Assembly (NCBI GenBank): GCA_022842845.1
Contig: JALHOT010000007.1
Span: 52,824 to 116,823, forward strand
Direction: 5' to 3'
DNA length: 64,000 bases
Origin: Cyclobacteriaceae bacterium
GTDB taxonomy: Bacteria > Bacteroidota > Bacteroidia > Cytophagales > Cyclobacteriaceae
In this document: positions 1 to 64,000 of the stretch, in pieces
Layout of the letters: the number at the start of each line of letters is the position of its first letter
Position numbering within the stretch: the stretch's first letter is position 1
Made by a program: the position numbers and the translations under genes
The notes under the pieces: model-generated
Databases searched by the model: none
What the model saw: only the letters and a program-made list of their open reading frames with translations
What the model was told of the DNA's origin: nothing

Positions 1-1
1 A

Positions 2-535
2 CAGGCTCGCTTAATGTCGCAAGCCCTGAGAAAACTAACCGGTACCATCGCTAAAACAGGTTGTTCTTGTATTTTCATTAACCAGCTGCGCGAAAAAATT
101 GGCGTTATGTTCGGTAACCCTGAAACGACTACTGGTGGTAATGCACTTAAATTCTATGCTTCTGTACGTTTGGATATTCGCAGAATCGGTCAATTGAAAG
201 ACGGAGATGATATTAACGGTAACCGCACCAAAGTAAAGGTGGTGAAGAACAAGGTGGCTCCTCCTTTCAAGGTAGTAGAGTTCGATATCATGTACGGGAA
301 AGGGATTTCAAAAACAGGTGAAATCATCGATCTGGGTGTAGAGTTGAATGTGATTCAGAAATCAGGTTCCTGGTTCTCTTACAATGGCAACAAACTTGGT
401 CAGGGCCGCGACTCTGTTAAACAACTGATTGAGGATAACCCAGAACTTGCCGAAGAACTGGAAAAGAAAATCAAAGATCTGGTAATGGTTGCTAAAGATA
501 GCGGTAAACCAGTGTTGGCCGAGGAAAAAGAGTAA
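2..535 (+). CDS. recA: Recombinase RecA, C-terminal part (cut by window start)
   Basis: RecA forms filaments on single-stranded DNA, carries out homologous strand exchange and triggers LexA cleavage in the SOS response. The frame is open to the window edge: codons before the first ATG at 14 read Q-A-R-L, giving the RecA stretch [14 protein letters not shown], so the true start lies upstream. Visible are the core strand with [17 protein letters not shown] and the DNA-binding loop L2 ending [10 protein letters not shown], then the C-terminal domain with an acidic tail (VLAEEKE). Walker A and B lie outside the window. An imperfect palindrome follows the stop at 557-609 and may end the transcript. 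Confidence 0.97.
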
Positions 536-556
536 TTATCAACGACATATGACAAT

Positions 557-609
557 AGACACAAGTAGCAAGATCGAATCTATAGATGTAGGTCTTGCTA
601 CTTATGTCT
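557..609. repeat. Imperfect palindrome (AGTAGCAAGATC family) after recA
   Basis: Left arm 557-575 and right arm 591-609 are inverted copies that match at 17 of 19 positions, with a 15-base loop. The arms read AAGTAGCAAGATC and GTCTTGCTACTT. A closely related palindrome lies upstream of argS at 15642-15683, so this is a dispersed repeat and not just a local terminator. It has no poly-T tail. It lies between recA (+) and a permease gene (-), where it could stop transcription from either side. Confidence 0.7.
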
Positions 610-621
610 TAGTACTTAATT

Positions 622-1893
622 CTATGTGGATCTAATTGCCTCAACAGGATCCAATCTGGAAGCCATGGCTGCTGGTACCACACCTGAAACTATCCCTATA
701 ATAGTTGATACCCCTAAGCCCAGTACAACATTTTTAGCTGACAGTACAATTTCCAAATTACCGATAGAGACTCTACTTATCAGCCATACGAGCAGCAATC
801 CAGTAAGGCCACCAATCAGGCTCAGAAAAATTGATTCGAACAAAAACTGAAATAAAATAAAGTAGTTTTTTGCACCCAACGATTTTTGTAAGCCTATAAT
901 ACTGGTTCTCTCTTTTACTGACACAAACATAATATTGGCAATGCCAAAGCCGCCCACCAAAATTGAGAAACCACCAATTACCCACCCTGCAAGACTTAAC
1001 ACATCAAACACACCACTAATCATGTTGGCAATTGCCTCAGGACGGTTGATTGCAAAGTTATCCTTCTCTGTTGGCTTTAATCCCCTACGGCCACGCATTA
1101 AACCACGTAATTCGTTTTCAAGTGCCACCAGGCCTAGGTCTTTTTCACTACCACGCAAACCGATAACTGAGCGCGCATTAAACTCATTCCATCTTCCTGT
1201 TCCTGTTTGATAGATTTTTCGTAAAGCATTGTAGGGCATCAAACAACTATAATCCCCAAAGCTGTCACCAAAAACATTTTCACCTTCTCTCTCGGTTGTA
1301 CCTATTACTGTGTACTTTCTATTCTTAATCCGAATTGTTTTGCCAATAGGATTCTCGTCATTTAAAAATAACTTCTGTTTAATCTCATACCCTATAATTA
1401 CAACATCTCTGCCGGATGCTATTTCCAATTCGCTAAAGTATCTTCCCTCCGCTATTTTTACATCAAACACTTGATCATAATCATCAGAACCACCTACAAA
1501 ATTCACCTGACCCAAACTGTTGCTGTTTCGCTTTACAATTCCACCACCCACATTCGCGTAAATACAAACAGCAGATGAATACTGGAGATTATTTTTAAGA
1601 AAACGATACTCAGGATAGGAACTTGTTGGCCACTTAATATAGCTCTTCCACCAGTCCCTACTTCCATCGCCTCCTCCCCACGGAAACTTATCAACGTATA
1701 AAACATCTGTGCCCAGAAAATTTAGGCTCGTTTTAACATTTCTTTCTAGTGAATCAACAATGGTCAAAACTGATATAATAGCAAAAATACCTATTGTTAC
1801 ACCCAGCAGTGAAAGTACGGTGCGGAGAACATTAACCTGAAGCGCTTTCCACGCAAATCGGAAACTTTCAAATATTTGAACGAGAAAAGACAT
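622..1893 (-). CDS. MacB/FtsX-type ABC transporter permease (paralogue 1)
   Basis: Inner-membrane permease subunit of a MacB/LolCDE-like ABC transporter, 423 aa. The order is typical: one membrane helix near residues 22-45 (LLGVTIGIFAIISVLTIVDS), a periplasmic MacB_PCD domain at about 50-280, then three helices of the FtsX domain at about 300-420, with the end motif ASRLDPVEAIRST. No ATPase domain is fused and no ATPase gene is adjacent, so the partner must be encoded elsewhere. The next gene upstream on this strand (2002-3267) is a paralogue. Substrate is unknown; family members extrude peptides, antibiotics or lipoproteins. Confidence 0.88.
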   Translation of the reverse strand: MSFLVQIFESFRFAWKALQVNVLRTVLSLLGVTIGIFAIISVLTIVDSLERNVKTSLNFLGTDVLYVDKFPWGGGDGSRDWWKSYIKWPTSSYPEYRFLKNNLQYSSAVCIYANVGGGIVKRNSNSLGQVNFVGGSDDYDQVFDVKIAEGRYFSELEIASGRDVVIIGYEIKQKLFLNDENPIGKTIRIKNRKYTVIGTTEREGENVFGDSFGDYSCLMPYNALRKIYQTGTGRWNEFNARSVIGLRGSEKDLGLVALENELRGLMRGRRGLKPTEKDNFAINRPEAIANMISGVFDVLSLAGWVIGGFSILVGGFGIANIMFVSVKERTSIIGLQKSLGAKNYFILFQFLFESIFLSLIGGLTGLLLVWLISRVSIGNLEIVLSAKNVVLGLGVSTIIGIVSGVVPAAMASRLDPVEAIRST

Positions 1894-2001
1894 ACAAAAG
1901 AAGAGTTTCTTTAGTAAAAAGACTTTAACAAAATGACACCTCTTTAAATTATGTGGGAATTAGATATAAGAGTGGCTAATTTACTAGTATTTGAATTTAG
2001 T

Positions 2002-3267
2002 TTATGTTGAGCGTATTGCGGCCACAGGATCTAACCTGGCTGCCATGGCTGCAGGTACGATGCCTGACACAAGTCCAATGACAGTTGATACACCAAGGCC
2101 CAAGACTATGTTCTTAAGAGTGAGTACTACCTGCAGGCTGCCCATTGGTATGAAGGTAATCAGCCAGACCAAAAATAAGCCGGCTAATCCACCAATCAAG
2201 CTTAAGAAAACAGCCTCGAATAAGAATTGGAAGAGTATAAAATAGTTTTTCGCCCCTAAAGACTTTTGCAAACCAATAATACTGGTTCTCTCCTTTACTG
2301 AAACGAACATGATGTTAGCAATACCAAAGCCCCCAACCAGAATCGAGAATCCACCGATTACCCAACCAGCCAGACCTACCACATCAAACAAACTTCCAAT
2401 AACATTGGCAATGGCTTCCGGTCTATTCAATGCAAAATTATCTTTCTCAGTAGGTTTTAATCCTCTGCGCACCCTTAAGTAGCCACGCATTTCATTTTCC
2501 AATTCAACCAATCCAATATCCGCTTCTTTCCCTTTGATGCCAATACTCGAGCCAATTTCATTCCAGCGACCGGTACCGGTTTGGTATAATCCCCTGAAGG
2601 CTTTATAAGGAATCACACAGGCATAGTCGTTACTAGGTGTGCCGATAAAGCTCTCTCCTTCTTTCTTCATAACACCGATTACGAAGTATTTAAGGTTTTT
2701 AATCTTGACCTCTTGGCCAACAGGGTTTTCTTCGTTGGGAAAAAGTGCTTTAGCCACCTCACTGCCAAGTAATACAACATTACGGCCTCCGTCTATTTCA
2801 TCTAAGGTGAAATAACGACCATTATCTACATTAATTTCAAAAATTCTATCGTACCCTTCGCTACCCCCTACCAGCATGATTTGCCCTATGCTGTTACTCT
2901 TACGCCTGATCACCATATTGCCTTTGCGCGCCAGAATGGCAACAGCATCAGCATTTTTAAGATTGGTTTGCAAGAATTTGTATTCGCTGTAACTGGGGTT
3001 GGGCCTTCTCCAGAAATCCCACCATTTGTATTCACCGTCATTATCGGCCGTATAGGGCCACTTATCTACGTACACTACTCCTGTGCCTAAAAAGTTAAAG
3101 CTGTCTTTGATGTTTTTCTCCAAAGAATCAACAATGGTTAATACAGCAATGATGGCAAAAATACCCACCGTAACACCAAGTAAGGAAAGAATGGTGCGCA
3201 ACAGGTTAGATTTTAATGCCTTTCCGGCAAAGCGGAAGCTTTCAAGAATTTGACGGAGTAGAAACAT
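2002..3267 (-). CDS. MacB/FtsX-type ABC transporter permease (paralogue 2)
   Basis: 421 aa, the same architecture as the neighbour at 622-1893: helix at about 22-45, periplasmic MacB_PCD domain, three C-terminal FtsX helices. The C-terminal stretch from GWVIGGFSILVGGFG through KSLGAKNYFILFQFLFE is almost identical to the paralogue, while the periplasmic domains differ clearly. The matching DNA differs at many third codon positions, so selection on the protein explains the identity better than recent gene conversion. The two may form a heterodimer or serve different substrates with a shared ATPase; that is inference. A 108-bp gap separates them. Confidence 0.88.
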   Translation of the reverse strand: MFLLRQILESFRFAGKALKSNLLRTILSLLGVTVGIFAIIAVLTIVDSLEKNIKDSFNFLGTGVVYVDKWPYTADNDGEYKWWDFWRRPNPSYSEYKFLQTNLKNADAVAILARKGNMVIRRKSNSIGQIMLVGGSEGYDRIFEINVDNGRYFTLDEIDGGRNVVLLGSEVAKALFPNEENPVGQEVKIKNLKYFVIGVMKKEGESFIGTPSNDYACVIPYKAFRGLYQTGTGRWNEIGSSIGIKGKEADIGLVELENEMRGYLRVRRGLKPTEKDNFALNRPEAIANVIGSLFDVVGLAGWVIGGFSILVGGFGIANIMFVSVKERTSIIGLQKSLGAKNYFILFQFLFEAVFLSLIGGLAGLFLVWLITFIPMGSLQVVLTLKNIVLGLGVSTVIGLVSGIVPAAMAARLDPVAAIRST

Positions 3268-3501
3268 GTGCAGTTTGTCGGGCCTTAAGGGCTAAAATTA
3301 CGCTTATGACTGCCTTTTACAGGCTTTTGTTACAAAAATTTGCTCATACGAGTATCAATCGCTCAAAGTGACCTTATTTTTGCGCCCTTTAAATCTATTG
3401 TAAACTGCTAAAAGTCCGCCATATGTTGCGGCATCCTTCAAAAGCAGAAGGTTTGTGAAAACATGTTCACAAAGAAGCGCTAAACGTTTAGCCCGTAAGC
3501 T

Positions 3502-4548
3502 ATGAAGTTATCCGAATTCAAATTTGAACTGCCCCAAAACCTGATTGCCATGGAACCAGCCGACAACCGCGATGAAGCGCGGATGATGGTGGTGCACCGT
3601 GACAGCGGAAAAATTGAACACAAAATTTTCAAAGACATAGTTAACTACTTTGATGAAGGCGATATTATGGTTGCCAATGACACCATGGTATTTCCTGCAC
3701 GCCTGTACGGACGCAAGGAAAAGACAGGTGCCAAAATTGAAGTTTTCTTATTGCGCGAGTTAAATGCCGATATGCACCTTTGGGATGTATTGGTAGATCC
3801 TGCCCGTAAAATACGCGTAGGCAATAAACTATATTTTGGCAATGGCGATTTAGTGGCGGAAGTTATTGACAACACCACTTCACGCGGAAGAACAATTCGT
3901 TTCTTATTTGATGGCACTTCTGCTGATTTCGATAAGGTGATTGAAACATTGGGCGAAACACCGCTTCCCAAATACATCAAACGCAAAATTAAGCCTGAGG
4001 ATAAAGAACGTTTTCAAACCATTTTTGCCAAGCATAAGGGCGCTGTCTCTGCCCCTACAGCTGGTATGCACTTTACACGTCAGTTGGTAAAACGTTTACA
4101 GTTGAAAGGTGTTGACATGTCATACATCACACTTCATATTGGCTTGGGCACATTCCGCCAGGTGGATGTAGAAGACTTGACAAAGCACAAGATGGATTCT
4201 GAGAATTTCATCGTAGCTGACGAAACGGTGAATGCCGTTAACAAAGCCCTGGATAATAAAAATCGTGTATGTGCCATTGGTACTACCACCATGCGCGCGC
4301 TGGAATCATCTGTATCGGCTACCAACCGCCTGAAGCCTCGTGATGGATGGACAGATCGCTTTATCTTCCCTCCTTACGATTTCAAAATCTGCAATGCCAT
4401 GGTCACTAACTTTCATCAGCCAGAATCAACGCTATTGATGATGACGGCAGCTTTTGGAGGTTTTGATTTGATTATGGAAGCCTACAAACAGGCCAAGAAA
4501 GAAAAATATAAGTTCCTTACCTACGGTGATGCTATGCTCATTATCTAA
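3502..4548 (+). CDS. queA: tRNA preQ1(34) S-adenosylmethionine ribosyltransferase-isomerase QueA
   Basis: QueA transfers and isomerises the ribosyl part of S-adenosylmethionine onto preQ1 at the wobble base of tRNA, making epoxyqueuosine, in the cytoplasm. The 348-aa length is normal. Family landmarks are the start [32 protein letters not shown], the signature PTAGMHFT, and [10 protein letters not shown]. The ATG at 3502 fits the family N-terminus. A clear terminator follows (4576-4606). The gene stands alone, divergent from the permeases. The 234-bp upstream region holds a TATTTTTG (-7-like) match at 3375-3382, but I could not find a matching -33 element. Confidence 0.96.
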
Positions 4549-4575
4549 GCAAGTATTACAAACGCCAAATAACGG

Positions 4576-4606
4576 AAGCCATTTCAATGAAATGGCTTTT
4601 GTTTTT
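4576..4606 (+). terminator. Rho-independent terminator after queA
   Basis: Perfect 9-bp stem AAGCCATTT / AAATGGCTT (4576-4584 and 4590-4598) with a 5-base loop, followed by a T-rich run TTGTTTTT. It lies 28 bp after the queA stop and ends just before the stop of the convergent small membrane gene. Confidence 0.88.
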
Positions 4607-4617
4607 AACTGTGCTTG

Positions 4618-4872
4618 CTAAAACTTATTTTCTCTGATTAAGTAGATGAAGAAAGATACCGCCACAGGGTAAATCAATAGGTAAATCATGGAGAAAGGAA
4701 TGATTCGAAAAATGATTGCCAATGGCACCACTAACAATATCGAGCCGGCAAACCAAATGATGGCCTTCTTAGATGATGGCACATCCTTTTTATAAAGTTG
4801 AATCATTTGATAAACCAGCAGGGTAATTACTACCACATTAAAAAGAAGCACTAAAAAGCGAAGGATAACCAT
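4618..4872 (-). CDS. Small three-helix membrane protein, unknown
   Basis: 84 aa from the ATG at 4872 (MVILRFLVLLFNVV). A longer frame reaches 5007, but it would run 111 bases into ispD and its extra residues look like antisense of that gene, so I reject it. About three membrane segments are visible: residues 2-22, a middle one (AIIWFAGSILLVVPLAIIF), and MIYLLIYPVAVSFFIYLI near the end, with a charged loop QLYKKDVPSSKK. I do not recognise a family. It is divergent from ispD with only 24 bp between start codons, so the two promoters must overlap or sit inside the partner gene. Confidence 0.65.
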   Translation of the reverse strand: MVILRFLVLLFNVVVITLLVYQMIQLYKKDVPSSKKAIIWFAGSILLVVPLAIIFRIIPFSMIYLLIYPVAVSFFIYLIRENKF

Positions 4873-4896
4873 AGCAATTGATATTTTAGTAAAAAT

Positions 4897-5574
4897 ATGA
4901 ATTTGAAAGAATACGCACTCATAGTTGCCGGAGGGAAAGGTACCCGGATGAAAACAAAACTTCCAAAGCAGTTTCTGGAACTCAATGGCCTGCCTGTTTT
5001 GATGCACACCATCAACGCTTTCTATCGTTACAATGAGAAAATAAGCATCATCCTGGTTTTACCTGAAGATGATTTTGAACTGTGGGCTGAGCTCTGCCGC
5101 AAGTATTCTTTCCATAGAAATATCATGTTGCAGAAAGGTGGCGACTCCCGCTTTCAATCTGTGAAGAACGGATTGGGCTGCATCCAAGAACCCGGCCTGG
5201 TGGCTATTCACGATGGGGTTCGTCCGCTTGTGAGTGAAGATATTATAGGCGCCTCCTTCCGCCTGGCCTCCGTGCATGATTCTGCCGTGGCAGCCGTACG
5301 CTTAAAAGAATCTATTCGCATGACTGATCAGGATAATACCAAGGCCATGGATCGCTCCAAGTTTCGTCTGATTCAAACACCTCAAACCTTTAAAACAAAA
5401 CTGATTCAGCAAGCTTACGAAGGAAAAGAAGATGCCAGCCTAACTGATGATGCCAGTGTCGCAGAAAAAGCAGGACATATCATTTCACTTTTCGAGGGCA
5501 GTTATGAGAATATTAAAATCACAACTCCTGAAGATCTTATTGTGGCGAAGGCCTTGTTGGATGCTCGAGGTTAG
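4897..5574 (+). CDS. ispD: 2-C-methyl-D-erythritol 4-phosphate cytidylyltransferase IspD
   Basis: IspD joins CTP and MEP to give CDP-methylerythritol, step three of the non-mevalonate isoprenoid pathway, supplying precursors for menaquinone and undecaprenol. The 225-aa length fits. The nucleotide-binding signature is at the N-terminus (AGGKGTRMKTKLPKQFLEL), followed by VAIHDGVRPLV, the RLIQTPQTF segment and the end motif KITTPEDLIVAKALL. The ATG at 4897 lies directly before the usual start of the family. A repeat-rich stretch follows the stop codon (5583-5650). Confidence 0.95.
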   Translation: MNLKEYALIVAGGKGTRMKTKLPKQFLELNGLPVLMHTINAFYRYNEKISIILVLPEDDFELWAELCRKYSFHRNIMLQKGGDSRFQSVKNGLGCIQEPGLVAIHDGVRPLVSEDIIGASFRLASVHDSAVAAVRLKESIRMTDQDNTKAMDRSKFRLIQTPQTFKTKLIQQAYEGKEDASLTDDASVAEKAGHIISLFEGSYENIKITTPEDLIVAKALLDARG

Positions 5575-5582
5575 AAGCTGGA

Positions 5583-5650
5583 AGCTAGAGGTTCGAAGTT
5601 AGATGTAAGATGTTCGACATAAGACTTTGGACAAACTAGAGGCTCGAGGC
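5583..5650. repeat. Dispersed-type repeat (CTAGAGGTTCGA family) after ispD
   Basis: Two direct copies, 5585-5598 (CTAGAGGTTCGAAG) and 5636-5649 (CTAGAGGCTCGAGG), agree at 12 of 14 positions. They flank a segment with AGATGTAAGATG and GACATAAGAC, which resembles the arms of the recA/argS palindromes. Just before them GAAGCT is repeated (5574-5587). The region is non-coding and looks like a degraded dispersed repeat. Confidence 0.5.
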
Positions 5651-5651
5651 T

Positions 5652-5679
5652 GAAAAAGAAAAAGCCTCCTATCGGAGGC
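5652..5679 (-). terminator. Rho-independent terminator for the DUF2795 gene
   Basis: Read on the minus strand: GCCTCC-GATA-GGAGGC (5679 to 5664) followed by TTTTTCTTTTT. It lies 34 bases beyond the stop of the gene ending at 5714. Confidence 0.85.
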
Positions 5680-5713
5680 CCTCTTCAAATCTTCAAATTC
5701 TTAAATCAACAAA
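5680..5713. repeat. Short tandem repeat CTTCAAAT / CTTCAAAT / TCTTAAAT
   Basis: Between the terminator and the DUF2795 stop codon there are two adjacent copies of CTTCAAAT followed by a weaker third copy. This is a minor repeat whose role is unknown. It may be a remnant of the same kind of dispersed repeat as seen elsewhere in the window. Confidence 0.4.
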
Positions 5714-5935
5714 TTAGTATTCGTCTTCGTTGAAGAAGAAATCTTCTTTAGTGGGATAGTCAGGCCAAATTTCTTCAATGCTTTCGAAGGGCTGACCGTC
5801 ATCTTCCAACTCTTGCAGGTTTTCGACAACCTCCAAAGGGGCACCCGTACGGATGGCATAGTCAATCAACTCTTCTTTAGTAGCCGGCCAAGGCGCATCT
5901 TCCAAATAGGAGGCAAGTTCAAGGGTCCAGTACAT
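5714..5935 (-). CDS. DUF2795 domain protein
   Basis: 73 aa, one small acidic domain that begins MYWTLELASYLEDAPWPATK and contains the conserved run ELIDYAIRTGAPLEVVENL. This matches DUF2795 as found across Bacteroidota, where it is a short cytoplasmic protein of unknown function. The C-terminus is very acidic (KEDFFFNEDEY). It is monocistronic: its own promoter is at 5958-5987 and its own terminator at 5652-5679. Confidence 0.85.
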   Translation of the reverse strand: MYWTLELASYLEDAPWPATKEELIDYAIRTGAPLEVVENLQELEDDGQPFESIEEIWPDYPTKEDFFFNEDEY

Positions 5936-5957
5936 AGTATAAGCCTTTAATTTTCCG

Positions 5958-5987
5958 CAAAAATAGAATTAATCTGATATAAACAAA
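5958..5987 (-). promoter_or_regulatory. Bacteroidota-type promoter of the DUF2795 gene
   Basis: On the minus strand, TTTG at 5987-5984 and TATTTTTG at 5965-5958 are 18 bases apart. This fits the Bacteroidota consensus (TTG or TTTG, then TAnnTTTG). The start codon lies 23 bases further on. Confidence 0.55.
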
Positions 5988-6171
5988 CAACTCAAGCCCT
6001 TTGCCGATTTTAAACATTCGACCGGTTCTCAAAAAGTCGATTTCAATGCCATTTAACTACTTTTTGTAACCCAAAGTTTCGCAAGCCGGGAAGAATTTAT
6101 TTAGCACCAAAGCATTAACCATGGTCTGTGGACAAATTTCAGCATATTTGCCTTCTTATTGATAATGCATC

Positions 6172-7854
6172 ATGGCTGACGAAAAAATTATATTCTCGAT
6201 GACCGGGGTGAACAAAATTTACCCCCCTCAAAAGCAAGTTCTTAAAAATATTTACCTCTCTTTTTTCTACGGTGCCAAAATTGGCGTGCTGGGTCTTAAC
6301 GGATCTGGTAAATCTTCTTTGCTGCGCATCATCGCGGGCATTGATAAGGAATTTCAGGGCGAGGTAGTGTCGGACTTAAGTTTCAGTGTAGGCTTGCTGG
6401 AACAAGAACCTCAGCTAGACAAAAGCAAAACAGTTAAAGAAATTGTTGAGGAAGGTGTGCAGCCTATCATGAACTTGTTAAAGGAGTTCGAAGCCATCAA
6501 CGAAAAATTTGCTGATCCAGCCATCATGGAAGATCCTGATGCGATGGATAAGCTGATCACCCGTCAGGGGGAAGTACAAGAAAAATTAGATGCCATTGGC
6601 GCCTGGGAATTAGACAATAAACTAGAACGTGCGATGGATGCACTGCGTTGTCCTCCGGCAGATTCAAAAGTAGAACACCTGTCTGGTGGTGAGAAAAGGC
6701 GCGTGGCACTTTGCCGCCTGCTGCTACAAGAGCCAGATGTACTGTTGCTCGATGAACCTACCAACCACCTTGATGCAGAATCTGTGTATTGGCTGGAACA
6801 ACACCTGAAGCAATATAAGGGTACCGTTATCGCGGTAACACACGACCGTTACTTCTTAGACAATGTGGCAGGGTGGATTCTGGAGTTGGATCGAGGTGAA
6901 GGTATTCCATGGAAAGGCAACTACTCCTCATGGCTAGAACAAAAACAGAAGCGACTGGCGCAAGAAGAGAAATCAGAGAGCAAACGCCAGAAAGCTTTAG
7001 AGCGTGAATTAGAATGGGTACGCATGAACCCTAAAGGACGCCATGCTAAAGGAAAAGCACGTTTGAATAACTATGAAAAGTTATTAGGACAGGAAGGCCG
7101 TGAGAAGGAAGATAAATTAGAACTATACATCCCACCAGGACCCCGCTTAGGTAACATCGTTATAGAAGCCCATGATGTATCAAAGGCCTATGGCGATAAA
7201 TTACTGTACGAACACCTGAACTTTACTCTTCCACCAGCAGGTATTGTGGGTATTATTGGCCCGAACGGTGCCGGTAAAACCACGCTCTTTAAAATGATTA
7301 CGGGTAAAGAGCAACCAGACGCTGGCACTTTCAAAGTAGGGGAAACAGTTCAGATTGCCTATGTAGACCAGGAGCATGATGATCTGAAGCCAGAGGATAC
7401 TGTTTTCCAAGCCATTACTGGAGGTAACGACCTGATCATGATCGGTGGTAAAGAAATGAATGCTCGGGCTTATGTAGGTAAGTTCAACTTTGGAGGCAAC
7501 GACCAACAAAAAAAGATAAAAGAACTCTCGGGTGGTATGCGCAACCGTGTACACTTGGCCATAGCATTAAAGCAGGGTGGCAACTTATTATTGTTAGATG
7601 AACCTACTAACGATTTAGATGTCAACACGCTGCGTGCGCTGGAAGAAGGTCTTGAAAACTTCGGTGGTTGTGCCGTTATTATCTCTCACGATCGTTGGTT
7701 TCTTGATCGTGTGTGTACACACATCCTTGCCTTTGAAGGCGACTCACAGGTGTTCTGGTATGAAGGCACCTTTAGCGAATACGAAGAGAATAGACGTAAA
7801 CGTCTGGGTGACGAACAGCCGCATAGGATCAAGTATAAGAAACTCGTAAAATAA
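6172..7854 (+). CDS. ettA: Energy-dependent translational throttle protein EttA (ABC-F)
   Basis: EttA is an ABC-F ATPase that binds the ribosomal E site and gates entry into the elongation cycle according to ATP/ADP. The 560-aa length is typical. Two ABC domains are visible: Walker A GLNGSGKSS (near 42), signature LSGGEKRR and Walker B LLLDEPTNHLD; then GPNGAGKTT, signature LSGGMRNR and LLLDEPTNDLD. A charged linker containing ERELEWVRMNPKGRHAKGKAR lies between them, as in EttA. There are no membrane segments. The gene ends at 7854 directly before a TTGACAAT repeat hairpin. Confidence 0.95.
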   Translation: MADEKIIFSMTGVNKIYPPQKQVLKNIYLSFFYGAKIGVLGLNGSGKSSLLRIIAGIDKEFQGEVVSDLSFSVGLLEQEPQLDKSKTVKEIVEEGVQPIMNLLKEFEAINEKFADPAIMEDPDAMDKLITRQGEVQEKLDAIGAWELDNKLERAMDALRCPPADSKVEHLSGGEKRRVALCRLLLQEPDVLLLDEPTNHLDAESVYWLEQHLKQYKGTVIAVTHDRYFLDNVAGWILELDRGEGIPWKGNYSSWLEQKQKRLAQEEKSESKRQKALERELEWVRMNPKGRHAKGKARLNNYEKLLGQEGREKEDKLELYIPPGPRLGNIVIEAHDVSKAYGDKLLYEHLNFTLPPAGIVGIIGPNGAGKTTLFKMITGKEQPDAGTFKVGETVQIAYVDQEHDDLKPEDTVFQAITGGNDLIMIGGKEMNARAYVGKFNFGGNDQQKKIKELSGGMRNRVHLAIALKQGGNLLLLDEPTNDLDVNTLRALEEGLENFGGCAVIISHDRWFLDRVCTHILAFEGDSQVFWYEGTFSEYEENRRKRLGDEQPHRIKYKKLVK

Positions 7855-7925
7855 AATTGACAATAGGCAATTGACAATGCACAATTCATTCATTGTCAAT
7901 TGTCAATTGGAAACTGTCAATTGTT
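7855..7925. repeat. Solo TTGACAAT/ATTGTCAA repeat hairpin after ettA
   Basis: Starting at the base after the ettA stop, units of AATTGACAAT occur in both orientations. The core is a perfect 12-bp stem CAATTGACAATG (7868-7879) and CATTGTCAATTG (7891-7902) with an 11-base loop; further TGTCAATTG units follow to 7923. It contains no gene and ends three bases before the next start codon. The same unit forms the ends of the four-helix-bundle element at 33762-34187, so this looks like a gene-less member of that family. Confidence 0.8.
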
Positions 7926-7927
7926 TA

Positions 7928-8296
7928 ATGAAAGCTTTCTACACCATTACGCTGCTTGTGCTCTCCAACACTTTTATGACCCTAGCCTGGTATGGTCATT
8001 TAAAGTTTAAGGATATGAAATGGAGTGAGAGTCTGGGGCTCATCAGCGTAATTCTAATCAGCTGGGGCATTGCACTATTTGAATACATGTTACAAGTGCC
8101 TGCCAATAGAATCGGTTTCAAAGAAAATGGCGGTCCTTTCTCATTGGTCCAACTTAAAGTGATTCAGGAAGTAATTTCGCTAACGGTTTTTGTACTTTTC
8201 TCTCTCGTCTTTTTTAAAACAGAAACTTTCCGCCTCAATCATTTAATCGCCTTTATTTTCTTGATTTTGGCCGTCTACTTCATGTTTAAGAAGTGA
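7928..8296 (+). CDS. DUF486 (DMT-like) four-helix membrane protein
   Basis: 122 aa from the ATG at 7928. A longer frame from 7871 runs through the TTGACAAT repeat and is rejected. Four hydrophobic segments are visible, and the conserved middle part reads ALFEYMLQVPANRIGF, typical of DUF486, a small family distantly like drug/metabolite transporters. It ends ILAVYFMFKK. The function is unknown. It follows ettA by 73 bp; whether both share a transcript depends on the intervening hairpin. Confidence 0.82.
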   Translation: MKAFYTITLLVLSNTFMTLAWYGHLKFKDMKWSESLGLISVILISWGIALFEYMLQVPANRIGFKENGGPFSLVQLKVIQEVISLTVFVLFSLVFFKTETFRLNHLIAFIFLILAVYFMFKK

Positions 8297-8359
8297 ACTG
8301 ATAAGGGCAACTTCCATCTCCGATAAAATTTAGTTAACTTATATTTTAAAATCGGAGCC

Positions 8360-9424
8360 ATGAAAAAGTACATCTATCTCCTGGCCGTACTGGCCGCCTG
8401 CTCAACTCAATCAGAAAAAAAAGTTATTGAACCACTCAGCACTCAAAAGGCAATGGGTGTTTATACCGGGGTTACACCTTGCGCAGATTGTGAAGGTATC
8501 TATACACGCATTGAATTTATTGATTCAGCTACTTTTATAAAATCATCGAAGTATCTGGGTAAAAGCAGCAGAGCTTTTTTGGATATGGGCCAGTGGAGTA
8601 TTAAGAATGACTCTGTATTGACCACCGTGGCTCATGGGAACATGCAACAATATCTATTTGAAGACAATTCATTGATCATGCTTAACCAAGATGGAAAGAG
8701 AATTAAGGGAGCACTTGCCAATTACTATAGACTCAATAAGGGCGAACCTGAAGCAAAAAAGAATTGGAGCAACCAAATAGCCGAAGGCTTAGATTTTGTA
8801 GCCCGAGGCAACGAACCTTATTGGAACCTCGATATTGACTTTGATAAAAAAGTGCGATTCACGACATTAGAAAGTGATAGTATTGTATCGGCTACACCTA
8901 CTTCAACACAAGAAGGAAACACCACTGTTTTATCCATTAATGATAATGAACGAGGATTAGTTATTAAACTTTCTCCGGTAGGATGTATCAATAACATGAG
9001 CGGAACCTATAGCGATTACGCTGTTGAGATTAATTATAATAATGGCGGAGCCCAACAGGGATGTGGATCATTTATAAATCCTGCGTATCATTTGGCGGGC
9101 ACATGGCAACTCAAAAACCTGTATGGCGAAGTTGCCCTTGCTAAAGACTATCCAAATGGCATACCTGGTATTACTTTTGAAGTATTCACTAATGCGGTAA
9201 GTGGAAATGGTGGTTGTAATAGACTAAGCGGATCTTATAAGGCTGACGAAAGTGGTAGTTTAGTTTTTGCACCTCTGGCCCTAACGCGCATGCTTTGTCA
9301 GGATAAAAATAAGGAGGCCTCTTTCATGACCATGTTGAAAAACATAAACCGCTACACCTTGGAAGCTGACAGGTTAATGTTATTAAGAGAAAATGAAGTA
9401 CTAGCTGAATTTAGTAGTCAGTAA
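8360..9424 (+). CDS. Three-domain lipoprotein: NlpE-N, COG3650-like, META/HslJ
   Basis: 354 aa with a lipoprotein signal (LLAVLAAC, lipid on Cys14). Residues about 30-125 resemble the NlpE N-terminal domain (GVYTGVTPCADCEGI, with the Cys-x-x-Cys of NlpE). Residues about 140-235 resemble the COG3650 family (ARGNEPYWNLDI, then a Cys pair). Residues about 245-352 form a META/HslJ domain (LAGTWQLKNLYGE, GNGGCNRLSGSY, APLALTRMLC). All three families occur in envelope-stress lipoproteins. NlpE-like and META domains do occur together elsewhere, so the fusion is plausible rather than an error. TCCGAT (8319-8324) and ATCGGA (8351-8356) form an inverted repeat just before the start codon. Confidence 0.82.
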   Translation: MKKYIYLLAVLAACSTQSEKKVIEPLSTQKAMGVYTGVTPCADCEGIYTRIEFIDSATFIKSSKYLGKSSRAFLDMGQWSIKNDSVLTTVAHGNMQQYLFEDNSLIMLNQDGKRIKGALANYYRLNKGEPEAKKNWSNQIAEGLDFVARGNEPYWNLDIDFDKKVRFTTLESDSIVSATPTSTQEGNTTVLSINDNERGLVIKLSPVGCINNMSGTYSDYAVEINYNNGGAQQGCGSFINPAYHLAGTWQLKNLYGEVALAKDYPNGIPGITFEVFTNAVSGNGGCNRLSGSYKADESGSLVFAPLALTRMLCQDKNKEASFMTMLKNINRYTLEADRLMLLRENEVLAEFSSQ

Positions 9425-9442
9425 GTAATAGTCTTTAGCATG

Positions 9443-9916
9443 TTACCATATACTCTCGATAAAGTAATAAGTAATAATTCCACATACTACTAACTTTAAA
9501 AAGGTACCAGCGAGAAAGCCTAAAAATGAACCAAGTGCTGCGCGAAACGCATTATCAGCTTTTTGCACAGCCAGCCATTCACCTATAAAAGCTCCTGCAA
9601 ATGGCCCAATAATAATTCCAAGCGGTCCCAGCCAAAAACCCGCTAACAAACCAAGTGTACATCCCCAAACGCCATATTTACTACCCCCAAACCGCTGCGT
9701 ACCATAGATGGGGATGAAATAATCAAGTGCCGTTACAATCAGCACAATCAATAACCAAAGCAGCATAAAGCTCAAAGAAAAGGGAGTTTCCTCTCTCAAT
9801 TGAAGAACTAGTAAAGCAGCATAGGCCAATGGTGGCCCAGGCAGGAGTGGAAGTAAACAACCAATCCAGCCTGCGACTAACAACACTGCTCCTATAACAA
9901 GCCATAATACATCCAT
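9443..9916 (-). CDS. DUF456 membrane protein
   Basis: 157 aa, strongly hydrophobic with about four to five membrane segments. Conserved parts are WIGCLLPLLPGPPLAYAALL near the N-terminus, DYFIPIYGTQRFGGSKYG, and the glycine-rich GPLGIIIGPFAGAFIGE. These match DUF456, whose members have a glycine-zipper-like motif and no known function. It is convergent with the preceding lipoprotein gene (18 bp gap) and divergent from the SnoaL-like gene. Confidence 0.85.
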   Translation of the reverse strand: MDVLWLVIGAVLLVAGWIGCLLPLLPGPPLAYAALLVLQLREETPFSLSFMLLWLLIVLIVTALDYFIPIYGTQRFGGSKYGVWGCTLGLLAGFWLGPLGIIIGPFAGAFIGEWLAVQKADNAFRAALGSFLGFLAGTFLKLVVCGIITYYFIESIW

Positions 9917-10009
9917 ATAGAAAGATAACTAATTTATAAAACACCTATTCAATTTGTCGCGGCAGTGCCTTATCTTAATCACTATCAAACCAAATCCTTA
10001 CAACCAATT

Positions 10010-10504
10010 ATGAAAAATCAATCACTCAATACCCTTCGAACAATAAAGAAATCCAACCTGGCAATCCTTTCTCTTCTAGTGCCGAGCTTACTTTTTTCTT
10101 CATTAATAATGTCCTGCTCCAAAACCGAAACATCAATCGAAGCAGAAAATATCGCTCATGTAAAAAGTATGTTCGATGCATTTAATCAGCACAACTGGAA
10201 ACTCATGAGCGAGCACTATGCAGATTCTGCTCAGTTTTTGGATCCAGCTTTTGGTACAGATTACATTTATCAGTCCAGAGATGAAATGATAAAGAAGTAT
10301 GCCGAAATGGAACAAATGTTCCCAAACATCAACGATAATGTTGTAGGAATTTTTGCCGCAGGAGATAAAGTGTCTGTTGAATTTATTTCTACCGGAAATG
10401 CAGGAGATAGCATTTCATTTTCATTACCCATTAGCTGTGTACTTACCCTTAAAAATAAATTAATTATAAAAGATGCCACCTATTACAATAATTGCCAGGA
10501 ATAA
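10010..10504 (+). CDS. SnoaL/NTF2-like lipoprotein
   Basis: 164 aa from the ATG at 10010. A frame from 9965 exists, but the shorter start gives a proper signal with a basic N-region and the lipobox-like LIMSC. The mature part fits an NTF2/SnoaL fold: VKSMFDAFNQHNWKLMSEHYADSAQFLDPAFG, then a beta-rich half ending LIIKDATYYNN. Such proteins are often ketosteroid isomerase-like or binding domains; the substrate here is unknown. Confidence 0.75.
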   Translation: MKNQSLNTLRTIKKSNLAILSLLVPSLLFSSLIMSCSKTETSIEAENIAHVKSMFDAFNQHNWKLMSEHYADSAQFLDPAFGTDYIYQSRDEMIKKYAEMEQMFPNINDNVVGIFAAGDKVSVEFISTGNAGDSISFSLPISCVLTLKNKLIIKDATYYNNCQE

Positions 10505-10549
10505 TCTCAATGCAATTAATGAAGACCACTGACTGAGATGTTTTAGCAT

Positions 10550-11440
10550 TTACATGCTTAATAAGCCGAGGCCAAAAAGCAAGACAAATAATAAAGTGCT
10601 TACAGCCATTTTTTTCAGATATGGATCCAGCTGGTCGGAGGGCTTATTAAGTACAGCTACATTAATAGAGTACAAAAATGGTAATGTAAGGAGAAAGAGC
10701 AATTGCCATACAGCAACATAATTGAGTATCACAAAAACCAAAGCACTTAAAATGCCAAGAAGACTAATCACAACATGATAAATAGCTGCCCTTCTTTTCC
10801 CAATGCGCACGGGTATAGAAAATTTGCCAGCTTTTTGATCTGACTCTATATCCCTTATGTTATTAATATTCAGTACACCAATAGAGAATAAGCCACAACT
10901 AAAGGATGGCAGCAAAACCATCCAATTAACTTTTTGTGTAAACAAATAATAAGATCCACACACGCCAACAATCCCAAAAAATAACAAGACAGCAATATCG
11001 CCAAGCCCCACATAACCATAAGGGCGTTTACCAACCGTATAGGCAATAGCAGCAGCTATACTGAGCAGACCAAGCCCGAAAAAGAATAAGAGTGCAGACC
11101 AATTAAGACCAAAGGCTACTAATAAAAGCGCTACACCACTTACCAATGAAAGTATTACAAACACAATCATGGCCATTTTCATTTTTTCTTTACTAATGGC
11201 TCCGCTTTGTACTGCTCGTTTAGGCCCCTTGCGATCTTCACTATCAATACCGCTAACCGCATCACCATAATCATTAGCCAGATTAGATAAAATCTGCAAG
11301 AATATTGTAGTCAATACCGCTAACAAAAAAATATCAAGTCGAAAGAAACCCTCTGAGGCTGCTAAAAAACTACCCATACCAATCGAAGAGATAGCGAGGG
11401 GGAGTGTTCGTAATCGAAAGGCGTGCAACCAGGCTTTCAT
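10550..11440 (-). CDS. menA: 1,4-dihydroxy-2-naphthoate polyprenyltransferase MenA
   Basis: MenA attaches the polyprenyl chain to 1,4-dihydroxy-2-naphthoate, the membrane step of menaquinone synthesis. 296 aa with about eight to nine helices. The first prenyl-diphosphate site is NLANDYGDAVSGIDSEDR followed by KGPKRAVQSGAIS, which is diagnostic for MenA within the UbiA family. The second Asp-rich site is NNIRDIESDQKAGK. The product serves as quinone for the NADH dehydrogenase encoded at 32.5-35.7 kb. A separate -7 element (11511-11518) suggests its own promoter. Confidence 0.93.
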   Translation of the reverse strand: MKAWLHAFRLRTLPLAISSIGMGSFLAASEGFFRLDIFLLAVLTTIFLQILSNLANDYGDAVSGIDSEDRKGPKRAVQSGAISKEKMKMAMIVFVILSLVSGVALLLVAFGLNWSALLFFFGLGLLSIAAAIAYTVGKRPYGYVGLGDIAVLLFFGIVGVCGSYYLFTQKVNWMVLLPSFSCGLFSIGVLNINNIRDIESDQKAGKFSIPVRIGKRRAAIYHVVISLLGILSALVFVILNYVAVWQLLFLLTLPFLYSINVAVLNKPSDQLDPYLKKMAVSTLLFVLLFGLGLLSM

Positions 11441-11510
11441 AATTTCTCGATTTAAAATTATTGTAGGCTGAAAATAAAAGTAAACATCAGGCTAATATTC
11501 TTAAGCGCTG

Positions 11511-11518
11511 CAAAGATA
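11511..11518 (-). promoter_or_regulatory. Possible -7 element for menA
   Basis: TATCTTTG followed by C on the minus strand matches TAnnTTTG(C). It lies 70 bases before the menA start codon. I found no TTG at the usual 17-23 bases upstream, so the call is weak. Confidence 0.35.
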
Positions 11519-11533
11519 GTTTTTAAAAGGTTT

Positions 11534-11998
11534 CTATACTATGTCGCGTATTGTAAGCACTTGCTTATTAAAGTCAAATGTATTGCCTGCTTTTAGTTTC
11601 ATTAACGTAAGTGCAATAGGTGCTTGCGCAGAGATAGTGAGAAACACCTGGTCTTCCACTGTAAGTTTCCCAGCGCTGATAGCTATATAGAAGTGAACTG
11701 AATCTGTTAATACTAAGGTGCCCAAACCAATTTTAGTGCTTTTGACCTCTGCCCTGATATTATCGACAACTTGCTTCAACTTTAAACCCTCATCCAACTG
11801 TGCAGCTGCCTTATCACGCTCTATTTGCATCATGGCGCGGGTAGTTTCGTATTTATCACCGGCACTACTTTTCTCTTCCGCATTAGCCGCAGCTTGGGCT
11901 GCTTCCATTGCGAGCCTTGCCGTAGCTATTCTTTCTGCGGCATAATCGTTACAGTGCTTGTGTAATACCTCTTTAAATCGGTGAAGTGATTGGCCCAC
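11534..11998 (-). CDS. GreA/GreB C-terminal-domain-like small protein
   Basis: 154 aa. The N-terminal half is a long charged, alanine-rich helix (RIATARLAMEAAQAAANAEEKSSAG) with the run SSAGDKYETTRAMMQIE. The C-terminal half is beta-rich (LGTLVLTDSVHFYIAIS, APIALTLMKLKAGNTFDF). This coiled coil plus small beta domain resembles GreA-type factors. From memory, relatives in Bacteroidota databases are often labelled 3-oxoacyl-ACP synthase; at this length and without a thiolase Cys-His-Asn triad that label cannot be right. The actual function is unknown. It lies 7 bp after a glutathione peroxidase gene. Confidence 0.6.
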   Translation of the reverse strand: MGQSLHRFKEVLHKHCNDYAAERIATARLAMEAAQAAANAEEKSSAGDKYETTRAMMQIERDKAAAQLDEGLKLKQVVDNIRAEVKSTKIGLGTLVLTDSVHFYIAISAGKLTVEDQVFLTISAQAPIALTLMKLKAGNTFDFNKQVLTIRDIV

Positions 11999-12005
11999 AG
12001 AGTGA

Positions 12006-12521
12006 CTAATCTAATTTTGATACAATACTGGTGTCCAGCGGGCTTACTTTGGACGGGAAGAAAATTACCTCACCGTTCTTCTTTACAAGATACTTACAAA
12101 AATTCCAGGAAGGCTCTTTGCCTGTCATACCTGTAAGCCATTGAAAAATCGGGTGCTTTGCTTTTCCCTTTACAGAAACTTTTTGCGCCATTGGAAAAGT
12201 GACCCCATAGTTTACCTGGCAAAATTCCGCGATGTCAGTATTATTACCTGGTTCTTGCCATAAGAAATTATTGGCAGGAAAACCCAAGATTTTTACTTTG
12301 TTACCATATTGCTCATGGAGGCGCTGTAATTCTTCATACTGGTAAGTAAAGCCACATTTAGATGCGGTATTGACAATCAGTAAATTTTCATCTTTAAAAT
12401 CTGATAGCTTAATTTCTTTGCCAGTAAGTGTTACGAAAGAGTAATCAAAAATGGAATTAGTAGGCTTACCACTGTTCTTTACCCGCGATAACTTCTCCGC
12501 CAAAAATGAAACAATACCCAT
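12006..12521 (-). CDS. Glutathione peroxidase family protein (cytoplasmic-type copy)
   Basis: 171 aa thioredoxin-fold peroxidase. The peroxidatic Cys is in NTASKCGFT, the catalytic Gln in NNFLWQEPG, and Trp-Asn in PSWNF, so the Cys-Gln-Trp-Asn set is complete. A second Cys in AEFCQVNYG could be the resolving Cys, as in thioredoxin-dependent members; a GSH partner is doubtful in Bacteroidota. No signal peptide is evident. It starts one base after the stop of its tandem paralogue (12523-13011). Confidence 0.9.
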   Translation of the reverse strand: MGIVSFLAEKLSRVKNSGKPTNSIFDYSFVTLTGKEIKLSDFKDENLLIVNTASKCGFTYQYEELQRLHEQYGNKVKILGFPANNFLWQEPGNNTDIAEFCQVNYGVTFPMAQKVSVKGKAKHPIFQWLTGMTGKEPSWNFCKYLVKKNGEVIFFPSKVSPLDTSIVSKLD

Positions 12522-12522
12522 T

Positions 12523-13011
12523 TTACAAATCTTCTACAATCTCGATTGGATTGACACCGGAAGCATAGAATTTAACTGAGCCATCCGCTTTCACTAGATA
12601 TTTACAGAAATTCCAGCTAGGCTCTTTGCCTGATTTATCTTTCAAGAATTTATACAAAGGGTGTTGATCAGACCCCTTCACAGAAATCTTTTCAAACATC
12701 TGAAAGGCGACACCGTAGTTGGCTTTACAGAATTCGGCAATTTGAAGATTGGTTCCAGGTTCCTGTCCTCCAAAATTATTGGCAGGGAATCCCAAAATGG
12801 TGACTTTATCACCATATTTTTCATGTAATTCCTGAAGGTCTTCGTATTGCGGGGTGTAACCACATTTAGAGGCCACATTCACAATTAAAAGATTCTTACC
12901 CTTATAAGTGCCGAAATCAATTTCCGAGCCATCTATAGAGGTCATTTTAAAATCATAAACACTGCCTGCTGAGAGTGCAAAAGTCATCATAAATAAAAGG
13001 AGGGATTTCAT
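12523..13011 (-). CDS. Glutathione peroxidase family protein with signal-like N-terminus
   Basis: 162 aa. The N-terminus MKSLLLFMMTFALSAGS looks like a signal peptide, so this copy may work outside the cytoplasm. The catalytic set is complete: Cys in NVASKCGYT, Gln in NNFGGQEPG, Trp-Asn in PSWNF, plus EFCKANYG as possible resolving Cys. It is the upstream member of a tandem pair with 12006-12521; the pair probably arose by duplication followed by a change of location. It sits 39 bp after the DUF6090-like gene on the same strand. Confidence 0.9.
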   Translation of the reverse strand: MKSLLLFMMTFALSAGSVYDFKMTSIDGSEIDFGTYKGKNLLIVNVASKCGYTPQYEDLQELHEKYGDKVTILGFPANNFGGQEPGTNLQIAEFCKANYGVAFQMFEKISVKGSDQHPLYKFLKDKSGKEPSWNFCKYLVKADGSVKFYASGVNPIEIVEDL

Positions 13012-13050
13012 ACAAGTTTTTTATGTATAACAGCTCGCACTAAAAATTGT

Positions 13051-13809
13051 TCATTGCACAGGTTGCAAGCTTTTACGCAGGGCTTGCGCCAGCACAAGAG
13101 CTTCCTGGTATCGCTCGATACCGTCTTCCAAATGAGAGGTAGCCAATAATAAATTATTTTTTGTCTGCACTGACGATAAGACTGACCTATTGACAATGCT
13201 ACGCATAGTATAGTTGATGGCCGGACTGAAATAACTATTCATATCCAAAAGTGAGTTGCTATAGGTGTCCTCAAACCGTTCGATGGTTTTATAGAAGTGG
13301 TAATAATCAGCTAATTTTCTTCTAAGCTCAGGATCTGAAATGGCAGAGATCTTGTTACTGCTGAGCATGGAAAGATAGGTATGATTATCACCCTCAAAAG
13401 AATCAACGGATAGGATAGCTACAACAACAGAAGCCAATGAATCACCCACTACCGATTCTCGTCCAAATTCTTCAACATAAGAAACCAAAGTCTCATAGTC
13501 ATCTTTTAATTCGGCCAGGCTTGAAGTGAGCCTTACAATATCTTTATCTAAATCTTTGGCAAGGCTCGTAATGTAGAAGTTTTCCTCCTCACGTTCATCC
13601 TTTGCCATAAACCAGTTATTGACGGCAAAGGCCAGGCTAATGCCTACTACAATAACTAATAGATCAAAACCCTTATTGGTCAGTAAGCTTTTCCAAAAAT
13701 TACGAGGCGGTCTGGCTTGCCTGAATCGTCTGTTGCCACCCTGTTGCTTGGGCCCGGTAGCTTTCGCATCACCGTTACCCTTCTTTTGATTTTGTTGCTG
13801 ATCTCTCAT
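13051..13809 (-). CDS. DUF6090-like single-span membrane protein
   Basis: 252 aa from the ATG at 13809. An alternative TTG at 13827 lies inside the hairpin after argS, so I prefer the ATG. Order: a basic Gln/Arg-rich cytoplasmic tail (about 1-45), one membrane helix FDLLVIVVGISLAFAVNNW, then an extracytoplasmic helical domain beginning EENFYITSLAKDLDKDI. This layout is that of DUF6090-like proteins, common in Bacteroidota and of unknown role. It follows argS by 26 bp. Confidence 0.6.
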   Translation of the reverse strand: MRDQQQNQKKGNGDAKATGPKQQGGNRRFRQARPPRNFWKSLLTNKGFDLLVIVVGISLAFAVNNWFMAKDEREEENFYITSLAKDLDKDIVRLTSSLAELKDDYETLVSYVEEFGRESVVGDSLASVVVAILSVDSFEGDNHTYLSMLSSNKISAISDPELRRKLADYYHFYKTIERFEDTYSNSLLDMNSYFSPAINYTMRSIVNRSVLSSVQTKNNLLLATSHLEDGIERYQEALVLAQALRKSLQPVQ

Positions 13810-13835
13810 AGATTCTTGAAGATACAAAGAATCTA
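13809..13835. other. 9-bp perfect hairpin between argS stop and next start
   Basis: TAGATTCTT (13809-13817) and AAGAATCTA (13827-13835) form a perfect stem with a 9-base loop. It lies directly after the argS stop codon (13836-13838), and its far arm touches the ATG at 13809-13807. There is no T run. It could weakly limit translation of the downstream gene or protect the argS mRNA end. Confidence 0.5.
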
Positions 13836-15623
13836 TTACATTCTTTCAGGCACTTCAATACCCAATAAGCACATACTGCGCTTAATAACGGTGGCTACTG
13901 TTTTTGAAAGTGCTATTCGAAATTGCAACTTGGCGGTGTCTTCTTCACTAAAAATAGGGATAGCCTGATAAAACTGATTGTAGGATTTGGCTACATCATA
14001 TACATAATTAGCCAGGATGGCTGGTGAATATTCTCTGGCTGCTTCTTTGAGCTTTACATCAAAGTTCGCAATCAGTTGAACCAGGGCTCTTTCACTACTC
14101 TCAAGCGATCCAACAGCTGTAAAGGCCTCTGCATTGGTTTGCAACGACATGCTTTCGGCTTTACGCAAAATAGCTTTGATCCGCGCATGGGTATATTGTA
14201 TAAATGGCCCGGTAAAACCCTGAAGTTGTATAGACTCATTAGGATCGAAGAGCATCTTCTTTTTAGGATCAACCTTCAACAAGAAGAATTTTAAGGCACC
14301 CAATCCAATCATGTTGAATAGTTTGTTAGCCTCTTCTTCACTCATGCCCTCAGTTTTACCTAATTCCAGTGTTTGCTTCTTGGCCTCACCAATCATCTCA
14401 TCAATCAAATCATCGGCATCAACAACGGTACCCTCCCTGGATTTCATTTTTCCAGTTGGCAGGTCAACCATGCCGTATGATAAATGATAGCAACGCTTGG
14501 CCCAATCGTAACCAAGCTTTTGTAAAATGAGGAACAATACTTTGAAATGATATTCTTGCTCGTTACCAACGGTATATACCTGACCAGAAATATTTGGATA
14601 ATCATGAAAACGAAGAATGGCGGTACCAATGTCTTGCGTCATGTATACAGAGGTGCCGTCTGAACGCAGGAGTACTTTTTGATCGAGACCATCTGCAGTC
14701 AGGTCTACCCATATTGATCCGTCTTCCTTTTTAAAAAAAACTCCTTTTTCTACGCCAGTCAGTACTTGTTCCTTACCCAATAGAAAAGTGTTAGACTCAT
14801 AGTAAAGCTTATCGAAGTCAACGCCCATTTTTTTATAGGTAGCTTCAAAGCCTTCGTAAACCCAACCATTCATCATTTTCCAGAGGGCGAGTGTTTCTTC
14901 ATCGCGATATTCCCACTTACGCAGCATATCAACTGCCACCTTCATGATGGGTGCCTGTTTCTCGGCTTCGTCTTTCGTCAATCCCTTTGCTTCGAGTGCT
15001 TTTACTTCTTCTGTAAACACACTATTGAAAACAACATAATACTTACCTACCAGGTGGTCACCTTTAATACCAGCACTCTTGGGCGTCTCCCCATTTCCAT
15101 ACAACTTCCAGGCAGCCATCGATTTGCATATATGGATACCACGGTCGTTGATGATTTGTACCTTATGAACCTTGTAACCATTTGCTTTATACAGCTCGGC
15201 AACACTCCATCCAAGAAAGTTATTTCTCAGGTGACCCAGATGCAAAGGCTTGTTGGTATTGGGGGAAGAGTACTCGATCATGATCTCTTGCCCATTTTTT
15301 GGAAGCTGACCAAAATTAGCCTGTACAAACAAAGATGTAAACACTTCTACCCACACGCTGTCTCTTAAACGGATGTTTAAAAAACCCTTTACCACATTAT
15401 AGGCAGCTACCAATTGGCTGTTGTCAACCAAATATTCACCAATGGTGTTGGCGGTCTCTTCAGGATTTTTTCTGGAGACTTTTGTCAGGGGGAAACACAC
15501 GAGTGTATGTGATCCTTCAAATTCCTGGTTAGTTGGTTGTATTTGAAATTGATCTGTGTCTATACCGAATGATGCCTGTATGGCTTTCTGAATATCGGTA
15601 CGGAGGATGGCTTCTACATTCAT
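13836..15623 (-). CDS. argS: Arginine--tRNA ligase
   Basis: Class I synthetase that charges tRNA-Arg, 595 aa from the ATG at 15623. A frame extends to 15644, but the extra residues come from the repeat upstream, so I take MNVEAILRTDI as the start. Landmarks: N-terminal additional domain; HIGH-type site KPLHLGHLRNN; the KMSK-type loop PTGKMKSREG; and the C-terminal DALR anticodon-binding domain ending MCLLGIEVPERM. It lies downstream of the DHS-like gene, with a palindromic repeat in the gap. Confidence 0.96.
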   Translation of the reverse strand: MNVEAILRTDIQKAIQASFGIDTDQFQIQPTNQEFEGSHTLVCFPLTKVSRKNPEETANTIGEYLVDNSQLVAAYNVVKGFLNIRLRDSVWVEVFTSLFVQANFGQLPKNGQEIMIEYSSPNTNKPLHLGHLRNNFLGWSVAELYKANGYKVHKVQIINDRGIHICKSMAAWKLYGNGETPKSAGIKGDHLVGKYYVVFNSVFTEEVKALEAKGLTKDEAEKQAPIMKVAVDMLRKWEYRDEETLALWKMMNGWVYEGFEATYKKMGVDFDKLYYESNTFLLGKEQVLTGVEKGVFFKKEDGSIWVDLTADGLDQKVLLRSDGTSVYMTQDIGTAILRFHDYPNISGQVYTVGNEQEYHFKVLFLILQKLGYDWAKRCYHLSYGMVDLPTGKMKSREGTVVDADDLIDEMIGEAKKQTLELGKTEGMSEEEANKLFNMIGLGALKFFLLKVDPKKKMLFDPNESIQLQGFTGPFIQYTHARIKAILRKAESMSLQTNAEAFTAVGSLESSERALVQLIANFDVKLKEAAREYSPAILANYVYDVAKSYNQFYQAIPIFSEEDTAKLQFRIALSKTVATVIKRSMCLLGIEVPERM

Positions 15624-15641
15624 AGGTGAATAGACGTAAGA

Positions 15642-15683
15642 CATAAGTAGTAAGATTATTTTATCCAGATCTTACCACTTATG
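15642..15683. repeat. Palindrome before argS, same family as after recA
   Basis: CATAAGTAGTAAGAT (15642-15656) and ATCTTACCACTTATG (15669-15683) pair at 14 of 15 positions around a 12-base loop. The arms closely match those at 557-575 and 591-609. The gap lies between the DHS-like gene and argS on the minus strand. The repeat extends the argS reading frame artificially by seven codons. Confidence 0.7.
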
Positions 15684-15698
15684 CTTTACCAAAAGAAA

Positions 15699-16676
15699 TT
15701 ACATATCAAGTATATAAGCGAACATCAAAGGTGCTACGATAGTAGCATCACTTTCGATGATGTATTTAGGGGTATCGATGCTCAATTTACCCCAGGTGAT
15801 TTTTTCATTCGGTACTGCTCCTGAATATGAGCCGTAGCTCGTTGTGCTGTCACTGATCTGGCAGAAGAAGCTCCAGAAGGGAACACCATCACGCTCCAGA
15901 TCTTGGTGCAACATCGGCACAACACAAATAGGAAAATCTCCTGCAATACCACCACCAATTTGGAAGAAACCAATACCTTCAGTTCCGGCATTATTGGTGT
16001 ACCAATCGGCCAACCATACCATGTATTCAATACCTGACTTCATGGTAGACGCTTTCAACTCGCCAGTTAATACATAAGAAGCAAAAATATTTCCCATGGT
16101 AGAATCTTCCCATCCGGGCACTACCATTGGCATATTTTTTTGAGCTGCGGCAATCATCCAGGAGTTCTTGGGATCAATCTCGTAGTATTGCTTTAGATCA
16201 CCGCTATTTAACATTCTGAACATAAATTCGTGCGGAAACAAACGTTCCCCTTTATCTTCAGCATCTTTCCATACTTTGAACAGGTGGGCTTGCAACCTGC
16301 GGAATGCCTCCTCCTCTGGTATGCAAGTGTCGGTAACACGATTGAGGTGGTTTTCCAATAAATCCCACTCCTGTTCGGGTGTAAGATCGCGGTAGTTAGG
16401 AATACGCTTGTAGTGCGAATGCGCAACCAGGTTCATGATATCCTCCTCCAGGTTAGCCCCAGTACAAGAGATAATATGCACTTTGTCCTGACGGATCATT
16501 TCCGCAAAACTGATACCCAATTCGGCAGTACTCATCGCACCGGCCAAAGTCACCATCATTTTCTTGCCTTCGGCAATATGTTTTTTATATCCTTTAGCTG
16601 CATCTACCAGCGCAGCAGCATTAAAGTGCAGGTAGTTTTTTTCAATGAATGCAGAAATCGGTCTGTTCTGGCTCAT
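15699..16676 (-). CDS. Deoxyhypusine synthase family protein
   Basis: 325 aa, NAD-dependent aminobutyl-transfer family. Visible are MMVTLAGAMSTAELGIS, HIISCTGANLEEDIMN, the glycine-rich GIGFFQIGGGIAGDFPI, and the site EKITWGKLSID, where the WGK lysine corresponds to the covalent aminobutyl carrier of eukaryotic DHS. Bacteria have no eIF5A, so the acceptor is probably a small amine; homospermidine formation from putrescine is a plausible role for bacterial DHS homologues. The arginine/polyamine genes at 35.8-38.4 kb fit this. The gene is followed by argS. Confidence 0.85.
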   Translation of the reverse strand: MSQNRPISAFIEKNYLHFNAAALVDAAKGYKKHIAEGKKMMVTLAGAMSTAELGISFAEMIRQDKVHIISCTGANLEEDIMNLVAHSHYKRIPNYRDLTPEQEWDLLENHLNRVTDTCIPEEEAFRRLQAHLFKVWKDAEDKGERLFPHEFMFRMLNSGDLKQYYEIDPKNSWMIAAAQKNMPMVVPGWEDSTMGNIFASYVLTGELKASTMKSGIEYMVWLADWYTNNAGTEGIGFFQIGGGIAGDFPICVVPMLHQDLERDGVPFWSFFCQISDSTTSYGSYSGAVPNEKITWGKLSIDTPKYIIESDATIVAPLMFAYILDM

Positions 16677-16904
16677 AGCGTATATTTTCTTAATTGAGGT
16701 GCGAAATTACGCAATTGACCGGTATTTCCGTATTGATCTTAGAAGCCCGGAACAAACTTAGCAACAGGGTGATTTTAGTGCTCTTTGGCACTCCTCTGGT
16801 ATCAAAAGCCAAAATTCACATTAAGTGGGCTTTTGTTCCATTTTAATCAATTTATAAATAACAGGCCCCACGTAAGAGCTTGATAAAGGGTTTATCTAAT
16901 TGTG

Positions 16905-16938
16905 AAAAAACAAAAAGCCCCTGCAAGCAGGGGCTTTT
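16905..16938 (-). terminator. Strong terminator after the small LPP20-type lipoprotein gene
   Basis: Perfect 12-bp stem AAAAGCCCCTGC / GCAGGGGCTTTT (16913-16924 and 16927-16938) with a 2-base centre. On the minus strand it is followed by TGTTTTTT. It lies 21 bp beyond the stop of the gene ending at 16960. The rest of 16677-16904 shows no gene and should carry the promoter of the DHS-like gene. Confidence 0.9.
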
Positions 16939-16959
16939 GTTATCAGGTTGGGAGGCCAA

Positions 16960-17529
16960 TTAATTGCCTTTGCCCATTTTATCCATTTCTTTTTCGAAAG
17001 TTTCTTTGAACTTCTCGTAATCGTAATCGATTTTCAGACGCTCGTCTTTAGATATTTTTTCGTTGTAAGCAGACACCAGATCAGCTGCTGAAAGTTCCAA
17101 AGCAATGTAAGTCTTGTAAGTACCTGCTTCAGTTTTCATCAGCTTTTCGCAAATTGTGCGTACACCTGTAATTGTCTGGTCTACAATTTCACGGTTCAAA
17201 CTCTCAAAACGCTCTTCCACTTCCTCTCTGTTATTCATTTCACGAGAGTTCACATAGTTGTCAGTAACTGTTTTTACAGTAGTCTGGATAGATTGAGCAA
17301 GTTCGTTGCGTGCGTTAGTCAAGGCCTTCTTTTTAGAGGTTTGCTGATCCTGGCTTTCACCAATTGAATTTGCACGGAAAACTTTATTAGTTGTAAAGTA
17401 CTCTGAGCCTGAGCATGGCACAATTACTTCTGTTTCACCTTTAGGTTTAGCAGTTTCTTTTTTGCCTTTACAGCCTACAGCAAAAGCAGCCACTGCTAGT
17501 ACAAGAAGGGAGTAGGTTAACTTTTTCAT
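16960..17529 (-). CDS. Small LPP20-like lipoprotein
   Basis: 189 aa from the ATG at 17529 (MKKLTYSLLV). Another ATG two codons earlier (17535) is equally open. The lipobox is AFAVGC. The mature part carries SKKKALTNARNELAQSIQTTVKTV and a segment AGTYKTYIALELSAADLV, the pattern of LPP20-type domains (helix with conserved Ala followed by a strand). The end is strongly charged (EKFKETFEKEMDKMGKGN). It stands next to a larger LPP20-type lipoprotein on the same strand (100 bp apart), suggesting a joint envelope role that is not known. Confidence 0.7.
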   Translation of the reverse strand: MKKLTYSLLVLAVAAFAVGCKGKKETAKPKGETEVIVPCSGSEYFTTNKVFRANSIGESQDQQTSKKKALTNARNELAQSIQTTVKTVTDNYVNSREMNNREEVEERFESLNREIVDQTITGVRTICEKLMKTEAGTYKTYIALELSAADLVSAYNEKISKDERLKIDYDYEKFKETFEKEMDKMGKGN

Positions 17530-17629
17530 AATCATCGTTTGTTTTGGTTATTATGGTCTTTGCAATTCTGATACCAATTTAGCTGACAATTGCCTGCTAT
17601 TTACAGATATCATTGATTTTCTTTGATTT

Positions 17630-18994
17630 TTACTGCAAAATGGTGCTTAGCAGCTCATTAAATTTTTCCTTTTCCAGGGTTTCCAAGCCTCTGTTGTAGG
17701 CATCCTGGCTTGAACGTTCGAAATCTAGTCCATAGCCCTTAATACGATCGAGGGTGGTTGTGTATATCACCTTGTTTTCTTTGGCAGCATAAACCTTGAT
17801 AACACTGGTTAAGTATGTAATATGAATACTACCATTAACAGAACCCTTTTCTGAGTCAGAGACTATTTCTAATAAAAGATCTGCCTTGCTTCTGTCATCC
17901 AAAAATTCGAAACCTGCGTTGCCTAACATGTTTTTTAATTTATTGGTGATCTGATAATTATTCTTGTTCTGACCAAGGCTCTTCTCCTCAGTCATTAAAT
18001 ACACCAAAGGGCGTTGAACTTTCATTACCACCTGTGCTGAGGGTACTTTAAAAGTCTTCGCGATGAGTGAATAAACTGGTGAATTAGCACTGCCACTTAA
18101 GGCATCGATATTTACCTTAACAACAACACTTTGCTCCAAATCACGGGAATCAATTTTATTAATTAGGATTTTCGCCTGACCATTCGCATCAGCCTTATAA
18201 TCAGGAAAAACGACACCTGCTCCTTTTACAAAAGCTGCAGCCAATGGTACAGCACCTGCGGGGGCGCCTATGTCTTTATTGATGACAGTAGCTATGACAG
18301 ACTGTGCATCTTGTGCTACTCTTCTATTTATTTTTAGCTGAGTTGGATTTACGGTCACCTCCAGCTTATCGAGTAGGGTTTGTATTCTGGCATATATTTC
18401 ATTGACCAATAAAATCTCTTTGTTGTCTACAGTTGCACGTATTGGATCAGCCAGGTACTTTTCTACTGTTCTCAAAGATTGAAAGTAAAAGCCCAGTGCC
18501 TGCAAACGTTCATTGCTATTTTCGGAAGCTAAGCCTTTCTTAAAATAATCGGTTGCTAATAAAGTTGCATTTCGTTTTTGTTCTTCCTTTATCTGGCGAT
18601 AGCGGGCAATGGAAAGGCGGTAATAAATCCAATAGTTTTTATCATCCTCCCAGGCATCTACTGTTTCAAATTCCTCTATTTCATCAGCAGCGGTTGTTTG
18701 TATAATCTGCTCATATCTTTCTGAGAACTCCTTATTCACATCCAGCTGAGATAGTACCGAAGTACTTGATACTTGTACCTTAATTTCTGACACCAGATCA
18801 TCGAGAGCACTCTTTTTTGCCGCTTGGATGTAGTTGTTCAATCCATCCTTGGCACTATGTCCGATCCCGGTATAATAGCCATCCTGATAAGGTTTAGTAC
18901 TTAACCAGGCAGGTTTGGGAGGTGCTTGGGTGCTTGGTTTACTAGCGCCACAAGCCAGGCAAATCAATACAAAAAGGAGGTAAAAATGCTTCAC
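17630..18994 (-). CDS. LPP20 family lipoprotein, large
   Basis: 454 aa; lipobox LICLAC at the N-terminus. The LPP20-like domain follows at about 25-130: PAWLSTKPYQDGYYTGIGHS, KSALDDLVSEIKVQVSS, NYWIYYRLSIARYRQI. The remainder is a helical part (YFKKGLASENSNERLQALGFY), an Ig-like beta part (about 215-315), and a C-terminal alpha/beta part with DLLLEIVSDSEKG. The same start (PxWxxxxP...YYxGIG) is seen in outer-membrane LPP20 proteins. It is the first gene of the pair with 16960-17529. Confidence 0.75.
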   Translation of the reverse strand: MKHFYLLFVLICLACGASKPSTQAPPKPAWLSTKPYQDGYYTGIGHSAKDGLNNYIQAAKKSALDDLVSEIKVQVSSTSVLSQLDVNKEFSERYEQIIQTTAADEIEEFETVDAWEDDKNYWIYYRLSIARYRQIKEEQKRNATLLATDYFKKGLASENSNERLQALGFYFQSLRTVEKYLADPIRATVDNKEILLVNEIYARIQTLLDKLEVTVNPTQLKINRRVAQDAQSVIATVINKDIGAPAGAVPLAAAFVKGAGVVFPDYKADANGQAKILINKIDSRDLEQSVVVKVNIDALSGSANSPVYSLIAKTFKVPSAQVVMKVQRPLVYLMTEEKSLGQNKNNYQITNKLKNMLGNAGFEFLDDRSKADLLLEIVSDSEKGSVNGSIHITYLTSVIKVYAAKENKVIYTTTLDRIKGYGLDFERSSQDAYNRGLETLEKEKFNELLSTILQ

Positions 18995-19094
18995 AGACAG
19001 TTTTTTAGGGTTTTATACCATTTCTCATGCCAATTACGTTAATAAAGCTAAATCCGATACAGCAAATCCAGTAACTTTATCTAAAATTTTAACT

Positions 19095-19586
19095 ATGAAG
19101 CGCCTGATCATAGCCTTGCTTTTGCTCTCAGCCTGCGATGACAGCCTAAAACCCGAAGAACGCTTTACGGGCAATGAGACTGTTTATAATCTGGAAGCAG
19201 GAAGCGAGTATGTAATTTCCGGTATGGTACTGGTGCAAGAAATGACAGACGGCAAGCCTTATGTTACTATTACCTTGGAAGGCACGGAAAATGGACTTCA
19301 ACACCCGGTTCACCTTCACTTGGGCGACTTGAGTCTTCCTGATGCCGAGATAGCGGCTTTGCTAAACCCTATTAATGGCAAAACTGGTAAAAGCGAAACC
19401 CTATTGAATACGCTGGCTAATGAGAGCACCATTAGTTATGATCAATTGCTAGACCTTAACGCCTCAATTAAAATTCATTTAGCCGAGTCAGGTGTTGGTC
19501 GTGATATCATTCTGGCAGGCACCAATATTGGTACAGCTACAACATCTTCACCCTCCGGGAGATTTGGTATAGTAATTTGTCAATGA
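19095..19586 (+). CDS. CHRD-like lipoprotein with HPVHLH motif
   Basis: 163 aa. Short lipoprotein signal MKRLIIALLLLSAC. The mature domain has GLQHPVHLHLGDL, a His cluster like that of CHRD and SOD-like beta domains. It ends GRDIILAGTNIG and RFGIVICQ. Metal binding through the histidines is possible but not shown. It is convergent with the acyltransferase gene (44 bp gap). Confidence 0.6.
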   Translation: MKRLIIALLLLSACDDSLKPEERFTGNETVYNLEAGSEYVISGMVLVQEMTDGKPYVTITLEGTENGLQHPVHLHLGDLSLPDAEIAALLNPINGKTGKSETLLNTLANESTISYDQLLDLNASIKIHLAESGVGRDIILAGTNIGTATTSSPSGRFGIVICQ

Positions 19587-19630
19587 GGATTTTGCTTGAG
19601 TCTTTTGTAATCTGAAATTATTCAAAACAC

Positions 19631-20551
19631 TTAGCGAATTTCCTGACCTGGTTGGGTCTTCCATCGCTCATGCATCCACACCCATTGATCAGGATACTTT
19701 CGAATCTGCTCTTCAATAAAATTAGTGTAACGCTGCGTATTCTCGACTAAATCCACTTCCTCATTATTGGTAATCGTTGTTTCGATTGCTGGCATAAAGT
19801 GCATGTGCTGCATGCCATCATCACCCAAATGAATAAAGGTGGGGACTACAACAGCGCCAGTTTTGATGGCAAAGGCGGCAGCCCCTACGGGTGTGGCAGC
19901 CGGTCGACCAAAGAAATTAACAAAACGGCTTTTTACTTTAGTATCCTGATCAATTAATATTGCCAAAGAGCCACCTGATTTAAGTTCCTTCAATAGCCGG
20001 AACATTTCTTTGCCACGTTCAACGGCAATGGCTCCATGGGCATTTCTTTGCTTCCACAATAATTCATTTAAACGTGGATCTTTAAGCGGTGTTCCAATGA
20101 TTAAAGGTCGTAAACCTTTTAATGACATATAGGTGACTTGTAAGTCGAAAGCCCCTAGGTGACAAGCCAAAAAGATAACGCCTTTGTTTTGCGCTTTAGC
20201 TACTTCAAAATTTTGATAACCATGAATCACTAGAAACCTGTTCATATCCTCCAGGGTACGTACGCTGGTGGCACGTAAAATTTCGCCTGTATTCTTGCCA
20301 AGCATCATGAAATTGCGCTTAGCCAGTGCTTTTACCTTTTTAGCTGGCATATACGGGAATGCTATACGAATGTGTTGGTGCATGAGCCTGCGGGTTCTTG
20401 CAGCAAAGAGGTAGCCCAGTCTTCCCAAAAAACCACAGAAACCAAGCCATGCATTACGCGGGATGTTATTCGAAACAGCAATCAGAAAACGCACTAACCA
20501 ATACACAACACCATAGCGGAAAGGACGAATATATGGTTTGAGATTGAACAT
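19631..20551 (-). CDS. LpxL/HtrB-type lysophospholipid (lipid A) acyltransferase
   Basis: 306 aa from the ATG at 20551. A GTG start at 20587 is open, but it would lie upstream of a perfect -7 match TATATTTG (20564-20557) that ends only five bases before this ATG. One N-terminal membrane segment anchors the enzyme. The catalytic HX4D is ACHLGAFDLQ, and GSLAILIDQDTKVKSRFVNFFGRPAAT is the second conserved block. Family members add secondary acyl chains to lipid A at the inner membrane. It is divergent from the sixA-like gene. Confidence 0.88.
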   Translation of the reverse strand: MFNLKPYIRPFRYGVVYWLVRFLIAVSNNIPRNAWLGFCGFLGRLGYLFAARTRRLMHQHIRIAFPYMPAKKVKALAKRNFMMLGKNTGEILRATSVRTLEDMNRFLVIHGYQNFEVAKAQNKGVIFLACHLGAFDLQVTYMSLKGLRPLIIGTPLKDPRLNELLWKQRNAHGAIAVERGKEMFRLLKELKSGGSLAILIDQDTKVKSRFVNFFGRPAATPVGAAAFAIKTGAVVVPTFIHLGDDGMQHMHFMPAIETTITNNEEVDLVENTQRYTNFIEEQIRKYPDQWVWMHERWKTQPGQEIR

Positions 20552-20614
20552 GGTTGCAAATATACATGCAATCGATGGCTCATTCACAGTCTGGCAAATT
20601 TTGTAATTTCAGAC

Positions 20615-21118
20615 ATGAAAAAGGTGTTCCTGATTCGACATGCTAAATCAAGTTGGGAAAACCCAACCCTGGATGATTTTTCAAGGCCACTGAATGAACG
20701 CGGCCAAAGAAATGCACCACGTATGGCCAAGCGACTCAAAGAAAAGCGTTTGGTGCTGGACCTGATTATTAGCAGTCCTGCTTTAAGGGCTATTGATACC
20801 GCCAAAATCATGGCTGATATATTAAACTATCCTAAAAATAATATTCAAACTATTCCAACCCTATACCACGCATCACCAGAAAAAATTATAGATATCTTAA
20901 AAAACATCAAGGACAAATACAATACGGTAATGCTAGTAGGCCATAACCCAGGCCTTACCGAATTGGCTGATGAAATGGTTGAACTGGATATCAACAATAT
21001 CCCAACATGTGGCATAGTAGCACTTGCATTCACTATTCAATCATGGAAAGAGTTGGGATCAGAAAAGGCAGAACTTCTGTTTTACGATTACCCTAAAAAG
21101 AAACCGCAAGAAGATTAG
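20615..21118 (+). CDS. SixA-like histidine phosphatase
   Basis: 167 aa histidine phosphatase (phosphoglycerate mutase fold). The catalytic RHG-type motif is FLIRHAKSSW at the N-terminus, and the second His is in LVGHNPGLTELAD. The short length and the KSSW after RHA are typical of SixA, which removes phosphate from His-phosphotransfer domains in Proteobacteria. The substrate in Bacteroidota is not established. It ends convergently with the DUF4421 gene. Confidence 0.88.
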   Translation: MKKVFLIRHAKSSWENPTLDDFSRPLNERGQRNAPRMAKRLKEKRLVLDLIISSPALRAIDTAKIMADILNYPKNNIQTIPTLYHASPEKIIDILKNIKDKYNTVMLVGHNPGLTELADEMVELDINNIPTCGIVALAFTIQSWKELGSEKAELLFYDYPKKKPQED

Positions 21119-21230
21119 TTGATTGAAAGGTTTTGTTAAATAATAGTGTTCATTTTTAAGATGGCTGCTACCTTACATTGATCAATTGATGGTACCAGCA
21201 AAAAAGAATAACAGCTGCGAACAGAAGTAT

Positions 21231-22307
21231 TTAAATCTTAAAAGGGATAAAGTCTACCGCACGCTTCTTGAGAATACCAACCTCCTGAAAACGCCAGCCT
21301 AGCATCATTTTAAAGAAACCTGTCGAATTCGATACTCGAAAATCTTCAATCTTCAGATTTCTTGACTGATTCACAAAACCTACTCCGGCAAAGAACCTGT
21401 CATTGTTATACCCCACTCCTAAACGCAATACCGAAATACTATTAATAGATACATTGTATCGTTCATCCCCATCACTTTTCTTAAGATAAGTCCAGTTGTG
21501 TGCAGGGCCTATACCAAAAGTAAGATTAACAAAAAAGTTTTTATAAACGAGGTTATGTGTGTAGCCGGGGGCTATGCCGAGAGTAGTGAAACGCAAAGCA
21601 ACAAAATCTGCATTTTCGCTAAAGCGTTCTCGGTTACTAATTGAAAGGATTACTGAATCACCATCCATCCTAAATGAATTGATGGTACCCGTTACGAACC
21701 AAGAGCCTCTGCTGTATAATTGTTGCTCAGCAAAATTGTAAGATGATCTGAATGAAAACTTATCGCGGTTAAAGGTATAGATTCCAGCAGTACCAAAATT
21801 TCGCGTAACAATATCAGCCCGCTGAGGAAAAGGTTGATCTTTTAAAACTGGAGTAAAAGAATCACTCAAATAAAATCCCTGATATCGCTGTCTGTATACA
21901 TCAAAACCCCAATACTTGCCTAATGCATTGAGCTGAAAGTCCGAGGCTTCTGTTTTACCATAGCGTGCCACACTTTGTTCGTTGATGGGTACAGCCAGGG
22001 CTAATTCAAAAGCTACTTCAAAAAGATAGAAACCCATACCCATACTGACAGAGTTGTTTGGCTTGAAAACAACACGTCTGCCGTTATCAACTAAACTTCT
22101 GGCTTCTACCTCCAAAGAGCGTTGCTTAATAACAGGCCAAACAAAAAAATGATCAGGATAACCTCTTACAAATTTACTCCTGATTGAATCACGAACTTGT
22201 TTTCTTCTCTTTCCATCATCCTCTTCCTCGTTGAACAACAGTTCATCATCGCTCTGTGCCCGTAAGGCAAAAGCGCTCAAGAAACATATGGCAAAGAGAA
22301 TTCTCAT
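21231..22307 (-). CDS. DUF4421 family outer-membrane-like protein
   Basis: 358 aa with signal peptide MRILFAICFLSAFALRAQ. The mature part is beta-rich with alternating aromatic residues (YLFEVAFELALAVPIN, FVNLTFGIGPAHNW, DRFFAGVGFVNQSR) and ends FKMMLGWRFQEVG, typical of DUF4421, a Bacteroidota family probably forming an outer-membrane barrel. Its start codon overlaps the hslU stop (TAATG), so it is translationally coupled to hslU and is the last gene of the lon-porQ-hslU unit. Confidence 0.8.
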   Translation of the reverse strand: MRILFAICFLSAFALRAQSDDELLFNEEEDDGKRRKQVRDSIRSKFVRGYPDHFFVWPVIKQRSLEVEARSLVDNGRRVVFKPNNSVSMGMGFYLFEVAFELALAVPINEQSVARYGKTEASDFQLNALGKYWGFDVYRQRYQGFYLSDSFTPVLKDQPFPQRADIVTRNFGTAGIYTFNRDKFSFRSSYNFAEQQLYSRGSWFVTGTINSFRMDGDSVILSISNRERFSENADFVALRFTTLGIAPGYTHNLVYKNFFVNLTFGIGPAHNWTYLKKSDGDERYNVSINSISVLRLGVGYNNDRFFAGVGFVNQSRNLKIEDFRVSNSTGFFKMMLGWRFQEVGILKKRAVDFIPFKI

Positions 22308-23695
22308 TACAAAATGTATTCGCTGAGATCTCGATTCTTCACCAAGTTACCCAGACGCTCCTTCACCATTTGGGCATTAATGATAATACGCGCATTGGCA
22401 CCAATTTTATCCGGGACATCAAATAAGAATTCATTGAGCAACCGACTCATTACAGTGTGCAAACGTCTTGCCCCGATATTCTCAACTTCCGCATTAATGG
22501 CAAAAGCAGTGTTGGCTATTTCTTCGATAGCGTCCTCACCGAATTCTATATGAACATCCTCTGCTTCGAAAAGTGCCTGATATTGTTTGGTAAGCGCATT
22601 GCGTGGGTCTTTCAATATATGGATAAAATCATCTTTCGTTAAATTGGTTAGCTCAACCCGGATAGGGAAACGACCCTGAAGCTCAGGAATAAGATCGGAA
22701 GGCTTTGATACATGAAAGGCACCCGCAGCCACGAAAAGCACATGATCCGTTTTGATTACACCATGCTTAGTATTAACGGTACTCCCCTCAACAATGGGTA
22801 ATAAATCTCTTTGTACTCCTTCACGGCTTACATCTGGCCCTCCCCCTTTTCCATGAGAGGAGGCTATTTTATCTATCTCGTCAATGAATATGATGCCAGC
22901 ATCTTCGGCCCTGCGTATTGCTTCTTCCTTCACCTCATCCATATCGATGAGTTTAGAAACTTCTTCCTCGAATAGAATACGCCTTGCTTCCGCTACCGTT
23001 ACTTTTCGTTTCTTACTTTTTTTGGGCATCATGCCGCTAAGCATCTCTTGAAGATTCATCATAGAAGCTTCATCCATCATGCCAGCGCCAATCATACCCA
23101 CGTTAGATCCGCTGCTTCCCTTCATGTTAATCTCAATTTTTCTCTCTTCAAGCTCCCCATTTTTAATCTTTTCACGGAATAAATTACGGGTTCTTTCATT
23201 GAGTTCTGCATCACTGGCAGGGGCCTCATCTCCTCCTGTAAAACCACTGGCCTTCGCTGCTTGCACTTTTAAAGGTGGAATTAGAGCATCCAAAATAATT
23301 TCCTCTACTGCTTGATTGGCCTTTTCTTTCACCTCTTCTTTTTTCTTTGCCTTGACCATGTTCACCGACTGTTCCACTAAGTCCCGTACCATGCTCTCAA
23401 CATCACGCCCCACATAGCCTACCTCTGTAAATTTTGATGCTTCTACTTTTACAAAAGGTGCATCGGCAATTTTGGCTAGCCTGCGTGCTATTTCTGTTTT
23501 ACCAACACCAGTAGCTCCAATCATTAAAATATTATTGGGGATGATTTCATTCCGCATATCACCTTTAACATGCATGCGTCTCCAGCGGTTGCGCAAAGCG
23601 ATAGCCACATTGCGCTTAGCATCATGTTGTCCAACTATATACTTATCTAGCTCAGCCACAATTTGCTGCGGTGTTAAAAAACCTCCTTCTATCAT
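22307..23695 (-). CDS. hslU: ATP-dependent protease ATPase subunit HslU
   Basis: AAA+ unfoldase that works with the HslV peptidase, 462 aa. Start MIEGGFLTPQQIVAELDKYI; Walker A GATGVGKTE; pore loop GYVGRDVES; I-domain at about 110-240; Walker B IIFIDEIDK; C-terminal tail DLSEYIL, which in the family docks into HslV, so a working complex is expected. hslV is not in this window. The start overlaps the porQ stop by ATGA, and the stop overlaps the DUF4421 start by TAATG. Confidence 0.95.
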   Translation of the reverse strand: MIEGGFLTPQQIVAELDKYIVGQHDAKRNVAIALRNRWRRMHVKGDMRNEIIPNNILMIGATGVGKTEIARRLAKIADAPFVKVEASKFTEVGYVGRDVESMVRDLVEQSVNMVKAKKKEEVKEKANQAVEEIILDALIPPLKVQAAKASGFTGGDEAPASDAELNERTRNLFREKIKNGELEERKIEINMKGSSGSNVGMIGAGMMDEASMMNLQEMLSGMMPKKSKKRKVTVAEARRILFEEEVSKLIDMDEVKEEAIRRAEDAGIIFIDEIDKIASSHGKGGGPDVSREGVQRDLLPIVEGSTVNTKHGVIKTDHVLFVAAGAFHVSKPSDLIPELQGRFPIRVELTNLTKDDFIHILKDPRNALTKQYQALFEAEDVHIEFGEDAIEEIANTAFAINAEVENIGARRLHTVMSRLLNEFLFDVPDKIGANARIIINAQMVKERLGNLVKNRDLSEYIL

Positions 23696-24708
23696 ATCTT
23701 TTCGTATTTACGAATCATCTTACCAATATTTGATGCTAGTGTAAAACCATAACTCGCTTGTCTGGGACCATAACTTACCCTACTCATTACCAGTTCAAGC
23801 GATTTTATCTGGATCGACAAACCAAAAGACAGGCCAGCACCCCCTCCTAGCGTTTCTACTGCCAATTCCTGACGTCTCCGAAAATTATAGCCAATCAGCA
23901 CATTTACATTTTTATTGAGTAATAATTCAGTGCCAACATTGATATGGCGCATCACCTGATCCAGTACTGTGGCTGAAGTATTGGATGCTTCAAAAGAAGC
24001 ATAGTCAGTTAAATCGAAGGCTGTTAAAGAAAAGCGAAAGGGCATGTACTGGGGCTTAAAAGTAGTGCCGACCTGAACATCAAAAGGAAGTCTTGTACTA
24101 CTGCTCTCGGTATAATCAGTTAAAATCAAACCTATGTTTTTAACAGCCAGACCAATGGTAAGGTTTTGCTTCGGATGGATAAATAATCCACCCAAATCAA
24201 TTGCAGTGGCCGCAGAGCGAAATCCGGCCAGATTAGAAAAAATTGTTTTAAAGGTTAATCCAAAACGAAAAGCATTGCTTGTATAAAACTTGCCAAGCAT
24301 CAAAGCAGTCTCTCCGGAGGTAAAGGTACCCAGACTGGCACCAGTCGCATCATAACTATCTATGGAGCCATAATTAAAATGCTGTACACCGAGGTTGATG
24401 GTGCCAATCTTTTTAAATGAGTGCTGGTAAGCAAAATTAGCCTGGCCAATATCCGCTAAATAAAATTGATAGTTAAGGGAACCAAAGTTGTTTAAAGTAT
24501 CACCAGCCAAAGCAACATTTGAACTGAATAAATTAACATCTCTATCATTGAGCGATACATTCACACCCCCGAGAGCAGCAAGCCTTGCATTTGCCGGCAC
24601 GTGTAAGAAAGTGTAGGCACTTTGTCCGTACAGCTCTTGCCCAAAAAAGAAGAAACAGACCATCAGCATGGCCTGTTTCAATATCTGATGTCCCCAAGTT
24701 ATCCTCAT
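23692..24708 (-). CDS. porQ: Type IX secretion system protein PorQ
   Basis: 338 aa from the ATG at 24708 (MRITWGHQIL), which gives a signal peptide with the core MLMVCFFFFGQELYGQ. Earlier starts at 24759 and 24795 are open, the last overlapping lon. The mature part begins SAYTFLHVPANARLAALGG, the PorQ hallmark, followed by a beta barrel ending RVSYGPRQASYGFTLA. PorQ works with PorU, PorV and PorZ in the attachment complex that processes T9SS cargo at the outer membrane. It lies between lon and hslU. Confidence 0.88.
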   Translation of the reverse strand: MRITWGHQILKQAMLMVCFFFFGQELYGQSAYTFLHVPANARLAALGGVNVSLNDRDVNLFSSNVALAGDTLNNFGSLNYQFYLADIGQANFAYQHSFKKIGTINLGVQHFNYGSIDSYDATGASLGTFTSGETALMLGKFYTSNAFRFGLTFKTIFSNLAGFRSAATAIDLGGLFIHPKQNLTIGLAVKNIGLILTDYTESSSTRLPFDVQVGTTFKPQYMPFRFSLTAFDLTDYASFEASNTSATVLDQVMRHINVGTELLLNKNVNVLIGYNFRRRQELAVETLGGGAGLSFGLSIQIKSLELVMSRVSYGPRQASYGFTLASNIGKMIRKYEKI

Positions 24709-24766
24709 CTGATTGTTGCGGTAAAAATGCCGCTTAATTGCTTGATACACAACAATCATGAATGAA

Positions 24767-27223
24767 TCAGGCCGGTGCTTTTTCTGCGAACACAAACTGC
24801 ATTGGCTTCTCCACTGTATCTTTTAACAAGGCGATTTTCAAGACTTCCGCCACATTTGATACAAAATGAAACTTTAAGCCTTTTATGTAGTGCTTTTCAA
24901 TTTCTTCGATATCGCGTTTATTCTTCTCGCTTAACACAATCTCCTTAATACCGCTGCGCTTTGCCGCGAGGATCTTTTCTTTGATACCTCCTACTGGTAA
25001 CACTTTGCCCCTGAGGGTGATTTCCCCTGTCATGGCAAGGTTTTGCTTTACCTTACGCTGGGTGAATATAGAGGCGAGGGATGTTAACATAGTGATACCT
25101 GCAGAAGGTCCGTCTTTAGGGACAGCCCCAGCCGGTACGTGTATATGCAAATCATATTGCTGAAATAAGCGATGGTCAATATTCAAATCATCGGCATTAG
25201 ACTTAAGATACGAGAGAGCAGCCATGGCTGATTCTTTCATCACATCGCCTAACTGGCCGGATATAGTCAACGCTCCTTTGCCCCTATTAAGACTTGATTC
25301 TACAAATAAAATTTCTCCCCCCACCTGGGTCCAGGCTAAACCAGTAACAACGCCAGCTACCTCATTTCCCTGGTATAATTCATCATCAAAAATTTCTGCC
25401 CCCAGTACCTTCCTTACCGTGTCAGCATTAATCTCCTTTTCGTACTCTTCCTCCATGGCTACTGCCTTCGCTACGTTGCGTACCATGGTGCCAATCTTTC
25501 TTTCTAAAGTACGAACACCAGATTCGCGGGTGTAACTCTCGATAATCTTTTCTACTGCTTCCTTGCTAAACTTTACATCTTTAGGATTGAGACCATGCTC
25601 CTTCAATTGCTTGGGCACAAGGTGTTTCATGGCAATATCCACTTTCTCTTCACGAGTGTAACCGGTAATCTCAATGATCTCCATGCGATCGCGCAAAGCA
25701 GGTTGGATGGTATCAAGCGAATTTGCTGTAGCGATGAACAAGACCTTAGACAGATCGTAATCAACTTCTAAGTAGTTATCGACAAAAGCATTGTTCTGCT
25801 CAGGATCCAACACCTCCAACATGGCAGAAGATGGGTCTCCTCTAAAATCAGCCCGCAGCTTGTCTATCTCATCTAAAATAAAAACGGGATTAGATGATTG
25901 TGACTTTTTAATATTCTGCAAGACCTTACCTGGCATAGCCCCTACGTATGTCTTTCTGTGTCCTCTTATTTCAGCCTCATCGTGCACACCACCTAAAGAC
26001 ATGCGTACATATTTTCTATTGAGTGCTTTTGCGATTGACTTACCCAAAGAGGTTTTACCCACACCTGGGGGTCCGTACAGACACAAAATCGGTCCTTTCA
26101 TATCACGCTTTAACTTTAGCACAGCCAGGTATTCCAAAATGCGTGTCTTTACTTTTTCTAAACCAGAGTGATCCTGGTCAAGAATCTTCTTAGCTTTTTT
26201 AAGATCAAAATCATCAACAGTGTATTCCTGCCATGGTAAGTCAAGCATGAACTCCACATAGTTCATCCCAATGGGAAATTCTGCTGCCTGAGGATTGACT
26301 CTTGAAAGTTTATCTAATTCTTTGTTAAACTGTTTAAGAGCATCTGCACTCCACTTCTTAGACTCACCTCGTTTACGAAGCACTTCTATTTCCTTATCCG
26401 GACCATCGAAGCCTAATTCATCTTGCAACACACGAATCTGTTGTCGCAGGTAGTAGTCGCGCTGCTGCTGATCGATGTCGGTATGTACCTTCTTTTGAAT
26501 TTCACTTTTTATTTCCAGCATTTGAATCTCGCGCGACATGTACTGCAAAAGCAGTGTACCACGGTCGATAATATTAGGTGTCTCCAGAATCTTTTGCTTA
26601 TCCGAAACATCTACATTTAAGTTAGATGATAGAAAATTGATAAGGAAAGACATACTTTGAATGTTATCCAAAGCAACCTGAGCTTCTTGTGGGATCTCAG
26701 GATTCAACTTAAGAATCTTTAAAGCAGCCTCTTTTAAAGATTGTACTATTGCCTTTGCCTCACGACCATTTAAGTTGGCTTTGGTTTCGCCCAATAGTTC
26801 TATGCGCGCAGTCAGGTAAGGCTCTTCTTGCACAAACTCTTTTATACTGAAGCGATTTTTTCCTTGAATGATAATAGTGGTATTGCCATCTGGCAATACC
26901 AACATTTTGATGATACGTGCTACCGTACCAATTCTATAGATATCATCAACAGTTGGCTCCTCTTGCTGTGCATTTTTTTGAGGTAAAACACCAATGATGC
27001 GGTTTCCCTGATAAGCCTTCTTAACGAGTTTGATAGATTTTTGACGGCCCACCGTAATAGGAATTACCACACCTGGAAACAGTACGGTGTTTTTGATGGG
27101 AAGTATGGGCAACTCTTCTGGTAAATCTTCTGCTTTCAAATCAGTTTCCTGTTCCGGATTGATCATCTGGATCAGGTCATCATTCTCTTCCTGTACGAGT
27201 TGTATCGGTTTATTTCTGAACAT
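24767..27223 (-). CDS. lon: ATP-dependent endopeptidase Lon
   Basis: 818 aa from the ATG at 27223; an ATG five codons earlier (27238) is equally possible. The N-terminal substrate domain begins [14 protein letters not shown]. The AAA+ module has [13 protein letters not shown] and [10 protein letters not shown]; the peptidase domain has the Ser of [11 protein letters not shown] and the Lys of [13 protein letters not shown], the Ser-Lys dyad. It degrades damaged and regulatory proteins in the cytoplasm. It is the first gene of the tightly packed unit lon-porQ-hslU-DUF4421. Confidence 0.96.
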
Positions 27224-27377
27224 GTAAGATGGTGCCAAAATGGCAATATTAGTCAGTTAGTATGTATTAACGTAAAGTCTTGCCTGTAGGACAATAGTAA
27301 TGCCAATGGGTTTGTAAAAGAAGGGAAATTATGTCAACTTTAACAAGAAGGCCATTTTTTTACCAACCCACTTAGGT

Positions 27378-29342
27378 GTGAAACCCTACTTTTTAGTCTC
27401 ACTTGCAGTGTTTTACCTTTTGTTGCCACTTGAAACACAGGCGCAAAAGAAGAAGGCTACATTTAAAAAAGGCGGTATCATTCAGGCTAATGATAGCCTG
27501 ACAGTATACAGCCAATCTGACATCTTTGACTTCCCCAATCTGAATAAGGTGCGCTACTATTTTGATGTTAAAAAACTGAAAGCACTGGATGATTACCCCA
27601 ATACCGATGAAGGACTCTACAGACTTACCAGAGATTATGTAAAAAACTTTGGGATAGAGAATTTTTATCGCAGCACATCTATGTTGTGGGATTTGGCTAA
27701 ATTATCGCAACAGTTTGGTCCTAAGGGAGAAGCAATACTCCTTTATAAACTTGTACTAAAGCATCATAGAAAAGAATCGGATAAAAAAAATATTCAAGCT
27801 GAGTATGATTCTATCAGCAAAAACCAAAGAGAAAATTACGTTCCACTGGATTATTATTATGAGTTGGTAAATTATCGTAAAGAGATTGATACCCTGCAAC
27901 CTCCTCATGGTGTGTTAGTGAATATGGGGTCCCTCATCAATTCTCCCAGTGCCTCTGATTATGGCCCAACGATTGGCAACCGTGATGATGTATTGCTGTT
28001 TACCTCAAAACGGAATGCTACACGAAATGGCATGGAGAAAATTGTTAATGAAGATATTTTCTATTCACTTAAGCAAAATGGTGAATGGCAGTGGCCAGAA
28101 GAATTTAAAAATATCAACACAGGATACAACGAGGGCTCTGCTTGTTTAAGTAAAAATGGAAAACACCTTTTCTTTTCTCGCTGCAACGCACCGGGCGTAT
28201 TAGGTAATTGCGATATACTGGTAGCTGACATGCAAGCCGACAGTACCTGGGGCAATATCCGCAACCTGGGGGCTACCATTAACTCTGTCTTCTGGGATTC
28301 TCACCCTTCTCTTTCCCGGTCAGGTGATACGCTCTTTTTTGCAAGCGATAGGTTAGGTGGCTTTGGGTTATCGGATATTTATTATACCACAAAAGATGCC
28401 TCCGGCAATTGGAGCCCGGCAAAAAATATGGGGCCTATTATTAACACACGTGGCAATGAAGTAAGTCCCTTCTTTCATCATCGATTCAATGTATTGTACT
28501 TTAGTTCTGATGGACATCCACTTAATTTTGGTGAGTTTGATATCTACAAGAGTTATAAAAAGGATGGTGATTGGTTAGAACCCAAAAATACAGGCCCGCT
28601 GGTCAATGGTGAAGGAAGCGAATACTACTTTACCATTGATGCTGAATCAAACCACTTGTATTATGCTCGGGCAGAAACCAATGACTTAGAAAATCTGGAT
28701 TTACATTCATTCCCGGTACCGATGGAAGCCCAACCAGAGGCTATCGTTATTGTAAAAGGTACGCTTAAAAACAAGAATACTGGCCAGGCCATGAAGGGCA
28801 TTGTATCCATTATCGATTTAGATAAAGGCGTAGAGGTTGCCCCACAGTTTATTCGTGAAGACGGCAGTTTTGATTTTAGCCTCATCAATAAGCGCAACTA
28901 TTTACTGATCATCCAAGGAGATGATTTCTTCAGAATTGAGGAATTCTTTTACCTGGATGGGGATATGGAAATTAATAAAGAAGCCGAACCCATCGAAAGT
29001 AAAATAGCTTTTAATCAACTGGAGTTTGAAAATGGAAAAGCCGATATACTTCCCGCCATGCACGAAGACCTTGACAGGCTTGCTAACTTTTTGATCGACC
29101 ATCCAACTTTCAAATTGTTTATATCAGGGCATACGGATTCACAAGGTAATGAAGACTCCAACCTTCGCCTATCGCAAGCCAGGGCCGATGCCATTAAAGC
29201 CTACCTAACCTACACCTTTAAAATTGAGACAGCCCGTATTGATGCCCACGGATATGGCAGTGCCAAGCCCATTGTAGAAGAAAGCAATGATGAGGCCCGT
29301 AAGTTGAACAGACGGGTTGAATTTGAGATCAGGCGCAACTAG
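27378..29342 (+). CDS. PorE-like OmpA family protein (TPR, PD40 propeller, OmpA)
   Basis: 654 aa starting with GTG at 27378. Signal peptide MKPYFLVSLAVFYLLLPLETQAQ. Then a helical TPR-like segment (about 100-170), PD40/WD40-like propeller blades (about 185-430, repeats like GTGxLFFASDRLGGFGLSDIY), a carboxypeptidase-regulatory-like fold (about 450-520), and a C-terminal OmpA domain with ISGHTDSQGNEDSN that binds peptidoglycan. The same order is known for PorE of the T9SS. PorE itself is a lipoprotein; here I see no lipobox Cys, so the assignment is tentative. Similar OmpA/PD40 proteins occur in several copies per genome. Confidence 0.72.
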   Translation: MKPYFLVSLAVFYLLLPLETQAQKKKATFKKGGIIQANDSLTVYSQSDIFDFPNLNKVRYYFDVKKLKALDDYPNTDEGLYRLTRDYVKNFGIENFYRSTSMLWDLAKLSQQFGPKGEAILLYKLVLKHHRKESDKKNIQAEYDSISKNQRENYVPLDYYYELVNYRKEIDTLQPPHGVLVNMGSLINSPSASDYGPTIGNRDDVLLFTSKRNATRNGMEKIVNEDIFYSLKQNGEWQWPEEFKNINTGYNEGSACLSKNGKHLFFSRCNAPGVLGNCDILVADMQADSTWGNIRNLGATINSVFWDSHPSLSRSGDTLFFASDRLGGFGLSDIYYTTKDASGNWSPAKNMGPIINTRGNEVSPFFHHRFNVLYFSSDGHPLNFGEFDIYKSYKKDGDWLEPKNTGPLVNGEGSEYYFTIDAESNHLYYARAETNDLENLDLHSFPVPMEAQPEAIVIVKGTLKNKNTGQAMKGIVSIIDLDKGVEVAPQFIREDGSFDFSLINKRNYLLIIQGDDFFRIEEFFYLDGDMEINKEAEPIESKIAFNQLEFENGKADILPAMHEDLDRLANFLIDHPTFKLFISGHTDSQGNEDSNLRLSQARADAIKAYLTYTFKIETARIDAHGYGSAKPIVEESNDEARKLNRRVEFEIRRN

Positions 29343-29449
29343 TGTTTAGTCTTTTGATAAGTGTTTTTTGTGTGTGCTGATGATGAAAAAGATTTTAAGA
29401 TCAGTGCAATCGCTTAATCCTTTATAAATACCGAAAGTAAAATTCAGAA

Positions 29450-29478
29450 TTGAAATATCGCATGAATTGCTAATCTTG
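29450..29478 (+). promoter_or_regulatory. Possible promoter of the threonine aldolase gene
   Basis: TTG at 29450-29452 and TAATCTTG at 29471-29478 (one mismatch to TAnnTTTG) are 18 bases apart. The start codon follows 19 bases downstream. Confidence 0.35.
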
Positions 29479-29497
29479 GGCTCGAAATAAGATAACA

Positions 29498-30520
29498 ATG
29501 AAAGCATTCGCCAGCGATAACTATTCAGGTATACACCCCGAAATTTTGCACGCTATGACAGAAGCCAATCACGAACACGTTGGCTCCTATGGCAATGACA
29601 TTTATACTCAAAAAGCTGTTGAGAAATTTAAAGAGCATTTCGGAAAAGAGATAGAGGTATTCTTTGTTTACAATGGTACTGGCGCAAATGTTTTAGGTTT
29701 AAGTGCCATGACCAAGAGTTTCAACTCTATTATTGCTCCCGAATTGGCTCACATTAATGTAGATGAGTCTACCGCTCCCGAAAAATTTCTCGGATGCAAA
29801 ATCATTGGTGTACCCACCACGCATGGAAAATTAACGCCAGCATTGGTGGAAGAAAGAATTATACGGGTGCATGACCAGCATCATCCACAGGCAAAAGTGA
29901 TTTCCATATCACAAACCAGTGAATATGCCACCGTTTATACCATAGAAGAAATCAAGGCATTATCAGTGCTAGCCAAAAAACACAACATGTACCTGCACAT
30001 GGATGGATCACGCATTGCTAATGCAGCGGTTAGTTTAAATAAAGGCCTGAGAGAATTCACCCGCGATGCCGGTGTTGACGTACTCTCCTTTGGGGGCACA
30101 AAAAATGGCATGATGGTAGGAGAAGCTGTTGTGTTCTTTAACACTTCCCTGGCTGCTGATTTTTCGTATCAGCGGAAACAAGGCATGCAGCTACACTCAA
30201 AAATGCGTTTTATCAGTGCTCAATTCAATGCTTTGCTGAGCAATGACTTGTGGAAAAGAAATGCAAGCCATGCAAATAACATGGCTAAACTATTGGAACA
30301 GAAACTTCGTGAATTACCAGCAGTGACCATCACACAGCCTGTCGAAGCCAATGGTGTGTTTGCCATTCTTCCCAAGCAAAACATTGAAAAGGTGCAGGAG
30401 GCCATTTTCTTTTATGTGTGGAATGAAAAAACGAATGAATGTCGTTTTATGTGCTCTTATAATACCACAGAAGAAGATATTAATACGCTGGTCGATGCCA
30501 TTAGAAAATACAGCGCCTAG
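29498..30520 (+). CDS. ltaE: Low-specificity L-threonine aldolase
   Basis: PLP enzyme that splits L-threonine or allo-threonine into glycine and acetaldehyde, 340 aa. The N-terminus has ASDNYSGIHPEILHAM and GSYGNDIYT, then the aspartate of LHMDGSRIANA and the PLP lysine in LSFGGTKNGMM. The fold is that of the beta-eliminating lyase family. The last four bases overlap the end of the convergent mini T9SS protein gene. Confidence 0.92.
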   Translation: MKAFASDNYSGIHPEILHAMTEANHEHVGSYGNDIYTQKAVEKFKEHFGKEIEVFFVYNGTGANVLGLSAMTKSFNSIIAPELAHINVDESTAPEKFLGCKIIGVPTTHGKLTPALVEERIIRVHDQHHPQAKVISISQTSEYATVYTIEEIKALSVLAKKHNMYLHMDGSRIANAAVSLNKGLREFTRDAGVDVLSFGGTKNGMMVGEAVVFFNTSLAADFSYQRKQGMQLHSKMRFISAQFNALLSNDLWKRNASHANNMAKLLEQKLRELPAVTITQPVEANGVFAILPKQNIEKVQEAIFFYVWNEKTNECRFMCSYNTTEEDINTLVDAIRKYSA

Positions 30521-30867
30521 CGTTTTAAGAATTTATAGGTGCCCCTGAAATTTGTGGCCTCATCGTAAAGGGCCAATAAGTAGTAACCGGTATTGAAGTC
30601 TTTTACACGGAGTCGGAGTTCATCATCTCCCAGGAAATCTACCTCTACAGGCATCTCGTTGCCAATGATATTGTGGACTGCTACTTTTAAGTTACTCACC
30701 TTAATGCCTTCAAGTTTTACAGAAAGGAATTCGGTGGCAGGGTTAGGATAAAGTTGAATTTTTGCTTGTGGATCCTGGGTGCTGAGGACTGCCTCGAAAC
30801 CACCTTGTGCTCTTGCCGTCATGGCAAAACTAAAAAGGAGTATTAGTACAAGATTCAGGCGATTCAT
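30517..30867 (-). CDS. Mini secreted protein with T9SS C-terminal sorting domain
   Basis: 116 aa: signal peptide MNRLNLVLILLFSFAMTARA, about 15 residues, then a type A sorting domain with IQLYPNPATEFLSVKLEG and the end GYYLLALYDEATNFRGTYKFLKR. In T9SS cargo this domain follows a large passenger; here there is none. It may be a free sorting domain, a relic of a larger cargo gene, or a small surface protein. It overlaps the end of ltaE by 4 bp. Confidence 0.75.
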   Translation of the reverse strand: MNRLNLVLILLFSFAMTARAQGGFEAVLSTQDPQAKIQLYPNPATEFLSVKLEGIKVSNLKVAVHNIIGNEMPVEVDFLGDDELRLRVKDFNTGYYLLALYDEATNFRGTYKFLKR

Positions 30868-30970
30868 ACGTTTCTATACGCAAAATTAGGTCCAAAAGTT
30901 TCTACCTATTTGGTAGTTAACCGACTATTAGATGCCTCTGGACGGTAAAAAGTTTAATTGAGCCACAAAA

Positions 30971-32473
30971 TTACCTTAAATCGTGGTAGGCCTGGGGTAT
31001 AAAATCAATAATATCAGAAGCAAGCATAGATTGCTCTCCGATTTTGCGGGCTGCAAGATCGCCTGCCAAGCCATGCAAGTAAACACCCATCATGACTGCT
31101 TCGAGCATTGGATAACCTTGTGCGACCAGGCTAGTCAACATCCCGGTGAGCACATCCCCGCTGCCAGCAGTGGCCATGCCAGGATTACCGCTCGAGTTAA
31201 AATAAACTTTACCATCTGGTGTAGCTATGCTGGTATGTGCGCCTTTTAGTACAACAAAACCCTTAATATCGCGCGCAAACTTTTTCTGTTTTTCCAATCG
31301 ATCAAAATCGTTTCCCCAATCACCTACCAATCTTTTGAATTCCCCAGGATGAGGCGTTAGGATTGAATTTGGTGGCAATAAATGTTGCAACGCAGGCTTG
31401 TTTGCTAACAATGTGATAGCATCTGCATCTATAATGAGTGGCTTAACAGATCGCTCAAGAAGTTTTTCAAAGGCGTGCATAGTTTCAGTATGTAAACCAA
31501 GACCAGGACCTATGCCTATAGCATCTACCGATGCATCTATGGAAAGATTTGTAAAGTGCTCGTCATGGCCATCAACTATAGCCATACTTTCGGGCACGCT
31601 GCTTTGTACTATGTTCAATCCTGCTTTTGGCACATGACAGGTAAGCAAACCAAGGCCCGTACGCATAGCAGCCCGGGCAGCCAAGACTGCCGCCCCCATT
31701 TTACCCTGGCTACCCGCAATGAGCAAGGCTTTTCCATTATCACCTTTATGATCAAATTTATGACGCGGCTTGACCATAGCCTTCACATCTTTTTTCTCTA
31801 TCATGAAAGAATCTGTGCGAGCAGAATCAATACAATTTTTATCAAGCCCAATTCTTACTGCCTGCCAATTACCTACCAAGGAGAAATTTTCCGGTAATAA
31901 AAAAGCGAGTTTTGGCAATTGAAAAGTTAGTGTGAAGTCTGCTTTGAAAACTGTTCCGGTCGAAGGTGCATCAATTAATAATCCTGAAGGAACATCTACA
32001 GCAATTCGGTAAGCCTTCACTTTATTCAAACGACTGATAACTGATTCGTAAATACCACTCAGTGATCTGGATAAACCTGTACCAAATAAAGCGTCAACCA
32101 AAACATCATGATTGTCAAATGTTATTTTGATGAGATCATTTTCATCTTGGATCTCATGAAGCGAAAGTTTAGATGTAAGCCTGTTGTAATTGGCAAGAAA
32201 ATCAGGGCTACTTTTTGATTGACCTTTAACAATCCAAACCTCAACTTTGTAATTATATTCCAGCAATAGACGAGCAATCACCAAGCCATCGCCACCGTTA
32301 TTACCGGTACCACAAATGATACCGACAGTTTTTACCGGATCAATTTGCCGACAGAACCAGGAGACAAAGGCCTGACCAGCACGTTCCATGAGATCGATTG
32401 AGGCAATGGGTTCGCTTTGAATGGTGCAGGCATCCAAGGCCTTGATCTGATCAGCACTTAGAATTTTGAGCAT
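30971..32473 (-). CDS. nnr: Bifunctional NAD(P)H-hydrate epimerase/dehydratase
   Basis: 500 aa that repair damaged NADHX and NADPHX. N-terminal epimerase (YjeF_N/NnrE, about 1-215) with GTGNNGGDGLVIARLL; C-terminal ADP-dependent dehydratase (NnrD, about 225-500) with ITLLANKPALQH, LTPHPGEFKRL and the signature NPGMATAGSGDVLTGM. It lies 69 bp after nuoD on the same strand. Its link to NADH chemistry makes joint expression with the NADH dehydrogenase genes sensible, though it occurs in many contexts. Confidence 0.94.
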   Translation of the reverse strand: MLKILSADQIKALDACTIQSEPIASIDLMERAGQAFVSWFCRQIDPVKTVGIICGTGNNGGDGLVIARLLLEYNYKVEVWIVKGQSKSSPDFLANYNRLTSKLSLHEIQDENDLIKITFDNHDVLVDALFGTGLSRSLSGIYESVISRLNKVKAYRIAVDVPSGLLIDAPSTGTVFKADFTLTFQLPKLAFLLPENFSLVGNWQAVRIGLDKNCIDSARTDSFMIEKKDVKAMVKPRHKFDHKGDNGKALLIAGSQGKMGAAVLAARAAMRTGLGLLTCHVPKAGLNIVQSSVPESMAIVDGHDEHFTNLSIDASVDAIGIGPGLGLHTETMHAFEKLLERSVKPLIIDADAITLLANKPALQHLLPPNSILTPHPGEFKRLVGDWGNDFDRLEKQKKFARDIKGFVVLKGAHTSIATPDGKVYFNSSGNPGMATAGSGDVLTGMLTSLVAQGYPMLEAVMMGVYLHGLAGDLAARKIGEQSMLASDIIDFIPQAYHDLR

Positions 32474-32542
32474 GGACGAAGTTACTGATTAGTCGATACA
32501 AAACAGCGAACATGACTAAGATCAGGTGATCAATGACAAAGC

Positions 32543-33754
32543 TTAGCGATCTACTTCGCCCATCACCACATCTAAAGAACCAACAATGGCAATTAAGTCT
32601 GCAATTAAAACGCCTCTGGAAATTTCGGGGAGCACAGAGAGATTAACAAAACTAGGACCTCTTGCTTTACAGCGCAGGGGCTTGTCGCTTCTGCCGTCAG
32701 ATCTAAAGAAGAAGCCTAATTCACCTTTGGGATTTTCAGCACGAACATAAACATCTTGCGCTTGTGGGCGAATCTTTTTGGGCACTAATGCCTGAGGGTC
32801 AAATTCTTTCGTTCGCTTATGTTCTGTTGTGAGTTTTTCTAAACATTGCTCGATAATTTTGACCGATTGATAAACTTCTTGCATCCTAACCCAGGTGCGG
32901 TCCCAGCAATCTCCAACGGTACCCATTTTTCCTTCACCAATTGGGATATCGAACTCCAACTCAGGATAAACAGAATAGGCATCAACCTTGCGTAAATCAA
33001 AACGTAAACCAGATGCGCGCAACATAGGACCTGTTACTCCATAATTGATGGCCAGATCGCGTGGCAGAACACCTACATTGGCAGTGCGTTCGATAAATAT
33101 TTTATTGTCAATCAGGATTTCATCCAGCTCCTTCAGTTTGGGCTTCAGGTAAATGATAAACTCTTTACAACGGTCTTCAAAGCCTACAGGCAAATCATAA
33201 AAGAGGCCGCCAATCCACATGTAGTTATAAAGCAAACGAGAACCACTTGCCCACTCCAGTAAACGCAGGATATGTTCTCGGTCGCGCATCACCCAAAAGA
33301 ATGGCGTGAAGGCACCGATATCCATACCATAAGTACCGATGGCAATAAAGTGTGAAGCAATTCTGTTAAGTTCTGCTACCAGCACCCGAATGTATTCAAT
33401 GCGTTTTGGAATTTGTTCAGTGATTCCTAGCATCTTCTCTACACCCATTACATAGGCATGTTCAGAATTCATGGAGGCCACATAATCCATTCGATCTACA
33501 AAAGGAATAATCTGGTTGTAAGGAAGATTCTCCGCATGCTTTTCGAAGCAGCGATGCAGATAACCAATGTGCGGAACAACTTCTTTAATGATTTCACCAT
33601 CAGATAACACCTCCAAACGCAATACGCCATGAGTAGATGGATGCTGCGGCCCAAGGTTGATAATCATTTCCTCCGAACGCAATTCTCCCTCTTTGAACTT
33701 TCCAGGTTCAGAGTTGAGAAGGGCTTGGGTTGTATCTAAAGACTTATGTTTCAA
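32543..33754 (-). CDS. nuoD: NADH-quinone oxidoreductase subunit D
   Basis: 49-kDa-type subunit lining the quinone site of complex I on the cytoplasmic side. 403 aa if translation starts at TTG 33754; the only upstream in-frame codons before a TAG are two, so no ATG is available there. The first internal ATG (33667) starts just at [18 protein letters not shown], the conserved core. Landmarks: [21 protein letters not shown], and the C-terminus DVVMGEVDR. The gene is separated from nuoC by the four-helix-bundle element, which may have removed the original start. Confidence 0.94.
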
Positions 33755-33761
33755 GTTCTAA

Positions 33762-34187
33762 AATTGACAATTGACAATTGACAGTGTACAATGGATAATT
33801 ATAGTTTGGATTTTGTTGTTTTGATCGATGCTGTTACAATGCGAATTAATTCATTACAATTTTCTAATAATAATTTCCCTTCATCAATAGCAATTAAATC
33901 AGAATCTATCATGAGTCGAAGCCAGTATTGAGATTCGTTTGCTTCTTTATTAGCAATGGAGAGTTTGTGAATAAAATCGGCTTTTGATTCTGCCTGGTTT
34001 GCTTCTTCAGTCAATGCGCCAATTGCGGTGCCACTTCTTAAAAGCTGCTTTGACAAAATGAATTCTCTTTTATCAACCTGAAGTTTTTGACAAAGTCTTA
34101 CCACTTTTAAAGCAAATTGATAACTTTTTGTCTTTAAAACGTTCTCTCCTTTTACAATTGTCAATTGTTCATTGTCCATTCTCAATT
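33762..34187 (-). mobile_element. IVS-like element: inverted repeats around a four-helix-bundle gene
   Basis: A 426-bp unit between nuoC and nuoD. Its ends, 33762-33783 and 34166-34187, are inverted copies agreeing at 18 of 22 positions and made of TTGACAAT-like units. A further perfect complement lies just inside (CAATTGACAATTG type, 34154-34166 against 33767-33782), so the transcript ends could pair into a long stem with the gene in the loop. The only gene is the S23/IVS-type protein at 33799-34179. There is no transposase. The right end overlaps the nuoC stop codon; the left end stops eight bases before the nuoD TTG start. I saw no clear target duplication. Confidence 0.65.
33799..34179 (-). 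CDS. Four-helix-bundle protein (23S rRNA intervening-sequence / S23 family)
   Basis: 126 aa from the ATG at 34179, eight bases after the nuoC stop (34188-34186). The family is recognised by KSYQFALKVVRLCQKL, the middle block LSKQLLRSGTAIGALTEEA, then KADFIHKLSIANKEANESQYWLRLM and a C-terminal helix NELIRIVTASIK; four amphipathic helices in all. Relatives are encoded in intervening sequences of 23S rRNA genes, and the fold is shared with Avd of diversity-generating retroelements; their biochemical role is unsettled. The first ten residues (MDNEQLTIVK) are encoded by the inverted repeat, so the gene and its ends belong together. Confidence 0.88.
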   Translation of the reverse strand: MDNEQLTIVKGENVLKTKSYQFALKVVRLCQKLQVDKREFILSKQLLRSGTAIGALTEEANQAESKADFIHKLSIANKEANESQYWLRLMIDSDLIAIDEGKLLLENCNELIRIVTASIKTTKSKL

Positions 34188-34680
34188 ATGATCTCTTCTC
34201 TTCGTACTTAACAGTCACACCATTATACTCCTCCTGAGTTTGATAGTCCTTTCGTAAAGGATAACCTTCCCAATCCGAAGGCATCAGTATTCTTCGTAAA
34301 TCAGGATGACCTTTAAATACAATACCATACATATCAAATGCTTCACGCTCTTGCCAATCAGCTGATCTCCAAACAGAAATAACTGAGTCAATTTCGGGAT
34401 TCTCTCTTGACAAAGTTACCTTCAACATTAAATGCTGATTGAAAGGAATGGAGTAGAGGTTATAAATCACTTCCATCGTATTAGCCTCTTTACCATTATC
34501 CAAACCTGTGATGCAGGAAAGCATATCGAAGTAGAAAGAAGGATGTGTGCTTAATGCCTGAGAAACTTCTATAATTTTATCTCGATCGATAATCATTGAA
34601 ACAGGAGTAGCAGATTGATTTATCTGTGGTGCCTGCCTGATGATAGGCGTGAGCAATTCTGCAAGTAACGTTTCATTCAT
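34186..34680 (-). CDS. nuoC: NADH-quinone oxidoreductase subunit C
   Basis: 30-kDa-type subunit of the peripheral arm of complex I, 164 aa. Conserved end: [21 protein letters not shown] then [12 protein letters not shown], diagnostic for NuoC. It overlaps nuoB by 4 bp (ATGA), so translation is coupled. The TAA stop consists of one base outside plus AA of the inverted repeat of the neighbouring element, so the C-terminal residues may have changed on insertion. No fusion to NuoD, unlike in enterobacteria. Confidence 0.94.
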
Positions 34681-35237
34681 GACTTGCCATTTAGTTTATC
34701 TGCAATGAGTGCTTCTTTGCTTATTTTTTCTCTTAACTGCAAAATACCACCTATCAAGGCCTCAGGCCTTGGCGGGCAACCTGGTACATAAACATCCACG
34801 GGTATTATCTTATCTACTCCTTTCACTACATGGTAACCATGTTGCCAGTATGGGCCGCCACAATTAGCACAAGAACCCATCGAAATAACATAACGAGGTT
34901 CAGCCATTTGTTCATACAAGCGCTTAATCCTATCGGCCATTTTAAACACGACTGTTCCGGCAATGATCATTACATCTGCCTGGCGAGGAGAGGCACGTGG
35001 GGCCATGCCAAATCGATCCATGTCGTAAGGCGTTGTACCGGTACTCATAAATTCCATGGCGCAACAAGCCAAACCGAAAGTCATGGGAAACATGGATGAT
35101 AGTCTTGACCAATTCAACAAATCATCGAGCTTGGTAATGATGACACCGGCATTGCCCAATGATTCTTGATAGATGGGCACTTCTTTACCAACTTCACTGG
35201 CTAAATGACTGAAACTATTTTGTTTTATATCGCTCAT
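34677..35237 (-). CDS. nuoB: NADH-quinone oxidoreductase subunit B
   Basis: PSST-type subunit that carries the [4Fe-4S] cluster N2 next to the quinone site, 186 aa. The cluster ligands are seen in [21 protein letters not shown] and [11 protein letters not shown]. The gene starts inside the end of nuoA (23-bp overlap) and ends overlapping nuoC by 4 bp, which shows a tight operon nuoA-B-C before the inserted element. Confidence 0.96.
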
Positions 35238-35703
35238 TGATTTGATCGTATAAATGTGAGGGCACAGGTGATTTAAACTCAGAGATGTTTTGCTTCTCTG
35301 CTGCCCAATTAAAATATCCTTTTACCCAGGCATAGACCAGCCCCACCACTAAAATGAGCACAAAGGTTAGTACTTCAAATAAAGTAAACCAAGACCATGT
35401 TCCGTTACTTTGATTCACCAACTCCTGATTAGAAAAAACGGTAGTCCAGGGGAAAAGAAAAATTAACTCGACCTCAAACAACAGAAAGAGGATAGCCACC
35501 ACGTAAAATCGAATATTGAATTGCGGCCAGGCAGAGGCTATGGCCTGCTCACCACTTTCATAAGTGGCCAGCTTTTCAGCATTAGGTCTGTGTGGACGAA
35601 GGATTTTAGAGACTAGTAATGTAATAGTCAAAAAGAGTATGCCGCCAATAATAAATAGCAGCACAATGGAGAACTGACTTAAATATGCTTGCGTATTATC
35701 CAT
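35215..35703 (-). CDS. nuoA: NADH-quinone oxidoreductase subunit A
   Basis: 162 aa with three membrane helices (about 10-33, 70-90 and 108-130). The conserved loop [36 protein letters not shown] is the NuoA signature (quoted in outline only: YESGEQ, then [13 protein letters not shown]). First gene of nuoA-B-C-D. The remaining complex I genes (nuoE-N) are not downstream of nuoD, where nnr follows, so the complex is encoded in at least two places. Confidence 0.95.
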
Positions 35704-35778
35704 CTTGTCAAAGATAGGAAGATAACAGCATTAAACTTGATAGAGTTTAACCTAGAAACAACTAAGATATTCTAAAAA

Positions 35779-36741
35779 TTATTCTGCCATTACCGGCCTT
35801 GCCATAATGGCTTTGGCGGTTGCCTCCATGATCTCGAAAGCACTTTCGGCCATGCGGTTTTCAGTATCCAGGGTTGGGTTTACCTCCACAATTTCCCAGG
35901 CACATACTTTAGGGCTCTTGGCCAATTCTTCATTCAGCACTTTGGCCTCATCCACAGTAAGTCCGTTAGGCACTGGTGTGCCGGTTCCTGTAGAGATGCG
36001 GCTATCCATGCTGTCCACATCGAAAGAAATATAGATGTAATCGCAATGATCAAGCATTTGAAGCGCCTTCTCAGCAATCTTAACCGGGCCAAGCTTTTTC
36101 ACATCTTCAGTTTCAATAAAACTGATGTTATGCTTATTGATCAAATAGTTTTCAGGCTTTTCGAAATCGCGAACAGAAATAAACACGATGTCTTCAGCAT
36201 AGATTTTTGGTCCTGCCACCCCTACGTTTTTCAATTGCTCCCAATACTCGATGGTTTCACCCTTTGGATCATTCACCTTACATTCCAAATTATCGAAACC
36301 ACAAGCCATGGCCAGGGGCATGCCATGCATATTACCGGAGGGTGTAGTGTAGGGTGAGTGTAGATCAGCATGGGCATCTATCCAAATGACCCCTAAACGT
36401 TTTTTGGGATAAGTTTTCTTGATACCTGCAATGGTCCCATAGGCAGTAGAGTGATCACCAGCCATGATGAGAGGGAAAAACTCATCAAAGAGTTGTTCAT
36501 AAACCTCCAAACAAACCCTTTCCTCCATGATCATCACACCATCAATAAATTTGGCGTGAGCATGTTCGGCACCATCGTAGAGCATTTCGTTTACGTTTTC
36601 TACTTCGATGGAATCGTACTGCTTAAAAAAGTCTGATTTTAGGTCAAGGCTGGCAATTTTCATAGCTTCCACACCAAGACTGGCCCCTCTGGTACCGGCA
36701 CCGATCTCTGACTTCACTTCTATGATCTTTATCTCTTTCAC
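35779..36741 (-). CDS. Arginase family enzyme (arginase-like)
   Basis: 320 aa ureohydrolase with two Mn ions. Metal ligands: GDHSTAYGT, WIDAHADLHSP and SFDVDSMDS. The stretch SGNMHGMPLA resembles the SGNxHGMP of arginases rather than agmatinases, so arginine to ornithine and urea is the better guess; hydrolysis of agmatine, the product of the divergent arginine decarboxylase, remains an alternative. It is divergent from speA with a 284-bp gap that may hold a structured leader. Confidence 0.85.
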   Translation of the reverse strand: MKEIKIIEVKSEIGAGTRGASLGVEAMKIASLDLKSDFFKQYDSIEVENVNEMLYDGAEHAHAKFIDGVMIMEERVCLEVYEQLFDEFFPLIMAGDHSTAYGTIAGIKKTYPKKRLGVIWIDAHADLHSPYTTPSGNMHGMPLAMACGFDNLECKVNDPKGETIEYWEQLKNVGVAGPKIYAEDIVFISVRDFEKPENYLINKHNISFIETEDVKKLGPVKIAEKALQMLDHCDYIYISFDVDSMDSRISTGTGTPVPNGLTVDEAKVLNEELAKSPKVCAWEIVEVNPTLDTENRMAESAFEIMEATAKAIMARPVMAE

Positions 36742-36769
36742 AAAAAATAGAATTAATGGTAATTGAATA

Positions 36770-36880
36770 TTAATAAACCGAGTAAATAGAAAAAATACAG
36801 AACAGACCCCAGCGACTTTAATAGTCGGGCAGTGCGTACAAGCCCGTGTAGGGAGGCACTGAAAATTGGCTGCTGTAACG
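36770..36880 (-). other. Possible structured leader RNA before the arginase gene
   Basis: The gap 36742-37025 holds no gene. On the minus strand it can form at least two hairpins: a 6-bp closing stem CAGTGC / GCACTG around a GC-rich loop (about 36830-36861), and CGACT / AGTCG (about 36811-36825). A CATCTTTG element (36913-36906) upstream resembles a -7 site and would give a leader of about 160 bases. I do not recognise a known riboswitch. Confidence 0.3.
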
Positions 36881-36902
36881 GTTTACCATAATTTGCTAGA
36901 CC

Positions 36903-36933
36903 TTGCAAAGATGGCAATTTTATGTGATTTTTG
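36903..36933 (+). promoter_or_regulatory. Possible promoter of speA
   Basis: TTG at 36903-36905 and GATTTTTG at 36926-36933 (one mismatch to TAnnTTTG) are 20 bases apart. Transcription would start near 36940 and leave a leader of about 85 bases before the start codon at 37026. Confidence 0.35.
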
Positions 36934-37025
36934 CACTCTTTCCCAATTCGTAAGGTGGTTTAGCGGCTAAAGTGCTGATTCTCATCATCGAATTGGCATT
37001 TTTCCATACCCTTATCAGCCAATAA

Positions 37026-38420
37026 ATGAAGAGTTACCGCGACCTGATTGAGCAAACCTTTGAGTTTCCACAGAAGGAGTTTAAAGTACGCGATCACGAA
37101 TTACTTTTTAACGATGTGCCCTTGATGGATATCGTAAAAGAGTATGGCACTCCCCTGAAGCTTACTTATTTGCCCAGAATCAGCGAAAATATTCGTTATG
37201 TCCAGGCAACCTTTCAAAATGCGATGGAGAAATCTAAGTACAATGGCACCTACACTTACTGCTATTGCACTAAATCTTCTCACTTTTCTTTTGTGATGGA
37301 GGAAGCACTCAAGAACAAGAATGTGCACATGGAAACATCTTCCTCTTTTGATATACCGATTGTTCGCTCGCTCTACAATAAAGGAAAGGTTACTAAAGAT
37401 ACATATGTACTCTGTAATGGCTTTAAACGTCCATTGTACATGCAGTATATTACTGAGTTGCTTAACGATGGCTTCAAGAATTGCATTCCCATTCTCGACA
37501 ATTTATACGAAATGGATCACTATGAAGCTGGCGTAAATGTTCCCTATAAAGTGGGCATCAGGGTGGCTGCCGATGAAGAACCCAATTTTGAGTTCTATAC
37601 TTCACGCCTGGGCATTCGCTACAGCGACATCAACAGTTACTACAAAGAAAAAATAGAAAAGAGCGAAAAAGCTGAACTGAAGCTTTTGCACTTTTTTATC
37701 AATACAGGTATTAAAGACACTGCCTATTACTGGAGTGAGCTGAGCCGCTTCGTGTTTAAGTATTGTGAACTGAAAAAGATTTGTCCAACGCTTGATTCAA
37801 TTGATATTGGTGGCGGATTTCCTATTAAGACATCTCTAACGTTTCAGTACGATTACAAATACATGATCGAACAGATCGTGGAGAATATCAAATGGATTTG
37901 TGATAAGAACAACGTACCCGTTCCGCACATCTATACAGAATTTGGTAGCTATACCGTTGGCGAAAGTGGTGCCGTATTGTACCAGATCATCAACGAAAAG
38001 TTGCAGAACGACAAGGAGCTATGGTACATGATTGACGGTTCTTTCATTACACATTTACCTGATGCCTGGGGCCTAAGCCAAAAATATATCCTATTAGCAC
38101 TCAATAAGTGGGATGACCCCTACCATAAAGTAAACATGGGAGGTCTTACCTGCGATAGTCAGGACTATTACAATTCTGAAGCGCATACAGGTGAGGTTTT
38201 CTTACCCATGCGAAATGATGAAGAGCAATTGTACGTTGGTTTCTTTCATACAGGTGCTTACCAGGAATCTTTGGGGGGCTACGGAGGTATTCAACACTGC
38301 TTGATCCCTGCTCCTAAACATGTTTTGATTGACCGTAATGAAGATGGCGAGATAACCACCAAACTTTTTGCTGCTGAACAAAGTAGCGAAAGTATGATGA
38401 AATTGTTGGGATACGCCTAA
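37026..38420 (+). CDS. speA: Arginine decarboxylase, short fold-III form
   Basis: 464 aa PLP enzyme of the alanine-racemase-like fold. The PLP lysine is in YTYCYCTKSSHF; the phosphate-binding loop is IDIGGGFPIKTS; EFGSYTVGESG and CDSQDYY complete the active site at the dimer interface. The sequence type is the one usually named arginine decarboxylase in Bacteroidota. It is much shorter than the E. coli SpeA (about 630-660 aa), lacking its extra domains. The product agmatine leads to putrescine. It is divergent from the arginase-like gene. Confidence 0.85.
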   Translation: MKSYRDLIEQTFEFPQKEFKVRDHELLFNDVPLMDIVKEYGTPLKLTYLPRISENIRYVQATFQNAMEKSKYNGTYTYCYCTKSSHFSFVMEEALKNKNVHMETSSSFDIPIVRSLYNKGKVTKDTYVLCNGFKRPLYMQYITELLNDGFKNCIPILDNLYEMDHYEAGVNVPYKVGIRVAADEEPNFEFYTSRLGIRYSDINSYYKEKIEKSEKAELKLLHFFINTGIKDTAYYWSELSRFVFKYCELKKICPTLDSIDIGGGFPIKTSLTFQYDYKYMIEQIVENIKWICDKNNVPVPHIYTEFGSYTVGESGAVLYQIINEKLQNDKELWYMIDGSFITHLPDAWGLSQKYILLALNKWDDPYHKVNMGGLTCDSQDYYNSEAHTGEVFLPMRNDEEQLYVGFFHTGAYQESLGGYGGIQHCLIPAPKHVLIDRNEDGEITTKLFAAEQSSESMMKLLGYA

Positions 38421-38469
38421 CCTCATCAACGGTTATCACTGATAAATGCTTTTTAAGAAACATGGTAAT

Positions 38470-40107
38470 ATGAAACCATGGATAATACTTTTTAGCCTAA
38501 TCCTCATCATTTTCGGTGCTTGCCACGAAAGGCAAGCGTACGATGTCATTATTAGAGGCGGTGACGTTTATGATGGCAGCGGACAAGCTCCTACCACCAC
38601 TGATGTCGGCATCCTGGCTGATACCATTGCATTCATTGGTGATCTTTCCTCTGCCAAGGCCTTCAAAGAAATTGATGCTAAAGGCCTTGCTGTTGCGCCC
38701 GGTTTTATCAACATGTTAAGTTGGGGCGATAGGAGTTTGCTCATGGATGGTCGGTCCCTGTCTGACATTAAACAAGGCGTTACACTTGAAATCTTTGGTG
38801 AAGGCTGGTCACCCGGTCCGGTAAAACGAAATACGACTATTCCTGTTGATAGTCTATGGACAACACTGAATGGCTACTTGCAATGGCTTATAAAAAAAGG
38901 TGTAAGTCCAAACGTAGCCTCCTTCATAGGGCACACTACCGTAAGGCATTATGTGATGGAGCATGACAATCGTGCGGCAACGCCAGAGGAGTTGGACGAA
39001 ATGAAAGAGCTCGTTCGTCAAGCTATGGAAGAAGGGGCTCTAGGCCTTGGTACTTCTCTTATCTATGCTCCGGCCAATTATGCCCCGACAAAGGAGTTAA
39101 TTGAACTGGCTAAAGTGGCTTCAGCTTATCAAGGCATTTACGTTACCCACATGCGCAGTGAAAGTGATTTCATTTTAGATGCACTTAACGAGACCCTCCG
39201 CATTGCAAACGAAGCCAACATTCCTGCAGAGATCTACCACTTAAAAATTAATCACGAACGTAATTGGAATAAGATTGATACAGTACTCGCAAAAATAGAT
39301 AGTGCACAAAAAGCCGGGTTAAAAATTACCGCCAATATGTATCCATACGCTGCAAGCAACACATCCTTATTGGCAAGACTCCCCACCTGGGTACAAGAAG
39401 GTGGTGCAAAAGAGATGCGCAAAAAACTTCGCAATCCGGCCATTAGAAAAAAAGTATTGGATGAAATGCGCAATGGCATTCCATCAAAAAATGCTGATCC
39501 AAAAGATGTTATGATTCTTGGTTTCAGACTTGATTCACTTAATAATTTATACCGAGGCAAGCGCTTGGATGAAGTTGCCCACATACACGGCAAGGATGCT
39601 GACGAAACATTAATTGATTTGTTGCTTTTGGATAAGTCACCCGCGGCAGGGGTTTACTTCTTAATATCAGAAGCTAACATGAAACGTATGCTCCAACTGC
39701 CTTATGTGAGTATTGGCTCGGATGGTGCCTCTTTAAACGAAGCAACCGGCTTGGCAGATTTTGGCATGGTTCACCCACGCACCTACGGCACATTTGCCAG
39801 AGTGCTTGGCAAGTACAGCCGAGAGGAGAAAATATTAACACTTCAAGAAGCCATACATCGAATGACCGGATTACCGGCTGCAAGATTAGCCATTGCCAAA
39901 AGAGGGCTGATAAAAGCAGGATACTTCGCTGACCTGTGCATTTTCGACCCCAACACAATTCAAGATAATGCAACCTACGAAGATCCTCATCGGTATGCGA
40001 CCGGCATGGTACATGTCTTTGTTAACGGTGAACAAGTACTTGATCACGGTGAGCATAGAGGAATCTATCCAGGCAGAATTGTTTATGGTGCCGGAAAGAA
40101 AAAATAG
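38470..40107 (+). CDS. D-aminoacylase family amidohydrolase, lipoprotein
   Basis: 545 aa from the ATG at 38470; an earlier ATG at 38446 is open, but the later one gives a clean lipoprotein signal (ILIIFGAC). The amidohydrolase fold begins YDVIIRGGDVYDGSG. Typical N-acyl-D-amino-acid deacylase features are APGFINMLSWGD, THMRSESDFI and, near the C-terminus, a composite-domain end with LCIFDPNTIQDNATYEDPHRYATG. The first metal motif reads NMLSWGD instead of the usual HxH/D pattern, so metal binding may be altered. Likely periplasmic; substrates may be N-acyl-D-amino acids or cell-wall peptides. Confidence 0.8.
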   Translation: MKPWIILFSLILIIFGACHERQAYDVIIRGGDVYDGSGQAPTTTDVGILADTIAFIGDLSSAKAFKEIDAKGLAVAPGFINMLSWGDRSLLMDGRSLSDIKQGVTLEIFGEGWSPGPVKRNTTIPVDSLWTTLNGYLQWLIKKGVSPNVASFIGHTTVRHYVMEHDNRAATPEELDEMKELVRQAMEEGALGLGTSLIYAPANYAPTKELIELAKVASAYQGIYVTHMRSESDFILDALNETLRIANEANIPAEIYHLKINHERNWNKIDTVLAKIDSAQKAGLKITANMYPYAASNTSLLARLPTWVQEGGAKEMRKKLRNPAIRKKVLDEMRNGIPSKNADPKDVMILGFRLDSLNNLYRGKRLDEVAHIHGKDADETLIDLLLLDKSPAAGVYFLISEANMKRMLQLPYVSIGSDGASLNEATGLADFGMVHPRTYGTFARVLGKYSREEKILTLQEAIHRMTGLPAARLAIAKRGLIKAGYFADLCIFDPNTIQDNATYEDPHRYATGMVHVFVNGEQVLDHGEHRGIYPGRIVYGAGKKK

Positions 40108-40122
40108 TTGTTAATTAGCTAC

Positions 40123-40695
40123 ATGACTATTCTTCAGGCAATAGAAAAACATATCACGCTATCTAAAGAAGAAGGGAATTATTTGTTATCCATTCTTGAT
40201 GCGAAAGTGCTTAAGCAGGGAGAGTTCATTGAAACTGCCGGAAAGATCACAGAGCATTTCATTTATGTAAAAAGTGGCTGCTTAATGACGTACTACACTA
40301 ACGAGCAAGCTCATGATCATGTGATTCAATTTGCTATGCCCAATTGGTGGACAGGCGACCTTAATAGTTTTACTAAACAAGTTGTATCAGCTTACTCTAC
40401 CAGGGCCTTGGCTGACAGTGAAGTACTTCTTATTCAGAAAAAAGATTTAGATACACTATTGGATAGATTCCCTGTTTTTGAAAAATACTTTCGGATTATT
40501 TTTCAAAATTCTTTGATTACACACCAAAACAGAATTGTGCAGAATATTGCAGCCACTGCTGAAGTGCGTTATCTGGAATTTCAAAAAAAATACCCCAGTC
40601 TGGAACAATATGTTCCCCTCAAATACATAGCTTCTTATTTGGGTATAACCCCTGAATTTTTGAGCAAAATCAGGCGTAGACTCATGGAACGCTAG
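40123..40695 (+). CDS. Crp/Fnr family transcription regulator
   Basis: 190 aa from the ATG at 40123; the frame opens at TTG 40108 directly after the previous stop, but the ATG is preferred. N-terminal cyclic-nucleotide-binding-like barrel (about 15-125, KSGCLMTYYTNEQAHDHVIQ) and a C-terminal HTH (YIASYLGITPEFLSKIRRRL). The helix linking them is VQNIAATAEVRYLEF. Bacteroidota Crp-like regulators of this type are usually not cAMP-dependent. Directly downstream are a 16-bp direct repeat and yceI, a likely target. Confidence 0.88.
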   Translation: MTILQAIEKHITLSKEEGNYLLSILDAKVLKQGEFIETAGKITEHFIYVKSGCLMTYYTNEQAHDHVIQFAMPNWWTGDLNSFTKQVVSAYSTRALADSEVLLIQKKDLDTLLDRFPVFEKYFRIIFQNSLITHQNRIVQNIAATAEVRYLEFQKKYPSLEQYVPLKYIASYLGITPEFLSKIRRRLMER

Positions 40696-40698
40696 TTT

Positions 40699-40745
40699 CT
40701 TAATCTAGTTCAAGATATCCCTAACTCATCTTAATCCAGTTCAAG
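40699..40745. promoter_or_regulatory. Direct repeat CTTAATCYAGTTCAAG upstream of yceI
   Basis: Two copies, 40699-40714 and 40730-40745, identical at 15 of 16 positions and 31 bases apart (about three helical turns). They lie between the Crp-type regulator and yceI (start 40807). This is the arrangement of operator half-sites on one DNA face; the binding protein is unknown, the adjacent regulator being the natural candidate. Confidence 0.45.
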
Positions 40746-40806
40746 TGCTGGAGGGAATGCCATGTGCGACATTTGTGTTGTAATTGAAACAAACAAAAAG
40801 ATCAAT

Positions 40807-41334
40807 ATGGCAACAACAAAATGGGGCATTGACCCAACACACACAGAAGTACAGTTTAAAGTGAAGCACTTGGTTATTGCAACTGTAACCGGTTTCTTCA
40901 AAAAATTCAGCGGTAGCGTAGAAAGCAGCAGCGATGATTTCGATGGTTCAACAGTAAGCTTTAGCCTCGATGTAAACAGCATCGATACTAATCAAACTGA
41001 CCGTGATGCCCACTTGAAGTCACCTGATTTCTTTGCAGCTGAGCAGTATCCTACTGTTGATTTCAAAGGTACTATTAAGAAGGTATCTGGTAATGACTAC
41101 AAATTAGTAGGTGACTTAACCATGCGTGGTACCACTAAAGCAGTTGAATTATCTGCTGAATTTGGTGGAATTATGGTAGATCCCTGGGGAAATACAAAAG
41201 CAGGCTTCGAGATCAACGGTAAAGTAAACCGCAAAGATTTTGGTTTGAACTGGAGCGCTGTAACTGAAGCCGGTGGTGTAGTGGTGAGTGATGAAGTAAA
41301 ACTTCACTTAAACGTAGAGTTAGCAAAAGGCTAA
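40807..41334 (+). CDS. YceI family protein
   Basis: 175 aa from the ATG at 40807 (MATTKWGIDPTHTEVQF); a frame opening at 40762 has no family similarity in its extra residues. The lipocalin-like YceI fold is shown by DPTHTEVQFKVKHLVIATVTG, the middle LKSPDFFAAEQYPTVDFKG and GNDYKLVGDLTMRGTTK, with the end FGLNWSAVTEAGGVVVSDEVKL. Members bind isoprenoid-like lipids in a barrel. There is no signal peptide, so this copy is cytoplasmic, unlike E. coli YceI. A terminator follows. Confidence 0.92.
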   Translation: MATTKWGIDPTHTEVQFKVKHLVIATVTGFFKKFSGSVESSSDDFDGSTVSFSLDVNSIDTNQTDRDAHLKSPDFFAAEQYPTVDFKGTIKKVSGNDYKLVGDLTMRGTTKAVELSAEFGGIMVDPWGNTKAGFEINGKVNRKDFGLNWSAVTEAGGVVVSDEVKLHLNVELAKG

Positions 41335-41356
41335 TTTGAAGAATTCACATCAGACG

Positions 41357-41386
41357 AAAGCCCTTCTCATAGCGAGGGGCTTTTTT
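41357..41386 (+). terminator. Rho-independent terminator after yceI
   Basis: AAAGCCCTTC (41357-41366) pairs with GAGGGGCTTT (41374-41383), with one G-T pair, followed by TTTTT (41381-41386). It lies 22 bp after the stop. Confidence 0.88.
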
Positions 41387-41437
41387 GTTATTCTGCAACC
41401 CTGACATACTAAAACATGAGAATCCGATATAAATGTC

Positions 41438-41445
41438 TATCTTTG
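41438..41445 (+). promoter_or_regulatory. Possible -7 element of the RNA helicase gene
   Basis: TATCTTTG matches TAnnTTTG exactly. The start codon is at 41554, so the leader would be about 100 bases. The leader can form GAGGC / GCCTC near its end. A long leader is common for cold-induced DEAD-box genes. No TTG was found at the expected distance upstream. Confidence 0.4.
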
Positions 41446-41553
41446 TACTGTCAGCAATCATAAGTCAATAATAAAATTCAAATACATCCTTTCGCTGACT
41501 TCTAAAGAGGCATCATTAAAATCAATACAGCGCCTCGTGTAACAAAATAATAC

Positions 41554-42855
41554 ATGTCATTTTCATCATTACAGTTAATAGAACCCATCGCGAAAGCGTT
41601 GCAAGCAGAAGGTTATACTAAACCCACCCCTATTCAAGAAAAAGCCATACCCGTTCTTTTAGAAAGAAAAGATTTACTGGGTTGCGCACAAACCGGAACG
41701 GGTAAAACAGCAGCTTTTGCTATACCCATTCTTCAATTATTACATCAGGACGAACTTTATAAAAAAGGACCCTCTGGTATCAAAGCATTGATTCTAACCC
41801 CCACCAGAGAGTTGGCCATCCAGATTGGAGACAGCTTTTCTGCGTATGGTAAATTCCTTCGCATCAAACACACGGTTATCTTCGGTGGTGTTTCTCAAAA
41901 AGCACAAACCGATGCCCTGCGTGGCGGGGTTGACATTTTGATTGCTACACCAGGTCGTTTATTGGATTTGATCAACCAACGTTTTGTCAAGTTAGATCAA
42001 CTCAAAATGTTTGTACTGGATGAAGCCGATCGCATGCTAGACATGGGTTTTATTCACGATGTTAAAAAGGTAATCGCAAAAATTCCAGCTAAGCGTCAAA
42101 CACTTTTCTTTTCGGCTACCATGCCTAAAGAAATTGCAGAGTTGGCTAATACCATTTTAACGAATCCAGTAAGGGTTGAAGTTGCTCCAGTATCCTCAAC
42201 TGCCAATACCATTACACAATCACTTTACCTGGTTGATAAAAAAGACAAAAGAAAGTTATTACAACACGTATTGACTGAGCTTTCCATCAAGCGTGCCCTT
42301 GTCTTTACCCGAACGAAACACGGGGCTGATAAAGTGGTGAAAGAATTAAATCAAGCAGGTGTGAGTGCCGAAGCTATTCATGGTAATAAATCACAGAATG
42401 CAAGACAACGGGCACTTACTAATTTTAAAGCCTCGACCATTCGCGTTTTAGTAGCTACCGACATTGCAGCACGCGGTATTGACGTTGATGATTTAACACA
42501 CGTAATCAATTATGAAATACCCAATATTCCGGAAACCTATGTGCACAGGATAGGCAGAACCGGAAGAGCCGGTGCCAGCGGTATCTCCATTTCCTTTTGT
42601 GATGCAGAAGAACAGGAATTTATTGCTGACATTCAAAAGTTGATTGGCAAGCCCATACCAATGGCGGTGTCAAATCCATATGCCATGGTGCGCGATGGAT
42701 TTACCTCACGTGCTCCAAAACCCCAAAGACAAAGCCCTAAGAAAACAAGCCGTAACGGAGAGCAAAGATCTAAACACCCTAAAACTGGAGAAGCCAAAAA
42801 AAAGAAGTGGTTCGGAGCAAAGAAATCGAACAGTAATTTCAAGAAGAGCACTTAG
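41554..42855 (+). CDS. DEAD-box RNA helicase, RhlE type
   Basis: 433 aa ATP-dependent RNA helicase, active in rRNA maturation or mRNA decay in the cytoplasm. Motifs: Q motif GYTKPTPIQEKAIP, Walker A CAQTGTGKTAAF, PTRELAIQI, VLDEADRMLDMGF, FSATMP, and HRIGRTGRAG. The C-terminal tail (about 380-433) is basic with many Lys, Arg and Ser, as in RhlE. The stop codon lies inside the terminator hairpin at 42841-42865, which is shared with the convergent addB-like gene. Confidence 0.93.
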   Translation: MSFSSLQLIEPIAKALQAEGYTKPTPIQEKAIPVLLERKDLLGCAQTGTGKTAAFAIPILQLLHQDELYKKGPSGIKALILTPTRELAIQIGDSFSAYGKFLRIKHTVIFGGVSQKAQTDALRGGVDILIATPGRLLDLINQRFVKLDQLKMFVLDEADRMLDMGFIHDVKKVIAKIPAKRQTLFFSATMPKEIAELANTILTNPVRVEVAPVSSTANTITQSLYLVDKKDKRKLLQHVLTELSIKRALVFTRTKHGADKVVKELNQAGVSAEAIHGNKSQNARQRALTNFKASTIRVLVATDIAARGIDVDDLTHVINYEIPNIPETYVHRIGRTGRAGASGISISFCDAEEQEFIADIQKLIGKPIPMAVSNPYAMVRDGFTSRAPKPQRQSPKKTSRNGEQRSKHPKTGEAKKKKWFGAKKSNSNFKKST

Positions 42856-42867
42856 TGCTCTTCTTTT
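42841..42867 (+). terminator. Bidirectional terminator shared by helicase and addB-like genes
   Basis: AAGAAGAGCAC (42841-42851) and GTGCTCTTCTT (42855-42865) form a perfect 11-bp stem with a 3-base loop. It is followed by TTATTTT on the plus strand. It overlaps the last codons of the helicase gene and touches the stop of the minus-strand gene at 42866, so no bases are wasted between the two genes. Confidence 0.85.
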
Positions 42868-44851
42868 ATTTTCTATAGCATAAGGACTTATAATCGCAAT
42901 ACTTGCAATTATCCAGGTTCTTGGTCTGCTCAAAGGAGATAGCAGGATCAAAAAGTTCGTTGAGCATCTCCATTAAATGGTCTTTAAAGGCAGGCATCAG
43001 CGACTGCGCATTTTGCACACGTTCCCTCTCCATGTATAATCCAAACTGAAATGACTTATCAAATAAGTTTTTGCGATTGATCAGCCCCGGCACCACTTTT
43101 ACCGAGTTTCCTTCAGGCAAAGATTCTATGTACAACAAGGCGTACATAAGGGTTTGAAAAGCAGCCTTATTACGTTTGCCTTCTCTATCAAATAAACTTT
43201 TAATCGTATTAAAAGTCAATTCATCACTACCCGTTTTATAATCGACAATGCGTACCACATCTTCTTTTTTATCAATCCTGTCGATAACACCTGTAATGTT
43301 AATCGTATGTGGTGCAAAATCAATCTCTGCTGTATACACAAGACCTTCTCGCTCTAACGCTTCTATGTGAAATGGCGCGTAGGCTTTATCCAACTCTAGA
43401 ATTCTTTCAGCAAAGCGCTTAACAATTTCACGTACTACCAGTCGCTGACCTTTGTAAACAAGTTCTCGCTTACTGCCTAGACTATATGCTTCTCTAAAAA
43501 CTTCATCAATAATGAACATGAGTTCAGCTTCATACTTTTCAAAGTCTGTAATTTGAACGATGGACGACTTATTTTTTTGCTGCAGGCGTACATAAAAGCG
43601 TTCAACTACTTTATGAAGAAAGTCACCTAGCACTCTATTATCTAAATCCTCTTCAATTTCATCTGCTACTTTAATACCAGCTACATATCGAAAGTAAAAC
43701 CGTAATTGACATTCGATATAAGCATTTAATGCTGAAGGCGACAAGCCCATGCGTTTTCCCTGAGGTAAAGTCAGCTTGATGAGCTGCTGCATAATTTCTT
43801 CATTCTTGAGAATGAGAATTTCCTGCCATGGTTTGGGCTGAATGGTGTTGTGTAAAACTTGTTCTTGAATGGTCAGTCCAGATTCAGAAATAAGTTGTTG
43901 CAGGTAACGACTCATTTCTCCCTGACCTAGTACATCTGTTTCAGTATTATAAAAAAGATTGACAGACTCAGCCCTTTGTATAGCCCTGTAAAAAAGATAT
44001 GCATACATAGCATCCTGGTGGGCCGAGGTTGGCAACCCATAGGCCTTTCTTACATTATGGGGAATGTAAGAACCCTTACTGCTTCCAGAAGGTAAAGAGC
44101 CTTCGTTGAGCGACAAGATCATGACATGCTTAAAATCAAGATTTCGGGTTTCCAGCACGCCCATAATCTGTAAGCCTTCCAAAGGTTCTCCTGCAAAAGG
44201 AATGCGCTCGGCCCTTACCAACTGTGCGAATAAACGCTGGAAAGATTTTAAGGCTTTCTTTCTGCTTTCGTGAACCAATAAATCATCACCCATGATCAGT
44301 TGCAGGCGATTAATAAAAGAATAATAATGAAAAGCATATTCTTTATCGAGATCACTGATGGTGGCATTAGACCCAATAACTTCTATAATTTGTTGAAAGT
44401 ATATAAGGATATTTTTAGCATGGACTTCAACAAAAATCTGTTTACAGATTGGCGGCAGATCAATAAGCCGTTCAATGGGAATATCAACAAGATTATCTTT
44501 TATTAAATTCTTTCTGAATGTATTGGTTTGGTCATTGGTAATGGCCAGCAAGTAGGGATGCTGTAAAAGTGCGATCACAGGTCGAAAGTGAAAAGCGTTT
44601 GTTTCGAGACTAAGTTGCAAGTCAAAGAGCAGCTCAACAAAATTATACATGGGTGAACTTGACAAAGGAAAGCCCATGGTAATGTTCAATTTGCCTGCTT
44701 CTTCTGGTATGCTGTTCAATACAGGTAAGAGCATTTTCTCGTCCGGTAATACAATGAGGGTTTCTTCTGCCTTCCAGCCGTTTTGCAAATTTTCTTTGAG
44801 CAACTGGGCCATCACTTTTACCTGGCCGATAGGCTGCGCAGCACCAATCAC
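42866..44851 (-). CDS. AddB-like helicase-nuclease, C-terminal part (after in-frame stop)
   Basis: 661 aa from GTG 44851, the first usable start; the frame is open back to the stop codon at 44965-44963. It carries the helicase-like middle part (MGFPLSSSPMYNF, HVMILSLNEGSLPSG) and a C-terminal PD-(D/E)XK nuclease with GVIDRIDKKEDVVRIVDYKTG. Cys residues in NAYIECQLRF and at the C-terminus (NCKYCDYKSLC) fit the Fe-S cluster of AddB nucleases. Together with 44963-45757 it forms one 963-codon AddB-like gene. Without readthrough, or separate initiation at this weak start, this part would be lost. Confidence 0.85.
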   Translation of the reverse strand: MIGAAQPIGQVKVMAQLLKENLQNGWKAEETLIVLPDEKMLLPVLNSIPEEAGKLNITMGFPLSSSPMYNFVELLFDLQLSLETNAFHFRPVIALLQHPYLLAITNDQTNTFRKNLIKDNLVDIPIERLIDLPPICKQIFVEVHAKNILIYFQQIIEVIGSNATISDLDKEYAFHYYSFINRLQLIMGDDLLVHESRKKALKSFQRLFAQLVRAERIPFAGEPLEGLQIMGVLETRNLDFKHVMILSLNEGSLPSGSSKGSYIPHNVRKAYGLPTSAHQDAMYAYLFYRAIQRAESVNLFYNTETDVLGQGEMSRYLQQLISESGLTIQEQVLHNTIQPKPWQEILILKNEEIMQQLIKLTLPQGKRMGLSPSALNAYIECQLRFYFRYVAGIKVADEIEEDLDNRVLGDFLHKVVERFYVRLQQKNKSSIVQITDFEKYEAELMFIIDEVFREAYSLGSKRELVYKGQRLVVREIVKRFAERILELDKAYAPFHIEALEREGLVYTAEIDFAPHTINITGVIDRIDKKEDVVRIVDYKTGSDELTFNTIKSLFDREGKRNKAAFQTLMYALLYIESLPEGNSVKVVPGLINRKNLFDKSFQFGLYMERERVQNAQSLMPAFKDHLMEMLNELFDPAISFEQTKNLDNCKYCDYKSLCYRK

Positions 44852-44962
44852 CTGTACAGTCGTTTTATTGACAATCTTCTCCTGAATGCCCGCATGAAAC
44901 TGATCCGGAAATGTTTTACCTAATACACTGTGTTTTTTATATTCTCTGAAAAATGCGCCCGC

Positions 44963-45757
44963 TTACAGTGCATTGTTGTTCACATAATAAGCATCAGCAT
45001 CCCAGAAAACTTTTGCCTTGAAGTGCTCTACAAAATATGTGAGTACTTTTTCTTCCGCAAGTGTGAGTGCATTAAAGCCGGCAAAGATCAGGTCTCTTTC
45101 TTTGATCTTATCCGATATTTGTGATTCCTCATTGCGCATGAAAGACTCTGCTACCTTTCGGTGCACCAGACCCTGATAGGCAAAGCCCTGTTGCAAGAGC
45201 AATTCGGAGAAACTATTATAAACAGATTCTAATGATCTCCATATACGCAAAAACTGCTCTTTATTAGCAGAAGGATGTTCATCAAAATTTCCCCAAAACT
45301 CTTTCAAAAAGTTAACCTGCTCTTCACTCAAAAATTCAAAAATGGTTTCAATCTCCTTCTGGTTACTCAGGTCTACAAAAAGCTGAGAAGCCTCCACCAT
45401 ATATTTATCTACTTCTTCAAAATCACGAAGCAGCATTTCACCCCAGAAATAGAAATCACTAAAGGATTGAAGTTTGTCCTCGCCTTTTCCGCCTTCGTCA
45501 CGCATCAAAGCAGTATAGACTAGATGTAAGTCCTTGATCAGCTTCAACTTATCAGGAACCCGATAGGGAGAAAAGCGTGCAATGAATTCTTCGATAGTCA
45601 ACATCTCAGGGGCAAAACCTGGTTGTGTCAATAATGCTGTCAGATGTTTTCGAAAATATAGAATAGCCCTGCGGTTCGGGAAGACAAGCGTAACCTTATC
45701 AAGCACTTTGTGGTGTGCCTGCACATGCTCTGCTAAGTCTTGTAAAAAAGTCTTCAT
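44963..45757 (-). CDS. AddB-like helicase-nuclease, N-terminal part (ends at in-frame stop)
   Basis: 264 aa. MKTFLQDLAEHVQAHHKVLDK then VTLVFPNRRAILYFRKHL, the AddB-type start with a Walker-A-less N-terminus, and LIFAGFNALTLAEEKVL near the end. It stops with TAA at 44965-44963. The codons after the stop read on in the same frame as AGAFFREYKK for 37 codons up to the GTG at 44851 and through the downstream part, so one base change (for example CAA or GAA to TAA) explains the break. It starts 3 bp after the addA-like stop codon. Confidence 0.85.
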   Translation of the reverse strand: MKTFLQDLAEHVQAHHKVLDKVTLVFPNRRAILYFRKHLTALLTQPGFAPEMLTIEEFIARFSPYRVPDKLKLIKDLHLVYTALMRDEGGKGEDKLQSFSDFYFWGEMLLRDFEEVDKYMVEASQLFVDLSNQKEIETIFEFLSEEQVNFLKEFWGNFDEHPSANKEQFLRIWRSLESVYNSFSELLLQQGFAYQGLVHRKVAESFMRNEESQISDKIKERDLIFAGFNALTLAEEKVLTYFVEHFKAKVFWDADAYYVNNNAL

Positions 45758-45760
45758 TTT

Positions 45761-48700
45761 TTAAATCCCTAAACCCAATTGATTTTGACCTTTCTTTGAT
45801 GTTTCAGCTTTTACCTGAGTGACCTCACCTGTATTCAAATAGAGTACAAAACCTTCCACTTTCAAAAAATTCATGCTGAATAAAATACGCATGTACGTAT
45901 GCACCTGTTCCTGATCCTCTTCTCTGGGTTCACCTGTTTTGTAATCAATTACAATGGCATGATCCTCTTTAATCATAATGCGATCAATGCGCACATCCCG
46001 ACTATTGGGAATTAGAATGGGTGCTTCTGTTTTTACCTCCCAGCCTTCATCATACCATGATGCTATTTGTGGATTGTGCAATAGCTCATAAAACTGAGTT
46101 GAGATTGCCATTTGCTCTTCGTTATTTATTAAGCCACGCTGCAAAGCCTGATTAAAAACCTGTTCAGCTTCATACTTGTATTTAATCTGTGCAAAAAGTG
46201 TGTGCATGAGTACCCCTTTCTTTCTACTCGTTTCATCTATCAACTGATCTGTCTTAAAAGGTGAGTCAGTTGAAAGCCGTAAAGAGAGTCGTTGACGCCA
46301 CGAACTCACTTCATAACTCTCCAGTGAAAGAATATGATCATCTTTGGGGATAATACTGTCATCCGATTTTTCCAGACTTCCTTCATTCCAACACAAAGAT
46401 CCTTCGTTCCAATACTTAGATAAAGTATCATCAGCAGATAGTGCTTTGAATAAAAGTGAAGCTACTGTTTTTTCTTTCGCACCCTTTGGCTCCGGAGCAA
46501 AAATTATCAGTGCCTTCTCTGCTCTCGTAAACGCTACGTATAATAGATTTAAATTATCCAAATAAGATCTCGTTCGTTCTTCGCGGTAGGCATCTGCAAA
46601 AACAGTATCCTCAAGTTTAGAAGCATACTTTACCGGCACAATAATACTTTTATTATCAGTTACATAATGTGTCCATAAGGTTGGTGACATCATGGCTTTA
46701 TGATCGATATCCCATGAGCAAAAAGGCATGAATACATATTTAAACTGTAAACCTTTCGATTTATGTATGGTGTAAATCTGCATGGCATCTACATCGCCCG
46801 AAACCTGAATGGATTTTTTCTCCTTATTATCTTCCCACCAATCCAAAAAAGATCCAATATCGTTTCGTTCCTGTGTATAAAATTCCAGCACCATATTCTG
46901 AAAGGTGTGCATATAAACCAACTCACCTTTACATCTGCCCAAATCAAAAATTTTGATGAGCATTTCCGTGATCTCGAATAATGGCATTTTCTTCAGCCGC
47001 GCCAGCTCTTTGGTAAAAGTAACGGGAAGTTTTTTCAGAAAAACACCTCTATCGCCAACTGAGAATACGTTGTGCAAGTCAATATGCTCGTGTTGCAGTC
47101 TGGCATAATCATAACTTAGTTGTGCCCGGGCAATGGTGTCTTCTGAATTGATGAGAAACTGTAAGGCACTTACCAATACAGACACTGTGGGTACGGCATC
47201 CAGCCGCAGTGACTCACTAGATATAACATCGTATCGATAATTATTCTTACCTGCAGTATTTTTATAATTCAGCAAAAATTCAGCGACTTCTACACCTTCG
47301 CGGTTATTCCTCACTAGTAAAGCCATGTCGCGAAGTGACACACCAATATCCTGCAAATCTTCTATTTGCTTCACTAAGGCCATCAAGGCCTCTTGTTTCC
47401 AGGGGGTATCGTCTGCAGGTTTACTGATAAACTGAACCTTCACATAACCAGCATCTTTTTTTGATGTGAGCTGGGCTACATCACTATAGGTCTCTGACAA
47501 TAAAGCTTCACCTGTTTCTGCTTTCGCATATTCAGCTATTGATTTAAAAAATGCATTATTAAAATTGACAACTATCGGAGCGCTTCTGTAATTACTGGAT
47601 AACGCTTTTACCTCCACACGTTCCGATCCGATATGTTGTTCTACATCTTGTTGCAATAATTGCAGATCTCCTCCACGCCAGCGGTAGATGGATTGTTTAA
47701 CATCGCCCACCACCATGGCCGGATAACCCTGATCGAGACTGTTAATGAGAAGAGGTTTGAAGTTACTCCACTGCATGCGTGAAGTATCCTGAAACTCATC
47801 GATCAAATAATTTTTGTAGAAGGAACCTACTTTCTCATAGATAAACGGAGTGTCACTATCCTGGATAATACCTTGTAAAAACCTGGGTGCATCCGCCAGT
47901 AACATCATGTTATTCTCTTCCTTATACTCGCGAAGTTTACGCGACAAATCAGCAAGCAAACCGAATGCATAAAAATTTGCCAATACTACTTCTGCCGATA
48001 ATGCTTCCTGATAATGCTTGTCACGGAAATCAAGCAAAGAATTTAAAATGGGCAAGAGTGTACTCTCAGCCTTATCAACAATAGCTTGTTTGTTAACTGA
48101 GCTTTTTGAAGCCCAGTTATTTGAATCCTGATAATAGCCTCTTACCCTGGAACCGATTGCCTTTTCATTGAAATCAGAAGGCGCCTTGAATTTTTCAATT
48201 TTAATAAACCAAGCGTATATGCCGCTATCCCCATAAGAGAAATCTGACTTATCCCAGCCATTTTCATTTATAATGGTTGTGGCCTGATTACTGATTTTAT
48301 TGCAGCCTGCAATAAAACCATATGTTTTCTTCCTTAGTGAGGTTTGAAGATTATTGAAAAAATCTGGCTCTGCCGTAGTGCTAAGCAATTCATCCTCAAT
48401 GGCCCTAAACTCCTCCTTAAATATCTCCTTAGTAAAATCCAGCAGGTTGCTGCGTACATCCCATGGGCGATCGTTTTCTAAATTGTCTTTGGCAAATTCA
48501 ATCAACCACTTGGTCAACTGCTCGTTGCTGCCCAATTCATCAATAAGTTTATTGATTACTTCTTCTGTCACCTGCTCCTGGTCAATTTCCAACCGATAAT
48601 CACCCGACAGACCAGCCTCACGCGTAAAGGCGCGGATTACCTTCTGAAAAAAGGCATCGATGGTGCTGATCGCAAATTGAGAGTAGTTATGCAGAATATC

Positions 48701-48988
48701 GGCTCTCAATTCATTGGTACGTTCTTTAAAGGTGAGCGGGTCGAGGTTTAACTCCTGCATCAATTCCAACGCCAATAAATCGTTTTTGCCAAGCGCGTAG
48801 GCATTCAGGTATTGCAAAATGCGGGATTTCATTTCCTGTGTCGCCTTGTTGGTAAAGGTAACAGCCAGAATATGTTTGTAATAATCAGCCCTGTAGCGTA
48901 AAGCCAGGCTTAAATAAGCTTTGGCCAGGGTTCTGGTTTTCCCTGAACCTGCCGATGACCGGTATATAGTAAAGAGCTTAGCACTCAT
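45761..48988 (-). CDS. AddA/RecB-like UvrD-family helicase-nuclease
   Basis: 1075 aa. SF1 helicase motifs: SSAGSGKTRTLAKAYL, LAVTFTNKATQEMK, LIDEFQDTSRMQW, VGDVKQSIYRWRGGD, and MQIYTIHKSKGLQFKYVF. A C-terminal PD-(D/E)XK nuclease is seen in RIDRIMIKEDHAIVIDYKTGEPRE. This is the AddA-type partner of the adjacent AddB-like gene; such complexes resect double-strand breaks before RecA loading. Spacing to the next gene is 3 bp, so both are co-transcribed. It is intact, in contrast to its partner. Confidence 0.88.
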   Translation of the reverse strand: MSAKLFTIYRSSAGSGKTRTLAKAYLSLALRYRADYYKHILAVTFTNKATQEMKSRILQYLNAYALGKNDLLALELMQELNLDPLTFKERTNELRADILHNYSQFAISTIDAFFQKVIRAFTREAGLSGDYRLEIDQEQVTEEVINKLIDELGSNEQLTKWLIEFAKDNLENDRPWDVRSNLLDFTKEIFKEEFRAIEDELLSTTAEPDFFNNLQTSLRKKTYGFIAGCNKISNQATTIINENGWDKSDFSYGDSGIYAWFIKIEKFKAPSDFNEKAIGSRVRGYYQDSNNWASKSSVNKQAIVDKAESTLLPILNSLLDFRDKHYQEALSAEVVLANFYAFGLLADLSRKLREYKEENNMMLLADAPRFLQGIIQDSDTPFIYEKVGSFYKNYLIDEFQDTSRMQWSNFKPLLINSLDQGYPAMVVGDVKQSIYRWRGGDLQLLQQDVEQHIGSERVEVKALSSNYRSAPIVVNFNNAFFKSIAEYAKAETGEALLSETYSDVAQLTSKKDAGYVKVQFISKPADDTPWKQEALMALVKQIEDLQDIGVSLRDMALLVRNNREGVEVAEFLLNYKNTAGKNNYRYDVISSESLRLDAVPTVSVLVSALQFLINSEDTIARAQLSYDYARLQHEHIDLHNVFSVGDRGVFLKKLPVTFTKELARLKKMPLFEITEMLIKIFDLGRCKGELVYMHTFQNMVLEFYTQERNDIGSFLDWWEDNKEKKSIQVSGDVDAMQIYTIHKSKGLQFKYVFMPFCSWDIDHKAMMSPTLWTHYVTDNKSIIVPVKYASKLEDTVFADAYREERTRSYLDNLNLLYVAFTRAEKALIIFAPEPKGAKEKTVASLLFKALSADDTLSKYWNEGSLCWNEGSLEKSDDSIIPKDDHILSLESYEVSSWRQRLSLRLSTDSPFKTDQLIDETSRKKGVLMHTLFAQIKYKYEAEQVFNQALQRGLINNEEQMAISTQFYELLHNPQIASWYDEGWEVKTEAPILIPNSRDVRIDRIMIKEDHAIVIDYKTGEPREEDQEQVHTYMRILFSMNFLKVEGFVLYLNTGEVTQVKAETSKKGQNQLGLGI

Positions 48989-49083
48989 GCCAAAGCAAGA
49001 AAACTATTTTAAATGACAAATACTGACACAATTTACCAGAAGGAAGGGGAGTTTATGCGTAAAATCCATAAATTGATTTGTCT

Positions 49084-51363
49084 ATGAGTTTTGCTAAACG
49101 TACCCTGACTGCTTTCATTTATTCCTTCCCCATACAGTTGTTACTCAACAACTTAAAGCGAAATCATTTTTTACTTTTATTCTGGATTGTTTTGGTGGCT
49201 ATGATCACCGGGAATATAGGGCGCTACATGGGCATACCTTATTTATTCTTAGATCCTGAGTATCTTAATAAAGTAAATTTCACCAGCTTCTTTATTGTAG
49301 GCCTTGCTACGGCAGGTTTTACTACTGCCTTTCACATTACCTGTTATATTACGGATGGTCATAGGTTTTCCTTTATAGGTGCTCTGCCAAAGCCCTTTAC
49401 AAAATTCTCTCTCAATAACAGTTTACTTCCGGTCATCTTTCTAATGGTCTATCTGTATGAGATGATTCGCTTTCAGCTGAATAACCAATACACCTCTCCA
49501 CAACAGGTCTTCATCAACATCAGTGGCTTTGTGGTTGGATTTATTGTAATGACCTTAATTTTCGCAGCCTACTTTTGGTTCACCAATAAAGACATCTTCA
49601 AGTATGTAGTTTGTCGGATTGATGAAAAAATAAAATCAAACGTACAGGTTACCAGAGCCAGCGCTATGAAGAAGCTGGACATTGCCAGAAAAAAACAAGT
49701 GCGCGTTGACAACTACCTTGACTATGATGGACGCTTTAAAAAAACTGATGAAGCAACCTTTTATGATAAATCAACTATCCTTCAGGTATTTGATCAGAAT
49801 CATTTCAATCTGGTCATCATTCAGCTTTTTATTTTCGTAATGGTATTGATTCTTGGAATTTTCAAAGACTATGCCTCATTTCAGTTACCGGTGGGTGCCA
49901 GCTTTATGATTCTACTCACCATTTTGGTGATGATTACCGGTGCTTTTTCTTATTGGTTTGGAGGCTGGTCATTAACGGCAGGTCTAATCATATTCCTGTT
50001 TATCAATTACCTGACAGGCGAAGGTTTCTTCAATAAGAAGTATAAGGCCTTTGGGCTGGACTATAAGGTGGCCCCGGCTACTTATGATATTGATAACCTG
50101 AGATCGCTGAATGATAGTACACATATTAAAGCAGATCAACAGATTACCTTACAAGCCTTACAGAACTGGCGCAATAAATTCTCTGCAGAACAAAAACCGA
50201 AAATGGTGTTTATTTGCGTCAGTGGTGGTGGTAAAAGAGCCGCCCTTTGGTCATTAAATGCATTACAGACTGCCGATAGCTTAAGTCAAGGTGCTTTATT
50301 CAAACATACCATGCTAATTACTGGTGCTTCAGGCGGATTGATTGGAGCAAGCTATTTCAGAGAGCTTAAGTTAAGAGAAAAGCTTCAGGAAAAGATCAAT
50401 CCTTATCAGGCAATCCATCGTCAAAAAATATCTACCGATAACTTAAACCCACTCATATTTAGTTTACTCGCCAACGATTTGTTTGTTGGTTTTAATAAAT
50501 TCCAATATGCTGGCATAGAGTACACAAGAGACAGGGCTTATACATTTGAAGAGCAACTCAATCAGATTACTGAAAAGCTAATGGACAAACCCATTAAGGA
50601 CTATGTGCCGCATGAGCTCAGTGCGACCATTCCTATGATGATCCTCACACCTACGGTAGTCAATGATGGACGGAAAATGTACATCAGCGCACTACCTGTT
50701 TCTTATATGAACAGTGACTTACTCAATTATCAAGATTATACAAATACCAAAATTAGTGGTGTGGACTTTATAAACCTTTTTAAGAAACAACAGGGCGACA
50801 GCCTACGATTTCTTTCAGCGCTACGCATGAGCGCAACATTCCCTTACATTACACCTACTACAACATTGCCAACCGAACCACCTATTGAGCTGATGGATGC
50901 GGGTATCTCTGATAATTTTGGATTAACTGACGCTATGCGCTTTCTCTATGCCTTTAGCGAATGGATTGAGCAGAATACATCAGGCGTTGTAATCGTTTCT
51001 ATCCGTGATTCACCAAAGCTTAGTAGCGTGAAAGAAAAAGCTGGTCAAACTATTCTGGATAGCTTTTCTCAACCTATCAGCAGCGTGTATAACAACTTTG
51101 AAAACTTTCAGGATATTACCAGCGACAATCTTTTTGGTTATACCAAAACCTGGTTTAAACAACCTATTGACAGAATTGACATTCAATATCAAGCAGAAAC
51201 CTATGTTGATATTTTAAATGAAATGGACAGTATCCGACAAACCAATGCACGTGCCTCGCTAAGCTGGCGTTTAACCGCTCGTGAAAAAGCAGGTGTAGTT
51301 GAAAATATCAACACCCAAAAGAATAAAGAAGAGCTCTTAAAATTGAGGGAACTACTGAAGTAA
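49084..51363 (+). CDS. Membrane patatin-like phospholipase
   Basis: 759 aa from the ATG at 49084; a TTG at 49078 is also in frame. The N-terminal part (about 1-330) has some five to seven membrane helices (FLLLFWIVLVAMITGNIG, VFINISGFVVGFIVMTLIF, LVIIQLFIFVMVLILGIF, ASFMILLTILVMITGAFSYW). The C-terminal patatin domain has the oxyanion loop CVSGGGKRAALW, the nucleophile motif ITGASGGLIG, and the aspartate in MDAGISDNFGL: a complete Ser-Asp dyad. It would act on membrane lipids at the cytoplasmic face. I see no operon partner. Confidence 0.88.
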   Translation: MSFAKRTLTAFIYSFPIQLLLNNLKRNHFLLLFWIVLVAMITGNIGRYMGIPYLFLDPEYLNKVNFTSFFIVGLATAGFTTAFHITCYITDGHRFSFIGALPKPFTKFSLNNSLLPVIFLMVYLYEMIRFQLNNQYTSPQQVFINISGFVVGFIVMTLIFAAYFWFTNKDIFKYVVCRIDEKIKSNVQVTRASAMKKLDIARKKQVRVDNYLDYDGRFKKTDEATFYDKSTILQVFDQNHFNLVIIQLFIFVMVLILGIFKDYASFQLPVGASFMILLTILVMITGAFSYWFGGWSLTAGLIIFLFINYLTGEGFFNKKYKAFGLDYKVAPATYDIDNLRSLNDSTHIKADQQITLQALQNWRNKFSAEQKPKMVFICVSGGGKRAALWSLNALQTADSLSQGALFKHTMLITGASGGLIGASYFRELKLREKLQEKINPYQAIHRQKISTDNLNPLIFSLLANDLFVGFNKFQYAGIEYTRDRAYTFEEQLNQITEKLMDKPIKDYVPHELSATIPMMILTPTVVNDGRKMYISALPVSYMNSDLLNYQDYTNTKISGVDFINLFKKQQGDSLRFLSALRMSATFPYITPTTTLPTEPPIELMDAGISDNFGLTDAMRFLYAFSEWIEQNTSGVVIVSIRDSPKLSSVKEKAGQTILDSFSQPISSVYNNFENFQDITSDNLFGYTKTWFKQPIDRIDIQYQAETYVDILNEMDSIRQTNARASLSWRLTAREKAGVVENINTQKNKEELLKLRELLK

Positions 51364-51378
51364 ATTTTTTCACTATTC

Positions 51379-53859
51379 TTAACTTCTATTCCGCTTTACA
51401 CCTCTTACCGCCTCGGCAGTCCAGGGATCTTCCGGCCAATAATGTTTGGGGTAGCGCATTCTTAATTCCTTCCTTACTTCGTGATAAGTATTTTGCCAAA
51501 AGCTTTTTAAATCTTGTGTAACCTGAACGGGTTTATAGCCAGGAGAAAGCAAGTGCATCATTATTTTATTTCTTCCTTCATTTACAGTAGGTGTCTCTAA
51601 CAAGCCAAACATCTCTTGTAAACGAACTTCCATCACTGGTGGTCTGCCGTCAGCGAAGTACTGAAGTTTAATATCAGAGCCACTTGGAACACTTAGTCTG
51701 GCAGGCGCCAGGTCATTCAAGCGGTTTGATAGCTCCCATGGTAATATACTTTGAAGCATCATTAATAAATCAAGCTTTAACAAGTCTGATCTTTTGTAAA
51801 TGTTATTTAAGTATGGCGTAAGCCATTGAGGTAAATTTTCAAGTAAAGCTTTTTCCGATACATCAGGCCATTCCTCCTTATCTCTCCATTGTTTTAAACA
51901 CAACACACGCGATTGCCATTGCTCGTGTATTTCGTCAAAACCCAAATACTTCAATCCTTTTGCCTGAATAGTCTCGATTAGAATTTGCTGAGTATGCTCT
52001 GCTGCTGGTTTTGAAGTTGGTTTTTTGTCGATAACAACATTACCGATACGCCACGTTGTGAAGGCCGCTACCATTTCTCGTTCATCATCCCAAATGGCCA
52101 TTTCCTCTTCTTTTGCCAAGGGTCTCAGTGATTTTTCATCGACCGCTGCCGCTAAAAATATTTTACCTTCTTTATGTCCTGCATCTACCTGAGCAGTGCA
52201 CAACCAGGCTTCGCGTATCAATGGGTCATTGGCAGGTAATTTTACCACACGACCGTTGGCCATCTTGTATCGCTCGCCATGTTTCTCTAGCTGCTGGGCT
52301 AAGCGCTCCGGATAAGCCGACAACAATAACTCTCCCAAATAATGATTCAGATTGTCTTCATTATAAGGCTCTGCCTTCAATGCCTTACGCCATTGTGCTG
52401 ATAATTTCTCTATGCGTATAATAATATTTCTATCGGCAAAATAACGGTCTCCCTTTCTGAATTTTTGGAGTGCCTCCACCCGTAAAGCAACATCAACACC
52501 AGATTCTTTTTGCAAAGGATCTCGTTCTTCCAATACAGCTGCCAGATCACAAACCAAAGAAAGCATTTCCTTATTCTTCGGTGTCGTTGTCAACATATGG
52601 GCTATACGCGGATGTGTTGGCAAGGACAACATTTGCTTTCCTTGCTGCGTGATTCCACTTATGTCAATAGCCCCTAGTTGCTGCAACAATTCTTTCGCCT
52701 GACTCCAGGCACCAACAGGTGGAGCTGTGATCCACATTAATTCATCAATCTCTTTAATGCCCCATTGCATTAACTCCAATACAAGCGATGATAAATCTGC
52801 CTCCAGTATTTCTGGTTTACGTTGTGGTACCAGCGCCAGGTTTTCAGCCCACAGTCTGTAACATACACCTGGCCCTAAACGCCCTGCCCTGCCTCTTCGC
52901 TGGTCTGCTGAATCTTTTGTGATGCGTATTGTTTCCAGTCGGGTTAGCCCACTTCGGATATCAAAACGTGGTACACGTGCATACCCACAATCAATAACCA
53001 CCTTCACACCTTCAATAGTTAAAGATGTTTCTGCTATGGACGTTGACAACACAATTTTTCTGAGACCCTCACGATTGGGCAAAAGTGCTTCTTCTTGTTG
53101 CTTATAAGGCAAATCCGCATACAAAGTGTGCAGGCGAATATTTAAGTTTAATTCTTCTAAATCATCAGCTACACGCTGAATTTCTCCTGCACCCGGAAGA
53201 AACACCAATACATCACCCTCCTCTTCGTTAAGTGCTTTTCGAATAGCAGAAACTACGCGTTTATTTAACCACTCTTCTTCTTTTTGCGCCAGGTATTGCG
53301 TTTTGATAGGAAACTGTTTCCCTTCACTGGTTAGTATAGGCACTTCATTACCCAAAACTTTTTTTAATCCTTCCGCATCCAATGTTGCAGACATTATTAG
53401 AATACGCAAATCAGGGCGTAACACATTTTGTACTTGCAAGCATAAAGCAAGTGCCAGGTCAGCTTGCAAACTACGTTCATGAAATTCATCAAAGATCACT
53501 AAGCCAACACCTTCTAAAGCATTATCACTTTGAATCATGCGGGTTAAAATCCCTTCTGTTACTACTTCTAATTTTGTTTGAGGCCCTACCTGTGAATCGA
53601 AACGAACCCTGTAACCTATGCTATCACCAATGTGTTGCTTTTGCAAGGCAGCCATACGCTGGGCTACCGACTTGGCCGCCAATCTTCTCGGCTCAAGCAT
53701 GATTATTTTTTGATTTTCCAACCAGCCTTCGTTTAGCAGTGCAATAGGCAAGATTGTTGACTTACCCGCTCCGGGCGGTGCTTGAAGAATAACTACAGTG
53801 CTTTGTTGAAGTGCTTCCTTTAAATGGGGGATTACTTCTTCAACCGGATAGGAAACCAT
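51379..53859 (-). CDS. hrpB: ATP-dependent helicase HrpB
   Basis: 826 aa DEAH-type helicase. Walker A is QAPPGAGKSTILP, the DEAH-type motif is VIFDEFHERSLQADLA, the SAT motif is LIMSATLD, then TSIAETSLTIEGV and QRRGRAGRLGPGVCYRLW. The C-terminal HrpB-specific part contains LLSPGYKPVQVTQDLKSFW and MRYPKHYWPEDPW, seen throughout the family. Its role is poorly known; RNA processing has been proposed. The gene is convergent with the patatin gene (15 bp gap). Confidence 0.95.
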   Translation of the reverse strand: MVSYPVEEVIPHLKEALQQSTVVILQAPPGAGKSTILPIALLNEGWLENQKIIMLEPRRLAAKSVAQRMAALQKQHIGDSIGYRVRFDSQVGPQTKLEVVTEGILTRMIQSDNALEGVGLVIFDEFHERSLQADLALALCLQVQNVLRPDLRILIMSATLDAEGLKKVLGNEVPILTSEGKQFPIKTQYLAQKEEEWLNKRVVSAIRKALNEEEGDVLVFLPGAGEIQRVADDLEELNLNIRLHTLYADLPYKQQEEALLPNREGLRKIVLSTSIAETSLTIEGVKVVIDCGYARVPRFDIRSGLTRLETIRITKDSADQRRGRAGRLGPGVCYRLWAENLALVPQRKPEILEADLSSLVLELMQWGIKEIDELMWITAPPVGAWSQAKELLQQLGAIDISGITQQGKQMLSLPTHPRIAHMLTTTPKNKEMLSLVCDLAAVLEERDPLQKESGVDVALRVEALQKFRKGDRYFADRNIIIRIEKLSAQWRKALKAEPYNEDNLNHYLGELLLSAYPERLAQQLEKHGERYKMANGRVVKLPANDPLIREAWLCTAQVDAGHKEGKIFLAAAVDEKSLRPLAKEEEMAIWDDEREMVAAFTTWRIGNVVIDKKPTSKPAAEHTQQILIETIQAKGLKYLGFDEIHEQWQSRVLCLKQWRDKEEWPDVSEKALLENLPQWLTPYLNNIYKRSDLLKLDLLMMLQSILPWELSNRLNDLAPARLSVPSGSDIKLQYFADGRPPVMEVRLQEMFGLLETPTVNEGRNKIMMHLLSPGYKPVQVTQDLKSFWQNTYHEVRKELRMRYPKHYWPEDPWTAEAVRGVKRNRS

Positions 53860-53989
53860 GGTGCAAAATAATAAAGCCTGGTGCTATCCGACCAAATACT
53901 TACATGATTTCATCGATATAATCGATTTTTCTGGGTGATACCATTTTCTTTCATCATCCTCACTCGAAGACAGAAATTCATTTAGCACA

Positions 53990-56419
53990 CTATCTGACAA
54001 TCATAAACTTTGCCATCCACTCTTTTGCCTCAGCCATTTCGTTAAAAACCTGAAGATCTATCCCAAGTTCATCAGTGCGCGCCTTCATTTTTTTATAATA
54101 ATCTTCACGAATGGGATCATTCAAAGCAATAGCCGCTATGCGCACCAAACCACAGGCGTGTGCCTGAGGCAACACGCTACGCATAAACCATTGTTGCTCT
54201 GCGGCATCTACAGTACCCTGTTTGCGTAAGTCTGCAATCCAGCCAGGTGTTTTATACGTTTCAAGGGTTTTCACTACGGCATCAAATACCTCTCGATATT
54301 CGCTTGCAGTTATTTGGCGCCCCCAGGTAACAATGGTAGTATTGATGGTTGCATCATAATCAAGACGTGCTGCATCATTTTCGAAAAATACCTGCGCGTC
54401 TAAGTTTTCGGCATCCGGAAGCGTAATGGTAAAGGTGGTTCCAACATTCAGCTGGCTCTTGACTTGTATTGACCCTCCCAGTGAATCAAGTTGAGTTTTT
54501 ACCAAGTATAATCCAAGGCCCTTACCTGTTACATGGGTATGGAAACGTTTGTAGAGTTTAAAAATATTCTCATGTTGATTGGCCAGATCTATACCCAAAC
54601 CATTGTCTTGTATTTCAATAGCTATGGCATTACCATCACGAAAGCTTCTGATTCTCACTTGCAGATCACGCTCCAGGGAGCGGTACTTAATAGCATTACT
54701 TACCAAATTATACAGAATACTTTGAAGCATGGCTCTCACAGAAAATACAAATGGGGCCATGTTAAAATCTGCTTCTATTGAATAATCGGGCTTGAGGTAT
54801 TCATTAAGCAGGTACAAGCACTTTTTCCACTCTTCCTCGAAATAAATTTTCTCTCTTACTTTATAAAGATTATTACGTGAATCAATAATCAGATTCAGGT
54901 CTTTGAGAATAACATCCAACTCAATCGTAGCTTTTTGTAGTAAATTGATCAGATAAGTACTTTCCTCAGCATCCTTACTAACATTAATCAAATTCATAAG
55001 ACCCAGCATGCGTGCAACTGGGCCTCTTAAATTATGAGAAACCGTAAAAGAGAATTGCAATAGTTCATTATTGTGCTTTACCAGCTCTTCATTTGTTTTA
55101 TACAGCTCATTCTTTTTAATCTCAATATCGAAAGTGAGCTTATTATTTAACTCAAGAATAATCTGGTTGCGTTCATTGAGTTCTTCAGATCGTTTTTCCA
55201 ACTCCTTCTTTTGTAAGGCAATTTCCGTATTCAAAACGTTCAGCGCCTGGTTGGCTTCTGTAAGTTCCTCTGATTGTGCATGAATTTCCTCGTTTCTTTC
55301 AGCAATTTCGTAGTTTAGCTTTCTGGTGTTCTTATAAGCGCGGAAATAAAAAAAGAAAAGTAATGAGAGGAGACCTGAGCCAGGAACCAATACCCAAAAA
55401 AGTTTTCTCTGTGCACTGATGGCTGCTTCTTGCAATAAAATAGTTTTATCACGCTCATTCATCTCATATGATTGTTGCAAAAGCATTACTTTGCCCGCAA
55501 GGCCACTGTCATAAATAGAATCCCGCAAAGCATTGTAAGCTTCTGAATAGTGCAAGGCTTCCTGTAACTTTTTCCGTTTTGAATAAAGCTGGCCTTTACT
55601 CTTAAAAACCTGCAGCAAAATCTCTCTTGCATCTAGACTTATTGCTTCATTTTCAGCATCATTAAGATATTGAAGTGCCTCCTCTGTACGATTCATCTTA
55701 ATCAGCAATTCCCCAATCATTTGTTTAGACCAGGCAGCTCCATATTTATTTTGAATTGAATCATCAATGACCAGGCTTTTCAGTTGTAATTCCAAAGCCT
55801 TATTGTAATTATTTTCATATTCGTACAACAGGGCTATGTTCGACATGGTGGAGGCTATACCGCGCGCGTTATTGACGGCCTTTCTTATACTCAGTGCCTT
55901 GCTGTACTCCTCCATGGCCTTGAAATAATCCTTTCGTTTTGCGTAAAGAATTCCTTTCAAATTATGGGCTGTACCCTCAGCAATTTTATACTGTATGGCT
56001 TTCGCCTTTACCAAGGCCTTATCGGCAAACTCAATTCCCTTGTCCAGTTGCTCAAGGAAATAATACACGTAACCAATCTCCAGCATGGCATCACATTCAA
56101 GCTCTTCCATACCATGAGCAGAGGCAAGTGCCAATGCCTCAAAAAGATATTGTTGACTCGGTTCATAATCGCCCTTCTCACTAAAAATAGCGCCTACGTC
56201 TAACAATAGTTTTACATACCGATATGAGGGTTCTTTACCCGAAAAATGTTGCTTAAGCTCCTTTAATTGATAAAGAGCATCAGCATAGGATCCGTCATTT
56301 AGAAGTTTGGCAATCCGTTGAGCCCTCGTTGAATCCAGTGGTTCGGCAGCTTGTGCGAACATTGTGGAATAAAAGAGACTAACGCTTATTAGGAATAATG
56401 TATTGGGCCAACTATACAC
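53990..56419 (-). CDS. TPR sensor histidine kinase with C-terminal SpoIIAA-like domain
   Basis: 809 aa. Signal/anchor at the N-terminus (LFLISVSLFYSTMFAQA), then TPR repeats (about 30-310, for example GTAHNLKGILYAKRKDYFKAM), one membrane helix (FWVLVPGSGLLSLLFFFYF), a long coiled coil (about 365-440), HisKA with FSFTVSHNLRGPVARM, and HATPase_c with YNLVSNAIKYRS, IEIQDNGLGIDL and GKGLGLYLVKTQ. The last about 120 residues form an extra alpha/beta domain (TIVTWGRQITASEYREVF, AEAKEWMAKF) like SpoIIAA/STAS-type domains. No response regulator is adjacent. Confidence 0.85.
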   Translation of the reverse strand: MYSWPNTLFLISVSLFYSTMFAQAAEPLDSTRAQRIAKLLNDGSYADALYQLKELKQHFSGKEPSYRYVKLLLDVGAIFSEKGDYEPSQQYLFEALALASAHGMEELECDAMLEIGYVYYFLEQLDKGIEFADKALVKAKAIQYKIAEGTAHNLKGILYAKRKDYFKAMEEYSKALSIRKAVNNARGIASTMSNIALLYEYENNYNKALELQLKSLVIDDSIQNKYGAAWSKQMIGELLIKMNRTEEALQYLNDAENEAISLDAREILLQVFKSKGQLYSKRKKLQEALHYSEAYNALRDSIYDSGLAGKVMLLQQSYEMNERDKTILLQEAAISAQRKLFWVLVPGSGLLSLLFFFYFRAYKNTRKLNYEIAERNEEIHAQSEELTEANQALNVLNTEIALQKKELEKRSEELNERNQIILELNNKLTFDIEIKKNELYKTNEELVKHNNELLQFSFTVSHNLRGPVARMLGLMNLINVSKDAEESTYLINLLQKATIELDVILKDLNLIIDSRNNLYKVREKIYFEEEWKKCLYLLNEYLKPDYSIEADFNMAPFVFSVRAMLQSILYNLVSNAIKYRSLERDLQVRIRSFRDGNAIAIEIQDNGLGIDLANQHENIFKLYKRFHTHVTGKGLGLYLVKTQLDSLGGSIQVKSQLNVGTTFTITLPDAENLDAQVFFENDAARLDYDATINTTIVTWGRQITASEYREVFDAVVKTLETYKTPGWIADLRKQGTVDAAEQQWFMRSVLPQAHACGLVRIAAIALNDPIREDYYKKMKARTDELGIDLQVFNEMAEAKEWMAKFMIVR

Positions 56420-56526
56420 CCAGTAAAGTTATGGCTTTCTGTTGAATTCTTTCTCAAATCACCACCTAACTCTTGTTCGGTATTTGTGCCGCTTATCGCT
56501 ATTTTTAGGCCGAAATCGATTGATAT

Positions 56527-59500
56527 ATGAGTACGGCAACGATTAATTCCCCAAAAACAGACAAAAATCAAGCACTGGCAGGCCATCAGCCGCCAGAACC
56601 CTATAAGCCAATCAATAAAATTCGTATTGTAACAGCTGCCAGCCTATTTGACGGGCACGATGCCGCCATCAATATCATGCGCAGGATCATCCAGTCAACT
56701 GGAGTGGAAGTAATCCATTTAGGACACGACCGCAGCGTTGAGGAAGTGGTGAACACGGCTATTCAGGAAGACGCGCAAGCCATTGCTATGACCAGCTACC
56801 AGGGTGGCCATAATGAGTACTTCAAATACATGTATGACCTGCTTAAAGAGAAAGGCGCTGGACATATTAAGATTTTTGGCGGAGGCGGAGGGGTGATTTT
56901 GCCTGATGAAATCAAAGAACTAATGGACTATGGCATCACCCGCATCTATTCTCCCGATGATGGCCGCTCCATGGGCTTACAGGGAATGATTAATGACCTT
57001 GTTAATCAAAGTGATTATCCAACCGGGAAAGTGATTACCAATGGAGAATTAACAGTCGACAATCATGTGTTGATTGCCCAATATATCTCTGCAGCAGAGA
57101 ATTACTTTGATGAACACAAAAAGGCCTTTGAAGAAATTAATAAAAAAGCTGCCAAGTCTACAGCGCCTGTCCTCGGCATTACAGGAACCGGAGGAGCGGG
57201 TAAGTCATCGATGGTGGATGAATTGGTGCGCAGATTTTTAGTTGATTTTAAAGATAAAAAAATAGGCCTGGTCTCTGTTGATCCTTCCAAACGAAAAACT
57301 GGTGGTGCTTTGTTGGGCGATCGCATTCGCATGAATGCTATCAACAACTCACGCGTGTATATGCGTTCCCTGGCCACACGCCAGAGCAACCTGGCTTTGT
57401 CTGCTTATGTAAAAGAAGCCATTCAGGTTTTGAAGGCTGCAGGTTTTGATTTGATTATCTTAGAAACATCAGGTATAGGACAAAGTGATACCGAAATTTT
57501 AGATCACAGCGATGTATCCTTGTATGTAATGACACCCGAGTATGGTGCTGCCACACAACTCGAAAAAATTGACATGCTCGACTTTGCTGATGTTATTGCT
57601 CTCAACAAATTTGATAAGCGTGGAGCCCTCGATGCTTTACGAGATGTAAAAAAACAATACCAGCGCAACCACCAGCTGTGGGATAAGAAACCTGAGGATA
57701 TGCCTGTGTTTGGCACCATTGCTTCACAATTCAACGATCCGGGTACCAATCAGCTTTACAGCCATATCATCGCCACTATTGTAGAAAAGACGGGGGCTTC
57801 CCTGCATTCTACTTTCGAAATTACGCGTGAGATGTCAGAGAAAATTTTTGTAATCCCTCCTCACCGTACCCGGTACCTCAGCGAAATTTCAGAGAACAAC
57901 CGCAAGTACGATCAGTGGGTTAACGAACAAGCCGAAGTAGCAGAGAAACTCTACGCGATTAATAAAACACTGCACACACTTTCCAATGCAGACAACGCTA
58001 TTATTAAAGTGTTACAGGCTGAATTTGATCGTGTAAAACTTAATCTAGATCCTAAAAACTGGAAACTCATTGAAGAGTGGCCAAACGTTGTTAAAAAATA
58101 CAAAGAACCTGTATTTAAGTTTAAGGTTCGTGATAAAGAAATTGGCATACAAACGCACAGCGAATCATTGTCGCACCAGCAAATACCAAAAATTGCTTTG
58201 CCAAAATATTCAAGCTGGGGTGATTTACTAAAATGGTCGTTGCAGGAAAATGTACCAGGTGAGTTTCCTTACACAGCTGGTATCTATCCTTTTAAACGCG
58301 AAGGCGAAGACCCTACACGTATGTTCGCTGGAGAAGGTGGCCCGGAACGCACCAACAGACGTTTTCATTATGTGAGTGCTTCAATGCCAGCAAAACGTTT
58401 GTCAACTGCCTTTGACTCAGTAACGCTCTATGGCAATGACCCTGATTACCGTCCGGATATTTATGGAAAAATTGGTAATTCAGGTGTAAGCATTTGCTGT
58501 CTGGACGATGCCAAAAAACTCTATAGCGGTTTTAACCTGGCAGATCCAAAAACATCCGTGTCCATGACTATCAATGGACCTGCCCCGATGTTGCTGGCTT
58601 ATTTTATGAATACGGCCATAGATCAGCAATGTGAACTCTACATCAAGAAAAACGGACTAGAAGCTGAGGTCAATAAAAAGATCGAGGATATCTATCGTGT
58701 AAAAGGCGCAGAAAGACCAGCTTATCAGGGCTCTTTACCCAAAGGCAATGATGGCTTAGGACTTATGCTGCTGGGTGTTACTGGCGATCAGGTTTTACCT
58801 GCAGATGTATATGCTAAAATTAAAGCCGACACACTGACTCAGGTGCGTGGTACTGTACAGGCAGATATTCTTAAAGAAGATCAGGCACAAAATACTTGTA
58901 TTTTCTCCACTGAATTCGCACTTCGCCTGATGGGTGATGTTCAACAGTACTTCATTGATAAAAATGTTCGTAATTTCTATTCTGTCTCTATCTCTGGTTA
59001 TCATATTGCTGAAGCAGGTGCTAACCCCATCACACAATTAGCCTTCACCCTTGCCAACGGATTTACTTATGTAGAGTATTACTTAAGCAGAGGCATGGAC
59101 ATCAATGCTTTTGCACCCAATCTATCTTTCTTCTTTAGCAATGGTATCGATCCTGAGTATGCAGTCATCGGCCGCGTGGCCAGAAGATTGTGGGCCAAAG
59201 CCATGAAGAATAAATATGGCGCTGATGCACGCAGCCAGATGTTGAAGTACCATATTCAAACGTCAGGTCGATCGTTGCATGCACAGGAAATTGATTTCAA
59301 TGACATACGCACAACACTGCAGGCTTTGTATGCCATTTATGACAACTGTAACTCCCTGCATACAAATGCTTATGATGAAGCCATCACTACGCCCACAGAA
59401 GAAAGTGTGCGCAGGGCCATGGCCATTCAGCTAATTATTAACAAAGAATTAGGACTGGCCAAGAATGAAAATCCTTTACAAGGCTCTTTCATTATTGAAG

Positions 59501-59946
59501 AGTTAACCGATTTGGTAGAAGAGGCTGTACTGACTGAGTTTGACCGAATCACTGAACGCGGAGGTGTATTGGGCGCTATGGAAACCATGTATCAGCGTGG
59601 TAAGATCCAAGAAGAAAGTTTGTACTATGAAACCCTCAAACATACAGGAGAATACCCCATCATCGGGGTTAATACTTTCTTGAGCAGCAAGGGCTCACCT
59701 ACTATTCTTCCGCAAGAAGTAATCCGTGCCACCACTGAAGAGAAGGAGTACCAGATTAAGATGTTACGCAACTTACAAGCATTTCAGGCAGAGAAAACCC
59801 AGGCAGCCGTTGAGCGCATACAAGACGCAGCTGTACAGAATCAAAACATCTTTAATGAACTCATGGAGGCCTCAAAGGCATGCTCACTTGGACAAATTAC
59901 AAAAGCCCTCTTTGAAGTAGGCGGACAATACAGACGCAATATGTGA
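56527..59946 (+). CDS. icmF: Fused isobutyryl-CoA mutase IcmF
   Basis: 1139 aa in which the B12-binding domain (about 30-165, with [13 protein letters not shown] holding the cobalt-ligand His), a MeaB-type GTPase chaperone (about 170-440, P-loop GTGGAGKSS), and the acyl-CoA mutase TIM barrel (about 560-1139, with [20 protein letters not shown]) are joined, the IcmF layout. It interconverts isobutyryl-CoA and n-butyryl-CoA with adenosylcobalamin; related branched acyl-CoA substrates are possible. The GTPase loads and protects the cofactor. Single gene with its own terminator. Confidence 0.93.
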
Positions 59947-59971
59947 GTACAAGTTGTAGCACTAAAGGAGA

Positions 59972-60018
59972 AGCTGATGGAGTATGCAGATTGCAATAAC
60001 CATCGGCTTTTTTATTTT
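59972..60018 (+). terminator. Rho-independent terminator after icmF
   Basis: AGCTGATGG (59972-59980) pairs with CCATCGGCT (60000-60008) with one T-G pair, followed by TTTTTTATTTT. It lies 26 bp beyond the stop. Confidence 0.75.
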
Positions 60019-60043
60019 ATGTAAAAGTAGCTTATTGTAATAT

Positions 60044-60745
60044 TTAATTGCTATCGATGAATTCGAATAGTCTGATCAGATGCTGGTCGTTTTTAAAGTC
60101 GATTTTATTTTGTTTAATAAAATCATCGATGCCATCAGCCTTTTGAGGGAAAGCTTGTTTCAAATTCTTAGCCTTCAGCTTCAATGGAACACTTTGCGTT
60201 CCCGGGGAATAGAAGTAGAGTTGCTCTTGAACAAACTCGTCATATTTTTGATTGGCACTATAGGCGCCCTGATAATCTGCTTTATTGAGTACTACTTTAT
60301 GCAAACGGTAGTATTGAAATTTACCTTCGTACATCACTTCTCTTACTTCAAAGGTCTTTTTATCGATGGGTTTTACAGCAAATTTTCTTTGCAATAGTTT
60401 ATCATTTACTGTAAAAGATTTTACCCGCGTATTATCAGCAATTTTATATACGCAATCAGCACATGTTTTGTAAAGGATCTCGTTATTATAGGCATCGAAG
60501 TTAAGGAGAACAGAGGCAATAGTCTCCTCACCGATAACTACAATACCCGGTAAGAAGTTTTCAAAAATCACCGGACTGCCCTTAATACCTTCGTATCGCT
60601 TATCGAATGTTTGCACAACGCTCATGCCTGCAGACACTCGATTAACATTATCTTGTGCTCCTACATTTTGGGCTACAGCGCTGTAGGTCGTCAGTGAAAT
60701 AAAGAGCAGCGAACATAAAAACCTTTCACTAAATTTTGTTCTCAT
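60044..60745 (-). CDS. Secreted protein of unknown function
   Basis: 233 aa with signal peptide ending TTYSAVAQ. The mature part mixes beta strands and helices (FENFLPGIVVIGEETIAS, ILYKTCADCVYKIADN, EGKFQYYRLHKVVLNKADYQ) and ends KNDQHLIRLFEFIDSN. It contains one Cys-x-x-Cys. I do not recognise a family. It lies downstream of susD on the same strand, but a strong terminator separates them. Confidence 0.75.
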   Translation of the reverse strand: MRTKFSERFLCSLLFISLTTYSAVAQNVGAQDNVNRVSAGMSVVQTFDKRYEGIKGSPVIFENFLPGIVVIGEETIASVLLNFDAYNNEILYKTCADCVYKIADNTRVKSFTVNDKLLQRKFAVKPIDKKTFEVREVMYEGKFQYYRLHKVVLNKADYQGAYSANQKYDEFVQEQLYFYSPGTQSVPLKLKAKNLKQAFPQKADGIDDFIKQNKIDFKNDQHLIRLFEFIDSN

Positions 60746-60780
60746 AAAAGATGCTTTAAAAATCAGGTTTGTTATGATTG

Positions 60781-60825
60781 ACTAAAAAAAATAAAGGAAT
60801 AGAGCTTTCACCCTATTCCTTTATT
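60781..60825 (-). terminator. Strong terminator after susD
   Basis: Perfect 13-bp stem AATAAAGGAATAG / CTATTCCTTTATT (60790-60802 and 60813-60825); on the minus strand it is followed by a run of T. It ends the SusC-SusD transcript before the secreted-protein gene. Confidence 0.88.
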
Positions 60826-60840
60826 CAATTGTGAAATTAA

Positions 60841-62217
60841 TTAATAATCCAAGTTCTGAGCTACCACTCCATTCGCAGTTAATACTTCACGCTGAGGAAT
60901 TGGGAGACGTACTCTGTTGGCATTAGTAAATAATGCGGCAGCAGTATTGGTTCTTCTCAGGTCAACCCAATGGTTAGGGAAACCTTCAAAAGCCAACTCG
61001 ACACGCTTATCTCTTAATAATTGTGTTAAGAAAGCAGCTGGATCTGCAGTGGTGAAAGCAGCAAGTCCTGCACGAGCTCTAACAGCATTTAAAAGGGTTA
61101 AGGCTTGAGGAAGAGTAGTTGCATCGTTACGCACCAAAGCTTCAGCGGCAATCAGATACATTTCTCCTTTACGCAAGATCTTCACGTTATCTGTACCTGG
61201 GGCAACCACTACATACTTACCAGTAATTGAAGTACCTACACCATTAACAGCAGCACGTGCATCACCAGCCTCGTGAGGAAATACGGCATTAGTTGACACA
61301 TCATACTCATTGCGACCACCATTAGCTGTAGGATAGAAGAAGAATGCAATGCTGTTAGCATTTACAGCATCGAATTGTAACTCCCAAAGTGATTCTGCAG
61401 GATTCTTAGAGCTAAATAAGTTAGCGTAAGAAGCTGATAAATCAGATCCGGTTCCAGTGATGATGCTTTGCGCTAAGGTAGCTGCCTGAGCATATTCACC
61501 AAAGATCAAATGAGCTTTGGCCTTTAAAGCAATTGCAGCTTCGCGGGTAGCTCTTCCTACCACAGTCTGTGCTGTTCCTGTACCTCTTGCGGCTAATGCA
61601 TCAATGGTAGTTTGATCTAAGTCTGCCATAATAGCAGTCTTGATTTCACCCAACGTAACCCTTGGTGTTGGAGCTGCATCCTCTGGTGTTAAGGTAGGTG
61701 TTAAACGAATAGGAATACCAGGGGCAGCATTGTTGGTAAAACCATCATTGTCACCACCCCAAAGCACTAAAGCATTGAGATAAGAGAAGGCCCTTAGAAA
61801 CTTTGCCTCAGCAACTGCTCTGTCTTTATTTAATGTGGCATCATTTATTGCTGGTACGAACTGAATGATGTTGTTCGCTCTATTAATAGTGGAGTAAATA
61901 CTATTCCACATATTATTAACCTCAACATTATCAGCAAGTATGTTGCGGTTCTGGAATTGCGCAAAAGATGGGAAAGTTCCACTGTGGCGTAAGTTACCAG
62001 AATATAAATCTAACAAAGACCAAGAACGAAGGCCTACGTAGTTAGCACTTTGCAAAGCACTGTAAGCACCTAATAGAGCGGCATTTGCTCCGGTAGCATC
62101 AGAAAAAGTTTGGTCTGGCGATAGAGATGCCTCAGGCGCCTGATCCAACACATCGCAACTGCTAACAAAAGTTACCAGGAGGATGGCAGTTATATATTTA
62201 AAATTAAAATATCTCAT
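60841..62217 (-). CDS. SusD/RagB family nutrient-binding outer-membrane lipoprotein
   Basis: 458 aa lipoprotein (ITAILLVTFVSSC). The SusD-type N-terminus is seen in DQAPEASLSPDQTFSDATGANAALLGAYS, the TPR-like helical core in AEAKFLRAFSYLNALVLWGG, and the end in LRDKRVELAFEGFPNHWVDLRRTN. SusD caps the SusC barrel and captures the ligand. It lies 11 bp after susC on the same strand. No glycosidase or sensor gene is in view, so the substrate cannot be told. Alanine-rich segments (LNAVRARAGLAAF) are usual here. Confidence 0.93.
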   Translation of the reverse strand: MRYFNFKYITAILLVTFVSSCDVLDQAPEASLSPDQTFSDATGANAALLGAYSALQSANYVGLRSWSLLDLYSGNLRHSGTFPSFAQFQNRNILADNVEVNNMWNSIYSTINRANNIIQFVPAINDATLNKDRAVAEAKFLRAFSYLNALVLWGGDNDGFTNNAAPGIPIRLTPTLTPEDAAPTPRVTLGEIKTAIMADLDQTTIDALAARGTGTAQTVVGRATREAAIALKAKAHLIFGEYAQAATLAQSIITGTGSDLSASYANLFSSKNPAESLWELQFDAVNANSIAFFFYPTANGGRNEYDVSTNAVFPHEAGDARAAVNGVGTSITGKYVVVAPGTDNVKILRKGEMYLIAAEALVRNDATTLPQALTLLNAVRARAGLAAFTTADPAAFLTQLLRDKRVELAFEGFPNHWVDLRRTNTAAALFTNANRVRLPIPQREVLTANGVVAQNLDY

Positions 62218-62228
62218 TCTTCAAAAGT

Positions 62229-64000
62229 TTATAGTCCTAAGTTAACACCAAATGTAATTGATCTTGCCTGAGGATAAGTCAAGAAGTCTGTACCTGGAGC
62301 AGTGTTAGTAATGTTGAATGTACTTACTTCAGGATCGAAGCCACTGTACTTGGTGAAAGTAGCCAGGTTCTGACCAGCCACATACACACGGGCTGAGCGC
62401 AATACCTTAGTCTTAGCAATCACAGAAGCAGGCAGGGTATAACCTAACTGAACGTTGTTGATACGTAGGAATGAACCATCCTCTAACCATCTGTCAGATG
62501 TTCTTCTGTTGTTATTAGGGTCACCAAATACCGCACGAGGAACATCAGTGTTAGTGTTGGTAGGCGTCCATCTTCTCAACACACCATCGGTCTGACCGAA
62601 CACACCGTTCATACCTTCAGAGAAAGCACGGGTGTTGTTGTAGATATAGTTTCCATAAGAGAATCTCATGAATACAGATAAGTCAAAACCTTTGTAAGTC
62701 ACTGTGTTGGTTAAACCACCAAAGAAATCAGGCTGTGCATTGCCCAAAATTTCCTGGTCAGCAGAAGTTAGAGCTCCATCACCATTCAAATCTTTGAATA
62801 GGATATCCCCTAGTGCTGCTGTTCCTTGACCTTGTGCTTGGGCAGTGGCCAATTCTTCGGCTGTATTGATAATTCTATCAACACGGAAACCTCTGAAAGC
62901 ACCTAATGGCTGACCTTGCTCTACCCAGCTGGCGAAACCAGCCGCGAATGGAGCACCTGAAAGCGTTGTGATTTCGTTCTTATTGAAAGTAAGGTTCAGG
63001 TTAGTTGTCCAACGTAAGTCGTTGTTAGAAATGTTGATGGTGTTAATACCCAATTCTAAACCTTGGTTTCTGATACTACCAATGTTTGTTTGAACACCTA
63101 AGAAGCCTGAGCTACCTACTAAAGGCAATTGCTGCAATAATTCATTGTTATCCTTGATGTAATATTCGGCTGTCAAGTAAACTCTGTCTTCAAACAAACC
63201 AATATCAGCACCAAAGTTTAAGGTTACGGCCTCTTCCCATGATAAGTTAGGGTTACCCAACTGAGCAGGGGCCAGACCACCTAGACCAACATAGTTGTTA
63301 CCAGAATTGAATAGAGGTAATGAAGTGAAATTACCAATCTCCTGATTACCGGTTACCCCCCAGCTTGCTCTTAATTTCAAGTCGCTCAATACAGGTACAG
63401 AAGTCATGAAGTTCTCTTCAGACACTCTCCAACCCACAGATGCGGCAGGGAAAGTACCATAACGATTATCTTCACCGAAACGTGAAGAACCATCAATACG
63501 CACAGAACCTGAAAACAAGTACTTACCTTTGTAAGCGTAGTTTACACGAGTCAGGTAAGACTCAAGACCCCAAATGCTACCACCTGAAGATGCATCACCT
63601 TTAGTAGCACCGGCTGATAAACGTCTGATGGTGTTACCTGGGAATACAGTTGCCTGGGCAAATACACTTTCAAAAGTAGACTGTTGATATTCAACACCTG
63701 CCAAAGCAGTGATCTTGTGATCATCAGCAATTGTTTTGGTATAAGTAAGGTTGTTTTTCCATACCCAGTTAAGATCTGTGTTTACACCAGATTGACCCAA
63801 ACCGTTTGAACCTGCACCTGTGTTCGTGGTTGTAGGCTGGAAACGATCGTCCTTAAATAAAATGAAGTCAACACCTATTTCAGATCTTAATTTCAAATCC
63901 TTCAAAATGTCAAGTTCTCCAAAAGTATTACCTATTATCCTTGATGACACTGATTCGAAGAAAGGCTCTCTACCTGCTGCAATAGGGTTTTCAGTAGATG
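62229..64000 (-). CDS. SusC/RagA TonB-dependent receptor, C-terminal part (cut by window end)
   Basis: At least 590 aa of the barrel are in the window. The frame stays open from the GTG at 63950 to the edge, with ENPIAAGREPFFESVSSRIIG across that point, so the gene starts outside. Barrel strands are seen in VNYAYKGKYLFSGSVRIDGSSRFG and ASVGWRVSEENFM, the second half holds GDILFKDLNGDGALTSADQ, and it ends YPQARSITFGVNLGL. It forms a TonB-driven outer-membrane importer with the SusD protein at 60841-62217. Confidence 0.95.
   Translation of the reverse strand, partial: STENPIAAGREPFFESVSSRIIGNTFGELDILKDLKLRSEIGVDFILFKDDRFQPTTTNTGAGSNGLGQSGVNTDLNWVWKNNLTYTKTIADDHKITALAGVEYQQSTFESVFAQATVFPGNTIRRLSAGATKGDASSGGSIWGLESYLTRVNYAYKGKYLFSGSVRIDGSSRFGEDNRYGTFPAASVGWRVSEENFMTSVPVLSDLKLRASWGVTGNQEIGNFTSLPLFNSGNNYVGLGGLAPAQLGNPNLSWEEAVTLNFGADIGLFEDRVYLTAEYYIKDNNELLQQLPLVGSSGFLGVQTNIGSIRNQGLELGINTINISNNDLRWTTNLNLTFNKNEITTLSGAPFAAGFASWVEQGQPLGAFRGFRVDRIINTAEELATAQAQGQGTAALGDILFKDLNGDGALTSADQEILGNAQPDFFGGLTNTVTYKGFDLSVFMRFSYGNYIYNNTRAFSEGMNGVFGQTDGVLRRWTPTNTNTDVPRAVFGDPNNNRRTSDRWLEDGSFLRINNVQLGYTLPASVIAKTKVLRSARVYVAGQNLATFTKYSGFDPEVSTFNITNTAPGTDFLTYPQARSITFGVNLGL

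Follow-up and report, generated by a model that had tools for sequence, protein, structure and literature searches.

A four-helix-bundle gene between inverted heptamer arrays in a nuo operon of Cyclobacteriaceae: one copy of a widespread and putatively mobile cassette

The window, i.e. the whole stretch of 64,000 nucleotides that was analysed, carries on its minus strand a nuo operon in which nuoA, nuoB and nuoC overlap and a single insert precedes nuoD, as a preliminary description of this DNA had stated and as the ORF coordinates bear out. The names nuoC and nuoD come from NCBIfam hits, while two further ORFs are taken, from reading, to be nuoA and nuoB. In the direction of transcription the operon contains:

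35215-35703, minus strand: presumed nuoA, overlapping nuoB
34677-35237, minus strand: presumed nuoB, overlapping nuoA and nuoC
34186-34680, minus strand: nuoC, the gene upstream of the IVP gene, with its stop codon (34186-34188) within an arm
34153-34187, minus strand: 5′ arm in gene direction, a 7-nt array with units like AATTGAC, AATGGAC and AATGAAC
33799-34185, minus strand: IVP gene (23S_rRNA_IVP / four helix bundle protein), 128 aa, PF05635/TIGR02436
33762-33803, minus strand: 3′ arm, an inverted 7-nt array of GTCAATT units
32543-33754, minus strand: nuoD, the operon gene downstream of the IVP gene

The IVP gene is the sole ORF of the insert, which holds neither a second gene nor a transposase, and its assignment to the S23/IVS family was correct: the product matches PF05635 (E 7.1e-23, 81.3 bits) and TIGR02436 (98.6 bits) above their cut-offs of 33.8 (curated) and 24 bits, respectively, and among solved structures its sole sequence match at E <0.01 is 2rld, a five-chain entry. 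The start codon is TTG, the in-frame ATG being codon 3. The 5′ arm starts in the nuoC stop codon and extends into the first eleven codons of the IVP gene; the 3′ arm stops 7 nt ahead of the annotated nuoD start. The unit had been delimited at 33762-34187 (426 bp), with ends (33762-33783 and 34166-34187) agreeing at 18 of 22 positions and coding for N-terminal residues of the protein, and all of this stands, the agreement of the ends having been compared by eye and the inner arm corresponding to about eleven codons. In a repeat search a longer pairing appears, of 33769-33803 with 34153-34187, 35 nt long and 80% complementary, along with several alternative registers that are due to the tandem 7-nt build of both ends. 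TRF gives period 7 for 33762-33783 (100% matches) and for 34155-34187 (80% matches). The end-to-end score is 35, a value reached by only 0.8% of end pairs swapped among 32 IVP loci. The observation made at nuoC-nuoD is confirmed, and the ends of the insert, being complementary, could fold into a stem, as could those of the intervening sequences (IVS) of 23S rRNA.

The insert belongs to a class with many copies. The genome of the window (G000) has four PF05635 genes, all behind the stop codon of a co-directional upstream gene and each with inverted arrays of its own (TTAGACG; GAAGCTC/GAGGTTA; AATTGAC; the 8-mer ATTTGAAG), and of 59 relatives 47 have the family, which was not found in any of the 14 control genomes. 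A first set of 90 distinct IVP genes from the relatives and G000 yielded 86 usable loci, four being dropped for short flanks. The own-arm score averages 32.2, against 17.7 (sd 3.4) when arms are swapped between genes and at most 20.06 in 10,000 permuted means; with 133 other ORFs of the same loci as the control (mean 18.5, 95% point 27.2), 55 of the 86 IVP genes lie above the 95% point and 31 below it. Own arms rank among the top 5% of swaps in 68 of the 86 loci and are outright best, by row and column, in 32. Matches at lags of 7, 14 and 21 reach about 0.36, 0.34 and 0.33, compared with 0.28 in shuffles, lag 8 being slightly raised and the remaining lags not. A second set, the best 80 of 581 relatives in a one-peptide scan of named genomes (76 usable, four dropped), also has period 7, with scores of 37.0 for own arms, 20.4 for swapped arms and at most 23.8 for permutations, and 59 of the 76 loci above 27.2. 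It includes 13 loci outside Bacteroidota (Treponema, two Chloroflexota records, ANME-1, Omnitrophota, Nitrospirales, Limnohabitans, Opitutae, Alphaproteobacteria, Fibrobacter, Syntrophobacterales, Ignavibacteria and Balneolaceae), 11 of which exceed 27.2, again with period 7; many of these are metagenome bins, whose taxon labels may be wrong.

How the ends are alike is a matter of design rather than of sequence. A search for ends of the TTGACAAT type around other members of the family had been proposed: inverted ends do recur, and the TTGACAAT sequence is not common to the other copies, i.e. the search fails in letter while the design recurs, because the arms of each copy match each other and not those of other copies. 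A 5′ unit is readable in 108 of 157 elements (a set that leaves out five further named loci), and 80 distinct units are found among the 108. Some IVP copies of congeners or of one genome share units, and arms can be at background similarity although the proteins, at unrelated places, are 61-68% identical. Even within one operon site own arms exceed swapped ones, with 32.2 against 18.7 across 12 genomes at one site and 35.4 against 18.9 across nine genomes at another; both arms thus differ jointly at a junction that is itself unchanged. Recognition of the ends by their sequence was rejected, the similarities of proteins and flanks being weakly correlated (Mantel 0.09, a value that includes host sequence common to shared sites; 6 of 1000 permutations were as high). 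A common motif in the unit was likewise discarded, there being at most a weak AG core: the motif fit is above the shuffled maximum for the 3′ ends (165.2 versus 160.2) and below it for the 5′ ends (161.5 versus 166.9).

A co-oriented upstream ORF ends within 400 nt of 78 of the 86 IVP genes, and 46 of the 51 strong-armed elements with such an ORF begin within -17 to +30 nt of its stop. Both neighbours are co-oriented at 71 of the 86 IVP genes. Small ORFs taken as controls have such neighbours in 68 of 157 cases (p 1.6e-9). This sense bias could equally be due to an RNA step or to selection.

Seven junctions were examined side by side in G000 and its four congeners, G001 to G004. As sufB was not found in G002, 34 junctions result, with an IVP gene in 15, a gene-less array in six, a remnant in one and neither in 12, the last three classes being assigned by eye on the sequences. 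The junction names nuoC/nuoD, thiolase, fadE, dnaJ, scoA, sufB, mraZ, rsmH, metH and metF derive from NCBIfam; grpE, scoB and sufC are presumed from reading. The empty-site comparison proposed for nuoC/nuoD finds the IVP gene absent in three of the four congeners: it is present in G002, as in G000; G004, the nearest relative of G000 by NuoD (92%), has a solo gene-less array; G001 and G003 have a short array-free gap. At grpE/dnaJ G001 and G003 have a gap of 25-27 nt where G000 has a cassette, and at scoA/scoB the empty junction of G003 reads AGA-TAA; the G000 array takes the place of this stop codon and lengthens the ORF by two codons. Arms score 30-44 in 14 of the 15 congeneric copies (32 in the thiolase copy of G003), the G002 nuo arms being judged by eye only. 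No target-site duplication was seen at the 34 congeneric and ten gene-less junctions, where the arrays hide any short duplication, and neither excision nor an enzyme for cutting and joining was seen in this analysis.

The sufB/sufC cassettes of G001 and G003 are 93% identical in DNA, with arms alike and a dS of 0.34, whereas at thiolase/fadE the cassettes of the same genomes are 74% identical (in a forced alignment), with arms at background and a dS of 2.37, between flanks that are 93% and 95% identical. There the arms of G001 are like those of G000, and those of G003 like those of G004; arms of the TTGATGG type occur at this junction in G003, G004, G041 and G045 and not in five other genomes, and TTGATG stands, as judged by eye, behind the G001 stop as if it were a remnant of the other arm type. 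The protein tree joins G000 with G001 (support 90) and places G003, G004, G041 and G045 in one group (94). The AU test does not reject a species-like grouping at thiolase/fadE (p 0.147 and 0.152, with about 105 columns), and a proof of replacement from trees was dropped, none of the three p values (0.147, 0.152 and 0.266) leading to rejection; because the test rejects nothing, it is the dS contrast and the arms that carry the case for replacement. Taken together, filled, empty and swapped junctions would represent events of insertion and replacement.

Residence at the junctions is long. Mapped on the tree of 90 genes, the labels for operon site (12 sites, 49 genes) change 18 times, against at least 29 times in 200 shuffles, and IVP lineages have therefore long been resident at their junctions; IVP-bearing clusters of upstream genes extend over 12 genomes in one case and nine in another. 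Purifying selection acts on the gene, with a dN/dS of 0.10 at sufB/sufC, and the nuoC/nuoD copies of G000 and G002 differ with pN 0.20 and pS 0.86, most other IVP pairs being saturated at synonymous sites.

Arrays of the same kind are also found with one arm or with no gene, and two such arrays lie in the window:

7855-7911, no strand assigned: gene-less palindromic array of the AATTGAC unit family, right behind the stop of ORF 6172-7854
5558-5600, plus strand: one-armed array of GAGGTTA/GAAGCTA units, giving ORF 4897-5574 its last codons and stop

The former scores 32 as an inverted repeat, where the best of 100 shuffles reaches 21, and has lag-7 matches of 0.63, and at its junction G004 has a palindrome of the GTTGTTG type instead. 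The units of the latter, which ends an ORF that we take from reading to be ispD, resemble the ends of the IVP cassette at G000 C1. Heptamer arrays number 18 in 800 kb from seven genomes with IVP genes and one in 800 kb from six without (21 versus four and nine versus two at other thresholds), the samples of three of the seven containing none; for periods other than 7 there is no such contrast. Across the five congeners the whole-genome unit counts track the resident cassettes, with 37, 80 and 84 matches of the AATTGAC type in G000, G002 and G004 and five and three in G001 and G003, and with 27, 42 and 41 of the ATTTGAAG type against five and 18, a contrast that is weak evidence, coming from two clades and with a high G002 control for the AATTGAC pattern (50 versus 80). 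One control with a reversed pattern was discarded, the reversed pattern being the same unit rotated. Gene-less arrays keep to gene ends: 18 of 20 in G004, hand-picked from pattern-match lists, lie within 60 nt of the stop of a long ORF, as do 199 of 2100 random positions, and some one-armed or gene-less arrays sit between convergent ORFs. When 13 of the G004 gene-less sites were sought in G000, ten were found, four with the same unit, three (7855-7911 included) with a palindrome of another unit, one with a terminator-like hairpin and two ambiguous; the three palindromes score 27, 32 and 22, and the highest values among their shuffles are 20, 21 and 17, respectively.

At L036 (G000 C9:85653) and L423 (in G004) a palindromic array apparently codes for the signal-peptide-like N-terminus of the downstream ORF, and appears as if taken into use. 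At L037 (G000 C8:119478) a short in-frame AATTGAC array lies inside a long ORF, presumably an aminoacyl-tRNA synthetase as named from reading.

Inverted ends are not peculiar to IVP genes, because loci of GxxExxY and GIY-YIG genes have them too. GxxExxY genes (PF13366, PDDEXK_3), often multi-copy, stand between private inverted repeats (L137-L166, L387-L406). In a first sample 15 of 27 usable loci, and in a second 15 of 19, lie above the 95% point of the controls (three of 30 and one of 20 having been dropped). Their repeats are spaced at about 8-10 nt, and the sense bias is weaker, the neighbours on both sides being co-oriented in 14 of 27. A period of 9 nt as the fingerprint of this family was abandoned, being present in the 27 loci and not in the 19 further ones, in which lag 9 does not differ from lags 8 and 10. 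GIY-YIG genes, considered as a further cargo, were rejected for having no period; their ends are palindromic or duplicated in seven of 27 loci (three of 30 dropped, two for long ORFs and one for a short flank), and the mean for the family, 24.9, still exceeds the permutations (at most 21.7). At L174, L177, L185, L190 and L195 non-periodic repeats, palindromic or duplicated and REP-like, lie on both sides of small GIY-YIG genes.

The reading that we favour, and consider somewhat probable, is that the nuo insert is a copy of a widespread IVP cassette, which likely spreads and is replaced as a single piece of DNA where genes end, and whose protein likely acts on the hairpin-forming ends. That gene and ends form one unit, as had been proposed, is borne out. 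The inverted 7-nt arrays and the IVP gene would spread and be replaced together, with the 3′ ends of genes as target, and recognition of the ends would depend on symmetry and spacing, not on sequence; the predicted oligomeric four-helix-bundle protein would probably act on the arms. This last role is a guess from the constant presence of the gene and from the S23 protein, a known pentamer according to the accessible part of PMC4990558. Symmetry of the arms would be kept or remade in DNA, e.g. by hairpin copying, and gene-less palindromes would be derivatives mobilised in trans. The promoterless IVP gene would be read through from the host operon, a dependence that would favour sense copies. 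The cassettes are, in short, probably mobile. A wider version, possible and put forward tentatively, would make IVP cassettes and gene-less palindromes one kind of mobile DNA, with ends set by mirror symmetry and a 7-nt beat and not by sequence; insertion behind a stop would make or overwrite both arms, the end sequence being remade on site, and the 23S rRNA IVS would be a special case borne by rRNA.

Three rival explanations were considered. Were the insert an IVS acting at the RNA level, its arms would pair in the operon mRNA, RNase III would likely free the IVP message and selection for the RNA stem would keep the arms complementary. Indeed, both the minimum-energy and the centroid fold of the sense RNA have the arms paired as their terminal stem, RNase III may cut such stems, cassettes lie in sense in their operons, the 5′ arms are G-rich (G 511, C 167; G exceeds C in 48 of 55 arms), and an IVS with an S23 ORF excised by RNase III is on record in the accessible text of PMC4990558. 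We nevertheless think this unlikely. Stability of the whole-element RNA was rejected as support, the fold having a z of -1.02 and being matched by 15 of 100 shuffles, and there are one-armed and gene-less arrays, some of them between convergent ORFs. Moreover, selection for a stem in the sense RNA should give more G-U than A-C mismatches in the arms, and strict alignments count 102 and 114, respectively, equal numbers from which the symmetry looks to be made or kept at the DNA level; lenient alignments (A-C 1777 above G-U 1400) extend far past the arms and were kept out of the argument. The RNA-level mechanism considered in the preliminary description is, in the light of these folds and counts, unsupported.

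More improbable still is an old operon gene, i.e. an IVP gene long at fixed junctions, inherited vertically and frequently lost, with arms serving as regulatory hairpins of the operon. It would explain the clustering of site labels, the upstream-gene clusters in 12 and nine genomes, the purifying selection and the nuoC/nuoD array of G004, which resembles one G000 arm, as after a loss. Against it stand the dS values of 0.34 and 2.37 within one pair of genomes, the second with other arms, the privacy of the arms even within one site and the gene-less arrays with cassette units at many other junctions. The preliminary description would have accepted such an old gene if relatives were all filled and repeats absent from other family members; this is not what is found, although a part of the case holds, IVP lineages persisting at the same operon junctions across genera. 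The explanation to which we give least credence, as quite improbable, needs no element: arrays would grow by slippage behind stops, quasi-palindrome correction would make them symmetrical and IVP genes would merely be among them. One-armed and gene-less arrays are indeed common, and palindrome-free heptamer arrays are on record (accessible text of PMC4679880), but paired arms and period 7 recur at IVP genes across phyla, arrays are scarce in sampled genomes that lack IVP genes, and empty sites between the same genes measure 25-27 nt. As a whole, the interpretation from which this analysis started is partly supported, the likeness in design to the 23S rRNA IVS (an IVP gene between complementary ends) being borne out.

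The IVS of rRNA have been known for decades. If they are one form of a class that also occupies operon junctions from Bacteroidota to the ANME-1 archaeal record, the origin, spread and upkeep of IVS would become testable in ordinary operons, and the class would explain the multi-copy genes for ‘four helix bundle protein’, the IVP genes of cas loci and some heptamer arrays behind genes.

Among known systems, MITEs and REP/REPIN sequences are many-copy short palindromes near gene ends, likely mobilised in trans, with conserved ends. The present elements are also short, multi-copy and palindromic near gene ends, but end repeats conserved between copies, the mark of IS elements and MITEs, are not found (80 distinct units in 108), the ends mostly varying by copy and being alike in symmetry and period only. 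To our knowledge, ends that pair within a copy and mostly differ between copies fit no class of transposon. The fold of Avd, which in diversity-generating retroelements accompanies a reverse transcriptase and a template repeat, is presumably related to that of IVP. In the accessible text of the literature searched, no link between operon-borne IVP genes and inverted heptamer ends was found.

TAACTGA heptamer arrays are described from Beggiatoaceae, Cyanobacteria and Bacteroidetes in the accessible part of PMC4679880, as intergenic arrays mostly right before start codons, one set being directly behind a stop codon. They resemble the present arrays in being intergenic with 7-nt units; they differ in being a single fixed heptamer in direct repeats (with one inverted set), the units here being AATTGAC, TTAGACG and others, and the words S23, intervening and four helix have no occurrences in that text. 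In the cas loci of PMC3936711, as far as the account is accessible, 18 IVP genes are treated as CRISPR-associated functions; these, too, lie inside operons of protein genes, with repeats unmentioned in the accessible account, and may be operon insertions of the cassette kind.

The closest system is the IVS of 23S rRNA, which shares the IVP-family gene between complementary ends and the patchy distribution; removal by RNase III, with no religation, is one of the marks of such IVS. That of Coxiella, according to the accessible text of PMC4990558, where the function and origin of IVS are stated to be unclear, has an S23 ORF, a 28-bp terminal stem and three GACAGAT heptamers, and is excised by RNase III; its heptamers, tandem at the 5′ end upstream of the ORF and varying in number by strain, recall the 7-nt arrays described here. 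The nuo cassette differs in lying behind a stop codon in a protein operon, outside any rRNA gene, and the cassettes in general in arms that bear no mark of RNA selection, in units that vary between copies and in being accompanied by scattered gene-less palindromes.
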